A DNA stretch of 64,000 bases from the NCBI GenBank assembly GCA_948144175.1, contig CANXME010002665.1, positions 1-64,000 of the forward strand, given 5' to 3'. The notes under the pieces were generated by a model that searched no databases, had not been told where the DNA came from, and saw only the letters and a list, made by a program, of their open reading frames with translations. Numbering within the stretch: the first letter of the stretch is position 1; every line of letters starts with the position of its first letter. Below are positions 1-64,000 of the stretch, one piece after another. The DNA is from Closterium sp. NIES-65. Taxonomy: Eukaryota > Streptophyta > Zygnematophyceae > Desmidiales > Closteriaceae. The position numbers and the translations under genes are program-made.

Positions 1-1439
1 TCTTCCGCGTGAAGACCGCAGTGGTCGGAACGATCGAGCCGCTTTAAGCGCGCCCTGGGTGGTGCGTGGCTATGACCAAAGGCATGGGATCGACTTCGAC
101 CAGACGTTTGCTCTGGTCAGTCGCCACAATAACCTCCGTCCGAATCCTGCTTGCCATCGTCAGCCGTAAGACACCTGCCTCTCCGCAAGATCGACGTCAA
201 GAACGCGTTCCTGTACGCGTTAGTAGACGCCGTAATCTACGTGGAGCAGCCGCATACATACGGCGAAAGGGACTCGCGCGTATGTCAACTGCTGCGAGTC
301 CTTTACGGGATCAAGCAGGCACCGAGGCTGTGGCAGCAGTATCTTCACAACATTCTGCCTGGAATCGGGTTTCAAGCAGATGCCGCACAATCCAGGGATG
401 TACCGCCGTGATTTCCGCGTGAATACATTCTCCTAACGGTCTAACGTCGACGACCTGCTCTACACGGGATCAAGCAACGAGTTACTCGAGCAGTTCGAGT
501 AAAGCATGGCTGGGCGCGTCGACATCACGTGCAACTACGAGGTGAAGCAGTTCTTAGGCCTCAACATCTCCTACGCGCCTGAGGCCATTCACCTCTCAGC
601 GGCCAAGTACGTAGCGGAGTTTAGGAAAGCGATTCAACATCTCACCTGCACCGCTCTCCACTCCCTACCGACTCCAGGACCGAACCACAAACCTGACAAC
701 AAAGCCCTATCCCCTGCTGGAGTCAAATTACCAACAGCAGCTGGGATGCCTGCTCTTTGCCTCTCTCACATGCAGGCCTGACCTCTACTACATCGCAAGT
801 CAGCTGGCCCAGTACTCACGCAAACCAACGGCTAGAAATCTTCTTGACTGCAGCGCGCCTATAGTTTCTTCGTCTCAACGCCCAAGATTTGGCTGTGCTA
901 CCTCAACTGCACCAACCCCCATCATTCAACCTCATCGACTACGTGGACGCCGATCACGAAGCAGATCTCGAAAATCGACGGTCCAGGACTGGCTTCCTGT
1001 CCGACTCGAACCAACGGGACCAATCTCCTGGAACTCGCAGAAGCAGAGTTGGTTGCCCTGTCGTCAGCCGAAGCGGAATTCATCGTAGCAACTGCAGCAG
1101 TTCGCGAAGGCCTCTACTTGGAGGAACTTCTGCAGGAGGCGAAAATTCGAACTTTGCCCACCTTCGTCTTTACTTTACTGCGACAACCAGAGCGCGTTTC
1201 GCATCGTGAACAAACTGGTTTCTTCAACCGCACCAAGCACATTGCGCTGCGTATTTCTTCGTGAAGGACGAAGTGGACAAGGGCAAGGTTGACTTGACCT
1301 ACTGCCCCCGACTGGTGACATGGCAGCAGACTTTTCTCACGAAGCGACTGCTGCCACGCCAGTAGTATCAACACACTGCTCCTAACTCAGCGGAGTGGTC
1401 AAGCAGGTCAAGTCGAGCTGCGGCCAGCATGAAGGGGGG
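1..1439 (+). pseudogene. Decayed Ty1/copia pol remnant (RT to RNase H)
   Basis: This is the 3' part of a Ty1/copia polyprotein, cut by the window edge. In different frames one reads the reverse transcriptase stretch KIDVKNAFLY and LYGIKQAPRLWQQYL (about 190-360), then a damaged YVDD region near 440-460, then QFLGLNISYAPE (about 548-583). The RNase H pieces are DYVDADHE near 937-960, LSSAEAEF near 1058-1081, and NRTKHIALR near 1228-1254. At least four frame changes and several stops break it, so it is not functional. Its sequence is closest to element C further right in this window (same IKQAPRLWQQYLH block), not to the short-LTR elements A, B, D, E and F. It ends in a purine-rich tract just before a long terminal repeat. 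Confidence 0.85.
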
Positions 1440-1875
1440 TGTTACGAATAGTAATGCTTGAACATCACAAGTCACTCCTCACCGCCAGCTAAGGAAACAC
1501 GCTGTAACGAGAACGAATGAGAGGAGTCAGAATTGACTCGAAGCGCCAGACCGTTTAGGGTGGATCTGGCCGTCGGAGCAGACGGCATCAGGCAGCTGCA
1601 GTTAGGAGGAATTGGGCGGGAACAGTTTCGTAACTGTACGCGCCACACGGTTGGGAATGAACTTGAATAAGGGAATGTACCCCTTAGAGTACATGGCTAG
1701 CTAGGTCGATTCATATTCCCCTGTACTCTTATTTATATCGCTGTATTTGCATGTTTAAAATCATCTCAAGAATTTTACATTCACTCTGCTATTGAGGTCA
1801 ACTCACTTAGTCTATCTATCTGCGTGCGAACCTTCCCGAGGAGATCCTGGCAGCGTTCATCTTTTGATCGCAGCA
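1440..1875 (+). mobile_element. 3' LTR of the copia remnant
   Basis: A polypurine tract (aaggggggt region, 1431-1439) is followed by TGTTACGA, a typical LTR start. A plausible end is the GCAGCA near 1875, giving about 436 bp, close to the 446-bp LTR of element C. The right border is a guess from TG...CA logic because the left LTR lies outside the window and no target duplication can be tested. Confidence 0.55.
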
Positions 1876-3281
1876 GGAATGATGGGATTATGAATGTGGG
1901 TGATATAATAGAAAACCCTAACTAAGTTGTACTCACTAAGGCACCTCATTACAACCTATTGCAAATAACAACATTTGACACTTTAAAGCTTCATCGAATT
2001 CGCAGATTATTATGTCACATCGTTCTGTGTTATACATCGATCGCTAGCCCACTCTCTCGCCTACTTTGTGAGGGCATATAATTCTATTGGGTTCCAGTAC
2101 AGTGTTTCTATACGATGAAGTAGGGTGCTACGGAAGGGAATACATAAATTCCTTGTAAGATCTATTGGAGCGAAGTAACGGAATTCAGATTCTGTACTCT
2201 ACTAGGTTTACACTCGTTATGTGCTCCCTCAACAATTACGAAACTTGACTTTCCAACCTGCCTGATTCTATTTCCGTAATTCATCCTTCTCATATACAAC
2301 CCCCCACAAGAGGACAACGGAACAACGGTGCCTGAACTTGAGTTTGGCGGGAAAACTGCCGCGAACCGTTCCCACCAAACCTACCTCAACGGTAATTCGG
2401 AGCAACAGGTGGACACCACCCCTGAATGGCGCGGGCTTTTGAACCACCACCCCGTTCGGATCTCCTTGCCAAGAAGCTCAGGGCCACCCGAAGCACCTAA
2501 ACGAAGCCAGAAGCCAAACCGAACCTCTCGCTGCTTCACCTGTGTGGTTGGTTGCTGCATCCGTGTCGCTTTGTTCTGGGCTTGGCAGGCCAAGCCGCCT
2601 GCCCCTTCCCTGACAAGGACATATGGGAGCCCTCCAAGGGCTGGCGGGTGTTTCTCACACCAAGCAGCAAATCTGCAAGGCGCGGGCAGGCACTGCCTGT
2701 TGCTTATTGCATACGGACGTTCTACTGGGCTGGCCACCTGCAAAACTAGCTTCATTTCTGCCCGAGTTTAGCTTGTGTTCAGAGTAGGCTTTGGTCATCG
2801 GCTTGGCAAGCAGCCCTTGGGCTTCCCTCGCAGTTGCCAGTGTCTGCTGCGCTGCTGCGTGGTGCTGCTTGTTTGGGGGACGGACCCGCTCTCATGGAAG
2901 TCCCTGACATGGACTTAGCTACAGTGTCTTAGCTTATTTTGCAGGACTTGACGGCTTATGTTTCCTGTCAGACTCGTGACTTCCACCAAGCAGCCATAAG
3001 AAGAGCGATGCAACACTGACTGCTGAGCATTACACTGCTCGCCAAATCGAAATAATTCTGCCTGTTCTTGGCTGTTACTTAGTCGCGACGTTTGTCCAGC
3101 TGACGGAATACCTGGCTGCATTTGTATACTAACCTCACCAGTAAAAACTAACCTAGCTCCACGAATAAGAACATCAGTAGGCTTTCCAGGGGAAAAATAG
3201 TTCCTGAATGCTAGCGAGATAGATACGATTCTTATTAGCAAGTAGTTAATGTTATTTTATACCCGACCAAGACATGCGATA
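1876..3281. other. Intergenic, nothing recognised
   Basis: No credible coding frame, RNA gene or repeat was found. The open frames around 2270-2770 overlap on both strands and encode unrecognisable peptides. The right part should contain the promoter and 5' leader of the MYB gene, but no TATA box or other element could be assigned. Confidence 0.5.
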
Positions 3282-3449
3282 ATGACGGATAACCGTCCGT
3301 ACATGCCTAGCGTGGCAGGAGCGTCAGGAGATCACGAAACGCTGACCAGTTATCCCGAGCCTCATGGCAGCGGAGCTCCGCAGAGCAGCGGGGGGTACGA
3401 GATAGGCCATTCCAGCGGCATTCCGCGCGACAAGGAAGGACGTGCTTAG
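3282..3449 (+). other. Short ORF, possible upstream ORF or 5' exon of the MYB gene
   Basis: A 56-codon ORF begins MTDNRPYMPSVAG and ends in TAG at 3447-3449. It lies upstream of the first recognisable MYB exon. A good donor (gactgg then GTGAGTG, near 3470) follows it, but the ORF stops before that donor, so it cannot simply be spliced in frame to the exon at 3702. It may be a 5' UTR upstream ORF, or the true first exon may use a weaker donor. Confidence 0.25.
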
Positions 3450-3701
3450 GACGCTGCCTCCCGTGACTGGGTGAGTGTGGCTTCACATTAGATGCGAGCC
3501 CTGACTAGGGGTACCGAAGCCAGAGTACAGCTGGTTGCTTTTCGCACGACCGCTACGTGACAGCTCAGTCCTAGTCGTCGCGGCAAGGCCAATCCGTCGT
3601 GAAGAAGATGCGTGATGCTGGCTTTCGGAAGCACGTCCGTTCACGCTCCCGCCGCTGCTCATTCCTCTGTTCTTCCGTGCTCCCCTCTGCCTCTCCTGCA
3701 G

Positions 3702-6700
3702 CCCTACGGGCGGACCCACCCGCCGGTCGTCGAGAGGTGGTTGGACCGCCGAGGAGGTATGCACCCTCGCAGCCGTACCCTCCACCTCGCACCCTACCCT
3801 CGCATCCATACCACTTCGATTTCACTAAGCAGTTGGCGTAGGCAGCCTGTACGCTTCGGCCGGGGAAGGCCAGAAAGTATTCCGAACGCCATCGAGTCTG
3901 CTTCTTCGGCGGTTTCCTTTGTTTCTTACAGCTCATGTTTTTAAGAAAAAATGCTTCTGAGTCCCTTGACTGTTTCGTGTGCGGGCAAAGTCATGTCATG
4001 GCTGGATAAGACTGACGCTCGCCTCTTCCCCTTCTCCCTTTCCTCCCGTCTTCCTTCGCGTCAGGACGAAATCCTACGGCGAGCAGTGCAATGCTATAAG
4101 GGCAAGAACTGGCGTAAAATAGGTGAGCCTTTTTTACGTTTTGTGATGCTAGCGAAAAGTGTGCCGCAAAGGTGATAGCGTCGGATGTGTGTAACATCGT
4201 GTTAACGGCTTGCTGTTGCTTTCGCCTGCGATCCGATCTCCCCTCCCCACCCGGTTCGCTACCAGCGGAGTTCTTCCCCGACCGCACGGACGTGCAGTGC
4301 CTGCACCGATGGCAGAAGGTGCTCAACCCCGACCTTGTGAAGGGTCCCTGGACCAAAGAGGTACGCTCTTAGATCAAGCGGGTGGAGGGCCGGACCAAGC
4401 ATGTCGGCACGTTGGATCGAGCAGTCAAGGGAAGAGGCAGTTTGTCAAGCTGGGTGGAGCTGAGAGAGCCGTCTCTCAGCGCGCCGACGTTTCTCACTTG
4501 CGTCGCTCTCGTTCTTCGGTTGGCCGATGCTGCCGATCAAGCCTAAACTCAGATTCGGAAAGACGTTCTACGCAGCAATGTTAGCAACGGCCTGGTACCG
4601 AGCAGGTCGTCGAACCTCCTCCAATACTCCTGACTGCTCATGTCGTGTCTGCCTCGTTTTCCTCTCTTCCAGCCTTGCCCTCGGCGCGGCACTGTGCCAC
4701 CATTATGACGCTCATCGCGCATCGCTCATCGCTCATCGCGCATCGCTCATCGCTCATCGCGCATCGCGCATCGCTCATCGCTCATCGGCCATCGCTCATC
4801 GTTCGTCGCTCATCGCACCGCACCTCATCGCGCGCATGACTCGTGTGTCCGCCGCCGTTTCCGCCCTTTCCCCGCGCGCTGGCAGGAGGACGAGCGCATA
4901 ACGGAGCTGGTGGCGCAGTACGGCGCAAAGAAGTGGTCGCTCATCGCGCAGCACCTGCCGGGGCGCATCGGCAAGCAGTGTCGCGAGCGGTGGCACAACC
5001 ACCTGAACCCGGGCATCAAGAAGGAGGCGTGGGGCGAGCACGAGGACGTGCAGCTCATCAAGGCGCACAAGCTCTTCGGCAACAAGTGGGCCGAAATCGC
5101 CAAGTTCCTGCCCGGCAGGTGCGTGCGGGGTGTGGGAGTGCCTGCGTTTTCTGGATGCGTTTGCAGTTGGTCGGGAGGGGTATCCGCATCTCGTCGCGCG
5201 CGTGGTAGGCTGGTTGCCTGTCGTGCCTGTGTTCTCCTGCAGGCTCGTCCCGCGGTATTGGTTGAAAGCGCGCTCAACCAGCGCGCGCATCCAGTCAGCG
5301 CGCGCCTGCGCACCCGTCTGTGCATCCACTCGCCTTGCCGCCTCCGTGCATCCGCGCGTGCTTCCGTTACTCATCTTGTTTGTCCTGCTCCTATCCCCGC
5401 TTCGTTCCCCGCGGACCCTTCCCCCTTCCCCCTCGGCCCGGCAGGACGACAACTCGATCAAGAACCATTGGAACAGCTGCATGAAGAAGCGCGCCGAGCT
5501 CTGCACTCTCGCGGACCTCCTCGCGCTTCCGCCGTCACCCGGGCTCCCCGAAATCCCCATCTCCGCGGAAGTGCTGCAGGCCGCGCGCGAGGGGAAGCCG
5601 CTTCCGCCCATCGGCGGAGACGGCGTCTGCGGGAGCGGGAGCGGGGGAGAGGAGGAGGAGAATGGAGGGGAGGAGGTTGATGACGATGCGGAAGCGGAGG
5701 AGGGGGCGAGAGGGGCCGAGGTTAAAGGGAAGGGTAAGGGGAAGGAGCGGGCGGGGGAGAGGGAGAACGGAGGGTCGCAGCAGGGGGAGGAGCAGATGGA
5801 AGTGGCGGTGGGCATGCCTGCGCTGCCCCGAGGCCACTTTCAGGGGAACGTTCAGGTGCTTCCGCAGCAGGTGGTGGTGAAGCTAGAGATGATGGAAGAG
5901 CAACGTCGGCAGCAACAACGGGAGCAGGAGCAACAGCAACAGCAGCAACACGACCAGCAGCAGCAGAGAGCTTATCCAACTGTGTCTGGCAGTCGTCCAG
6001 GCGTGTCGTTGTCCCGTCCCTCACCATCCGACGCCATCCCAAACCCCTCTTGCACGCCTCGCTCCGCCGCCGCCCCCAGTCCGGCTCAGCCTTTCCGCCA
6101 GCGCGGGTGCCAGCCCCCCCACATCCCCGGAGAAACACTCCGCCCCCTCCGCGCGCCTGTCCCTTTCCGGACCTCCTGCTGCCCGCCCCGGCCAAGCGCC
6201 AGTGGCGAGCGGCCCCAATCCCATGTCCAGCGGCTCACAGAGAGTGAGCGGTGCCCCTCTGCGCGCAATGCAGTGCGCCTCAGGCGCAGCCCCAGCCCCA
6301 GACGCAGGGGCCGGCGCAGACGCAGGCACAGGGGCAGGCGCAGGTCCAGCCAATGGCGCCGGGCGTACACCTGACGAGCGGCCGCTGTCGCGTGGGGCCC
6401 ACCAGCCGCACCATCACGCTGCTAGGCGGCAGACTGCCGTCCGCCCTGGCGTGTTCTCCCGAAGAGAAAGGACCCCGCCCTGATGGGGATGAGGAAGGCG
6501 ATGGTGGCAGTGGTGCTGGCGCTGACGTGGCACACGGTGGAGTGGCAATGCAGGGCGTGGGGCAGCAGGGTGCCGTGGTGCAACAGGGGGCCATGGTGCA
6601 ACAGGGGGCCATGGTGCAGAGTCAGCAGCAAGCTCAGCCGAACGGTCACTACCAGCACCAGCCAGAGCAGCATCAATATCAGCATCAGCAACAACAGCAA

Positions 6701-9700
6701 CCACAACTGCAGCAGCAGCAGCCGCAGCTGCAACAACAACAGTCGCAGCTCCAGCAGCAGCAGCCGCTGTGCTCACGTGAACCTCCGCCAGCCAGCAGCA
6801 ATTCCTTTCCGCGCTGCCCGCCTCCCTACAGCGCCCCCGCGCCCCTCTCCATCAACGCGTGCGCGCCTCTCAACTCCGTCGCACCCCTCCGCATGCCCTC
6901 AGCGCAGCCCCCAGCCATCGCAAATGCCCCCCGCTGCGCCAGCATGCCCGCCAGCAGCGCCGCGCCCCCCCATCCCCCCACCAACTCTGGCCCCCCGCTC
7001 GCACTGGGCTCCGCGCTTCTGTCTTCTGGTGCGCCCAACAGCAGCGCGCAGGGGGGAAGTGCGGAGCCGAGTCTGCTGCGCATAGCGTGCAGCAGGCCGC
7101 TGAATGCGCCTGGCGGGATGGGCATGACCCGCAGCAGCAGCAGCAGCCAGCCACAAGCCATGCAGCCGTGGCCGCAGCAGGCGCAGCAGCAGCATCAGAA
7201 CCAGTCAGGGTTTGCGCCCCTAAGGGATACCTCACGTTATGCTGCCCCCACATCTGCACCGGTCCCTGCTCGCCCGGCGCTCACTCTACCTTCACCAGCC
7301 GTCCTCTCTGCTGCCCCTCTTCCCGCTCCTGCTGCCGCCCCTGCTGGCGCTCCCCCCAGCGCTGCCCCTGCGTCCTCGTCCTTCCTGCACCTGCCCTCGC
7401 GCCCCGCTCTCACCCTCCCCCAAGCGCGGCCAGGGCCCAGCCAGCAGCAGGCGTACCTGCCTCAGCAGCAAGGGCCCATGCCGCACACAAGCTCCACGTG
7501 CGCACCTCAGCAGCAGCAGCAGCAGCAGCAGCAGCGCCAGCAACCGCCGTCACAGCCTATGTATTATCAAAGCCAAGGGCAGCAAGCATTTCAACCACCG
7601 CAGCAGCAGCCACGGCAGCAGCAACAACAGCAGCTACTGCAGCAGCAGCAGCAACAGCAGCCACCGCAGCAGCAGCAGCAGTATCAGAACGGGCCAATGC
7701 CACCATGGCAGCAGCGGGGTCTCCAAATGCCATCCTGCCCTCCCCCTCCTCCTCCCCGCGCCCCTCCACCACACTCCATCATCGCCCCCTCTTCCTCCGC
7801 CTGCGCGCCCACACCCGCCCGCTCACCACCACCACCGCCACCAGCTTCGGCTGCCTTCACTGCCGGCCCCACGCAGCCCCAGTACGGCCAGCAGCCCCGC
7901 TGCCGCTGCCCCATGCCCCACCCTGCCTGCACTCCCTGCTGCCCTCCTCCTCCTGCTCCTGCCCCTGCTTCTGCTGCTCGCCCTGCTCTCTCCTTGCCAT
8001 CGGCCTACTCCACAGGTCCACTGCACGTGCATCAGCAGCAACAGCAGCAACAGCAGCAACAGCAGCAACAGCAGCAACAGCAACAGCAGCAGCATCAACA
8101 GCAACAACAGCGACCTGTTCACATGGCACCTCAAACCGCACCGCCAGTCCCAGCACCAGCACCACCACCAGCAGCAGCTGCAGCAGCAGCAGCAGCCCCA
8201 TCCCTGTTGTCCGTGCCTCTCATGCCCACTCAGGCACCAGCAGCAACACCGGTGGCACCAGCGTTATCAGCACCACCAGCACCAGCCTCAACAGCGGCAG
8301 CAGCAGCAGGACCACCTCGAGTTGCCCCTGCTGCTAACACTCCCTCTCCGCCCCCCGTTGCTATGCTAGCAGACACCAAACCCCAAATCCTTCCAGGCAG
8401 CCGAAACTCTGTAACGGGTGGCAGCAACGCTGTTCCAAGCGGTACCACATTGGCAGGCGACGCTGCAGCACAAGGGCGCGCAGCAAGCCGTGCAGGCGGA
8501 GCCTGGGAGTCCAGGGTGGAAGTGAAGGCGGAGAGTGACGGCATGCGAGGGCGCGAGGGGGCGGAGGAGGAGGAGGCGGCAGCGGTGCAGCGGCTGCTGA
8601 GTCTGGACGGGGCGGCAGCAGAGCCGCTGTTCCAAGCAGCGGAGCAGGCAGTGCATGAGTACCATGCGACTCAGGGCTTCCAGGGCAGTCAGGGCGGCCT
8701 TGCATGCGAGGCTGGATCCGCGGTGACTGATGCAGGAGCGACTGGCCCCACCACCGCCGCCGCCGCCGCTGCTGCTGCCGCGCTGCTGCGAATACTCCCA
8801 CTCCTGCGTCTGCTGCGGCTGTTGCAGCAGCAGCAGCAGCAGTGCCAGGGCTGGTGACGGTGGAGAGGGCAGTGGAAAGGGCGGTGGACGATTCGCTCTT
8901 CTACGTGCCGCCGCAGCTGGACCACCTCGATGCTGCGCCCTCCACTGCTGTCTCCTCCGCGCCCCCTCCCCTCGTGCCCCTGCCCCCCCTCTTCGACTCG
9001 TTCCTCCTCAGCCCCACCACCGGCCCCGCCCTGCCTGCCTCACCGCAAATCACCGCTCTCAACCTCCCCTCCTCCTCTGCGCAGCCCTTCTCCTCGCCTC
9101 TCGGCCTGCGCCAGATGCTACCTCCTCTGCCGTGCACCGGCTGCCAGACCCCCAGGCAGATGCAGCCTGCCGCGCCCTCTGCGGGCTGTCAGACGCCAGT
9201 GAACGCCATCTTCTCAGGCCTCTCGCCCTTCCTCTCTGGCCGCAGCCCCCCCTCGTGCGCTGCCTCGCTGTCCATGTCGTGCCTGCTGCTCAGTGCTGGC
9301 CGCTCCCTGGACGGCCCTCCTTCCATCTTCCGCAAGCGCAGGAGGGTGGTTGAGGTCACTGCCAACGCTTCTGCTGCCACGCCTCCACCTGCTTCTCGTG
9401 TTGCTGCTGCGGCTGATAGTGCTGCTGCTGCCGATGATGCTGACGGGGCTACTGTAGGTGCCGCAAAGGGCGGGGAGGAGCGGGGGGAGAAGGGAAAAGA
9501 GGGTGGAAGAGAGGCGGAGGGAGTGTTGGAATCGGGCAGGGTGCTGGCTCTGCTGAGGGAGCAGCCAGAAGGGCTGGGCAGTGCACAGCGCAGAGCAGGG
9601 TCAGCGGGTGCAGAGGAGGCCCCCACTGCAGGTGGGGCTGGAGAAGGCGGTGTCACTAAGGGGAGTGATACATGCGATGTTGACCGTGACGGGCGTGATA

Positions 9701-12700
9701 AGGGCGGGCTGCTTCTGCGGATGGGCAATGGTGCTGACAGTAAGGATGGTGGCAGCGAGAATGAGAAGGGGAGTGAGAGTGGTGTAAAGGTCGGGAATGA
9801 GAAAGGGAGGGGCGGCGAGGGGCTGCGGCGTGAGAAATCGGGCGAATGGGGCCTGGATGGCGAGAGCAGCCCGCAGAGGAGTTTGAAGTGTGAACGCCCC
9901 GCGTGCAGGCGGGCAGCTGTGAAGGATGGCCGTGCAACCGACCTGGGGGACAAGGAGGAGCAGAAGGAGGAGGAGGAGGAAGTGGAAGTGAAGGAAAGGG
10001 AGGGAAAGCAGGAGGGACCGGGAAAGGAGCAGGAGGAGGAAGAGGAGGAAGCACAGGAGGAGGAAGAGGAGGAAGAGGAGGATCCGGCTGATTTCGCTCT
10101 GCCTGCAGCTGCCATTGACGGTGAGGATGGAGAGGGGGGCGTTCACTGCGGGCCGGTGACGTGGACGCTGACACGTGGCAAGAGCGTGAGCCCTGAGGGC
10201 AAGAAGCGCGCGCGAGAGGGCGAGGAGGATGGGGTGCAGGCAGGGGCGAGGGGAGGAGGCGGCATGGGAGGAGCAAGGCCGGAAGGGAGAGTGTCTCCGA
10301 GGAAGCAGCTGAAGCTGGATGGGGAAGTTGCGACGGTGGCTGCTTCTGCTGGCGCTGCTGGCGCTTCTGGTGCTGGCAATGGGGCCCTGCCCCTGAGCCG
10401 TGTGCTGCACTTGGAGCTGGATGCGGCTGCTGACACCCACATGCATGACGCCATGCATGGCAGCAAACCCAGTCATGAGCTCACCACGCCGCACTCAAAG
10501 AAGCACGAGCAGCAGGGTGCATCCTTGAGCAAGCCGCTCTCCTCGTCCTCCACCCTCCCATCCCCCCCGCTCTGTGTTTCTGCCTCGTCCACTCGAGATG
10601 CCTCGTCCCCATCATCCCTCGCGCCCGTACCCTCCTCAGACACCCCCTCTACCGACTCTCCTGCTGCCACTGCGCCTGCGCATGCTGATGCTCCTCAGCC
10701 CACATCTGCACCTGCTGCCCCTGCTGCTGCTACAGCAGCAGCACCACCATTACCAGCGTCACTAGCAGCTGGTGCCGGGGCAACAGTGGGAGTGGTGGGG
10801 CGATCGCGTCTGGGTACAGTTCCTGTGGTGGCCTCCCCTAGAGTGGGTCCGCTGCGGTCAGGAGTGGTGGAGAATGGTGAGAAGGTGGGGGCAACGGAGG
10901 AGGGGAGTGCAGACGGGGAGAAGGAGCGGCAAGAGAGCAGGTGTGTGCAGGGCACTGGTGCCAGCGGTGCAGACAGCAAGCCGTGTGACTCTTCTGACAC
11001 TGCTGTAGCTGCTGCAGTGAAGGTTGGGACCAAGGCAGGCAGCACCACAGCAGCAGGCTCACACAAGGGTCCGGCCCTGAAGGCACAGACGAGGAGGCTC
11101 ATCCGCAAGGTGCTGCCTGGGGGAGGCGTTGACTGGCAGGTGGCGGCTGTGGGGCCTGGGCTCGCCAGCCTCAGGGGCATCCTGCAGGCTGCCTCCGGTG
11201 CACCACCGCCCCTCACAGGAGCCCTGCCCTCGCACATACGCACTGGCACTGCTGGGGGCACAGGGGCAGCAGCAGCAGGAACAGCAACAGCAGTGGCGGT
11301 CCCTGCAGGGCCTTTTGGATCCGGGCGCCTGCTGTCCTCTGCAGCAGCTGCAGCAGCAGCTAAGGCTCGGCCCGCACCGAGGGAGCTTTGCTCGCCGGAG
11401 CTGGCAGGTTCAGGTGCGAGCGTGAGCTACTCAGGGTGCTACAGCAGCTGCAGCGGCAGCCAGTCGTGCATGAGCGGGGCGCTGTCCCCCTCAGTGACAC
11501 CAGCGACCTCCCCTCCTGCGGCATCCCTGATGGCCGCCATAAGCACCATGGCCTCTGCCACTGTCACGTCTGCTGCTGCTGCTGCACCGCCTCCGCCCCT
11601 GCAGATGCCCTCACCTGCGCAGCCCCAGCTGCCCCTTGTTCATGGGAAGGGAAGCAGCAGGGCCGGTAGTGCGAGGGTGGCCCTGACTACTGCTGGTAGC
11701 AGTGGCGGTGGCACTGCTGCTGGTTCTGCTGCCAGTGGTGCTGAGTGTGCGTCTGCAGAGGCTGGTGATGCGGCAGTAGCAGAGGTTGGTGAGACCATGG
11801 CTGAGGGGGGCTCACGTGCTGCCCATGGCCACACTGCTGCTTCTGCAGCACCTGATGCAACACCTGGTGCATGTGAGGTTGACCCGCTTGAGTGTGCTGA
11901 GGCAGTGAGTGACGTGGACGCAGCAGTGGCAGCAGAAGGCAAGCCATGCATGGCACTGCCATCACCACAAGCGCCACAGCACAAGGCACCAGCAACACAC
12001 AACGCCTCCACGTCTCCTCCTCGCCCGCTGAAGCGCCCCTTCTCTGCTGCTGACAATGCCGACCCACCAGCTGATTCCAGTGCTGCTGCTTGTGGCTCTG
12101 CTGGTGCTGCTGAGGGTGGCGCCGGTGGTGGTGGAGCGAATGGCGGAGAGGCAGGCTCAGCAGCGGGGGGAGGAGGAGAGGAGGGTTCAGAGAGGAAGGT
12201 GAGGCGGGTGCGACCGCCGCTGCACCGGTGTGTGGGCAAGCCGCAGCAGCAGGTGCAGGTGCAGGGGGAAGGAGAGGGCGAGGGTGGAGAGGCGGAGGGA
12301 GAGGCAGCAGGCGGTTGTGCTGGTGTGTTGTCCCCACCCCCTCTCAAGCGCGTGGCAGCAGTGCGAGCAGCAGCAGCAGGGGAGGGGCAGGGGAACAGCT
12401 TGGGCCGAGCAGAGGCAGGAGAGGGTAATGGAGGATCTACTTTGGTGGGAGGGGGTGAGGGGGCAGCAGGGTCGGAGGGGCAGTGGGTGTTGCAGGAGGT
12501 GGGGGTGGAGGGGTCGCTCTTCTCCCCAACGCCGCCTTCACGTGCGGGTATGGCGGGCGTGGCATCATCACTCGCCTCACCCATGTCGCCCTTCACCGCT
12601 CGCTGGCTCTCGGTACGTTGCTCCCCTGCTCAACCCCTCTGCTTCAACACTCATTTCCTCCCTTTCCCCGCCTCCCTTCACTCTCCTGCATCTACTATCC

Positions 12701-13058
12701 CTCCCATACTGCTACCACGCTGTCCTCCACTGCCCTTGCCTTCTGCCTGGCCCACCGCCCTTATCTCATCCATCTTGCCTGTCCCACTGTTCTCCCCGCC
12801 CGTCTTCTCCCCCGCTCCTTCCAGCCTGTGAGGCCGCAGGCACTGGCATCGCTTGACGTCTTCCGCTGCAGCACGCCCGCGTCGATGCGCAAGGCGGGCT
12901 TTGCTCGCTCCCATGCGCACTCTCACGCAAACACACACGCGCCCATGGTGGATGGTGACGCTGCTGACTGTGACCTGGCAGCGGGCACTGGGCTCAGCAA
13001 GACCACGTGGGGCGAGCCCATCAGCCCTGCCAGCTACCTGCTGCGCGAGTACCGATGA
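3702..13058 (+). CDS. MYB3R: Three-repeat MYB transcription factor (MYB3R type), 5' end unresolved
   Basis: This encodes a nuclear DNA-binding protein of the plant R1R2R3 MYB family, known in plants for control of G2/M genes. Likely exons are 3702-3756, 4065-4122, 4266-4360, 4886 to 5118 or 5122, 5445-12612 and 12825-13058 (TGA). R1 runs from GGWTAEE to HRWQKVLNP, R2 from KGPWTKE to HNHLNP, and R3 from KKEAWGEHED to NHWNSCMKKR. Each repeat has three regularly spaced tryptophans. The C-terminal region keeps two motifs known from plant MYB3R proteins: SPLGLRQM (about 9094) and PSIFRKRRR (about 9316). Between and after them lie long Q, A, S, P and E/K tracts, making the protein several times the usual length. 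The frame changes near 6110, 6300 and 8760 fall in C-runs or CAG/GCC microsatellites and may be assembly indels or small introns. The R3 splice (PGR to DDNSIKN) keeps frame only with a donor at 5123. The start codon was not found. Confidence 0.85.
4706..4835 (+). repeat. 9-bp minisatellite in a MYB intron
   Basis: About fourteen imperfect units of gctcatcgc, with variants, fill the intron just before the R2/R3 exon. That exon itself contains one copy of the word cgctcatcgcgca, coding for part of WSLIAQ near 4937. The array may therefore have grown from exon-like sequence. Confidence 0.85.
7500..8115 (+). repeat. CAG/CAA microsatellites coding polyglutamine
   Basis: Runs of CAG and CAA codons at about 7507-7545, 7600-7682 and 8033-8113 encode polyglutamine inside the long MYB3R C-terminal exon. 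Similar shorter runs occur at 5905-5970 and 6640-6765. The same tracts read as polyserine, polyalanine or polyleucine in other frames, which explains the many overlapping open frames here. Confidence 0.9.
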
Positions 13059-13626
13059 CGCACGCTGCACTTGATACTACAGAATATTACATACCGGAGT
13101 ATTATATGGGATGGTTATTAGATGTGGTTGAACTTAACCGCATTTAGCCTAATAGTATGACCGTACGTTAGACAGGAACGGAAAGGGACTCACTTTCTTG
13201 TTCCGCTTACAGGTATGGATTGACAAGTATATCCCAGTAGTACAGTATGTAGTGTATACTTGTGTTGCTCTAACATTTGAATTTGCTTTTTGAAGAGTAG
13301 TACTTCGCAACTGGTTACAAACAATGCGTACAACAATGTCCCTGGGCCTCGACCGTTGTTAGCCCGTCACCAGCCACCAGTGTTGCCGGGGCATTTTGTT
13401 TTTGGACAAATGTTCCACGCCCTTATTTTGCTTTTTTTGTACTCGGCCACCTCCTTTCCGCGTGCCAGACTATTCATTTAGGGAAAGAGCATAGAGATTG
13501 AGGAATGAGATTGACATCTGGTATCGTGTATTGTGTTTCGGGTTTATAATATCGCGTGCATTCCGATTACCGATCACCCGCCTGGTGTGTCCACCTTTCT
13601 ACTCCCGAAGGCATTAGTCAGCTGCA
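13059..13626. other. Intergenic spacer between MYB3R and the PFC1-like gene
   Basis: This AT-richer stretch separates two genes on the same strand. It should hold the MYB3R 3' UTR and the promoter of the next gene. No clear polyadenylation signal, TATA box or repeat could be assigned. Confidence 0.5.
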
Positions 13627-16600
13627 ATGCTCACCCGCACGCTCCGCCTACCAATTCCGCGCGCGCCGCTACCACCGCCTCTCGGGGCTGACCGCTTTGC
13701 GCCTGCGCGAGCCGAGGCACGAAGCGCGGAGGGATCGGACGGTGGGAGAAAGAAAGGCGGCCGAGATGGTGGGAGTGGAGAAATTGCGGCGCCGTCTCTG
13801 TCCAATCAGCGGACAACACGTGCGAATGGGGGAGAGAACGGCGGAGGGCGGAAGAGCCGGAGTGGCAGAAGGGAGAGCGGAAAGTCGGCGGCGGAGGAAG
13901 CGGAGAGCGCTGCTGGCAGCAGCGGGGCCGTGACGGACTCAATGCGGCGCAACGCGCTGGCGACGGCGGACGCGCTGCGCAGCAAGAGCCGGCGCGCCAA
14001 GAGATGGCTCGGACAGGTGCGGCGGGGGGAGCAGGGGAGGCGTGGGGGGGAGCAGGCGAGGTGGGAAGCGGGGGAAAGGGCGTGCATGGCGGGAGAGGCA
14101 GTGCATGGCGGGTTACAAGCGGTGATGGCATGGCATGTGCGGGGAGAGTGTGAGCAGTGTGGTGGGGCCTGGCGGAGGCAGTGTGGTGGGGCCTGGCGGA
14201 GGCACGCTCGCCCTGTGTGGCACAGCGTGGTGTGGCGGGGCCTGACGTCATCCCCTTGCAGCTCCCTCACACCCCACTACTGCGCCCCGTGCACTGTGTC
14301 CCCCGTGCCCCGTGCCCCGTGCCCCGTCCCCCGTGCCCCGTGCCCCGTGCCCCGTGCCCCGTGCCCCGTGCCCCGTGCCCCGTCCCCCGTGCCCCGTGCC
14401 CCGTGCCCCGTGCCCCGTGCCCCGTGCCCCGTGCCCCGTGCCCCACAATCCCTCTCTCCTCCTGTCACACCACCTCACTCACTCCCTGCCGCACCCCCTT
14501 GCGCACCCCCTTCCTCACCCCCTTCCTCATCCCCTTTCTCAACTCACTCCCTCCTCAACCCCTTCCTCAACCCCAGCCCCACCCGTCACCCCCCCACCCC
14601 CCCACCCCGCCCTTTCCCCCTCCCCCCTCCCCCCTCTCCCCCCTCCTCCCTCCCCCCTCCGCCCTTCCCCCCGGCAGAAATATCTGGTGCGGGGCAGCAT
14701 CAGCACAGCCACGGTGGCGGCAGCAAGATGGATGTAGAGTCGACTGAAACACCCTCTGCCAGCCCCATCCCCAACCCCCCCCACCTCCACAACCCCCTCC
14801 CCATCAATACCTATCCCCCCACCCTAACCCTTAAGTGGCGAAATACGCGTATAGCGTATATACGCGTGTCGTATATACGCATGCGTTTATACGCTATATG
14901 CTAAGGTCCCGAATCCAGGAATACGCTTTTTCGGGCAGGGTAAAAAAAAACCCGGGCAGGGTGAAAAAAACACCCTAGGTATAGTTCACAGGGGCGATTC
15001 ACGGAGGTTGTGTCTCAGGTTCATTTTTTCCCCTATGACGCGAAATGCTTAAAGACTTCGTGCTCAACATCGGGAAGTTACTTCCCTAGTCTCACAAAGA
15101 GGACGTGCCCTATCGTTATCTTGCGTGGGATCGGGTGGCGGGTTGGGAACAGTAGACATTGATTGCGTTTTGGACTAGGAGTGAGTGACTAGGTGAGTAC
15201 GACGAAGTAGATCTGACGAGAAACGATGTGTTGGAGGGGACGTAGTGGAAAGGTTGGAGTTCGTAGATTGGGTTCGGTTCCAAGAGGTGGAACCCTGAAA
15301 TTCGAAATTGCAACTCCAACCTGAATCCAAACATTGAAGTGACATTCCCGCTACCATAGATCTCCGATGCGCATTTCGACCACCGCGAAATGATCGCCGT
15401 GAAAAACGGCAGATTTCTTTATATTCCTGAAAATTTTCACCTTGGGCTGCCCAGAAAAAAACTCCCGAGCGTATTGCGTATTTGCTAGCGTATTGCGTTT
15501 TGCGTGTATACGCAAGCGGATAAACGCTATACGCTTAAAGGCAAAAGCGTATTTCGCCACTTAGCCTAACCCCTCACCCCCCACCCTAAACCCTCACCCC
15601 CCACCCTAACCCCTCACCCCCCACCCTAACCCCTCACCCCCCACCCTAACCCCTCACCCCCCACCCTAACCCCTCACCCCCCATGCTAACCCCTCACCCC
15701 CCACCCTAACCCCTCACCCCCCACCCTAACCCCTCACCCCCCACCCTAACCCCTCACCCCCCACCCTAACCCCTCACCCCCCCAGCACTATCTGCTGCGG
15801 GACGACATCAGCGCGGCCACGGTGGCGGCAGCGGGAGTGGTGGCGGGCGACGTGGTGGTGGAGGTGGGGCCGGGCACGGGCGCTCTCACCGCCGCACTCG
15901 TGGCTGCCGGGGCGCATGTGATTGCTGTGGAGAAGGTGCGAGGGGAGGAGAAGGTGCGAGGGGAGGAGAAGGGGAGTGAGAGGCGGGGAGGCGGGGAGGC
16001 GGGGAGAAGGTGAGAGGTGGGGAGAAGGGGGGTGAGAGGTAGGGAGAAAGTGGGAGACGGGGGGGAGAAGCGGATTGTAGGCGCAGTGGTGGCAGTGCCG
16101 AATGTTTGCTGCCTCTTGTGGGAAGATGCTAAGGGTGGTCATTCCACTCCTTCGTCTCTCTGCTGCTCGTCCCCACATCTCCCCCCACCGCCGATTCTCT
16201 CTCCCTCCTCAACTGCTTGTGTTCTCCCTGCCATCATTCATCTCCCTGCCATCGTTCATCTCCCTTCCATCGTTCATCTCCCTGCCATCGTTCATCTCCC
16301 TGCCATCATTCATCTCCCTGCCATCATTCATCTCCCTGCCATCATTCATCTCCCTGCCATCATTCATCTCCCTGCCATCATTCATCTCCCTGCCATCATT
16401 CATCTCCCTGCCATCATTCATCTCCCTGCCATCATTCATCTCCCTCCCATCGTTCATCTCCCTGCCATCATTCATCTCCCTGCCATCATTCATCTCCCTG
16501 CCATCATTCATCTCCCTGCCATCATTCATCTCCCTGCCATCATTCATCTCCCTGCCATCATTCATCTCCCTCCCATCGTTCATCTCCCTCCCATCGCTGC

Positions 16601-19600
16601 CATGTTTTCATTTGCCCTGTCAAGTCGCTTCGCTTGCCCCATGTGTCTCTGACATTCCTCATGCCCATCACATCCACCCACCGCACTGCACCGCTCAGGA
16701 CCCTGACATGGTGCAGCTGGTGCGGGAGCGCTTCGCCCAGTGCCCACAAGTCGAGGTGCGCACGTCCCTCCCCTCCCCTAACGGTCCTTCTCATTGAATG
16801 TAACAAACGGTACAGCAAGTGTAAGACAAGCGCTATGAAGCATATTCACTGCTACGATATGCGCGGGCATGTAAGTGGTGATACACACGTGGTGGGCTAC
16901 CCAAGCGACTCTAGAAGCCTACCATACAACCTGTGAGTGCCGATGGGTACTGGGTTCGTGTCCAGCGTGGGGTGGCTGGCGGTATTGTGTGCCGTGGGGT
17001 GACCTGGCCGTGTGATGCTGCTCTGCACCTTGCTACCCACCAATGGCTGGGCTGGTTGCTTGCCGGCCAGAGCTGGAGTGCATGTGTCACGAGGGGGGGA
17101 GCTGGGGAGGTGCACTCACCCACCCACCTCAGGCTCACGCCTCCTGACCGGCAGCAGGTGCCCGGCAGCTATGGGCCATGGGTCAGCCGCTGGTTGCAGC
17201 GATGGGCCATGGGTCAGCCGCTGGTTGCAGCGATGGGCCATGGGTCAGCCGCTGGTTGCAGCGATGGGCCATGGGTCAGCCGCTGGTTGCAGCGATGAGC
17301 CATGGGTCAGCCGCTGGTTGCAGCGATGGGCCATGGGTCAGCCGCTGGTTGCAGCGATGGGCCATGGGTCAGCCGCTGGTTGCAGCGATGGGCCATGGGT
17401 CAGCCGCTGGTTGCAGCGATGGGCCATGGGTCAGCCGCTGGTTGCAGCGATGAGCCATGGGTCAGCCGCTGGTTGCAGCGATGAGCCATGGGTCAGCCGC
17501 TGGTTGCAGCGATGGTTGCTGCCGCTGGTAACGCTGGTTGGTTCCACTAGCATGTGTCTGCCTGCCAGCCTGTCTGCCTGCCAGCCTGTCTGCCTGCCAG
17601 CCTGTCTGCCTGCCAGCCTGTCTGCCTGCCAGCCTGTCTGCCTGCCCACGCCTGCCCACCCACCTGCCCGCGTGCCCTCCTGCCTGCGTGGCCATGTGGG
17701 TCAGATATCATGTGTTGTGGCCCATGTGGGTCAGATATCATGTGTTGTGTTGGGCTGTGTTGGCCTCGCATGTGTCGTGCCCAGCTGCTTTATGTGCCTC
17801 CCCTTGCCATCGCTCATCCCTTTGGCCTGCACTGCTTGCCCTGTGCTCGTCCCTCTCCTTGCCCACCCTCGTCCTCTCCTCTTGTCTGCATGCCCTGTGC
17901 CACGCCCACCACGCCAGGTGGTGCACGCGGACATCCTCAAGTGGCCCGTGCACGCCTTCCTGCCTGCTCGCCTGCACCGCCTCACAGGCACGGCAGGGGG
18001 TGACGCACAGACGCTGGGAGGGGCGGAGGGAAGGGCAGCACAAGGCCAAGGGGCGTTGGCGAGTGGCGGGGCAGAAGCACGCACGAGTGGGATGGAGGGT
18101 GTGGTGGGCGAACCGCCGGTGCCTCTTGCTGCTGCATGCCCTGCTGCGGCTCCCACAGCTGACGCTGCGGCGAGCAGAGGCAGCGAGGGGAGTGGAGGCA
18201 GCAGTGCCGTGCGCGCCAAGGTGGGTAGCGTAGGCTCAAGGCTGAAGCCAAGGTGGGTAGTGTAGGCTCAAGGCTGAAGCCAAGGTGGGTAGCGTAGGCT
18301 CAAGGCTGAAGCCAAGGTGGGTAGCGTAGGCTCAAGGCTGAAGCCAAGGTGGGTAGCGTAGGCTCAAGGCTGAAGCCAAGGTGGGTAGTGTAGGCTCAAG
18401 GATGAAGCCAAGGTGGGTAGCGTAGGCTCAAGGCTGAAGCCAAGGTGGGTAGCGTAGGCTCAAGGCTGAAGCCAAGGTGGGTAGCGTAGGCTCAAGGCTG
18501 AAGCCAAGGTGGGTAGCGTAGGCTCAAGGCTGAAGCCAAGGTGGGTAGCGTAGGCTCAAGGCTGAAGCCCATGCGGCGCACAGGCGTGCGCAAGTGCTTG
18601 CCTATTTAGGCCTCCGTGGTTGGAGGGCGGAGCTCATCCCACACTTGGCTGTCTGGATCGCCTCCTTCCTCCTTCAACGTCTGGACCACAAAGAAATGTT
18701 CACAGCGGGTGAGAAACCAAATTTTCACAAAAATGTATACATATATATATTGTTTTTTTATAGATGGGGGGTGCCTCTTGCTGATGTGACTAAAATGAAG
18801 GGTAGAATGGCCAAAAGGCTGGCCGGTCACGAACCTACAGAGGCTCGAGATGAAGCTCCATAAGCCGTTGCGAGGATGGACTGTGGGCTGTTTGAACAGG
18901 AAAGGCCTAACTCAGGCACCCTCAAACCCAGGCATGAGGTCAGACCCAGTTTACACCTTCAACATCACCACTGCCTTCCCCTTTAATGCCCCGCCTTACG
19001 TGTCTCTCCCCCAGGTGGTGACGAACCTGCCCTTCAACATCACCACGGACTTCCTGCGCCTCTTCCTGCCCCTTGGCCACCTCGTCTCCACCGTCGTCTG
19101 CATGCTGCAGGTGAGGCATGCTGCAGGTGAGGGATGCTGCAGGTGAGGCATGCTGCAGGTGAGGCATGCTGCAGGTGAGGCATGCTGCAGGTGAGGTGAG
19201 GTGAGGTGCGGTGCTGTGAGGTGACATGCTGCAGGTGAGGCATGCTGCAGGTGAGGTGAGGTGCTGCTAGGCCATGGTGTGATGGCGGGCTGCAGGTGAC
19301 AGCTGGGAGGGCGTGGGGTGATGGCATGGTGTGTGGGTATGCTGTGATGCATGGCTGCAAGCATAATATCCACCTGTGTAGGAAATTCTCACATCCCCCC
19401 AAATCTCTCACCATCCCCCACCACTCCCCACCGGGCAGGATGACGCGGCACAGCGGCTGGTGGATGCCACACCGGCAGCGTCGCAGTACCGACCGATGAG
19501 TGTGTTGGTGCAGTACTATGCGGGTGAGTGTGTTGGTGCAGTACTATGCGGGTGAGTGTGTTGGTGCAGTACTATGCGGGTGAGTGTGTTGGTGCAGTAC

Positions 19601-21258
19601 TATGCGGGTGAGTGTGTTGGTGCAGTACTATGCGGGTGAGCTCTCTGCTCTGCCTCTTCTATGAGTGTTCGTGCAGGTGAGCACTCGGCTCTGCCTCAGC
19701 AAGCAGCACCATGTCACTGCTTCCCCAATACACTGCAATCCCCTCATCTCTTACTCTGCAATCTCCTCATCTCTTACTCTGCACCCTTTATTCTCAATTC
19801 CCTCCTCATCTCGCACTCCCCTCTCCCCGTCTCTCACTCCCCTCTCCCCATCGCTCACTCCTCTCGCCCCATCGCTCACTCTCCCCCACCGGTGCATCAC
19901 CGGGCGCCCATCAGATCCCACCTATCAGTTCTTCGTCAGCCGTCGCAGCTTCCTACCCCCACCCAATGTATGGCCCATGTCCCTTGCCCCGTGCCCTGTG
20001 CCCATGCCGCAAGCGCCATGCCGCATGCCGTAATCTGCATGCCCCATGCTCCACGCCCCATTCCCCCCATGCCCCATGCCCAATGCCCCGTGCCCCGTGC
20101 CCCATGCCCCGTGCTGCATGCCTCCAGTACCCAATGTCATGTGCACAATGGCACCCTGCGCACAATGGCACCCTGTGCATGTCATGTGCACAATGGCACC
20201 CTGTGCATGTCATGTGCACAATGGCACCCTGTGCATGTCATGTGCACAATGGCACCCTGTGCATGTCATGTGCACAATGGCACCCTGTGCATGTGACACC
20301 TTTCTTTTGTCCTCCGTTTCTGCTCCACGCAGTTGCATTAATCTCCTCAACTGGGCTCTCTTAATGACCATCTCATGTCTCGTCGTGTCTCCCATGGACC
20401 AGGTTGATGCAGCAGTCGTGTCATTCGCCCTCAAGCCACCAATGGAACGAGTCCATGTGGCATCGCCCACCCAGTTCTTCCACATGGTAACCACCCTAAC
20501 GCTCCTCACAACACGGTGCCACCCATGCTCATTAGCCCACACGCGTTGCCACGGAGGTGTTGGATAGTGTGTGTTGACACACACTCTGTCACTCATTTAT
20601 CGCTGCACCATCTGGTTTGTCGTCAGTCCTGCCCTGACACTCCTGCTGTCCCCCACACCCCACCGGCACAAGGGCAGGTGAACAGGGCGTTCCAGGCGAA
20701 GCGCAAGATGCTGCGGGCGTCGCTGCAGCCGTCCTACTCGTCACAGCAGGTGTCCGCTGCTCTGGAGGCGCTCTCGCTGCCCGCCACTGTGAGCCACGTG
20801 GTGCCGTTAGAGGGGCTCAGGGGGGAGGTGCAGTGCACACGGGGAGGTGCAGTGCACACGGGGAGGTGCAGTGGGTGGTGTGCTGACAGGGATGCAGCAG
20901 GTAAGCTTTGGTAGCTGAGTGTTCTCAATCGCTGTTGGCCCCTCTGAAGCGCACGCCACAGTGCCTCTCCTTCCAAGCCCCATGTTCCGTCCCTTGTTGC
21001 GCTGCCTGGCACAGCCCATTGCACTTTCGTTGCAAAGCAGTAATGCGTTTCACTACCTTCCACCCTAGTTGACACTCGATCGAATCAGCCCTGTTAGTCC
21101 CACGTTCCATACCATTACACATGCACACATAGCTTACTTGCACCCCTCTCACTGCCTGCGCGCCGATCACTGCCTGTGTGCGCTGCTTGCAGGCACGTCC
21201 TGAGGAGCTGTCATTTGAGCAGCTTGTTCTCCTCTTTAACCGCCTTCATGGCTTGTAG
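13627..21258 (+). CDS. PFC1: Plastid-type rRNA adenine dimethyltransferase, 10 exons, 464 aa
   Basis: The KsgA/Dim1 family dimethylates two adenines near the 3' end of small-subunit rRNA using S-adenosylmethionine. Exons: 13627-14016, 15786-15935, 16699-16755, 17918-18220, 19015-19110, 19439-19523, 19915-19967, 20403-20486, 20678-20788, 21193-21258. All junctions are GT-AG and the sum is 465 codons with TAG, a strong check on the model. Residues 1-130 begin MLTRTLRLPIPRAP, are R/S/A-rich and could be a chloroplast transit peptide. LGQHYLLRDDIS crosses exons 1-2. The SAM motif EVGPGTG is near residue 155. The catalytic NLPF motif is at 304-307. VDAAVVSF, FQAKRKMLR and ARPEELSFEQL follow. Similarity to Arabidopsis PFC1 (recalled, not searched) favours plastid over mitochondrial Dim1. 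An A/G-rich insert of about 75 residues in exon 4 makes it longer than usual. Confidence 0.93.
14290..14448 (+). repeat. 7-bp minisatellite (CCCCGTG)n in PFC1 intron 1
   Basis: About 22 near-perfect units of ccccgtg occur here, with ccccgtc variants. A C-rich, T-containing tract to 14676 follows and ends in a usable acceptor (cccccggcag). Confidence 0.9.
14678..14731 (+). pseudogene. Duplicated dead copy of PFC1 exon 2 start
   Basis: After a good polypyrimidine tract and AG acceptor, this stretch reads KYLVRGSISTATVAAA, a close copy of the true exon 2 start HYLLRDDISAATVAAA at 15786. The copy runs into a TAG within about 20 codons and lacks the SAM-binding motif. If spliced to exon 1 it would truncate the protein. 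It is either a decayed exon duplication or a poison exon. Confidence 0.75.
14834..15561. mobile_element. 728-bp MITE-like element with 15-bp TIRs and TA duplication
   Basis: Perfect 15-bp inverted termini AGTGGCGAAATACGC (14834-14848) and its complement (15547-15561) are flanked by TA on both sides (14832-14833 and 15562-15563). Palindromic words of the type gcgtatacgc fill the subterminal 80-100 bp. There is no credible coding frame, so it is non-autonomous. A TA duplication suits the Tc1/mariner/pogo superfamily. It lies inside PFC1 intron 1, just before or within the CCCTAAC-containing minisatellite. Confidence 0.8.
15567..15785 (+). repeat. 20-bp CCCTAACCCCTCACCCCCCA minisatellite
   Basis: About eleven units of a 20-bp C-rich repeat run up to the exon 2 acceptor and supply its polypyrimidine tract. 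Each unit contains CCCTAAC, the telomere-like word of plants. The 20-bp period and the interspersed CTCACCCCCCA show it is not a telomere. Confidence 0.9.
15936..15971 (+). repeat. 18-bp donor-spanning duplication at the start of PFC1 intron 2
   Basis: Two units of gtgcgaggggaggagaag begin exactly at the intron 2 donor. Exon 2 ends gtggagaag, so each unit re-creates gagaag followed by GTGCGAG. Further degenerate g/a-rich repeats continue to about 16070. Confidence 0.8.
16219..16605 (+). repeat. 18-bp minisatellite in PFC1 intron 2
   Basis: About 21 units of ctccctgccatcattcat, with single-base variants such as cgttcat and ctcccatcg. The period of 18 leaves all three frames open and creates long spurious reading frames. 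Confidence 0.95.
17170..17516 (+). repeat. 31-bp minisatellite in PFC1 intron 3
   Basis: About eleven units of a 31-bp repeat (core gggtcagccgctggttgcag) with gggccat/gagccat variation. Each unit contains ttgcag, a possible 3' splice site, but the real exon 4 acceptor is some 400 bp downstream. Confidence 0.95.
17558..17646 (+). repeat. 16-bp minisatellite in PFC1 intron 3
   Basis: Five to six units of tgcctgccagcctgtc, followed by ctgcccacc variants and a partial tandem duplication of a gtgggtcagatatcatg word near 17695-17750. Confidence 0.9.
18221..18572 (+). repeat. 32-bp donor-spanning minisatellite at the start of PFC1 intron 4
   Basis: Eleven consecutive 32-bp units begin exactly at the intron 4 donor. 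Exon 4 ends gcgccaag followed by gtgggtag. Every unit ends gaagccaag or gaagccc followed by gtgggtag, so the 5' splice site is reproduced at each unit boundary. Only a few single-base differences separate the units. Confidence 0.93.
18573..19014 (+). other. Remainder of PFC1 intron 4
   Basis: This is non-repetitive intron sequence with a short AT-rich part (about 18720-18765) and a C/T-rich tract leading to the acceptor ctcccccag at 19014. No separate gene is seen. Confidence 0.6.
19111..19265 (+). repeat. 16-bp donor-spanning minisatellite at the start of PFC1 intron 5
   Basis: Units of gtgaggcatgctgcag start exactly at the intron 5 donor, with gtgag-only expansions near 19190-19210 and 19250. 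Exon 5 ends catgctgcag, so each unit repeats the last ten exon bases plus the donor, about seven times. Each unit also carries ctgcag, a possible acceptor. Confidence 0.92.
19524..19635 (+). repeat. 28-bp donor-spanning minisatellite at the start of PFC1 intron 6
   Basis: Four 28-bp units follow the exon 6 end. Each unit repeats the exon sequence gtgttggtgcagtactatgc plus the donor gtgag. Together with the exonic copy there are five equivalent donors (GCGG followed by GTGAG). Using an internal donor would add 28 bases per unit and shift the frame unless three units are added. Confidence 0.93.
20145..20292 (+). repeat. 28-bp minisatellite in PFC1 intron 7
   Basis: About five units of a 28-bp repeat with the core gcacaatggcaccctgtgca. 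A ccccatgcc/ccccgtgcc region (about 19980-20125) precedes it. Confidence 0.9.
20829..20880 (+). repeat. 19-bp repeat in PFC1 intron 9
   Basis: Three units of ggtgcagtgcacacgggga, about 40 bp inside intron 9, after the donor at 20789. Confidence 0.8.
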
Positions 21259-21526
21259 CACCGCGCTTGCATGCCGTGCACAGCTTAGTGGTGAACCACG
21301 TTATAGGTGCCATGGCCCATGATGTACGTGGCAGCAACTGCTGTTTAGGTGAAATAAGTTTTTGACTGCTTATAGAGCTTCAGGGGTTACAAAAAATGTC
21401 CAAGAAAACCAGCTTCGCTTACCACCAGTGTTTCCACCACTTCAACCGTTGCACTGTGCACACCTGCGTATGCCTACCTGCTTGTGCCCGACCCGAGTGT
21501 CACTGGCGAGCAAGGCTATGGTAGTA
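21259..21526. other. 3' flank of the PFC1-like gene
   Basis: This holds the likely 3' UTR and flank up to the pogo-like transposon, whose TA target duplication lies at 21525-21526. Nothing else is recognised. Confidence 0.5.
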
Positions 21527-24500
21527 CCGTATTACCCCGGACAAAAGCGCAGGTGCGCTTATAATAAAACAGTGTTTTTTGGGGGGGTGCGCTTCTAATT
21601 GAGGTGTCTGTATACGCGCATGCGCCTATAATAAGGAAAAAATGAAATTCACTTTTAAACATACTAAACTGAAGCCCGCAATAAGGCGAATCCAACGGAC
21701 CATGCAACAGGTGGGATCGTGCATGATTTTCAGGCAAAAACAGCTGCGGTTCGGTTTCCCACCGCACAAAGTTGTCTAGAACCATCGAATGTGACAGGAG
21801 TGACGGGGATGTTGCCGTGCGGCCCAATCACAGCCGCATGCGCTGCGTGGCATCTGTATTTCTTCCGAACCCTCTCGAAGGGTGGGGAAGATTCCCTGCC
21901 AGCGCAGCGAATATGCTGCCACGCAGGTTCCTCTACGGGGGTAGGCGGGGGTTTCCTGCCTGTCATTGACGAGGACCCCGGGCCGCTAGCCCGCACGGGT
22001 CCCCGTCATTGCCCATTTCTGCACCCTCCTCCTCATTTTTTTCATTCAGTTTCTAGTCTAGCCCGCCTGGCTGGCAAAGCCATGGCGGAATTCAGTGGGA
22101 CGCACCTCCTTTTCAAGAAGAAACCAACCCGCGCCTAGCGACTAATCTCGGACGGGTGGTATACACGTGAGCCACCAGCGCCTCCAGTGCCACCTACACC
22201 CCCTGCACCGCCTGCTCCACCTGCTCCTCCTGCACCTCCTGCTCCTCCTGCTCCTCCCGCTCCTCCGAATCCTCCGACTCCTCCTGTTCCTGACGCGTGG
22301 GGTCACCATCGGCCCGTGCTCCAGTTATATTTGCCTGCCACTTTCGACGAGTGGTTGTCTGAACCGGACACACCCAAGGCTAGGCAAATCAATGGTCCGC
22401 CGACTGCACCTCGGTGGGGAAATCCTGAAGCCTGCACGTGGGACGAGTCGGCTGTGGGCGCCGACGATGACGTGGCCGCCGATAAACAACCCACATGCGA
22501 CGGCGATGCTGGAGGCGACGGTGGAGTCGACGGTGAAGAGGGCGCCGAGGAGGACGTGTTCTCAGATCGTGAAGCTACAGACGCGGACGACGACGGTGTG
22601 GAGTCTTGGTGGCGCGACGCACCACGCGAGAAGATGCCGATACCAACGTATCCGTCGATTAACAAAAAACGACCCCACCCCTCCTCTGAGAACCGAGATG
22701 CCCGCCCCCCCTCTCCCAAGCACAAGCCGACTCAACACAAACGGCAGCGCTACACCGCCCAGGAGAAACTGAAGTGGCTCGTTCGGCTGGAGCTTGCTGC
22801 ATCGGTAAGCGAGGTCGCGCGGGAGTTCGGCATACACCGCAAATGCCTCACAGAGTGGAAAAACCAAGCGGAGGAGCTCAAGGCTGCACACAGTGCTCGG
22901 TGTCGACTTCATGGGCGCGGAAGGTCTTCCTGGTACAGACCCATGGAGATGAAGGTGTACGCCCAACTCCTGGACTGGCGACGCCGCGGTGTGGCAGTAT
23001 CAGTCGGCCGGTTGCAAGAGTGGTCAAAAGAGGTGATGAAGGTGTTGTTCCCGGACGTCAAGTGGAAGGCGAGTCAACGCTGGACAGAGCGGTTCCGCAA
23101 GCGGTGGAATCTCACCGTGCGCATGAAAACAAAGGTGGCGCAAAAGACACAGCAGCGTAAGTGCCTGTCCGTGCACTGTCATCCTATCGTGAAATTTTAT
23201 CTTGTATTTCAGTACTTTCTTGCCCATGTTTCCTTATCTGTAGCGGTGCTCATCCGCCCTTGTAATCGTTCCTCCCTCCCCGTGCGCAGACGTGGCCAAG
23301 CAGTGCAAGGAATTTTGGCAGTTTGTCCGCGACGCACGCCACGACTACGACATCGACAATCGTTACATCATCAATGCCGACCAGACGCCTTTGTGGCTGG
23401 AGATGCCGGCGACTACCACGGTGGAGCAGACGGGCGTGAAGTCGTTGCCCATCCGCAGTGGTGGTTACCACAAAGAGAGAGTCACTGTGATGCTGGCGTG
23501 CACGGCGATGGGCGAGAAGTTGAAGCCGTGGGTGTTTTTCAAGCGCAAGACCCTCCCAAAGGGTGACTTTCCAAACGGTAAGAAACTGCGTATGCGCGTG
23601 TTTCCGAGGGGAAAAACATAAGTAAAATCTAACCACCACTTGCTTGTATGCAGATGTCGTGGTCGGTTGCCAAGCTAATGGGTGGATGGAGGCCTCGGGC
23701 GTAATCGAGTGGCTCGGTGCAGGCGTGGTGCCGTTCCTGAAGCCGAAGTTCGGATTGCAGAGCCGGAGCGCCATGCTAGTGCTCGACTCCTATCGTGGAC
23801 ACCTGACAACCGAAGTCAAGGCGAAGTTCGCGGAACTCAACATCGTGCCGGCGGTCATCCCAGCGGGATGCACGGCAGACTTGCAGCCCCTCGATGTGTC
23901 GGTCAACAAAAGCTTCAAGGCGAGTGTTCGGCAGCAGTACCAGACCTGGTTCGAGCAGGACGGCATGAACATCCTGACACCCGCAGGTACGCAAAAGTGT
24001 TCTCCCGTGACCGCTTCGTCTGTATGTCTGCCTACTTGTGGACCCACGTGTTTCCCACCCCCGTGTATGTGGTGCAGGGAACATTAAGAAACCATCTCCG
24101 GAGGTGGTGCTCAAGTGGATTTCACGGGCGTGGAAAGCTGTGCCCGCCGACCTGATTAAGAGAGCGTTCCTCACCTGCGGCATCAGCAATGCCCTTGACG
24201 GGAGTGAAGACGGACTGGTGCTAGCGCACCGGAGAGGTCAGCTATCCCACGAGGTAGAGGTTGATGACGACATCCAAGCAGACGGGTTCTTTGGCAACAA
24301 CTCCACGGAGCCTGAGTCGGATGAGGAGTAGGCCTTAGGCTAGACTAAACTTAAAAATGTCGTGTAGGCTAGGATGCTAGTCTAATGTATTTGACTTGAA
24401 AGTTTTAGTTGAATTTTTTAGCTAGAGTAATGTGGTTTGTACGAAGGTAGTAAAGAAAGTGAAAAAAACAACAGACATTCTTGTCTATATAGCAAGAGTG

Positions 24501-24625
24501 CGCTTATAATAAGTAAGGTTTTTAAGAGGGTGCGCTTCTAATTGAGGATCGGCCATAAGCGCATTGCTCCAGATAGAAGCGCATGCGCTTAACATAGGCC
24601 TGGGGTTATATCCGGGGCGATACGG
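21527..24625 (+). mobile_element. Pogo-like DNA transposon, apparently complete (pogo-1)
   Basis: Left terminus CCGTATTACCCCGG (21527-21540) and right terminus CCGGGGCGATACGG (24612-24625) form 14-bp TIRs with two mismatches, flanked by TA on both sides (21525-21526 and 24626-24627). TA duplication and the DDE_1-type transposase fit the pogo/Tigger group. About 50-bp direct repeats occur inside each end (21553-21604 and 24498-24547), sharing gtgcgcttataataa and gtgcgcttctaattgagg. The single coding gene between them has all four exons open. Confidence 0.88.
22187..24331 (+). CDS. Pogo-like DDE transposase, 4 exons
   Basis: This catalyses cut-and-paste transposition of the surrounding element. 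Exons: 22187-23156, 23290-23577, 23654-23986 and 24078-24331 (TAG). They add up to 615 in-frame codons. The N-terminus is proline-rich and then acidic. A basic stretch and a helix-turn-helix follow (RQRYTAQEKLKWL, EFGIHRKCLTEWK), then a second DNA-binding-like region (WSKEVMKVLFPDVKW, RFRKRWNL). Catalytic aspartates are likely those in NADQTPLW, LVLDSYRGHL and LQPLDVSVNKSFK. The C-terminus is acidic (EPESDEE). The frame is open upstream of 22187 and no in-frame ATG is obvious there, so the true start is uncertain: it may lie in an upstream exon, or at the in-frame ATG near 22634. A second, broken copy lies at 61832-64000. Confidence 0.88.
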
Positions 24626-24646
24626 TACCGTAGTCTATGACCCGAC

Positions 24647-24743
24647 TGTTGGAAACAAGTAATTTAACGCTCCTGTTGTGACGAAACAATAGACTGCAAA
24701 CGAGCGGAGCAACGGCGAGTCAACCGAGGAGGTTGACAGAAAG
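24647..24743 (+). mobile_element. LTR fragment of a C-type copia element
   Basis: It begins TGTTGGAAACAA, like the LTR of element C at 61299. It shares further words in order (gacgaaacaa for gtcgaaacac, acggcgagtcaacc for accggcgagtcaacc, gaggttga). It is cut after about 97 bp by a pogo-type end. Confidence 0.7.
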
Positions 24744-24745
24744 TA

Positions 24746-24812
24746 CCGTATAGCCCCGGATATAAGCGCAGGCCATTTAAAGGCGCATGCACTTGTATCT
24801 GGAGCAATGCGC
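24746..24812 (+). mobile_element. Isolated pogo-type terminus
   Basis: It begins CCGTATAGCCCCGG after a TA and matches, in reverse complement, the right 67 bp of pogo-1 (24559-24625), including gcgcattgctcc and agcgcatgcgctt words. It is probably the end of another pogo-derived copy truncated on its right. Confidence 0.75.
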
Positions 24813-24820
24813 TTAGGGTA

Positions 24821-25902
24821 CATTCCTGCCTTGACACTTGTGTCTCAATCCCCGTTTTCCCGAGTCGCGTCTGTCAGTGGGAGTAGAGCTAGCGGTGTAG
24901 CAGTGGGTGTGTATCAGGGGGGTGGGACTGTGTGCGGGAGGATGAGCGGAGGTTGCCAGTTTGTCGTCAGCAGCACCTGTAGTCCGGGGCGCTGTCCCGG
25001 TAGCCCAGTGAGCTAGACTTCTACGCCAGCCGCCTGTGGGTCCGTTGCCCGTCCGCCGCTATTTGAGCCGCGGGGCCTGTTACTCCTGTAGTCCGGGCGC
25101 TGTCCGGTAGCCGCTGTGCCAGTCTGCCTCCTGCTGCCCGTGTGTCTGCAGCTTCAGCCGTCGCCTCCTATCTCCTCTCCCCTCACTCTCCCTCCTCCTC
25201 CTCACCTGCCCGTTGTGACTACCACTAGCTTTGCTTATAATTGTGAACTCTAAACTATTTCTTCTTGAACTTGTGCTCAGAATGTGTGGTGATATTGTGA
25301 TCCACCCTGAGCTTGTTTTGCTTTGCCTGCTCTGCTGATTACACCCCACTTTGGCTATGGGGGTGTGTCAGAATATTATTCTTATGTTCTAGCCTGTAGT
25401 GGGGTGCTCTATAGCGAGTACAACCCTTCTAGGGTTTGCTATTTGTATCCCCATTTCTGCTAGTTCATTCCTCTTTCTTCCTTCTAATTTTGTCAGCGTC
25501 GAAACATTTTGTCAATCTCGCGTCACAAGAGATGAATGTATCACGACACTAGGCGACCAGGCGAAATGCACAAATCTGCGCATTTGATTGGGTGAAACGA
25601 ATGGCTGTACACCGGTTTCTTCAATCGTTTGGCTGGCATTTTGTTTGTGATGCGTGGGATTTTTTTCCCCGCGAATTTCGCTATGCAGGCGTCCAGATGC
25701 ATTGACATTTCGAACCGCATGCGATTTTGTATGAATGTTGCGTCGGTTTACAATTCGTCAGCGACGTTAGCGCGTTTCACGCTGACCAATGAAAAATACA
25801 GTAGCAGCCGCTGAAATCCGACTCGCAATTGGGACACACTACAGTTTATGCTGTTTTTGGGTGTTACAAAGCGATTGAGACATTTGTGTCAAGGCAGGAA
25901 TG
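24821..25902. repeat. About 1.1-kb segment bounded by 30-bp inverted repeats
   Basis: The 30 bp at 24821-24850 (cattcctgccttgacac...tgtctcaatc) recur inverted at 25873-25902 with three mismatches in the middle. The segment holds unassigned sequence (24851-25250), a copia 3' end with LTR (about 25250-25495) and AT-richer unassigned sequence (25496-25872). It may be a non-autonomous DNA transposon that received a copia insertion. No flanking duplication could be proven because element A starts at the right border. Confidence 0.55.
25250..25495 (+). mobile_element. Copia 3' UTR fragment with 130-bp LTR
   Basis: The words ttgtgctcagaatgtgtggtga and gatccaccctgagcttg (25268-25315) match the 3' untranslated regions of elements D, E and F. 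They are followed by the purine tract ctatgggggtg and an LTR starting TGTCAGAATATTATT at 25366. The LTR ends near 25495, giving 130 bp, the same length as the LTRs of A, D and E. No internal coding part remains. Confidence 0.75.
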
Positions 25903-28900
25903 TCAAAACATTGTAGCTTATGCTTTTGTGTAGGCTATAGTGGGGTATCCCACAGGGGGTACAACCCAATTAGGGTTAGTACTTGTACCAACTTCGCTCA
26001 TAGTTCATCCATTCTCGTTCTCATTCTCACATGGTATCAGAGCAGGTCCCCTCCTAGGGACTGTTTCTTGGGCCCACCGAAGCGCGCCCCGCGGCGCGCG
26101 TTTTTTTTTAGCGACCCGTAGTGTCGCCCTCCCCCCCTCCCACCAGCCCGTCGCGCCAAGAACCCACCCCCCCATGTACATCACTCTCTACTTTCTAGTC
26201 ACCCGCCTCCCCGACTCCCTTCGTGTAGTCCGGGACCACTTCCTCGCGGTCTGTCCCACCACTCTCACAGTCGACAGCCTAGAGAAGGCCCTCCTAGCGG
26301 CGGAGAAGAGCATCGTCGCTGTAGGAGCCTCTCGAGGTGACCCCCGCGCCCCCATCTTTGAGGGGTGTTCTCCTTCCCCTCTCTTGCCCTCTGTCGCCTC
26401 TGCCGCTGCGGCCGACCTCGTTGGTCTTGAGTCGGTCGGTGCGGCGTCTGCCCCTAGCGGGAGACGTCGCCCTCGCAAGGGCAAGGGGGGCAAGGGAGCG
26501 GGTGGGGCTAGCGGGGGCGGTGGCGGTGGAGGTGGAGGCGGCGGAGGGAGTGGGGGTGGCGGTGGAGGAGGTGGCGGGGGTGGGGGTGCTAGTGGCAGCA
26601 GTGGTGGCGGAGGCGGCGTCGGCGGTGGCGGTACCGGCGGGGGTGGCGGCGGTGGCGGAGGTGGAGGAGGTGGAGGAGGAGGTGGTGGAGGTGGTCGGAG
26701 TGGCACTTCACAGCGGAGCGGCACTGGGGGTGGTCAGCGCCAGCAGCAGCAGCAGCAGCAGCGTTCTCGCGACGTCCCCACCCCTCAGCAGCTCCGTGAG
26801 TGGTACACGCAGCGTCAGCGTGGTGGGGGACTTGGTCCCTGCACCTACGTCCTTCACACCGGCGACCGCGCGGGTGAGCAGTGTGGGGGTGCCCACCCCA
26901 CCCAGCGCTGCTTTGGCCGCCTGATGGACGCTTGGCGTCAGCAGTTTCCGGAGGCCACGGAGATCCCCCGCTGGGGAGAGCTGTCTAGGGCTGGCGTGGC
27001 TATCTTTGATCTTGACTTTGATGCTATCCTTGCTGCCATGTATGCTGTGACTATTAGTGATGAGGGTGACAGTTACCGGTGTTTCCCGCCCGACCCGGGC
27101 ATTGGTGCTGCTGCGCTAGGTGCTTGTGAGGCTACTGCTCTAGGTGCCAGTGCGTCTGCGCTCTCAAGTGCTAGTGAGGCTGCGCTCTCAGGTACTAGTG
27201 AGGCTGCGCTCTCAGGTACTGCGTCGGCTTCGGCCTCCCTCACCTTCACACTTGACTCAGGGGCTTCTCGCTCCTTCTTTCGAGACCGCACCACACTCAC
27301 GCCGCTTGGTCGGCCGGTTGCAGTCTCCCTGGGTGACCCCTCTGGGGGTCCTGTCCTCGCTCACTTCTCCACTATCCTCCCATGTCCGGCTGCCCCCTCG
27401 GGCACCCTGTCGGGTCTGTACCTCCCCTCGTTCTCGACGAACTTGGTGAGTGGTGCTGACCTGCAGGATGCGGGGGTTCACCAGTTCACTCCTGCGAGTC
27501 AGCGGGGGACCCACTGCTCGGACGCCCGCACAGGCCGACACCTAGCCACGTTTTCGCGTCGGCCCGGGTCGAGTCTCTACACCCTGACCATTGAGTCTCC
27601 TCCAGTCCCTGCGTCTGGCCAGGTAGCTGCGTCGGGTCAGGTGTTTGCTGCTGCGTCCAGGTCTGGTCCTGAGTCTGCCCCCTGCTCGTGTCGCCTCCTG
27701 TCTCACGAGACTCTCTTGTGGCACCACCGTCTTGGCCACCCCTCCTTGCCTCGTCTTTGGGGCATGGCTTCCCGTGTCCTTGTCTCTGGTCTCCCCCGGT
27801 CTCTCCCTCCCCTTCCTTCGGGGCCAGGACCTTCCTGTGTCCCTTGTGTCGAGGGGCGGCTCCGGGCTGCCTCTCACTCCTCCTAGTTTCCCCCGACAGA
27901 GGCTCCTCTGCAGACGCTTCACATGGACGTGTGGGGCCCGGCCCGCGTCCGTGGACAGGGTCACGAGCGCTACTTCCTGCTGGTGGTTGACGACTACTCG
28001 CGTTACACCACAGTCTTCCCCTTGCGCAGCAAGGGTGATGTCACTGAGGTGTTGATCGACTGGATCCGCGCGGCTCGTCTCCAGCTCAGGAGGAGCTTCG
28101 GCTCGGACTTTCCTGTTCTGCGTCTGCACTCTGACCGAGGCGGAGAGTTCTCCTCTGGCCTTCTGCGAGCCTACTGTCGTGCACGAGGCATCCGCCAGAA
28201 CTTCACGCTTCCGGACTCTCCACAGCAAAATGGGATTGCTGAGCGCCGCATTGGCATGGTCATGGACGTCGCTCGTACGTCCATGATGCATGCGGCTGCC
28301 CCCCATTTTCTGTGGCCGTTTGCGGTTCGGTACGCGGCGCATCAGCTCAACCTTCACCCCAGGGTCTCCCGGCCGGAGACCTCCCCAGCTCTGCTGTGGA
28401 CGGGGAAGGTCGGCGATGCGTCTGCGTTCCGTGTCTGGGGATCTCGGGCGTTTGTCCGTGACCTGTCTGCGGACAAGCTGTCCCCTCGTGCTGCTCCCTG
28501 TGTCTTCCTAGGCTTCCCCCCTGACGCCCCAGGGTGGCAGTTCTACCACCCCTCCTCTCGTCGTGTTCTGTCCTCCCAGGACGTCACGTTGGACGAGTCA
28601 GTCCCCTTCTACCGCCTCTTCCCCTACCGCACTCCTTCCCTCCCGCCGCCGCCACACTTCCTTGTACCAGGTCCCCCCCCAGTAGACCCCCTTCCCCCTC
28701 AGGGTCCTGCCCCTTCAGGTGTGTCCCAGGTCGATGCAGTCGAGCCGGTCGAGGTTGCTGGTGACTCAGGTACTGCTGGGGGTGCTGCGCCTGGGGGTGC
28801 TGACTCTGGGGGTGCTGAGTCTGGGGGTGCTGAGCCTGGGGGTGCTGAGTCTGGGGGTGCTGAGCCTGGGGGTGCTGAGCCTGGGGGTGCTGCCTCTGGG

Positions 28901-31535
28901 GGTGCTGAGCCTGGGGGTGCTGACTCTGAGGGTGCTGCGCACGTGGGTGCTGAGCCTGGGGGTGCTGAGCCTGGGGGTGCTACGTCTGGGGCTGCTGAGC
29001 CTGGAAGTGTGGAGCCTGCGGCCACTGGACCTCCCCTTGTGGCGTCTGACGGTACTGGGCCTGGAGGTTCTCCGGGTGTTTCGTCTCGGCGGGAGCCACT
29101 CTCTCCACAGGAGCTGCGTGAGTGGTTTGCTCGCCGCTGGAGGCGTACTGCTGGAGCTGGCGCTTCTTCAACCGCTGAGGGTGCTGGTGCCGCCGGTCCC
29201 GGAGCTGCTGGGCCTGCGGGTCCGCCTGGAGCTGGAGCTGCTGAGGGTGTTGGTTCTGAGACTACTACTGTACGTCCTGGTGGTGGTCGTGCTGCGGGTA
29301 CTGCTGGCGCTACTGGAGGTCTTGCCGCTGGAGGTGCTGTTGGCGCTGGTGCTGCCGGAGGTGCTGAGGGTGCTGGTGCTGTCCCTGCTGTGTCTGGTGC
29401 CGCCGCGCGGCCTCGGCCGTACTTCGTTCCGCTCCTTCAGCAGGTTCTTGGTCTTCCTCCTCTCTTAGAGGGTCCACCGCCTGTCCGGTTGCAGTCACAG
29501 TTACCGCCGGCCTCCCCACTGCCTTCTCCGTCTCCGTACACTGGTCCTACTTGTGGTCTTGCTGAGCGTCGTGAGCCTGCGTCTCGTCCTGCGTCGCCTG
29601 TTCGTGCTGCTCGCACTAGTGGTTGCAGTTCGCGTCAGCGTCCTCCTCCTGTCCCTGGCACGCACCGGATGTCTCTGCGTCCGTCCACTGCTCCTCTGCG
29701 TGCCCCTTTGCCCTCTCCTCCTGAGTCCTCTCTTCCTGCGCTTGCTGACCCTGAGTCGGACTCTCTTCGTGCTGCCAGTCCTACTGTCACGCGTCTCCTT
29801 GCTACTGTCGTCACTGACCCCTCTTTTGAGTCCACTGCTGCGTCTGCTCTTGTTGCTGAGCTCGTCGACTTCGCTGCTCGCTGTCGTCTAGACTACGCTA
29901 CTAGTCTTGTTGCTGAGTCTGCGTATGTCTGTCCTCCGTCCGTCGGGGGTGAGTGTGCTCTTGGCACGGACGTCCTTGAGGACAGGCAGGAGGAGTTTCA
30001 ATGTCTGGCTGCTGCTTCACCTGATCTCGCGTCTGTACTGCTTGCCCCTGAGGGAGACCCGGATGCACTAGACATCCCGACTCCGCGCTCTTACGCGGAG
30101 GCCGTTGAGGGTCCCTACTCCTCTCAGTGGCAGGCAGCTATGGATGCAGAGATGGCTTCCTGGAAGTCCACAGGCACCTACGTTGACGAGGTTCCCCCTC
30201 CTGGGGCGAACATTGTCAGTGGGATGTGGATCTTCAGGGTGAAGCGGCCGTCGGGCTCTCCACCTGTCTTCAAGGCGCGGTACGTGGCTCGTGGCTTCAG
30301 TCAGCGGCAGGGAGTTGACTACTTTCAGACCTTCTCTCCCACCCCGAAGATGACCACTCTTCGGGTGCTGCTGCACATAGCCGCTCAGCGTGACTACGAG
30401 CTCCACTCTCTTGACTTCAGCACTGCTTTCTTGCAGGGTAGCTTGCACGAGGAGATCTGGCTGCGCCGTCCACCTGGCTTTACTGGGAATTTTCCTCCTG
30501 GCACCCAGTGGAGCCTCCGACGGCCAGTCTACGGTCTCTGCCAGGCACCACGTGAGTGGCACGACACACTGAGGACTACGCTTGCGGCTCTTGGGTTTGC
30601 TCCCTCTACTGCTGACCCGTCGTTGTTTCTGCGCACCGACACTTCTTTGCCGCCGTTCTACATCCTCGTGTACGTCGACGACTTGGTCTTTGCCATAGCG
30701 GACACTGCTGGACTCGCCTACGTGAAGTCCGAGCTGCAGAAGAGACACACGTGCACAGACCTGGTTTAACTGCGCAGCTACCTTGGCTTGCAGATCACTC
30801 GGGACAGAGCACGCCGCACCATTACCTTGACTCAGTCACACATGGTGCAGCAGGTCCTTCAGCGCTTCGGCTTCACGTACTCCTCGCCTCAGGCCACTCC
30901 TCTGTCTACTCGCCACTCGCTCTCAGCTCTGCCTTCGGATGAGTCCGTAGAGTCGAGTGGCCCGTACCCAGAGTTTGTTGGCTGCCTCATGTACCTGATG
31001 ACCTGCACACGACCTGACCTTGCATACCCTCTTAGCATCTTGGCACGCTATGTTGCTCCTAGGAGACACCGACCAGAGCACATGGCTGCAGCGAAGAGGG
31101 TGTTGCGCTACTTGTGCAGTACGTCGGGCATGGGGCTAGTGCTTGGAGGGCGGAGTCCAGTGGTCCTCACTGGGCACGCGGACGCTTCTTGGGCTGACGA
31201 CCAGGCTACGCAGCGGTCGTCGCAGGGTTACACCTTCAGCCTTGGTTCCGGCTCTGTTTCGTGGCGGGCTACTCGCTCGTCTTCTGTTCTCGGCTCCAGT
31301 CGTGAGGCTGAGATCTACGCCGGGGCCATGGCTGCTCAGGAGCTTCGCTGGCTCACCTACCTGCTGACTGACCTTGGAGAGCCGCCTCGTTCTCCTCCAG
31401 TGCTGTACGTAGACAACAAGGCCATGCTGGCCTTGTGTCGAGAGCAGCGCCTGGAGCACAGAACGAAGCACATTGCTCTCCGCTACTTTCTTGCTCGTGA
31501 GCTGCAGCAGCGTGGTTAGTTACGACTTGCGTATG
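25901..31535 (+). mobile_element. Copia element A (short-LTR family), 3'-truncated
   Basis: The 5' LTR is 25901-26031 (131 bp, TGTCAAAAC...TCTCACA), followed directly by the primer-binding site TGGTATCAGAGC (26032). The internal part keeps gag (without its N-terminal third), protease, integrase, reverse transcriptase and most of RNase H. It ends abruptly at 31535 where the minus-strand element B begins, so the 3' UTR and 3' LTR are missing. Confidence 0.88.
26174..31519 (+). pseudogene. Element A Gag-Pol polyprotein, disrupted
   Basis: The frame starts within Gag (MYITLYFLVTRLPD). The leader and Gag N-terminus seen in D, E and F are deleted near 26160. A long glycine-rich tract, the QQLREWY word and the C-X13-C-X3-H-X4-C motif follow. 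The protease has DSGAS (about 27256). The integrase has LWHHRLGHP/CVPC and a DDE core (HMDVWG, HSDRGGEFSS, QQNGIAERR). A GGAEP/GGAES repeat linker precedes reverse transcriptase with YVDDLVF (about 30673). RNase H follows. Three stops break it: TAG at 27884, TAA at 30767 and TAG at 31517, each in place of a sense codon in sister copies. Confidence 0.88.
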
Positions 31536-34500
31536 TGTCAGAATGAGAAACAGGAATGAGAGTGACTAGCAGGAACAACAGTACAAATATGAAACCCTAA
31601 TCTGGTGTACCCCCTATGGTGTGACCCACTACAGCCTAGAACCACACAAACATATAATGTTTGACACACCCCCATAGGCAAAGTGGGGAGACCTAGGGGT
31701 CACAAGACCAGTCAAGGCAAATCAAGGCAAACAAGCTCAGGGTGGATCTCGAGGATTCCACACAAATTCCGAGCACAAGCAAGTGGTCACAAGACCAGTT
31801 CACATGCAGTTTTATAATAGAGCAAGAGGTACAATGATCACAACCTAGCAAGGGCAAACATGTAGGTATATATATAAAATGATCACAGTACAGCCAAAGT
31901 CAAGAAGTAAGCAAGTGAGGAACAGTCGGCACAAGGCCTAGAAGAGTGCAAAAACGCTGATGGTCAACAGGCGGAAGCGCCTTGGTGAACACATCAGCAG
32001 TGTTGGCCTCAGTGGCCACGTAACGCAGAAGAAGCTGACCACGCTGCTGTAGCTCTCGAGCTAGGAAGTAACGCAGAGCAATGTGCTTCGTCCTGTGCTC
32101 CAGTCTGTGCTCCTGACACAAGGCTATGGTTGCCTTGTTGTCGACGTACAGCACTGGAGGAGAACGAGGCTGCTCTCCAAGGTCAGTCAGCAGGTAGGTG
32201 AGCCAGCGAAGCTCCTGGGCAGCCATGGCCGTGGCGTAGATCTTAGCCTCACAGCTGGAGCTGAGAACAGAAGAAGAACGAGTAGAACGCCAAGAGACAG
32301 AGCCAGAGCCAAGACTGAAGGTGTAACCCTGAGACGACCGCTGAGTAGCCTGGTCGTCTGCCCAAGAAGCGTCTGAGTGCCCAGTGAGAACAGGCCGGTC
32401 TCGCCCTCCAAGCACTAGCCCCATGCCTGACGTACTGTACAAGTAGCGCAACACCCTCTTAGCTGCATCCATGTGCTCCTTCCGGTGACGGCCGGGAGCG
32501 ACATAGCGTGCTAAGATGCTGAGAGGGTATGCAAGGTCAGGTCGAGTGCAGGTCATCAGGTACATGAGGCAGCCCACAAGCTCTGGATACGGACCACTCG
32601 GCTCTACGGACTCATCCGAAGGCAGAGCTGAGAGCGAGTGTCCCGTAGGCAGAGGAGTGGACTGAGGCGAGGAGTACGTGAAGCCGAAGCGCTGAAGGAC
32701 CTGCTGCACCATGTGTGACTGAGTCAAGGTGATGGTGCGCCGTGCTCTGTCCCGGGTGATCCGCAAGCCAAGATAGCTTGTCAGTTCACCCAGGTCTGTG
32801 CACGTGTGTCTCTTCTGCAGCTCGGACTTCACGTGAGCGAGACCAGCTGTGTCAGAAGTGGCAAAGACCAAGTCGTCGACGTACACGAGGATGTAGAACG
32901 GCGGCAGTGAGGGGTCGGTGCGTAGAAACAGCGACGGGTCAGCAGTAGAAGGAGCGAACCCAAGAGCCGCAAGTGTAGTCCTCAGTGTGTCGTGCCACTC
33001 ACGTGGCGCCTGGCGGAGACCGTAGACTGGCCGCCGGAGGCTCCACTGGGTACCAGGAGGGAACGACCCAGTGAAGCCAGGTGGGCGGCGCAGCCAGATC
33101 TCCTCGTGCAGGCTGCCCTGCAAGAAAGCTGTGCTGAAGTCAAGAGAGTGGAGCTCGTAGTCACGCTTAGCGGCGACGTGTAGCAGAACCCGAAGAGTGG
33201 TCATCTTCGGGGTCGGGGAGAAGGTCTGGAAGAAGTCAACTCCCTCTCGCTGACTGAAGCCTCGTGCAACGTAACGCGCCTTGAAGACAGGCGGAGAGCC
33301 CGGCGGCCGCTTCACCCTGAAAATCCACATGCCACTGACGATGTTCGCCCCAGGTGGGGGAACCTCGTCGACGTAGGTGCCAGTGGACTTCCAGGAAGCC
33401 ATCTCTGTGTCCATGGCTGACTGCCACTGAGAGGAGTAGGGACCGGCCATCGCCTCTGCGTAAGAGCGTGGGGTCGGGGTGTCTGGTGCATCTGGGTCTC
33501 CCTCAGGGGCAACAAGCATGGACACGAGATTGGGCAAAGCAGCGGCAAGGCAACCAAACTCCTCCTGCCTGTCCTCAAGAACGTCCGTGCCAAGAGCACA
33601 CTCACCCCCGACGGACGGAGGACAGACAGACTCAGACTCAGTAACAAGACTCGCAGCGTAGTCTAGACGACACGTAGCTGCAAAGTCGACAAGCTCAGTG
33701 ACTAAGGCAGACGCAGCAGCGGACTCAAAGGAAGGGTCAGTGACAACTGTAGCCAGGAGACGTGTGACAGTAGGACTGGCAGCGCGAAGGGTGTCTGACT
33801 CCGGGTCAGCAAGAGCAGGAAGAGAGGACGCAGGAGGCGACGGGAGAGCGACACGCTGCGGAGCAGTGGACTGACAAAGCGCCATCTGGTGAGTGCCTGG
33901 GACAGCAGGAGGACGCTGACGCTGGACACGACTACCAGTGGTAGCAGCACGAACAGGCGACGCTCGACGAGACGCAGGTGACGCAGGTGACACAGGACGT
34001 GACGCAGGCTCACGTCTCTCAGCAAGACCTCCAGTCGGACCAGTGTAAGGAGTAGGCACAGGGAGTGGGGAGGCAGGCGGTAACTGTGGCTGTGACTGGA
34101 CAGACGGCGGACACTCTAAGGCGAGAGGAGGACAAGGAGGAGGAGTCTGACCCAGGACCTGCTGAAGGAGCGGAACCAAGTACGGCCGTGGCCGTGCAGC
34201 AACTCCCGAACAAGCAGAGACACCAGCGGCAGGGTCCTCAGCACCAGCAGAAGCTCCACCCTCCGGGTCCTCCACTCCAGCGGCAGCAGCAGCACCTCCA
34301 GCAGCACCAGCAGCACCTCCAGCAGCAGCAGCACCTCTAGCAGCAGGGTCCGCAGCACCCGCAGCAGCTCCAACGCCCGGGTCCTCAGTACGAGCAGCAC
34401 CTCCAGCAGCACCGCCAGCAGCAGCAGCACCTCCAGCACCAGGGTCCGCAGCACCCGCAGCAGCGTCAACTCCGGGGACCCCAGCACGAGCAGTTCCACT

Positions 34501-37500
34501 CCGGAGACTGATGTGCCGAGCGTACCACTCTCGATGCTGTGGGGAAGAGGGCTCCCGCCGTGGTGGGGAAACATGAGTACCAACTCCAGTAGCACCACGA
34601 GCCCGAGACGCACCCCGCCGGAGGCTGCAGTACCGTGAGTACCACTCACGTAGCTGCTGCGAAGAGGGAGGTCCTCCAGGCGCCTCACACTCAACTGCAA
34701 CACTACCAGGCTCAGCACCCCCAGACTCAGCAACGCCAGGCTCAGTACCCCCAGACCCAGCACCCCCAGGCTCAGCACCCCCAGTCTCAGCACCCCCAGA
34801 CTCAGCAACCCCAGACTCAGCACCCCCAGGCTCCACCCGCTCAGGCTCCGCACGCTCAGGCTCCGCACGCTCAGGCTCAGCACCTCTAGCAGGACGCGAG
34901 TCGACAGCTACCTCGGCAGGCTCAACCGGGTCTACCTGAGAGACACCTGAGGGAGCGGCACCCTGAGGGGGAAGGGGGTCTACCACTGCAGCACCTGGCG
35001 CGAGAAAGAGAGGCGGGGGAGGGAGCGGGGCAGTGCGGTAGGGGAAGAGGCGGTAGAAGGGCACGGACTCGTCAAAAGTAACGTCCTGAGAGGGGAAGAC
35101 GCGGTGCGAGGCGGGGTGGTAAAACTGCCAGCCAGACGCATCCGGGACAAAGCCAAGAAAGACACAGGGAGCAGTGCGGGAGGAGAGCTTGTCCGCAGAC
35201 GTGTCGCGAACAAAAGCTCGGGATCCCCAGACACGGAAGCGTGACGCATCGCCAACCTCCCCCGTCCACAGCAGTGTGGGCGAGGTCTCCGGAGCGGAGA
35301 CACGGGGCCAGAGGTTGAGCTGATGCGCAGCGTACCGGACCGCAAACGGCCACAGAAAGTGGGGGGCAGCCGCGTGGACTAAGGAGGTACGAGCGACCTC
35401 CATGACCAAGCCAATGCGGCGCTCAGCAACCCCATTCTGCTGTGGAGAGGCCGGAAGCGTGAACGACTGGCGAATGCCGTGCTCGGCACAGTAGGCTGCC
35501 AAGAGGTCGGAGGAGAACTCGCCACCTCTGTCAGAGTGCAAGCGCAGGACAGGAAACTCCGAGCGAAAACGCTCTCGCAGCTGAAGACGTGCTCTGCTGA
35601 TCCAAGGGATCAGGACATCAGGGACTTCACCCTTGGTGCGCAAGGGGAAGACCGTGGTGTAGCGCGAGTAGTCGTCAACGACGATCAAGAAGTACCTCTC
35701 CTGGCCCTGACCACGGACGCGGGCTGGGCCCCACACGTCCATGTGGAGCGTCTGCAAAGGAGCAGTCGTCGGGGGGAACGAGGAGGAGTGAGGGGCAGCG
35801 CGCTGCCGCCCCTCGACACAGGGAAGACAAGGAGGAGCAAGGGAGGGTGGGAGGGGAGGAATTACCCGAGGAAGACCAGAGACAAGGTACCGGGAGTGCA
35901 TGCCCCGAAGGCGCTGCACTGACGGGTGACCAAGTCGGTGGTGCCAGAGGACAGTCTTGTGCGCTAGAGAGCGACACGAGCAGGGGGCAGACAGCTGACC
36001 TGACGCAGACGCAGACGCAGACGCCGCTACCTGAGGAGACTCAGTGGTCAGTGTGTACAGGTCCGACCCCGGCTGCCGAGTGAAGGTAGCCAGGTGACGG
36101 CCCGTCCGAGCACACGTGCAGTGTGTCACGCGCTCGTAGGCAGGGGTGAACTGGTGAACACCCCCATCCTGAAGCGCACAGCCCGCCACCAAGTTCGTAG
36201 AGAACGAGGGGAGGTGGAGACCTGACAGTGTGCCCGACGGGACAGCAGGACAAGGAAGGACAGTGGAGGAGGTCGCAATGACCGGACCCCCAGAGGGGTC
36301 AGCGAGCGAGACAGCGACTGGTCGAGCAAGGGGCTCAAGAGCAGTGCGGTCACGAAAGAAACAGCGCGAAGCGCCTGAGTCTAGAGTGAAGGTGTGCAGT
36401 GCCTCAGTGGACTCAGTAGTACCTGGGGTGGCGGACACACAAGCACCTAGAGCAGTAGTCGCACTAGCACCTGGGGCAGCAGACACGCAAGCACCTAGGG
36501 CGGCAGCCTCACTCGTGCGGATGCCTGGGTCAGGCGGAACACACAGGTACTGGTCCTCCTCTCCACTAATAGTCAATGCATACATGGCTTTGAGAATAAC
36601 ATCAAAATCAAGAGCATAGATATCGATATCCTTCTTGAGGAGATCAGCCCACTGAGGGAGCTCAGGAGCGTCAGGAAACTGAGCACGCCACGCGTCATCT
36701 AGGCGAGAGAAGCAGCGCTGCGCAGTGTGCGCCCTCCCGCACGTCTGTCCCTTGCGGCGACCAGTGCGGATGACGTACGTGCAGCTAAGGCTACCCCCCC
36801 CACCCCCGTGCTGTAAGTACCACTCACGAAGCTCCTGGGAGGACTGAGGGTGCTGCGCGCTCTGGCTAGTGCCAGAGCCTCCACGACCACCACCGCCCCT
36901 GCCGCCTCCACGTCCACTGCCGCCACCACCACCGCCCCCACCCCGGCCACCGCCGCCGCCGCTGCCTCCACCACCCCCACCGCTGCCACTAGCCCCTCCA
37001 GCCCCGCCACCACCCCCACCGCCGCCACCACCCCCACCACCGCCTCCCCCGCCGTCACCCCCACCGCCCTTGCCTCCTCTGCCCCTGCCGCTGCGACGCC
37101 CGCTGGGAGCGGACGCAGAGCCGACCTGCTCAGCACCAAGGAGGTCGACAGCAGCAGCAGAGGCGACAGAGGGGAGCAGGGGGGAGGGGGAACACCCCTC
37201 GAAGAAAGGGGTACGGGGGTCGCCACGAGAGGTACCTACAGCTACAATACTCTTCTCAGCTGCAAGTAGTTCCTTCTCTAGGGCGGTAATGGTGAGCTCA
37301 GTGGGGCAGCGAGCTAGGAAGTGGTCCCTGACTGTACGCAGAGTGTCAGGGAGGCGGGTGACTAGGTGGTAGAGAGTGAGCCAGAGCGGGGGAGGGTTGG
37401 AGGCAAGAAACTCAGCGGGCATGGCTGCACGGAAGCGGGCATCACTAGTGCGGAGGTGAGTGATGAGGTCAGCGACTGTCTGGAAGGCGAACAGGTCGGG

Positions 37501-37665
37501 GAACAGGTAGGGAAGCGATAGGCGGCCTAGTGCAGCTGAGATGAATGAACAGGAATGATTGAACTAACAGTGAAATCAGTACAAGTACCTAACCCTAGAA
37601 TTGTGTACCCCCTATAGGCTAACCCACTGTAGCCTAAACAAGCACAACATATATAATGTTTGACA
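31536..37665 (-). mobile_element. Copia element B (short-LTR family), minus strand
   Basis: The 3' LTR lies at 31536-31666 (131 bp) after a tatgggggtg purine tract. The 5' LTR lies at about 37537-37665 and joins Gag directly, so the primer-binding site, leader and Gag N-terminus are gone. The two LTRs differ at many positions (by eye roughly 70% alike); the 5' one is nearly identical to the LTR of element D. The 5-bp flanks (gtatg left, tgcat right) do not match. B is therefore a rearranged or recombinant copy, not a clean insertion. Confidence 0.82.
31900..37422 (-). CDS. Element B Gag-Pol polyprotein, 1,840 codons open
   Basis: This is the longest intact retroelement frame in the window. 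In order: partial Gag (NPPPLWLTLYHLVTRLPD), glycine-rich tract, QELREWY, C-X13-C-X3-H-X4-C motif, protease DSGAS, integrase zinc finger LWHHRLGHP with CLPC, DDE core (HMDVWG, HSDRGGEFSS, QQNGVAERR), a linker with two further REWY words, reverse transcriptase with KARYVARGFSQ and YVDDLVF, and RNase H (TGHSDASWADD, YVDNKATIAL). It ends LLTS and TGA. The frame also runs upstream of the first ATG to the LTR junction near 37536, so the true N-terminus is deleted. In RNase H the usual EAEI word is EAKI (codon at 32242-32244), which changes the glutamate expected to bind metal. Without a primer-binding site it should not transpose by itself. Confidence 0.88.
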   Translation of the reverse strand: MPAEFLASNPPPLWLTLYHLVTRLPDTLRTVRDHFLARCPTELTITALEKELLAAEKSIVAVGTSRGDPRTPFFEGCSPSPLLPSVASAAAVDLLGAEQVGSASAPSGRRSGRGRGGKGGGGDGGGGGGGGGGGGGGGGGAGGASGSGGGGGGSGGGGGRGGGGGGGGSGRGGGRGGGGRGGSGTSQSAQHPQSSQELREWYLQHGGGGGSLSCTYVIRTGRRKGQTCGRAHTAQRCFSRLDDAWRAQFPDAPELPQWADLLKKDIDIYALDFDVILKAMYALTISGEEDQYLCVPPDPGIRTSEAAALGACVSAAPGASATTALGACVSATPGTTESTEALHTFTLDSGASRCFFRDRTALEPLARPVAVSLADPSGGPVIATSSTVLPCPAVPSGTLSGLHLPSFSTNLVAGCALQDGGVHQFTPAYERVTHCTCARTGRHLATFTRQPGSDLYTLTTESPQVAASASASASGQLSAPCSCRSLAHKTVLWHHRLGHPSVQRLRGMHSRYLVSGLPRVIPPLPPSLAPPCLPCVEGRQRAAPHSSSFPPTTAPLQTLHMDVWGPARVRGQGQERYFLIVVDDYSRYTTVFPLRTKGEVPDVLIPWISRARLQLRERFRSEFPVLRLHSDRGGEFSSDLLAAYCAEHGIRQSFTLPASPQQNGVAERRIGLVMEVARTSLVHAAAPHFLWPFAVRYAAHQLNLWPRVSAPETSPTLLWTGEVGDASRFRVWGSRAFVRDTSADKLSSRTAPCVFLGFVPDASGWQFYHPASHRVFPSQDVTFDESVPFYRLFPYRTAPLPPPPLFLAPGAAVVDPLPPQGAAPSGVSQVDPVEPAEVAVDSRPARGAEPERAEPERAEPERVEPGGAESGVAESGGAETGGAEPGGAGSGGTEPGVAESGGAEPGSVAVECEAPGGPPSSQQLREWYSRYCSLRRGASRARGATGVGTHVSPPRREPSSPQHREWYARHISLRSGTARAGVPGVDAAAGAADPGAGGAAAAGGAAGGAARTEDPGVGAAAGAADPAARGAAAAGGAAGAAGGAAAAAGVEDPEGGASAGAEDPAAGVSACSGVAARPRPYLVPLLQQVLGQTPPPCPPLALECPPSVQSQPQLPPASPLPVPTPYTGPTGGLAERREPASRPVSPASPASRRASPVRAATTGSRVQRQRPPAVPGTHQMALCQSTAPQRVALPSPPASSLPALADPESDTLRAASPTVTRLLATVVTDPSFESAAASALVTELVDFAATCRLDYAASLVTESESVCPPSVGGECALGTDVLEDRQEEFGCLAAALPNLVSMLVAPEGDPDAPDTPTPRSYAEAMAGPYSSQWQSAMDTEMASWKSTGTYVDEVPPPGANIVSGMWIFRVKRPPGSPPVFKARYVARGFSQREGVDFFQTFSPTPKMTTLRVLLHVAAKRDYELHSLDFSTAFLQGSLHEEIWLRRPPGFTGSFPPGTQWSLRRPVYGLRQAPREWHDTLRTTLAALGFAPSTADPSLFLRTDPSLPPFYILVYVDDLVFATSDTAGLAHVKSELQKRHTCTDLGELTSYLGLRITRDRARRTITLTQSHMVQQVLQRFGFTYSSPQSTPLPTGHSLSALPSDESVEPSGPYPELVGCLMYLMTCTRPDLAYPLSILARYVAPGRHRKEHMDAAKRVLRYLYSTSGMGLVLGGRDRPVLTGHSDASWADDQATQRSSQGYTFSLGSGSVSWRSTRSSSVLSSSCEAKIYATAMAAQELRWLTYLLTDLGEQPRSPPVLYVDNKATIALCQEHRLEHRTKHIALRYFLARELQQRGQLLLRYVATEANTADVFTKALPPVDHQRFCTLLGLVPTVPHLLTS

Positions 37666-37908
37666 TGCATTTCTTTGTATTCCTTGTACTCTTATATAAT
37701 CTTGTATCTCCTTGCTTTAATCAATCTACTTTGCCCTCACATACTAGCGCAAGGTGGTTCACAGTACTTCATTAAACGCTTCCGCTATTACATCAGTCTT
37801 ACCCAGAGTTCACCCCTGCAAAGATCCTAAGGGCTTTTCTCAGCCCAACATGGTATGAGAGCTATCAGGGGGAATTCAACTACCACAACACCTACAACAA
37901 CAGAAGAC

Positions 37909-39417
37909 ATGGCTACTCAGAAGGAAAGGAGTTCCTCTATTGGTTCTCCCGGCACTACTCCTACTCCACCTCCTGCCTCTGGCCTACAGACAGAGGAGGG
38001 TACGGCAACAAGACCCAGGGCAACATCCAACGAGTCTCCTGCGAATCAATCTGCAGGCTTTGACCAGAGCATGATGGAGAAGTTTTTCTCCTTCATGTCC
38101 TTCTACGAGCAACACCAGCAATCGGTACCTGCGCAGTCATACAACAGTAACAACAGCAACAACGACGTGACTCCAATGAGCCTTGACGGTTCATCCTACG
38201 CACATGGAAATCAACAGCAGCAACCTACCTTTGCTCCATACGAGCCCAAGCGCGGCTCCGTCAGCTTTATGCCACAACCGCAGCCTGCACCTGGACAGGA
38301 GAAACCACTGGACGCACTTCAAGTTCAGTCGCAGTTCGCGCACGTTTTAAAACTTCAGACTTCAAGGCCTTTCGACGGAAAGGATTTCTTCACCTGGTCG
38401 TTTGAATTCGAGTTGATGATGGAAGGCGCGCAGATACTTGGCTTCTTCGACGGGTCCCTGCCATATCCAACGAGCGGCACACAGTATGAGAAGCAGCAGT
38501 ACACCTATCAGTCGATGATGGCGTACACGATTCTACTGAGGAACATCACCCCGACTCAACAGCAGAATATACGGTCTTACCGGGGTTACGGCAACTCCGC
38601 GGAGCTCGCATACAACCACTTGAAGAGCCTGTATCAAGCAACAGACAGCGTAAATCAAAGTCGGTTAATGGCAGAACTCACAACGGTCGAAATGAAACCA
38701 GGCGAGAAAGGAATGGCGTATATCAGCCGATGTCGCGAGTTGCGCGACAAGCTTCTTCGATGCGGAGGGTCGATTTCTGAAGACGCCTTCGTGACACTCA
38801 TCATTGGAGGCCTCGGTCCTCAATGGCGCGCCACAAAGGCCATTCTCCGAGCCCACGGAAGAATCTCCGAAGCAGCACTCTGCGCCGAAATCCATGCCGA
38901 GCAACAAGACATGGACCTGCAAGAAAAACGACACAAAAAGAAAACATCAGCACCAGAATTTGCATTCCACACTCAGCGACGCTACAACAACAACAAACAA
39001 CAACCGAAGCCCGTACCTCCGTTCTGCCACATTTGCAAGACGTCAGGGCACCCACGCACACACTGCCCGAATCGACAACAGTCAACTCCACCGCAACGGC
39101 AGCTTCGACCCTCAAGCAGCCAAGTGGCATCAACGCAGGCGAACCCCACGAGTCAGTCGCAACCTTCAACAACACAACCTGCACAAGGAGGAAGAAACAT
39201 CGTCAGCTGCATGGCAAAATTGACCGATTCCTGCATCACCAAGTCACCGCCACACTACCCACCGGAAGAACAACTCGACAACACCACACCTCGCCGCGAG
39301 TCACTTCAACCGAATCCAACGTACGCAGCCATCGCCCAGAGCGAGCCATCCGGGAAAGACACCTGGTTCTTGGACAGTTGCTGCGGACAACACATGTGCT
39401 CTTCGGGACGCTTCGTG
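37909..39417 (+). CDS. Element C Gag and protease start, interrupted by F
   Basis: The ATG at 37909 (MATQKERSS) is preferred over 37855, which overlaps the primer-binding site. The frame encodes a copia Gag (FDGKDFFTWSFEFE, IRSYRGYGNSAELAYNHL, LIIGGLGPQWRATKAIL). A normal CCHC zinc knuckle, CHICKTSGHPRTHC, is near 39032. A protease start reads WFLDSCCGQHMC (about 39364), where copia proteases normally have DSG, so the catalytic glycine is replaced. The frame is cut by the F insertion at 39418 and resumes at 46127. Element C thus uses a conventional knuckle, unlike A, B, D and F. Confidence 0.88.
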
Positions 39418-41474
39418 TGTCAGATTTATATGACTTAGCTGCTGTAGGCTATAGTGGGGTAGCACATATGGGGTACAGCTTTCTAGGGTTTGCACTTGTA
39501 CCCAACTTTCCCTTAGTCTTTTCATTCTCGTTCAATTTCACATGGTACAGAGCGGGTTCCCCTATGGGAACTGTTCCTAGGGCCCACCGATTTTTTTTTT
39601 TCCTGCCCGGAGCGCGCTCAGCCTCTGCCCGAGTCGCGCTCCCCTCTCACGACCCCGTCGCGCTGCCCTTACGACCCCGTCGCGCCGCCTTAGCGGCCCC
39701 GTCGCGTCGCGCCTCCCTAGCGGCCCCGTCGAGTCGCCCTTGCGACCCCGTCGTGCCGCCCTCGCGGCCCCATCACGTTGCGCCGCCTTCGCGGCCTCTT
39801 CGCGCCGCCCACACGGCCCCGTTCCGCCGCCCTCGCAGCCCCGTCGCGTCGCGCCGCCCTTGCGGCCCTTTCGCGCCGCCCTCGCGGCCCTTTCGCGCCG
39901 CCCTAGCGACCCCTCCACGCCGCCCTCGCGGCCCCGTCACCTACCCTTGCGGCCCCGGCGCCGCTCTTCCGGCCCCGGCGCCGCCTCTGCTGGCCCCGTC
40001 GCCCCACCCTTGCGACCCCGCGGCCCCACCCTTAAGGCGCCGGTCGCCACCCTTCGTGGCCCCGCCCCCGCCCTCAGCGGCCCCGTCGCCGCCCCACCCG
40101 GCCCCGCCGCCGCCCTCAGCGGCCTCGTTGCCGCCCCACCCGGCCCCGCCGCCGTCCCTTCAGCAACCCTGCCACCCTACGCGGCCCCGCCGTCACCACC
40201 GAGCCGCCGGCGCCGCTGAGTCGCCGTTGCCGCTGTGCTGCCGAGCCGCCGCTGCTGCCGAGCCGCCCGAGCCACCCAAGCAGCCCGAGCCGCCGAGCTG
40301 CAGTTGCTGCCGAGCCGCCGAACCACCGAGCCGCCCGAGCCGCCCTGTCCGGTAAGAGTGGCACCTCTACCACTGCGCTGCCCTTAGCCTACAGCTCGCG
40401 CTGATAGTCTACTGCTGTCATGGCTACCCCCAGCGTCCTCGCTTTTGACGCTGAGGGTCGGGCCATTGACTTTGACGTCTGGGTAGATGACCTGCAGCTT
40501 TTCCTACAGTGCGATAGAGCAGACGGTCTCTCCCTCTTTGACCTCACTTCTGGTGCCTCTCCTGCCCCTACTGCTGATGCTGACGCCACTGTTTGCTCAC
40601 AGTGGGCCACACGCGATGCTGCTGCACGTCTTGCTGTGCGTCGCCACTTGCCTACCTTTGAGCATGCACACTTTAGCCAGTACAAGAGTGCTAGGACCTT
40701 GTACGACGCTGTAGTTGCACGCTACTCTTCCCCTGCTACTGCTGCACTTAGCCGCCTCATCCTGCCGTACCTCTTCCCTGACCTCACTGCTTTTCCCACA
40801 GTCGCTGACCTCATTACGCACCTTCGCACTAGTGACATTCGCTACCGAGCTGCCCTTCCCGCTGAGTTCTGCGCCAAGAACCCCCCCCCTATGTACATCA
40901 CCCTCTACTACATAGTCACCCGGCTCCCTGACACCCTTCGCCCGGTTAGGGACCCACTTCCTCTCTGTTTGCCCCACCACCCTCACCGTTGACCTCCTCG
41001 AGGAGCGCCTCCTAGTAGCAGAGAAGAGCAGAGTCGCTGTAGGAGCCTCTCGTGGTGAACCTCGTGCCCCTGTCTTTGAGGGGTGCTCCCCCTCTCCTCT
41101 CTTGCCCTCTGTTGCCTCTGCTGCTGCGGCCGACCTCGTTGGTCTTGAGTCGGGCGGTGCCGCGTCTGCCCCTAGCTGGAGACGCCGCACTGGCAAGGGC
41201 AAGGGGGGCAGGGGCGCTGGAGGAGCTAGCGGGGGCGGTGGAGGCGGCGGTGGTGGCGGCGGAGGGGGTGGGGGTGGCGGTGGGGGTGGTGGCGGGGGTG
41301 GGGGCGTCGGTGGCGGCAGTGGAAGCGGAGGCGGCGGCGGCGGTGGCGGTGGGAGCGGAGGTGGCGGAGGTGGCGGTGGTGGAGGTGGCGGCGGTGGAGG
41401 AGGCGGCGGCGGAGGAGGTGGAGCTGGTTCGGGTGGTGCTACGCAAAGGGTCGGCTCCAGTGGAGGTCAGCGTT

Positions 41475-41523
<49 letters not shown>

Positions 41524-44500
41524 TACTCATGAGATCCCCCTCCCTCAGCAGCTTCGTGAGTGGTACGCTGCACACCAGCGCGGTGGGGGTACTGGTCCGT
41601 GCACCTACGTCCTACGCATCGGCGACCGTGCGGGTGAGCCGTGCGGGGGTGCGCACTCCACCCAGCGCTGCTTTGGCCGCCTGACGGACGCTTGGCGTCA
41701 CCAGTTTCCTGAGGCCACTGAGATCCCTCGCTGGGGCGAGCTGTCTAGGGCGGAAGTAGCTATCTTTGACCTTGACTTTGATGCTATTCTTGCTGCCATG
41801 TATGCTGTGACTATTAGTGATGAGGGTGACTGTTACCGGTGTTTTTCACCCGACCCAGGCATTGTGACTGCTGCTCTAGGTACTGGTGAGGCTGCTCTAG
41901 GTGCTAGCGAGGCTGAAGCTCTAGGTGCCAGTGCGTCTGCTTCCTCAGGTGCTGGTGAGCCTGCTCTCTCAGGTACTGCGTCGGCTTCAGCCTCCCACCC
42001 TTGACTCGAGGGCTTCTCGCTCCTTTCGAGACCGCACCACACTCACGCCGCTTGGTCGGCCAGTTGCAGTCTCTCTGGCAGACCCCTTTGGGGGTCCTGT
42101 CCTTGCTCAGTTCTCTACTGTCCTCCCGTGTCCGGCGGCCCCCTCTGGCACCCTGTCTGGTCTTTACCTCCCCTCGTTCTCTACGAACTTGGTGAGTGGT
42201 GCTGACCTACAGGATGCAGGGGTTCACCAATTTACTCCTGCGAGCCAGCGGGTGACCCACTGCACGGACGCGACCTTCACGCTTCCGGACTCTCCACTGC
42301 AAAATGGGATTGCTGAGCGCCGCATTGGCATGGTCATGGACGTCGCCCGTACGTCCATGATGCATGCGGCTGCCCCCCATTTTCTGTGGCCGTTTGCGGT
42401 TCGGTACGCAACGCATTAGATCAACCTTCAGCCAAGGGTCTCCATGCCGGAGACCTCCCCAGATTTGCTGTGGACGGGGAAGGTTGGCGATGCGTCTGCG
42501 TTCCGTGTCTGGGGATCTCGGGCGTTTGTCCGCGACTTGTCTGCAGACAAGCTGTCCCCTCGTGCTGCTCCCTGCGTCTTCCTTGGCTTCCCCCCTGACG
42601 CACCAGGGTGGCAGTTCTACCACCCCACCTCTCGCCATGTTCTGTCCTCCCAGGACGTCACGTTTGACGAGTCGGTCCCCTACTACCGTCTCTTCCCCTA
42701 CCGCACTCCGTCCCCCCCCCCGCCACCGCTCTTCCTTGTGCCAGGTCCCCCCCCGGTAGACCCCCTCCCCCCTCAGGGTCCTGCCCCTTCAGGTATGTCC
42801 CAGGTAGACGCAGTCGAGCCTGTCGAGGTCGCTGGTGACTCTGGTGCTGCTGAGGGTGCTGAGCCTGGGGGTGCTGACTCTGGGGGTGCTGAGCCTGGGG
42901 GTACTGAGCCTGGGGGTACTGAGCCTTGGGGTGCTGAGCATGAGGGTGCTACGCCTGGGGGTGCTGAGCCTGGGGGTGCTGAGTCTGGGGGTGCTGAGCC
43001 TGGGGGTGCTACGACTGGGGGTGCTGAGCATGGGGGTGCTACGCCTGGAGGTGCTGAGCCTGGGGGTGCGGAGCCTGAGGGAGCTGGGCCTGCTCGTGTG
43101 GCGTCTGGCGGTGCTGGGCCTGGAGGTTCTCCGGGTGCTCCGTCTTGACGGGAGCCACTCTCTCCACAGGAGGTGCGTGAGTGGTTTGCCCGGCGCTGGA
43201 GGCATGCTTCTAGAGATGGAGGTTCTTCGGCTGCTGAGGGTGCTGGTGCCACGGGTCCCGGAGGTGTTCGTATTGGGAGTAGTGGAGCTGCTAGGCCTGC
43301 GAGTACTACTGGAGCTGGAGCCACTCTGTCTTCTCGTGGTCCGACTGGAGCTGGAGCTGCTGAGGGTGTTGGAGCTGGCGGTACTGGAGGCGGTCCTGCT
43401 GGGGGTTCTACTGGTGCTGCTGGAGGTCCTCGAGCTACTCGAGCTGCTGGGGGTACTGGAGCTGGAGGTTCTGCTGGCTCTCGTGCTACCGCTGGGGGTG
43501 CTGGAGCTGTCCCTGCTGTGTCAGGAGTCGCTGCGCGGCCTCGGCCGCACTTCGTTCCTCTCCTTGAGCAGGTTCTTGGTCTCCTGCCTTCTACTGGTCC
43601 TCCTCCTCCCTTAGAGTGTCCACAGCCTGTCCCGTCACAGTTACAGTTACAGCCGGCCTTCCCATTGCCTGCTCCTTCTCCCTACACTGGTCCTACTGGA
43701 GGTCTTGCTGAGCGTCGTGAGCCTGCGTCTCGTCCTGGGTCGCCTGTCCGTGCTGCTCGCGCTAGTGGTCGTGGTTCGCGTCCGCGTCCTCCCCCTGTGC
43801 CCGGCACGCACCGGATGTCTCTCCGTCCGTCCACTGCTCCTCTGCGTGGCCCTTTGCCTTCTCCTCCTGAGTCCTCTCTTCCTGCTCTTGCCGACCCAGA
43901 GTCAAACTCCCTTCGTGCTGCCAATCCGACTTTCACGCGTCTCCTTGCTAGTGTTGTCACTGACCCTTTCTTTGAGTCCACTGCTGCGTCTGCCCTAGTT
44001 GCTGAGCTCGTCAACTTTGCTGCTCGCTGTCGTCTACACTACGCTGCTAGTCTTGTTGCGACATCTAAGTCTGTCTGTCCTCCGTCCATCGGGGGTGAGT
44101 GTGCCCTTGGCACGGACGTCCTTGAGGACAGGCAGAAGGAGTTCCAGTGTTTGGCTGCCGCTTCACCTCATCTCGTGTCCGTAATGCTTACCCCTGAGGG
44201 AGACCCGTATGCACTTGACATCCCGACTCCGCGCTCTTACGCGGAGGCGATAGAGGGTCCCTACTCCTCTCAGTGGCAGGCAGCTATGGACGCAGAGATG
44301 GCTTCCTGGAAGTCCACAGGCACCTATGTTGACGAGGTTCCCCCGCCTGGGGCGAACATCGTCACTAGCATGTGGATTTTGAGGGTGAAGCGGCCGCCGG
44401 GTTCTCCGCCTGTCTTCAAGGCGCGTTACGTGGCTCGTGGCTTCAGTCAGCGGCAGGGAGTTGACTACTTTCAGACCTTCTCTCCCACCCCGAAGATGAC

Positions 44501-46126
44501 CACTCTTCGGGTACTGCTGCACATAGCTCCCCCCGAAGAGCTACACTCTCTTGACTTCAGCACTGCTTTCTTACAGGGCAGCCTGCACGAGGAGATCTGG
44601 CTGCGCCGCCCACATGTCTTCACTAGGACTTTTCCTCCTGGCACCCAGTGGAGCCTTCGGCGGCCAGTCTACGGTCTCCGCCAGGCACCGCGTGAGTGGC
44701 ACGACACACTGAGGACTACACTTGCGGCTCTTGGGTTTGCTCCCTCTACTGCCGACCCGTCGCTGTTTCTGCGCACCGACACTTCTTTGCCGCCGTTCTA
44801 CATCCTCGTGTACGTCGACGACTTGGTCTTTGCCACAGCTTACACTGCTGGACTCGCCCACGTGAAGTCCGAGCTGCAGAAGAGACACACGTGCACAGAC
44901 CTGGGTGAACTGCGCAGCTACCTTGGCTTGCAGATCACCAGGGACAGAGCACAGCGCACCATTACCCTGACTCAGTCACACATGGTGCAGCAGGTCCTTC
45001 AGCGCTTCGGCTTCACGTACTCCTCGCCTCAGGCCACTCCTCTGCCTACTCGCCACTCGCTCTCAGCTCTGCCTTCGGATGAGTCCGTAGAGTCGAGTGG
45101 CCCGTACCCAGAGCTTGTTGGCTGCCTCATGTACCTGATGACCTGCACACGACCTGACCTTGCATACCCTCTTAGCATTCTCGCACGCTATGTTGCTCCT
45201 GGGAGACAGAGACCGGAGCACATGGCTGCAGCGAAGAGGGTGTTGCGCTACTTGTGCAGTACGTCGGGCATGGGGCTTGTGCTTGGAGGGCAGAGTCCAG
45301 TGGTCCTCACTGGGCACGCAGACGCTTCTTGGGCTGACGACCAGGCTACGCAGCGGTCGTCACAGGGTTACACCTTCAGCCTTGGTTCCGGCTCTGTTTC
45401 GTGGCGGGCTACCCGCTCGTCTTCTGTTCTCGGCTCCAGTTGTGAGGCTGAGATCTACGCAGGGGCCATGGCTGCACAGGAGCTTCGCTGGCTCACCTAC
45501 CTACTGACTGACCTCGGAGAGCCGCCTCGTTCTCCTCCAGTGCTGTACGTAGACAACAAGGCCATGCTGGCCTTGTGTCGGGAGCAGAGACTGGAGCACA
45601 GAACGAAGCACATTGCTCTTCGCTACCTCCTTGCTCGTGAGCTATAGCAGCGTGGTCAGCTGCGCCTTGCGTACGTGGCCTCTCAGGCCAACACTGCTGA
45701 TATCTTCACCAAGGCACTTGCGCCTTGTGATCAACAGCGCTTCTGTACTCAGCTCGCTCTTGTGCCTACCTTGCCTCACTTGCTCACCCCTTGACCTTGT
45801 TTGTACTGTTACATATATATACACACCTGCTCTTGCTTGTTTAGCCTTATATATATATGTAATCTTGCATGTGAACTGGCCTTGTGGCCTTGAACTTGTG
45901 CTCGGAATGTGTGGTGACGTTGTGATCCACCCTGAGCTTGCTTTGCTTTGCTTGACTGGTCTTGTGACCCCTTGTCCTCCCCCACTTTGCCTATGGCGGT
46001 TTGTCAGATTTATATGACTTAGCTGCTGTAGGCTATAGTGGGGTAGCACATTTGGGGTACAGCTTTCTAGGGTTTGCACTTGTACCCATTTTTCCCTTAG
46101 TCTTTTCATTCTCGTTCAATTTCACA
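39418..46126 (+). mobile_element. Copia element F nested in C
   Basis: The LTRs are 39418-39542 and 46002-46126 (125 bp each, three differences). TSD tcgtg is at 39413-39417 and 46127-46131. The primer-binding site TGGTACAGAGCG is at 39543. A GC-rich leader of gccccgtcgcgccgccct-type repeats (about 39590-40360) precedes gag. The internal coding region carries a large deletion. F interrupts the protease region of element C. Confidence 0.93.
40420..45800 (+). pseudogene. Element F Gag-Pol, frameshifted and internally deleted
   Basis: Gag begins MATPSVLAFDAEGRAIDF at 40420 and is shifted near 40950. TAG replaces CAG at 41474 just before the REWY word. The zinc motif CTYVLRIGDRAG...CGG...H...C is present (about 41600-41670). 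The protease word is DSRAS instead of DSGAS (about 42006). A deletion joins protease (TDA, about 42268) to the late integrase core (FTLPDSPLQNGIAERR), so the integrase zinc finger and two catalytic aspartates are missing. TAG follows at 42417. A GGAEP-type linker is frameshifted near 43150. Reverse transcriptase and RNase H (43173-45647) are open with YVDDLVF, then TAG at 45645 breaks the tail (LLTP, TGA near 45794). It could move only with help in trans. Confidence 0.87.
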
Positions 46127-46617
46127 TCGTGCAGCAAGAATATCAACTCCAACGCGAAGTAGTCATCACCGTCGCCAACAACCAGAACCTGCGCACACGA
46201 CGACAAGGCGTGGTCCAACTTCAGTCAAGAGAGACAAACGTTATACTACAGATGTCAAAGGTATTAATCACGGAGGGACTCAGCTACAACTTACTGAGCA
46301 TCAGCAAGTTGATGGCAAAAGGGATTCACCTCGAAGCAGACAGCACCACCCTGGAGTTCAAGTTGTACCACGGAAGAGGAGGACTCTACATCGGCAAGGC
46401 AGTCTTGAAGAACAATGTCTTCGTTCTCGACTTCGTTCCAGACCTCGGCACCGCCGACAGCGACGGCATCGTCACCTTCACATCTTGGACACATCCATCG
46501 GACCTTGACCCAGACTTCAGCCCCGGCTGTTTCTGTTATTCACACACGATACCTGAAGCAGAAAGAACAAGAGCGTTAGCAACAATTCAACATTCGGCAG
46601 CTGCAGAGACAACTTGA
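46127..46617 (+). CDS. Element C protease region, continuation after F
   Basis: After the F insertion the frame resumes (QQEYQLQREVVITVANN, then YNLLSISKLMAKGIHLE, a typical copia protease to pre-integrase stretch). It runs into TGA at 46615 at the start of a CAG/CAA-rich tract (46620-46800). Confidence 0.75.
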
Positions 46618-46995
46618 GGAGCAACAGAAACAACATCGTCAGCAGCAGAAACAACATTGGCAGCAGCAGAAACAACATCGGCAGCAGCAGAGACAATATC
46701 GTTAGCAGTAGAGACAACATCGGCAGCAACAGAGACAACATCGGTAGCAGCAAAACCATCAACGGCAGCAGCAGGAACGTCAACACCAATCGCTGGTCCT
46801 TCAATGGCACCACTCCTCGTCGACGACACACCACCGACACCCGCGCAGCAACTGCACCCAGCACCACGAGAAGTTCATCGAAGCGCCAACTTCACCGCCA
46901 GCTTCTATTCCAACTCGGATATGTATCGCCGCTCACCCGGACATCGTGCAACCGAAGGAACCTAGCACGCAAGAATGTGACACCCAAGCAACACG

Positions 46996-49247
46996 GTGTT
47001 AAAGAACACGATACGAGCAGGCGTGCTCGATAAAGACTCTCTACTCCTAACTGACGGCAGAGAACTTCAGCGAGCAAGTGGAACATGCTTCACCTGTCCC
47101 GAAGCTGACTTACCGCATCAACCGTTCGCGTCTCACCACAACCCAAGCGTACCAGCTTACGCGCCACTCGAGAAGGTGTACAGCGATATCCTGTACAACC
47201 GCGAGCCTATACAAAACGCGTACAACTACACCATCACCTTCATCGACGCAGCCACTCGATACGTCTGGCACCTAAATCTTCCAAGCAAGGACATGGCCTT
47301 CGAAGCCTTCGTTGCCTGGCTTCCAGTAGCAGAAAGAGAATCGGGCGTCAAACTAAAAAGCTTCCAGTCAGACGGGGGAGGAGAATACACCTCACAAAGG
47401 TTCAAGGAATACTTGGTAGAGAGAGGAATCAAGCAACTCATCTCTCTCCCCTACGCCCATCAACAGCAGGGTGTAGCAGAAAGGATGAACAGGACCCTCC
47501 AGAACACCATGCGCAAGCTGCTACGTGGCATGCACCTGCCCAACCACCAATGGCCCGAAGCGATGGACCACGCCGTCATGCTGCACAACTTGCTCTCGTC
47601 GTCGTTACTCCCAAACAACGCATCACCGCACCTGCTGTGGACAGGAAAACTGGGCAGCACAAAAATGTTAAGGGTCTTCGGCTGCATGGTACAGTACCGG
47701 CCCCCATCTACACGAGCCAGCCGATTCTCACAACGCGCACAGTGGGAACTGTGCATCGAAAAGCATTCCAACGCATGGAAAATTTTCGACGTCGAGACAA
47801 AGGAAACAGTAGCAGCACGTGATGTCATCTTCTACGAAAACCTCACCCTCCGGTATTACCTTGCCAACTTGCAAGAAGAAAACCCCGACCGCTCCGCTGG
47901 TTTTCAAGGCACCCGAGCCTTTGCCTCGGCAGACGACGAAGCTGACTGGGACGAGCAGAACGTGGAAGGAGCCTCGGAAGAAGCCGGACCCCTCCCCTAC
48001 TGCTCCGTCGACGTGCCAATGGACGACGAAAACCCACGCGAAAGCATCAACGCCGAAGTCTATTACCATTTCGCTGACAACGGTTACGTTACACCTGCAA
48101 AAGTCAACACTAACGAAGCAGAACGCGTAGGACCCAACTTTGCACCTGATCCAGAAGCGGGAGAGAAAGCCGTTTATCCCACGGACATGTCACTCCCCCG
48201 CCACACAGAGAGTGGACTCCAGATACTCGGGCTCGTCACCGCAGTCCACGGCACGGCCGTTCCTAAGGAGCCTGCCACGGTTCAGCAGGCTCTGGGGGGG
48301 GGAGCATAAAGAAAAATGGCACGAAGCCATGGACAGGGAATTGAAGGCACTAGAGGAGCGCAACACCTGGAAAGTTGTTCCCATCGGAGTGGCACGGAAC
48401 AAAACAATTCTCACCGGAAAGTGGGTCTTCCGAGTGAAAACAAAAGCAGACGGCACCATCGACAAATTCAAAGCACGCTGGGTCGTACGTGGCTTCGACC
48501 AAGAACACGGACGCGACTTCACTGAGACATTCGCTCCGGTCAGCCGACATACCTCACTGCGAATCCTCCTTGCGATCGCCGCTATGAAGAAGTAGAAGCT
48601 GCGACAAATCGACGTCGCGAACGCATTTCTCTACGCACCTGTCGACGCAGAAATCTTCGTCGAGTTACCGCACGGCTCCAATGGAGAGCCCAATCAAGTC
48701 TGTCAGCTGCTGAAGTTGCTCTACAGCATCAAGCAAGCTCCGCGGCTATGGCAACAATACCTGCACGCTCGCCTCATTCGCATCGGCTTCAAACAACTAC
48801 CGGATGATCAGGGCATGTACCGGCTCACGAAGAACACCTACTACATCCTGTTAATCGTCTATGTAGACGATCTACTCTACATCGGCTCGACCGACGGCAT
48901 CACAACCTGGTTCGAAGGGGAGCTGTAGAAGGACCTCACACTCACGGTCTCATCTACCGTCACGCAGTACCTCGGTCTCAACATCCGAGAAGAGGAAGAT
49001 GCGATCTACCTCAATGCCGCGAAATATGCAGACACCATCGCCAAGCGCTTCGCACTCACACCGACCGCTATCTCCACACCGTACCACTACACGACAGGAA
49101 GCAGCAAGGGAAGCTCCGCTCTACTTAAGCCCGCCGGCATACGCGACTGCCAAAGGAAACTGGGTTGCCTTCTTTTCGCAGCCGTCACCTGCCACCCGGA
49201 CCTATCATACTCTGCAAGTCAGCTCGCCACCTACCTCAAGAAGCCTG
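46996..49247 (+). pseudogene. Element C integrase and reverse transcriptase, interrupted by D
   Basis: The integrase core is open from 46996 to 48309: CFTC, VYSDILYN (first D), QSDGGGEYTS (second D), QQQGVAERMNR (E), then LLWTGKLG and FGCMVQY. After a frame change near 48300 the reverse transcriptase reads WKVVPIGVARNKTIL, KARWVVRGFDQEHG, QIDVANAFLYAPVDAE, LYSIKQAPRLWQQYL and IVYVDDLLYIGS (about 48856). TAG stops fall at 48593 and 48926. The frame continues QYLGLNIREEE, and YSASQLATYLKKP is cut by D at 49247. The missing sequence continues at 60719. Confidence 0.85.
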
Positions 49248-50028
49248 TGTCAAACATTATATATGTTGTGCTTGTTTAGGCTACAGTGGGTTAGCCTATA
49301 GGGGGTACACAATTCTAGGGTTAGGTACTTGTACTGATTTCACTGTTAGTTCAATCATTCCTGTTCGTTCATTTCATCATGGTATAGAGCAGGTCCTTCG
49401 CTAGGACCGTTTTTTTTTAAGGGCCCACCACTACCTACCTACCTAACTGCGCCCTAGGGTGCCTCGTTCTCCACGGCCCCCTAAGGCCCCGCGACCCGCG
49501 ACCCGCCCCTTAGCGACCTGCGCGCCGCCCCTTAAGGCCCCGTCGGCCCACGCGCTCGCCCCTTACGGCCCCGCGCTCGCCCCTTCGCGACCCCGTCGGC
49601 CCCACGATCGCCCCTAACGGCCCCGTCGGCCCCGCGCTCACCTCCCTAGAGGCCCCCGTCGGCCCCGCACTCGCTCCTAGAGGCCCCTTACGGCCCCGCG
49701 CTCGCCCCTACAGGCCCCGAACGGCCCCGCGCTCGCCCTTAGCGGCCCCTTACAGCCCCGCGCTCGCCCCTAGAGGCCCCGAACGGCCCCGCGCTCGCCC
49801 CTAGAAGCCCTGGACGGCCCGTGACCGCCACAGCCCCTCCAGGACCGAGCCGAGCCGCGCGACCCGAACCGAGCCGCCCAGTCCGAGCCGAGCCGCGCGA
49901 CCCGAACCGAACCGCGCCGCCCTACCCGAGCCGCGCCGCCCTACCTGAACTAAACCGCGCCGCGCGTACTGTCCGAGCCGCCCTACCTGTCTCACCCTCC
50001 TACTCCTACTGCTGCTCCTACTGCTCCT

Positions 50029-52826
50029 ATGGCTAGCCCACCTGTACTAGCTTTCGATGCTGAGGGCCGCCCAGTGAAGTTTGACACCTGGCTAGATGAC
50101 CTGCACCTCTATCTACAGCTCACTGCCAAGGACGAGATCTCACTGTACGACCACGCCCTAGGCCATGTCATTGCCCCTACTGCTACTGCTGACAGCACTG
50201 CCCGCTCACAGTGGCAGACTCGTGACGCCCACGCTCGCTTTGCTATTCGCAACTCCCTGCCGATAGATGAGCGCGAGCACTTTGGGCAGCACAAGACTGC
50301 ACAGGCACTGTACACTGCTGTCGTTGCCCGCTACTCCTCACCGGCCTCTGCCGCACTAGGCCGTCTCTCTCTTCCCTACCTGTTCCCCGACTTAGCCTCT
50401 TTCCACACAGTCGCTGACCTCATTACGCACCTCCGCACTAGTGAGGCTCGCTTCCGCGCCGCTATGCCTGATGAGTTCCTTGCCAAGAACCCACCCCCGC
50501 TCTGGCTCACCCTCTACCACCTAGTCACCCGCCTCCCTGACACTCTGCTCTCAGTCAAGGACCGCTTCCTAGCTCGCTGCCCCACTGAGCTCACCATTGC
50601 CCTCCTCGAGAAGGAACTCCTTGCAGCTGAGGCTAGCATAGTCGCTGTAGGTGCCTCTCGTGGCGACCCCCGTACCCCGTTCTTTGAGGGGTGTTCTCCT
50701 TCCCCCCTTCTTCCCTCTGTCGCCTTTGCTGCTGCTGTCGACCTCCTTGGTGCTGAGAAGGTCGGGACTGCGTCTGCTTCGAGCGGGCGCCGCAGCGGCA
50801 AGGGCAAAGGGGGCAAGGGCGGTGGCGGTGACGGCGTGGGAGGCGCTGGTGGGGGCGGTGGCGGCGGTGGGGGTGGTGGCGCGACTGGAGGGGCTAGTGG
50901 CAGCGGTGGGGGTGGTGGCGGCAGCGGCGGGGGAGGTGGCAGGGGCGGAGGCGGTGGTGGGGGTGGCGGTGTATGCGGCGGCGGCAGGGGTTGGGGTGGT
51001 CGAGGAGGTGGCGGCGGCGGTGGTGGTCGTGGAGGCGCTGGCGGTGGCCAGGGCCAACAGCACACTCCGTCGCCCCAGGAGGTCCGTGAGTGGTACTCTC
51101 AGCACGGGGGGGGGGGGGAGGGGGGGGTGGCTTTAGCTGCACGTACGTCATTCGCACTGGTGACCACATTGGTCAGCAGTTTGGGGGACCGCACGCCACA
51201 CAGCGCTGCTTCGCTCGTCTCAACGACGCTTGGCATATTCAGTTCCCTCAGGCCACTGAGCTGCCCCGCTGGGTTGATCTCCTGAGGAAGGGGATTGATA
51301 TCTATGCTCTAGACTTTGATGCTATTCTCACTGCTATGTATGTGATGTCTACTAGTGGAGAGGGTGCTGAGTACCTGTGTGTGCCGCCCGAACCGGGCAT
51401 TAGGACTAGTGCGTCTGCCGCTCTAGGTACTCGCGTGTCTGCTACCCCAGGTGCTGGTGAGGCAGCTGCTCTAGGTGCTTGTGCGTCTGCCCCCCCTGGT
51501 ACTGAGTCGACTGCAGCACTGCACACCTTCACACTGGACTCAGGTGCTTCTCGCTGCTTCTTTCGTGACCGCACTGCCCTTGAGCCGCTTGCTCGGCCAG
51601 TTGCTGTCTCCCTCGCTGACCCCTCTGGGGGCCCGGTCATTGCGACCTCCTCCACTATCCTCCCCTGTCCTGCGGTCCCGTCGGGCACACTGTCAGGTCT
51701 CCACCTCCCCTCGTTCTCTATGAACATGGTGGCAGGATGTGCGCTCCAGGACGGGGGTGTTCACCAGTTCACCCCTGCCTACGAGCGAGTGACACACTGC
51801 ACATGTGCTCGTACGGGCCGTCACTTGGCTACCTTCACTTGGCAGCCGGGGTCGGACCTGTACACACTGACCACTGAGTCCCCTCAGGTCGCTGCGTCTG
51901 CGTCTGCGTCAGGTCAGCTGTCGGCCCCCTGCTCGTGTCGCTCTCTGGCACACGAGACTGTCCTCTGGCACCACCGCCTTGGCCACCCGTTTGTGCAGCG
52001 GCTTCGTGCCATGCACTCTCGATACCTTGTCTCTGGCCTTCCCAGGGTCCTTCCTCCCCTCCCTCCCTCACCTGCTCCTCCCTGTCTTCCCTGTGTTGAG
52101 GGGCGGCAGCGCGCCGCTCCTCACTCCTCCTCGTTTCCCCCGACGACAGCTCCCATGCAGACGCTCCACATGGACGTGTGGGGCCCAGCCCGCGTCCGTG
52201 GTCAGGGTCAGGAGAGGTACTTCCTGATAGTTGTTGACGACTACTCGCGCTACACCACGGTCTTCCCCTTGCGCACCAAGGGTGAGGTCCCTGATGTCTT
52301 GATCCTTTGGATCCGCAGAGCCCGTCTCCAGCTCAGCGAGCGTTTCCACTCGGACTTTCCTGTCCTGCGCTTGCACTCTGACAGAGGTGGTGAGTTCTCC
52401 TCCGACCTCTTGGCAGCCTACTGTGCTGAGCACGGCATTGAGCAGTCGTTCACGCTTCCGGCCTCTCCACAGCAGAATGGGATTGCGGAGCGCCGCATTG
52501 GCCTGGTCATGGAGGTCGCCCGTACCTCCTTGATCCATGCGGCTGCCCCCCACTTTCTGTGGCCGTTTGCGGTCCGGTACGCTGCGCATCAGCTCAACCT
52601 CTGGCCCCGTGTCTCCTTGCCGGAGACCTCGCCCACACTGCTGTGGACGGGGGAGGTTGGCGATGCGTCGCGTTTCCGGGTCTGGGGATCTCGAGCTTTT
52701 GTCCGCGATACGTCTGCGGACAAGCTCTCCTCCTGTGCTGTTCCCTGCGTCTTCCTCGGCTTTGTCCCGGACACGCCTGGTTGGCAGTTTTACCACGCCA
52801 CCTCGCGCCGAGTCTTGCCCTCTTAG
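50029..52826 (+). pseudogene. Element D Gag, protease and integrase, one frameshift
   Basis: Gag starts MASPPVLAFDAEGRPVKF at 50029, giving the best view of the Gag N-terminus lost in A and B. A glycine-rich tract and QEVREWYSQHGG follow. A run of G bases near 51107-51120 shifts the frame. The motif then reads CTYVIRTGDHIG...FGG...H...C, with the second cysteine replaced by F. The protease is DSGAS (about 51538). The integrase is complete: LWHHRLGHP, CLPC, HMDVWG, HSDRGGEFSS and QQNGIAERR. It ends at TAG (52824-52826), where sister copies have CAG. Confidence 0.88.
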
Positions 52827-54665
52827 GACGTCACTTTTGACGAGTCCGTCCCCTACTACCGCCTCTTCCCCTACCGCACTGCCCCGCTCCCCCCCCCGCC
52901 TCTCTTCCTCGCGCCAGGTGCTGCTGTCGTAGACCCCCTCCCCCCTCAGGGTGCCGCTCCCTCAGGTGTGTCTCAGGTAGACCCGGTTGAGCCTGTTGAG
53001 GTAGCTGTCGACTCTCGTCCTGCTGCGGGTGCAGAGCCTAGGGGTGTGGAGCCTGGGGGTGCTGAGCCTGGGGGTGCGGAGCCTGGGGGTGCGGAGCCTG
53101 GGGGTGCTGAGCCTGGGGGTACTGAGCCTGGGTGTGCTGAGCCTGGGGGTTCTGAGCCGCAGAGTCCGGAGTCTGGGGGTTCTGAGTCTGGAGGTGGTGA
53201 GCCTAAGAGTCCTACACCTGGAGGAGCCATCTCCTCGGAGCAGCTGCGTGAGTGGTACTTACAGTACTGCAGCCTCAGGAGAGGTACCTCTGGAGCCAAG
53301 CGTACTACTGGGACTGGAGCTAGTGCTTCTCCTCCTGGTCGGGAGCTCCCCTCCTGTGAGCGGATCCGTGAGTGGTACGAGCGGCGCTGCACTCTTCAGA
53401 GTGGCGTGCCTGGTGTCACGGACCCCGCTGCTGCTGGTGGTGCTGCTGGTGCTGGAGACTCTACTGGTGCTTCTGGTGTTGCGGACCCAGGCGTTGGAGC
53501 TACGGCTGGTGCTGAGGACCCGGGCGCTGGTGCTGCTGCTGGTGCTGAGGACCCGGGCGTTGGAGCTGCTGCTGGTGCTGAGGACCCGGGCGTTAGAGCT
53601 GCTGCTGGTGCTGAGGACCCGGGCGTTGGAGCTGCTGCTGGTGCTGAGGACCCAAGCGTTGGAGCTGCTGTTGGTGCTGAGGACCCGGGCGTTGGAGCTC
53701 CTGCTGGTGCTGCGGACCCGGGCGTTGGAGCTGTGCTGGTGCTGTGGACCCTGGCGCTGGTGTCTCTGCTGGTTCTTGAGTCGCTGCACGGCCGCGGCCG
53801 TACTTCGTTCCGCTCCTTCAGCAGGTTCTTGGTCAGCTCCCTCCTCCTTGTCCTCCTCCCTCCTTAGGGTGTCCTCCGTCTGTCCAGCTGCAGTCGCAGC
53901 TACCGTATGCCTCCTCTCTCCCTGGTCCTGCTCCTTACACTGGTCCGACTGGAGGTCTTACTGAGCGTCGTGAGCCTGAGTCTCGTCCTGCGTTGCCTGA
54001 GTCTCGTCGTGCGTCGCCTGTCCGTGCTGCTCTCACTGGTAGTCGTGTCCCGCTTCAGCGTCTTCCTGCTGTCCCAGGCACTCACCGGATGGCGCTTCGT
54101 CCTTCCACTGCTCCACATCAGGTCCCACTGCCGTCTCCTCCTGCGTCCTCTCTTCCTGCTCTTGCTGATCCGTAGTCAGACTCCCTTCGTGCTGCAAGTC
54201 CTACTGTCACGCGTCTCCTGGCTACTGTTGTCACTGACCCTTCCTTTGAGTCCACTGCTGCGTCTGCCTTAGTTGCTGAGCTTGTCTACTTTGCTGCCAC
54301 CTGTCGTCTAGACTACGCCGCTATCCTAGTTGCTGAGTCTGAGCCTGCCTGTCCTCCGTCCGTCGGGGGTGAGTGTGCTCTTGGCACTGACGTCCTTGAG
54401 GACAGGCAGGAGGAGTTTGAGTGCTTTGCTGCCGCTTTGCCCCATCTCGTGTCCATGCTTGTTGCCCCTGAGGGAGACCCGGATGCACCAGACATCCCGA
54501 CCCCACGCTCTTACGCAGAGGCGATGGCCGGTCCCTACTCCTCTTCGTGGCAGTCAGCCATGGACACAGAGATGGCTTCTTGGAAGTCCACAAGCACCTA
54601 CGTTGACGAGGTTCCCCCGCCTGGGGTGAACATCGTCAGTGGCATGTGGATTTTCAGGGTGAAGC
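52827..54665 (+). pseudogene. Element D integrase-RT linker and RT start, cut by E
   Basis: Reading resumes DVTFDESVPYYRLFPYR, then a GGAEPGGAEP linker, REWYLQYCSLRRG and REWYERRCTLQSG words, and a GVGAAAGAEDP repeat (about 53500-53740). A frame change precedes FVPLLQQVL and ALRPSTAP. TAG near 54173 replaces GAG. The reverse transcriptase start (SYAEAMAGPYSS, EVPPPGVNIVSGMW) is cut at 54665 by element E. It continues at 58949. Confidence 0.8.
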
Positions 54666-57600
54666 TGTCAGAACATTATAGCTTATGCTTTTGTGTAGGC
54701 TATAGTGGGGTATCCCATAGGGGGTACAACCCAATTAGGGTTAGTACTTGTACCCACTTCACTCATAGTTCATTCATTCTCGTTCTCATTTTCACATGGA
54801 ATCAGAGCAGGTCCCCTCCTAGGGACTGTTTCTTGGGCCCACCGAAGCGCGCCACGAGGCGCGCGTTTTTTTTTTAGCGACCCGACGTGTCCCCCCCCCC
54901 CCCCCCCCCCCCCCCCCAGCGGCCCGACGCGCCGCCTTTCGGTCGCGGCCCCGCCGCCCTACCCTTCGACGGCGCCGCCGCCCTACGTCGCGGCCCCGCC
55001 GCCCTACTTCGACGGCCCCGCCGCCCTACGTCGCGGCCCTGCCGCCCTACCCTACGTCGCGGCCCCGCCGCCCTACCCTTCGACGGCGCCGCCGCCCTAT
55101 GTCGCGGCCCCGCCGCCCTACATCTACGGCCCCGCAGCCCTACGTCGCGGCCCTGCCGCCCTACCCTACGTCGCGGCCCCGCCGCCCTACCCTTCGACGG
55201 CGCTGCCGCCCTACGTCGCGGCCCCGCCGCCCTACTTCGACGGCCCCGCCGCCCTACGTTGCGGCCCCGCCGCCCTACTTTGACGGCCCCGCCGCCCTAC
55301 GTCGCGTCCCCGACGCCCTACCCTACTTCGCGGCCCCGCCGCCCTACGTTGCGGCCCCGCCGCCCTACCCTACATCGACGGCCCCGCCGCCCTACTTTGC
55401 GGCCCCCGCCGCCCTACTCGACGGCCCCGCCGTACTACGTCACAACCCCGCCGCCCTACTCAGCGGCCCGCCAGACGCCCTACCTGCGGCACGCCTGCCG
55501 CCCTACCTGCGGCCCACCCGCCGCCCGACCGCCGGGTCCCCCAGCCGCTGAGCCGCCGAGCCGCCCAGCAGACGACCGCCGAGCCGCCGAGCCGCCCAGC
55601 AGCCGAGCCGTCCAACACCCGAGCTGCCGAGCCGCCGAGCCGCCCAGCAGCCGAGCAGCCGAGCCGCCGAGCCGCCCAGCAGCCGAGCCGCCGAGCAGCC
55701 GAGCCGCCCCGCAGCCGAGCCGCCGGCCGCTGAGCTGCCCTACTTCCATACCGCCCGTTCTGCCCAGTCTGGTGAGCACAGAGCCTTCTTTTTCACTGCG
55801 CTGCCCTCACCCTACTGCTTACACTGCTAGGAGTCTGTCGTCATGGCTACCCCCAGTGTCCTCGCTTTTAACGCTGAGGGTCGGGCCATTGACTTTGAGG
55901 TCTGGGTAGATGACCTCCAGCTGTTCTTACAGTGCGATAGGGCAGACGGCCTCTCTCTCTTTGACCTTACCTCTGGCGCTTCCCTTGCCCCTGCTGCTGA
56001 TGCTGACCCTACTGTTCGCTCCCAGTGGGCTACGCGCGATGCTGTAGCACGTCTTGCTGTGCGTCGCCACCTCCCTACCTCTGAGCGTGCGCACTTTAGT
56101 CAGTACAAGAGTGCTCAGACCTTGTACGACGATCTAGTTGCGCGCTACTCCTCCCCTGCCACTGCTGCACTGAGCCGCCTCATGCTACCCTTCCTCTTCC
56201 TTGACCTTGCCGCCTTTCCCACAGTCGCTGATCTCATTACGCATCTCCGCACTAGTGACACCCGCTACCGCGTTGCGCTTCCTGCTGACTTCTGCTGCCG
56301 GAGGTGCTGAGGGTGCTGGTGATGTCCCTGCTGTGTCTGGTGCCGCTGCGCGGCCTCGGCCGTACTTCGTTCCGCTCCTTCAGCAGGTTCTTGGTCTTCC
56401 TCCTCTCTTAGAGGGTCCACCGCCTGTCCAGTCGCAGTCACAGTTACCGCCGGCCTCCCCACTGCCTTCTCCCTCTCCGTACACTGGTCCTACTGGAGGT
56501 CTTGCTGAGCGTCGTGAGCCTGCGTCTCGTCCTGCGTCGCCTGTTCGTACTGCTCGCACTAGTGGTCGCAGTTTGCGTCAGCGTCCTCCTCCTGTCCCTG
56601 GCACGCACCGGATGTCTCTGTGTCCGTCCACTGCTCCTCTGCGTGCCCCTTTGCCCTCTCCTCCTGAGTCCTCTCTTCCTGCGCTTGCCGACCCTGAGTC
56701 GGACTCTCTTCGTGCTGCCAGTCCTACTGTCACGCGTCTCCTTGCTACTGTCGTCACTGACCCCTCCTTGGAGTCCACTGCTGCGTCTGCTCTTGTTGCT
56801 GAGCTCGTCGACTTTGCTGCTCGCTGTCGTCTAGACTACGCTGCTAGTCTTGTTGCTGAGTCTGCGTCTGTCTGTCCTCCGTCCGTCGGGGGTGAGTGTG
56901 CTCTTGGCACGGACGTCCTTGAGGACAGGCAGGAGGAGTTTCAGTGTCAGGCTGCTGCTTCACCTCATCTCGCGTCTGTACTGCTTGCCCCTGAGGGAGA
57001 CCCGGATGCACTAGACATCCCAACTCCGCGCTCTTACGCGGAGGCCGTAGAGGGTCCCTACTCCTCTCAATGGCAGGCAGCTATGGATGCAGAGATGGCT
57101 TCCTGGAAGTCCACAGGCACCTACGTTGACGCGGTTCCCCCTCCTGGGGCGAACATCGTCAGTGGGATGTGGATCTTCAGGGTGAAGCGGCCACGGGGCT
57201 CTCCACCTGTCTTCAAGGCGCGGTACGTGGCTCGTGGCTTCAGTCAGCGGCAGGGAGTTGACTACTTTCAGACCTTCTCTCCCACCCCAAAGATGACCAC
57301 TCTTCGGTTGCTGCTGCACATAGCCGCTCAGCGCGACTACGAGGTCCACTCTCTTGACTTCAGCACTGCTTTCTTGCAGGGTAGCCTGCACGAGGAGATC
57401 TGGCTGCGCCGTCCACCTGGCTTCACTGGGACTTTCCCTCCTGGCACCCAGTGGAGCCTCCGACGGCCAGTCTACGGTCTCCGCCAGGCATTGCGTGAGT
57501 GGCACGACACACTGAGGACTACGCTTGCGGCTCTTGGGTTTGCTCCCTCTACTGCTGACCCGTCGTTGTTTCTGCGCACCGACACTTCTCTGCCGCCGTT

Positions 57601-58948
57601 CTACATCCTCGTGTACGTCGACGACTTGGTCTTTGCCACAGCAGACACTGCTGGACTCGCCTACGTGAAGTCCGAGCTGCAGAAGAGACACACGTGCACA
57701 GACCTGGGTGAACTGCGCAGCTACCTTGGCTTGTAGATCACTCGGGACAGAGCACGCCGCACCATTACCTTGACTCAGTCACACATGGTGCAGCAGGTCC
57801 TTCAGCGCTTCGGCTTCACGTACTCCTCGCCTCAGGCCACTCCTCTGTCTACTCGCCACTCGCTCTCAGCTCTGCCTTCGGATGAGTCCGTAGAGTCGAG
57901 TGGCCCGTACCCAGAGCTTGTTGGCTGCCTCATGTACCTGATGACCTGCACACGACCTGACCTTGCATACCCTCTTAGCATTCTCGCACGCTATGTTGCT
58001 CCTGGGAGACACCGACCAGAGCACATGGCTGCAGCGAAGAGAGTGTTGCGCTACTTGTGCAGTACGTCGGGCATGGGGCTAGTGCTTGGAGGGCGGAGTC
58101 CAGTGGTCCTCACTGGGCACGCGGACGCTTCTTGGGCTGACGACCAGGCTACGCAGCGCTCGTCGCAGGGTTACACCTTCAGTCTTGGTTCCGGCTCTGT
58201 TTCGTGGCGGGCTACTCGCTTGTCTTCTGTTCTCGGCTCCAGTTGTGAGGCTGAGATCTACGCCGGGGCCATGCCTGCTCAGGAGCTTCGCTGGCTCACC
58301 TACCTGCTGACTGACCTTGGAGAGCCGCCTCGTTCTCCTCTAGTGCTGTACGTAGACAACAAGGCCATGCTGGCCTTGTGTCGAGAGCAGCGCCTGGAGC
58401 ACTGAACGAAGCACATTGCTCTCCACTACTTTCTTGCTCGTGAGCTGCAGCAGGGTGGTCAGTTGCGACTTGCGTACGTGGCCTCTGAGGCCAACACTGC
58501 TGATGTTTTCACTAAGGCACTTCCGCCTTGTGATCATCAGCGTTTCTGCACTCTGCTGGGACTTGTCCCAGTCTTGCCTCACTTGCTCACCTCTTGACCT
58601 TACTTGTACTCTTGCATATATATATATATATATACCTGCTCTTGCTTGTCTAGACTTATATATATATGTCTCCTCCTGCATGTGAACTGGCCTTGTGGCC
58701 TTGACCTTGTGCTCAGACTGTGTGGTGACGTTGTGATCCACCCTGAGCTTGCTTTGCTCTGCTTTGCTTGACTGGTCTTGTGACCCCTTGTTCTCCCCCA
58801 CTTTGCCTATGGGGGTGTGTCAGAACATTATAGCTTATGCTTTTGTGTAGGCTATAGTGGGGTATCCCATAGGGGGTACAACCCAATTTGGGTAAGTACT
58901 TGTACCCACTTCACTCATAGTTCATTCATTCTCGTTCTCATTCTCACA
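54666..58948 (+). mobile_element. Copia element E nested in D, internally deleted
   Basis: The LTRs are 54666-54796 and 58818-58948 (131 bp each, three differences). TSD gaagc is at 54661-54665 and 58949-58953. The primer-binding site TGGAATCAGAGC is at 54797. A run of about 27 C bases (near 54891-54917) precedes a leader of gccgccctacgtcgcggccc-type repeats (54940-55470). Only the Gag N-terminus and the RT/RNase H part remain, joined at about 56290. Confidence 0.93.
55843..58596 (+). pseudogene. Element E truncated Gag fused to RT/RNase H
   Basis: Gag reads MATPSVLAFNAEGRAIDFEVW to LPADFC (55843-56293). A deletion then joins it to the linker before reverse transcriptase (GGAEGAGDVPAVSGAAARPRPYFVPLL). 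The glycine tract, zinc motif, protease and all of the integrase are lost, with a frame change at the join. Reverse transcriptase is otherwise good (FKARYVARGFSQ, YVDDLVF). TAG at 57734 replaces CAG and TGA at 58403 replaces AGA. The tail ends LLTS and TGA near 58596. Confidence 0.88.
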
Positions 58949-60357
58949 GAAGCGACCGCCGGGCTCTCCGCCTGTCTTCAAGGCGCGTTACGTTGCACGA
59001 GGCTTTAGTCAGTGAGAGGGAGTTGACTTCTTCCAGACCTTCTCCCCGACCCCGAAGATGACCACTCTTCGGGTTCTGCTGCACGTCGCCACTCAGCGTG
59101 ACTACGAGCTCCACTCTCTTGACTTCAGCACTGCTTTCCTGCAGGGCAGCCTGCACGAGGAGATCTGGCTGCACCGCCCACCTGGCTTCACTGGGTCGTT
59201 CCCTTGTGGTACCCAGTGGAGCCTCCGACGGCCAGTCTACGGTCTCCGCCATGCGCCTCGTGAGTGGCACGACACACTGAGGACTACGCGTGCGGCTCTT
59301 GGGTTCGCGCCTTCTACTGCTGACCCGTCGCTGTTTCTACGCACCGACACCTCACTGCCTCCGTTCTACGTCCTTGTGTACGTTGACGACTTGGTCTTTG
59401 CTATTGCTGACACTGTGGCACTCGCCCACGTGAAGTCGGCGCTGCAGAAGAGACACACGTGCACAGACCTGGGTGAACTGACAAGCTATCTTGGCTTGCG
59501 GATCACCCGGGACAGAGCACGCCGCACCATCACCTTGACTCAGTCACACATGGTGCAGCAGGTCCTTCAGCGCTTCCGCTTCACGTACTCCTCGCCTCAG
59601 CCCACTCCTCTGCCTACCAGTCACTCGCTCTCAGCTCTGCCTTCGGATGAGTCCGTAGAGCCGAGTGGCCCGTATCCTGAGCTTGGGGGTTGCCTCATGT
59701 ACCTGATGACCTGCACTCGACCTGACCTTGCATACCCTCTTAGCATTCTTGCACGCTGTGTCGCTCCCGGCTGTCACCGGAAGGAGCACATGGATGCAGC
59801 TAAGAGGGTGTTGCGCTACTTGTGGCTTGGGGCTAGTGCTTGGAGGGCGAGACCCAGTTGTTCTCACTGGGCACTCAGACGCTTCTTGGGCGGACGACCA
59901 GGCTACTCAGCGGTCGTCTCAGGGTTACACCTTCAGTCTTGGCTCTGGTTCAGTTTCTTGGCGTTCTACTCGCTCTTCTTCTGTTCTCAGCTCCTGTTGT
60001 GAGGCTGAGATCTACGCCACAGCCATGGCGGCCCAGGAGCTACGCTGGCTCACCTACTTGCTGACCGACCTTGGAGAGCAGCCTCGTTCTCCTCCAGTGC
60101 TGTACGTCGACAACAAGGCAGCCATTGCCTTGTGTCAGGAGCACAGACTGGAGCACAGAACGAAGCACATTTCTCTGCGCTACTTCCTTGCTCGAGAGCT
60201 ATAGCAGCGTGGTCAGCTTCGTCTGTGTTACGTGGCCTCTGAGGGCAACACTGCTGATGTGTTCACCAAGGCGCTTCAGCCTTGTGACCATCAGCGCTTT
60301 TGCACTCTTCTAGGCCTTGTGCCTACTGAACCTCACTTGCTTACTTCTTGAGTCTGT
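58949..60357 (+). pseudogene. Element D reverse transcriptase and RNase H, continuation after E
   Basis: It resumes inside RT right after the gaagc duplication (KRPPGSPPVFKARYVARGF). TGA at 59013 replaces CGA. The frame is open from 59058 with SLDFSTAFLQG and YVDDLVFAI. A small deletion near 59821 shifts the frame before RNase H (VVLTGHSDASWADD, CCEAEIYATAM, YVDNKAAIAL). TAG at 60202 replaces CAG. A 3' UTR with TATATA tracts and ccaccctgagcttg leads to the purine tract at 60577-60586. Confidence 0.83.
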
Positions 60358-60718
60358 TTGTACTGTGATCTCTATATATATATACCTGCATGTTTACTCT
60401 TGCTAGGTTGTGATCTTTGTACCTCTTGTTCTTTTATAAACCTGCATGTGAACTGGTCTTATGACCACTTGCTTGTGCTCGGAATTTGTGTGGTATCCTT
60501 GAGATCCACCCTGAGCTTGTTTTGCCTTGCTTTGCCTTGACTGGTCTTGTGACCCCTAGTTCTCCCCCACTTCGCCTATGGGGGTGTGTCAAACATTATA
60601 TATGTTGTGCTTGTTTAGGCTACAGTGGGTTAGCCTATAGGGGGTACACAATTCTAGGGTTAGGTACTTGTACTAATTTCACTGTTAGTTCAATCATTCC
60701 TGTTCGTTCATTTCATTA

Positions 60719-61320
60719 GCCTGAAGCGGAACATCTAGCTGAGCTCGACTGCGCTCTTCACTACCTCTTACTACAAGAACGCAACCACACTGCCTAAGTT
60801 AATCGGCTACGTCGACGCCGATCACGCTGGCGACTCCGACAATAGGCGTTCTCGCACCGGCTACATCTACCGCCTCGAACCTATCGGACCTATCTCTTGG
60901 CAATCGAGCAAGCAGGAATTAATCGCCCTCTCGTCAGCTGAAGCAGAATATATTGCACTCTGCTCAGCCACCAAGGAAGGACTTTACCTTCACGAACTAA
61001 TGGAAGAAGCGAAACTGGCTCAGTTACCCAGCTTCACTCTGTTATGCGACAACCACTCGGCAATTCGCATCGCCAACAAGAACGGCTTCGCGAACAGGAC
61101 GAAACACATCGCCCTGCGATATTTCTTCGTAAAGGACAAGATCGAAAAAGGGAGGCTCGAGCTGTCATACTGCCTCACGTCCGAGATGGCAGCTGACTAC
61201 CTGACCAAGAAGCTCGGAAAGCAGAAGTTCGAGTACTGCATGCTGCTGACTGGACAGAGCCACGTCACTAGCAGCGACACTCCAGAAGCGAAGGGGAGTG
61301 TTGGAAACAATCGATCTTAA
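60719..61320 (+). pseudogene. Element C RNase H, continuation after D
   Basis: It resumes EAEHLAELDCALHYL directly after D. A one-base shift occurs near 60790. RNase H then reads GYVDADHAGDSDNRRSRTGY, LSSAEAEYIAL, LLCDNHSAIRIA and NRTKHIALRYFFVKD. The frame ends NNRS and TAA at 61318, overlapping the start of the 3' LTR at 61299. The purine tract gaaggggag is at 61290-61298. Confidence 0.85.
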
Positions 61321-61744
61321 GCGCCTCTGTCGTGTCGAAACACTAAGGCATGAACGAAGCGAAGCATATCGAAGCACCGGCGAGTCAACCCTCGGAGGTT
61401 GAAAGTAACTGTTGGAGGTTACGCGAAAGCCCAAGGTCAGCGACCTTTGACCTGACAAATACAGCGCGACAGCAAGGACACACAACTGACTTGCTATAGA
61501 GCAGTTGCCCGAGTCGTCACCGTATCGAACCGCAATAGCAACAGTAAAGTAGTTATAAATGCATTTCTTCGTATTCCTTGTACTCTTATATAATCTTGTA
61601 TCTCCTTGCTTTAATCAATCTACTTTGCCCTCACATACTAGCGCAAGGTGGTTCACAGTACTTCATTAAACGCTTCCGCTATTACATCAGTCTTACCCAG
61701 AGTTCACCCCTGCAAAGATCCTAAGGGCTTTTCTCAGCCCAACA
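61299..61744 (+). repeat. 3' LTR of element C
   Basis: 446 bp, bounded by TGTTGG and CCAACA, a perfect 6-bp inverted end. The last 185 bp match the surviving 5' LTR (37666-37850) with one difference. Confidence 0.92.
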
Positions 61745-61831
61745 AACTTTCCATTAACTAAGACAATCACATACAATGGTGGTCTCTGCTTTTCTGCCCT
61801 ACACAACTTTCAACCTGTCTAGTCTACCCTA

Positions 61832-64000
61832 TGGCCTATTCCTCCTCCTCGTCCGACTCTGGCTCTGTAGAGTTGTTGCCCCAGAACCCATCGGCCTGGA
61901 TGTCGTCGTCCACCTCCACCTCATGGGACAACTGGCCTCACCGGTGCGCCAACACCAGTTTGTCCTCACTCCCGTCAAGGGCGTTGCTGATGCCGCACGT
62001 GAGGAAGGCTCTCTTGATCAGGTCGACGGGCACAGACTTCCACGCCCGTGAAATCCACTTGAGCACCACCCCCGGAGGTGGTTTCTTGATGTTCCCTCCA
62101 TCACACAATTTGGGGAGGGGAAAACATGAGTGCATCAACAGGCATACAAGCACACGATTTGGAGACGGTAGGACATGTCGCCACTCACCTGCCGGGGTCA
62201 GGATGTTCATGCCGTCCTCCTCAAACCAATTCTGGTACTGCTGACGAATGCTTGCTTTGAAGCTCTTGTTGATCGACACATCGAGCGGCTGCAGGTCTGC
62301 CGTGCATCTCGCAGGGATGATTGCAGGCACGATGTTGAGCGCTGCGAATCTCGCCTTCACTTCGGGTGTTAGGTGACCGCGGTAGGAGTCAAGCACCAGC
62401 ATGGCGCTACGACTCTGCAGGCCGAATTTTGGCTTCAGGAACGGCACCACACCCGCATCGAGCCACTCGATGATGCCCGCGGCCTCCATCCACCCGTTCG
62501 CTTGGCAGCCGACCACAGCATCTGCACGCAGGAGAACGACAGGTTAGAACGACTCTGGTTCAACCATTCAGGAAATCGCCCTTGGGGAGTGTCTTGCGCT
62601 TGAAAAACACCCATGGCTTTAACTTCTCGCCTGTCGCCGTGCATGCAAGCATCACGGTGACTCTCTCCTTCTGATAGCCACCGATGCAGATAGGCACCGA
62701 CCTCACGCCCGTCTGCTCCACGGTGGTCGTCGCCGGCATCTCCAACCACATCGGTGTCTGGTCGGCGTTGATGATGTAACGGTTGTTAATGTCGTATTCG
62801 TTCCGGGCATCTTGTACGTACTGCCAGAAGTCTTTGCACTGGTCCGCCATGTCTGCGCACATGGAGGGTGTCAGTAGATCTGCACTGTGGATGCCCGATT
62901 GATCCTACGGGGGGTTACAGGCGCGTTTGCCTGGGGGGTTATGGGCGCACTCTGACCCGCTACTTAACAAGCCCTTTTATCCCAATGGTCTAGTGGTTGG
63001 GATTCTGAGATGGTATCCAGAGCGAAGGTCTCGGGTTCGAATCCCGGTGTATGCACTTCGGGCATCCCAGTGCGGGGGGGTGTCAGAGGTCTACTGGTGA
63101 TCCCCGATCGATCCTAGGGAAGGGTTACAGGCACATTTGCCTGGGGGGTTATGGGCGCACTGACCCGCTACTGAAACAAGCCCTTTTATCCCAATGGTCT
63201 AGTGGTTGGGATTCTGAGATGGTATCAGAGCGATGGTCTCGGGTTCGAATCCTGGTGTATGCACTTCGGGCATCCCAGTGCGGGGGGGTGTCAGAGGTCC
63301 ACTGGTGATCCCCGATTGATCCTAGGGAAGGGTTACAGACATGTTGGTCTGGGGGGTTATGGGCGCACTGACCCGCTACTTAACAAGCCCTTTTATCCCA
63401 GTGGTTAGTGACTGGGATTCTGACATGGTGTCAGAGTGGTCTCGGGTTCGAATCCCGGTGTATGCACATGTAGGCCGTTGCCGCTGTGCTCAGTCCTGGG
63501 CCTCCCAGTGTGGGGGGGTGTCAGTAGATCTGCACTGTGGATGCCCGATTGATCCTACGGGGGGTTACAGGCGCGTTTGCCTGGGGGGTTATGGGCGCAC
63601 TCTGACCCGCTACTTAACAAGCCCTTTTATCCCAATGGTCTAGTGGTTGGGATTCTGAGAGAGGGAAGGACACATAGGGAGCCGGATTAGTATCGCGCAC
63701 ATGAGACATGCAACAAAGAAAAAATCAATCTCGGGATTCATCGAAATCAACGGTAAAAAAATCACTTACGCTCCTGTGTTTTCTGCGTCACCTTTGTTTT
63801 CATGCGCACGCTGAGGTTCCACCGCTTGCGGAAGCGCTCCATCTACCGATGACTGCCTTTCCACTTGACGCCAGGGAACAGCACCTTCATAACTTCTTTG
63901 GACCACTCTTGCAGCCGGCCGACCGAAACCGCAACTCCGCAGCGTCGCCAGTCGAGGATTTGCGCGTACACCTTTAACTCCATAGGTCGGTACCAAGACG
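61832..64000 (-). pseudogene. Second pogo-like DDE transposase (pogo-2), decayed and open at window end
   Basis: The exon structure matches pogo-1: exon 4 at 61832-62095, exon 3 at 62189-62521, exon 2 at 62565-62852, and exon 1 from about 63770 to beyond 64000. Exon 2 has NADQTPMWLEMP and exon 3 has LVLDSYRGHL and LQPLDVSINKSFK, so the catalytic aspartates remain. Damage: TAG in exon 1 (plus-strand 63843-63845) where pogo-1 has a tryptophan codon, and TGA in exon 4 (61938-61940) where pogo-1 has AGA. Intron 1 is enlarged by the TRIM insertion. Element C ends about 85 bp beyond its stop codon, so C probably landed in the 3' part of this element. No terminal inverted repeat is visible inside the window. 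Confidence 0.88.
62869..63660 (+). mobile_element. TRIM-type miniature LTR retrotransposon concatemer (4 LTRs, 3 internal segments)
   Basis: LTRs: 62869-63010, 63081-63219, 63289-63425 and 63519-63660, all starting TGTCAG and 137-142 bp long. Internal segments of 70, 69 and 93 bp each begin with a primer-binding-site word (TGGTATCCAGAGC, TGGTATCAGAGC, TGGTGTCAGAG) and end in a G-rich purine tract (gggggggtg). The 5-bp target duplication gaggg flanks the array (62864-62868 and 63661-63665). The first and last LTR are identical; the inner two differ. Each LTR ends with a tRNA-Glu-like A-box region (TGGTCTAGTGGTTGGGATTC, or a shorter variant) and each internal segment has a B-box word (GGTTCGAATCC). 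It lies in intron 1 of the pogo-2 pseudogene and has no coding capacity. Strand is assigned from the PBS to purine-tract order. Confidence 0.85.

Follow-up and report, generated by a model that had tools for sequence, protein, structure and literature searches.

Within the window, i.e. the whole stretch of 64,000 nucleotides of Closterium sp. NIES-65 DNA that was analysed, a short repeated element raises the question of whether a tRNA-like pol III promoter can be shared between the LTR of a retrotransposon and the internal segment that follows it. The sequence-only reading had proposed that the LTR end and the internal segment of a TRIM together mimic a split tRNA-Glu gene. In our view the element is probably a recently inserted, tandemly arrayed, non-autonomous TRIM, driven by pol III from a type-2 promoter that is split by the LTR border. 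Its anatomy, the TSD and the empty site, the identical outer LTRs, the positions of the boxes, the tRNA-iMet-type PBS and the purine tract are read directly from the DNA.

Results and Discussion

A tandem array of four LTRs

The element had been described as a single LTR-internal-LTR unit. It is indeed an LTR element of the TRIM type, but the array at 62869-63660 consists of four direct LTRs that alternate with three short internal segments (Table 1), and the originally proposed interval, 62864-63665, is exact when both GAGGG TSDs are included. The array totals 792 bp, i.e. it stays below the 1000 bp that bound a two-LTR TRIM even though it has four LTRs. The LTRs start with TGTCAG and end in GA (LTRs 1, 2 and 4) or CA (LTR3). 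The GA ends (63010, 63219, 63660), found instead of CA, were used in integration, as judged from the TSD. The outer LTRs are identical, and the remaining alignments contain 128 identities, 8 mismatches and 9 gap positions (LTR1-LTR2), 122, 13 and 9 (LTR1-LTR3), and 125, 12 and 2 (LTR2-LTR3), respectively. The internal regions are bounded by a PBS (exact in one of the three) and by a G-rich (purine) tract directly before LTRs 2, 3 and 4, as is characteristic of TRIMs.

Among the ORFs of at least 220 aa in the window, none lies inside the array. The array is known from one locus: self-comparison with the 64-kb window gave short matches only, the best with E 0.012 over 17 nt and the second-best outside the array with E 0.042 over 21 nt, at a Copia LTR end and PBS. 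The element pattern had no matches in viral contigs and none in bacterial and archaeal genome contigs, which say little here.

Table 1. Coordinates of the array, its promoter-like motifs, its empty site and a candidate helper lineage
Feature	Position	Strand	Remarks
Uninserted paralogue of the insertion locus	22928..24368	-	Self-comparison of the window; joined flanks align
Copia-family LTR (131 bp, 25901-26031), then exact PBS TGGTATCAGAGC	25901..26043	+	Candidate helper lineage
5' TSD GAGGG	62864..62868	.	Exact repeat at 63661-63665; single copy in uninserted paralogue
LTR1, 142 bp, TGTCAG...CTGAGA	62869..63010	+	142/142 identical to LTR4
CAA, predicted pol III start	62968..62970	+	From sequence; start predicted at A 62969 or 62970
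AAGCCCTTTT, predicted R	62969..62978	+	Includes TTTT 62975-62978; TTTT counterparts at 63184, 63391, 63625
Box A TGGTCTAGTGG	62986..62996	+	In LTR1; exact match to TRGYNNARYGG; more exact copies at 63195, 63636; degenerate at 63394
Internal segment 1, 70 bp	63011..63080	+	PBS TGGTATC(C)AGAGC with one extra base; purine tract GCGGGGGGG at end
Box B GGTTCGAATCC	63034..63044	+	Exact; copies at 63242, 63445
LTR2, 139 bp	63081..63219	+	By alignment to LTR1
Internal segment 2, 69 bp	63220..63288	+	Exact PBS TGGTATCAGAGC at 63220-63231
LTR3, 137 bp	63289..63425	+	By alignment to LTR1; CTGACA end; degenerate box A
Internal segment 3, 93 bp	63426..63518	+	PBS with 2 mismatches; box B exact; purine tract
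LTR4, 142 bp	63519..63660	+	With box A; no box B in the following 100 bp of 3' flank (best, 4 mismatches)
3' TSD GAGGG	63661..63665	.	Matches 5' TSD; empty paralogue

Insertion site and origin of the array

When the flanks of the array are joined with one copy of the TSD, they align without a break to the paralogue across the insertion site, and this empty site contains one GAGGG as opposed to the two around the array, i.e. the short TSD of an integrase-type insertion. The array looks as if it sits in a short intron of a transposase-like gene, since minus-strand signals of a putative intron are present (a GTAAGT donor near 63769 and an AG acceptor near 62853). The open frame of the paralogue matches HTH_Tnp_1 (E 1.3e-06). 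The transposase-like gene is duplicated in inverse orientation (22187-24368 and 61798-63998), the two copies being about 79-85% identical.

Reverse transcription renders outer LTRs identical. Because the outer LTRs of the array are identical while the inner ones differ, and because there is one TSD pair, a single event of reverse transcription and integration most likely brought in the whole array; its transcript would therefore have read through the inner TTTT sites. We regard the recent date of this insertion as probable, as part of the overall explanation given above. A nested insertion of separate elements is unsupported, given that one outer TSD pair was found and that the outer LTRs are identical. 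Single-event tandem LTR insertions with TSDs have been described in rice (PMC11899658), and tandem TRIMs are reported to be common among plants, with 129 subfamilies distributed over 35 of 43 genomes (PMC4717578).

Box A and box B on the two sides of the LTR border

The tRNA-like unit spans the LTR/PBS border, as had been suggested: box A lies in the LTR, box B lies in the internal segment, 48 bases downstream of the start of box A, and the position of the anticodon arm is taken by the LTR border and the PBS. The expected T arm/B box sequence is exact in all three internal segments; of the A-box sequence or variant with which each LTR was said to close, the exact form is present in LTRs 1, 2 and 4, and in LTR3 the box is degenerate. 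More precisely, TGGTCTAGTGGTTGGGATTC is exact in three of the four LTRs (62986, 63195 and 63636; shuffle mean 0.00) and its LTR3 version has one deletion plus substitutions, so that the third junction (LTR3/segment 3) combines a degenerate box A with an exact box B. CTCGGGTTCGAATCC is exact in 3/3 internal segments; at a tolerance of 3 mismatches, three matches are within chance (shuffle mean 1.27, with 15 of 100 shuffles reaching 3). The distribution of box B follows the anatomy, with 0 mismatches in all three internal segments and at least 3 in any of the four LTRs.

Between positions 1 and 62500 of the window exact box A occurs 0 times on the plus strand and 3 times on the minus strand, and exact box B is absent. 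The strict pair, i.e. both boxes at tRNA-like spacing, is found at two sites in the window (62986 and 63195), which are copies of one lineage and count as one observation; when the 64 kb were dinucleotide-shuffled 100 times, no such pair arose on either strand.

Resemblance to tRNA and RNA structure

The unit is not a functional tRNA gene. ARAGORN found 0 tRNA genes in the window and relaxed settings gave low-score candidates only, on both strands; the unit is devoid of an acceptor stem; and scoring of the LTR/internal boundary with the Rfam tRNA model, a kind of check that the earlier reading had proposed, gave 15.3 bits (E 8.6) at junction 1 and 12.1 bits (E 3.9) at junction 2, both below the gathering score of 29. 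In small scans run separately on junctions 1 and 3, RF00005 was absent from the match tables; the sole tRNA-clan match listed there was a T-arm fragment of the tmRNA model (8.5 bits), outscored in bits by unrelated families. In structure the unit does not mimic tRNA-Glu: an acceptor stem is missing, and its 5' part is able to fold into another hairpin. Retention of the boxes as a promoter is the simplest interpretation.

In terms of isotype, the comparison set consisted of 13 tRNAs. Among these, the LTR half is nearest to a human tRNA-Glu (19/20 bases), the internal half to an Arabidopsis tRNA-Val, and the whole unit to an Arabidopsis tRNA-Gln, with a resemblance that extends over the anticodon arm, so that the three comparisons point to different isotypes. 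The scores of the LTR half and of the internal half against these tRNAs were each reached by 0 of 2000 mononucleotide shuffles.

The border stretches of LTR1/segment 1, LTR2/segment 2 and LTR3/segment 3 (J1, J2 and J3, respectively) accommodate a T-arm hairpin plus two further hairpins, AUCCCARU...RYUGGGAU in place of the acceptor and D arm, and UCUGA...UCAGA, which pairs the LTR end with the PBS. Between J2 and J3 (alignment columns 11-53) all 5 of the 5 substitutions fall in paired columns with the pair kept or created, and the 3 substitutions in the first hairpin are equalled by 322 of 62,100 random triples; in a shuffle control of this covariation the two-sided changes were reached in 131/500 cases and the paired percentage in 41/500. 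The minimum-energy fold has the first hairpin in two of the three junctions, J2 being the exception, and compared with shuffles the folds give z values of -0.03 (J1), -0.30 (J2) and -2.19 (J3), i.e. only J3 folds better than most. The evidence is mixed, and conserved RNA hairpins at the junctions are suggestive only.

The primer binding site and a candidate helper

The PBS TGGTATCAGAGC, which is of the plant tRNA-iMet type, is exact, carries one inserted base or has two mismatches, depending on the segment. The search pattern of the Cassandra paper includes TGGTATCAGAGC. The TRIM and the Copia-family LTR of Table 1 can be aligned over 29 columns, from the LTR end through the PBS to AGGTC, with a score of 30 that 0 of 1000 mononucleotide shuffles reach and to which the shared 12-base PBS contributes most. 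Because of this alignment, Copia is likely to be the helper of the TRIM. Another Copia in the window has reverse transcriptase and integrase domains.

In Copia-type elements of the window (26032-26071, 39543-39583, 49380-49420 and 54797-54836) the PBS is immediately followed by a hairpin (GGTCCC..GGGACT, GGTTCCC..GGGAACT, GGTCCT..AGGACC), and from family to family the two members of its pairs change together. The T-arm-like hairpin of the TRIM is in roughly this position. No such hairpin follows the similar PBS (37851) of a separate LTR family. A second family of LTRs, about 186 bp long, is present at 37665-37850 and 61559-61744 (99.5% identical), one copy being followed by a PBS-like sequence and the other being apparently a solo LTR. 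The Copia LTRs at 54666-54796 and 58818-58948 abut Copia coding sequence on one side, as if they were remnants of recombination or deletion.

With respect to the origin of the split unit, we speculate that a Copia LTR-end/PBS junction took the place of the anticodon arm in a tRNA-like promoter, since the part shared with Copia covers just the interval from the D-arm-like to the T-arm-like region. Alternatively, and just as speculatively, the PBS may have originated inside an anticodon arm that was already present, since the whole unit resembles tRNA-Gln across that arm.

Comparison with known elements

It is interesting to compare the array with TRIMs that have a tRNA-like pol III promoter, which were named Helenus or TRIMp3 by Kojima in 2024 (PMC10886601). 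Like these, the present element is a short, gene-free LTR element with tRNA-like pol III boxes, a PBS and a purine tract; it shares the 5-bp TSD of fungal and plant Helenus, and Copia is the likely helper, as that paper proposes for fungi. The box A/box B consensus is also kept, with the strict pair at two of the three junctions. However, Helenus is defined by tRNA-derived sequence within the LTR, and according to the text and figure legends of that paper both boxes are found in LTR alignments from fungi, insects, fish and molluscs, whereas here box B is outside the LTR in 3/3 units and the border falls at the anticodon-arm position.

Cassandra is likewise a TRIM with a pol III promoter, a tRNA-iMet-type PBS TGGTATCAGAGC, tandem arrays and a short terminal redundancy (predicted in the present case), but its 5S rRNA-derived sequence lies wholly within the LTR, and an Rfam scan of 62500-64000 gave no 5S match up to E 10. 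In this the element differs from Cassandra, as had been suggested; TRIMs with a tRNA-derived pol III promoter do not form a new class in view of Helenus (PMC10886601). The alternation of LTRs and internal segments with an outer TSD is that of TA-TRIMs (L4I3 in the notation of PMC4717578), the difference being that 'tRNA-like' has 0 occurrences in the main text of that survey. Finally, tRNA-derived SINEs have box A and box B, but not the LTR anatomy and 5-bp TSD seen here, where in turn there is no tail. In the open-licence literature we found no published description of a promoter split across the LTR border, a layout that the Selaginella family could share. The split layout is a new variant; the tRNA-promoter TRIM as such is already published.

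Weighing the explanations

The most serious competitor, which we nevertheless consider rather unlikely, is that the locus is an ordinary pol II-type TRIM array whose border resembles a tRNA by chance or as a relic, with no promoter function. The sub-threshold scores of the tRNA model, the degenerate pair at one of the three box A/box B junctions and the finding that junctions 1 and 2 fold no better than shuffles (z -0.03 and -0.30) would all suit such an array, as would the fact that box-B matches in a single segment are not rare at 3 mismatches. On the other hand, chance is difficult to reconcile with exact boxes at tRNA-like spacing at two of three junctions, as opposed to none in 100 shuffles, or with half-unit scores against the 13 tRNAs that none of 2000 mononucleotide shuffles attained.

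It is improbable, more so than the preceding explanation, that the array is a regular Helenus-type element whose split is unremarkable because the Selaginella family has the same layout. The Selaginella family (Helenus-1_SMo) has an LTR of 120 bp and an internal region of 85 bp, i.e. similar sizes, as well as a 5-bp TSD, and the main text of PMC10886601 does not give the placement of its boxes; but the definition in that paper puts the tRNA-derived sequence in the LTR, and the LTR alignments show both boxes. A tandem tRNA-derived SINE, finally, would explain box A, box B and a unit near 210 bp, yet we reject it as hardly credible, since the LTRs, the 5-bp TSD and the empty site contradict it, the ends of the element are LTR ends next to a PBS and purine tract, and there is no A-rich or simple-repeat tail. 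The sequence-only reading had already argued from the PBS, the purine tract and the 5-bp TSD for an LTR retrotransposon rather than a SINE, and all three features are present.

A model of transcription and replication

The pol III start, stop and R are parts of a model that we infer for the split pol III TRIM. TTTT is the usual stop of pol III. In the 792 bp it occurs at four homologous LTR places only, in all four LTRs between CAA and box A. If position 8 of a tRNA corresponds to the start of box A, CAA is at -11 to -9 of tRNA position 1; in Arabidopsis tRNA genes the start site is reported to be a CAA up to 10 nt upstream (PMC11700998). In the 5' LTR, pol III would initiate at the CAA, which precedes box A by about 16 nt; termination would take place in a downstream LTR, at the TTTT that separates its start site from its box A. 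The transcript, of about 219 nt to the next LTR or about 660 nt to the last LTR, would carry AAGCCCTTTT at both ends, and this terminal redundancy of about 10 nt could serve as R. The 18-bp duplication of Cassandra transcripts (as told in PMC10886601) is an analogue for this role of AAGCCCTTTT. Copia reverse transcriptase and integrase would then copy and insert the RNA, with tRNA-iMet as primer.

The conservation of the proposed signals is not exceptional. The invariant block of 19 nt around the predicted start does not exceed the length expected if the variable columns are placed at random (P 0.25), another invariant block is equally long, and conservation of the start/terminator block is not significantly above that of the remaining LTR; by our estimate, a second TTTT would often be missing by chance from a 210-bp unit at the present T content. 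Moreover, an RNA of the full array, if made by pol III, would have to read through the two inner TTTT sites. If termination at TTTT is efficient, no single transcript could span the full array, which counts against the model. For Cassandra arrays, transcripts that read through inner LTRs have been reported.

Implications

As one coherent reading, to which we give somewhat less than an even chance, a type-2 promoter would be bisected, with the PBS in the place of the anticodon arm, competence would depend on the junction, and a stretch of 10 nt would provide start, terminator and R. Since the promoter is cut at the LTR border, its competence would require an intact LTR-internal junction, and since box B lies beyond the LTR, the promoter would be incomplete in 3' LTRs and in solo LTRs. 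If this is true, full-length copies would be transcribable and the 3' LTR and solo LTRs would not, and consequently no element-driven transcription would enter the flanking DNA.

Screens for tRNA-like TRIMs that consider the LTR only would overlook split elements, because neither part alone resembles a tRNA gene. If the reading holds, the layout would be a compact solution for pol III LTR elements, as an internal promoter would give rise to RNA with terminal redundancy, and a second problem would be solved too, in that the 3' LTR is kept silent. It would also show a tRNA gene merging with the priming site of a retroelement, the PBS being placed in the anticodon-arm position.
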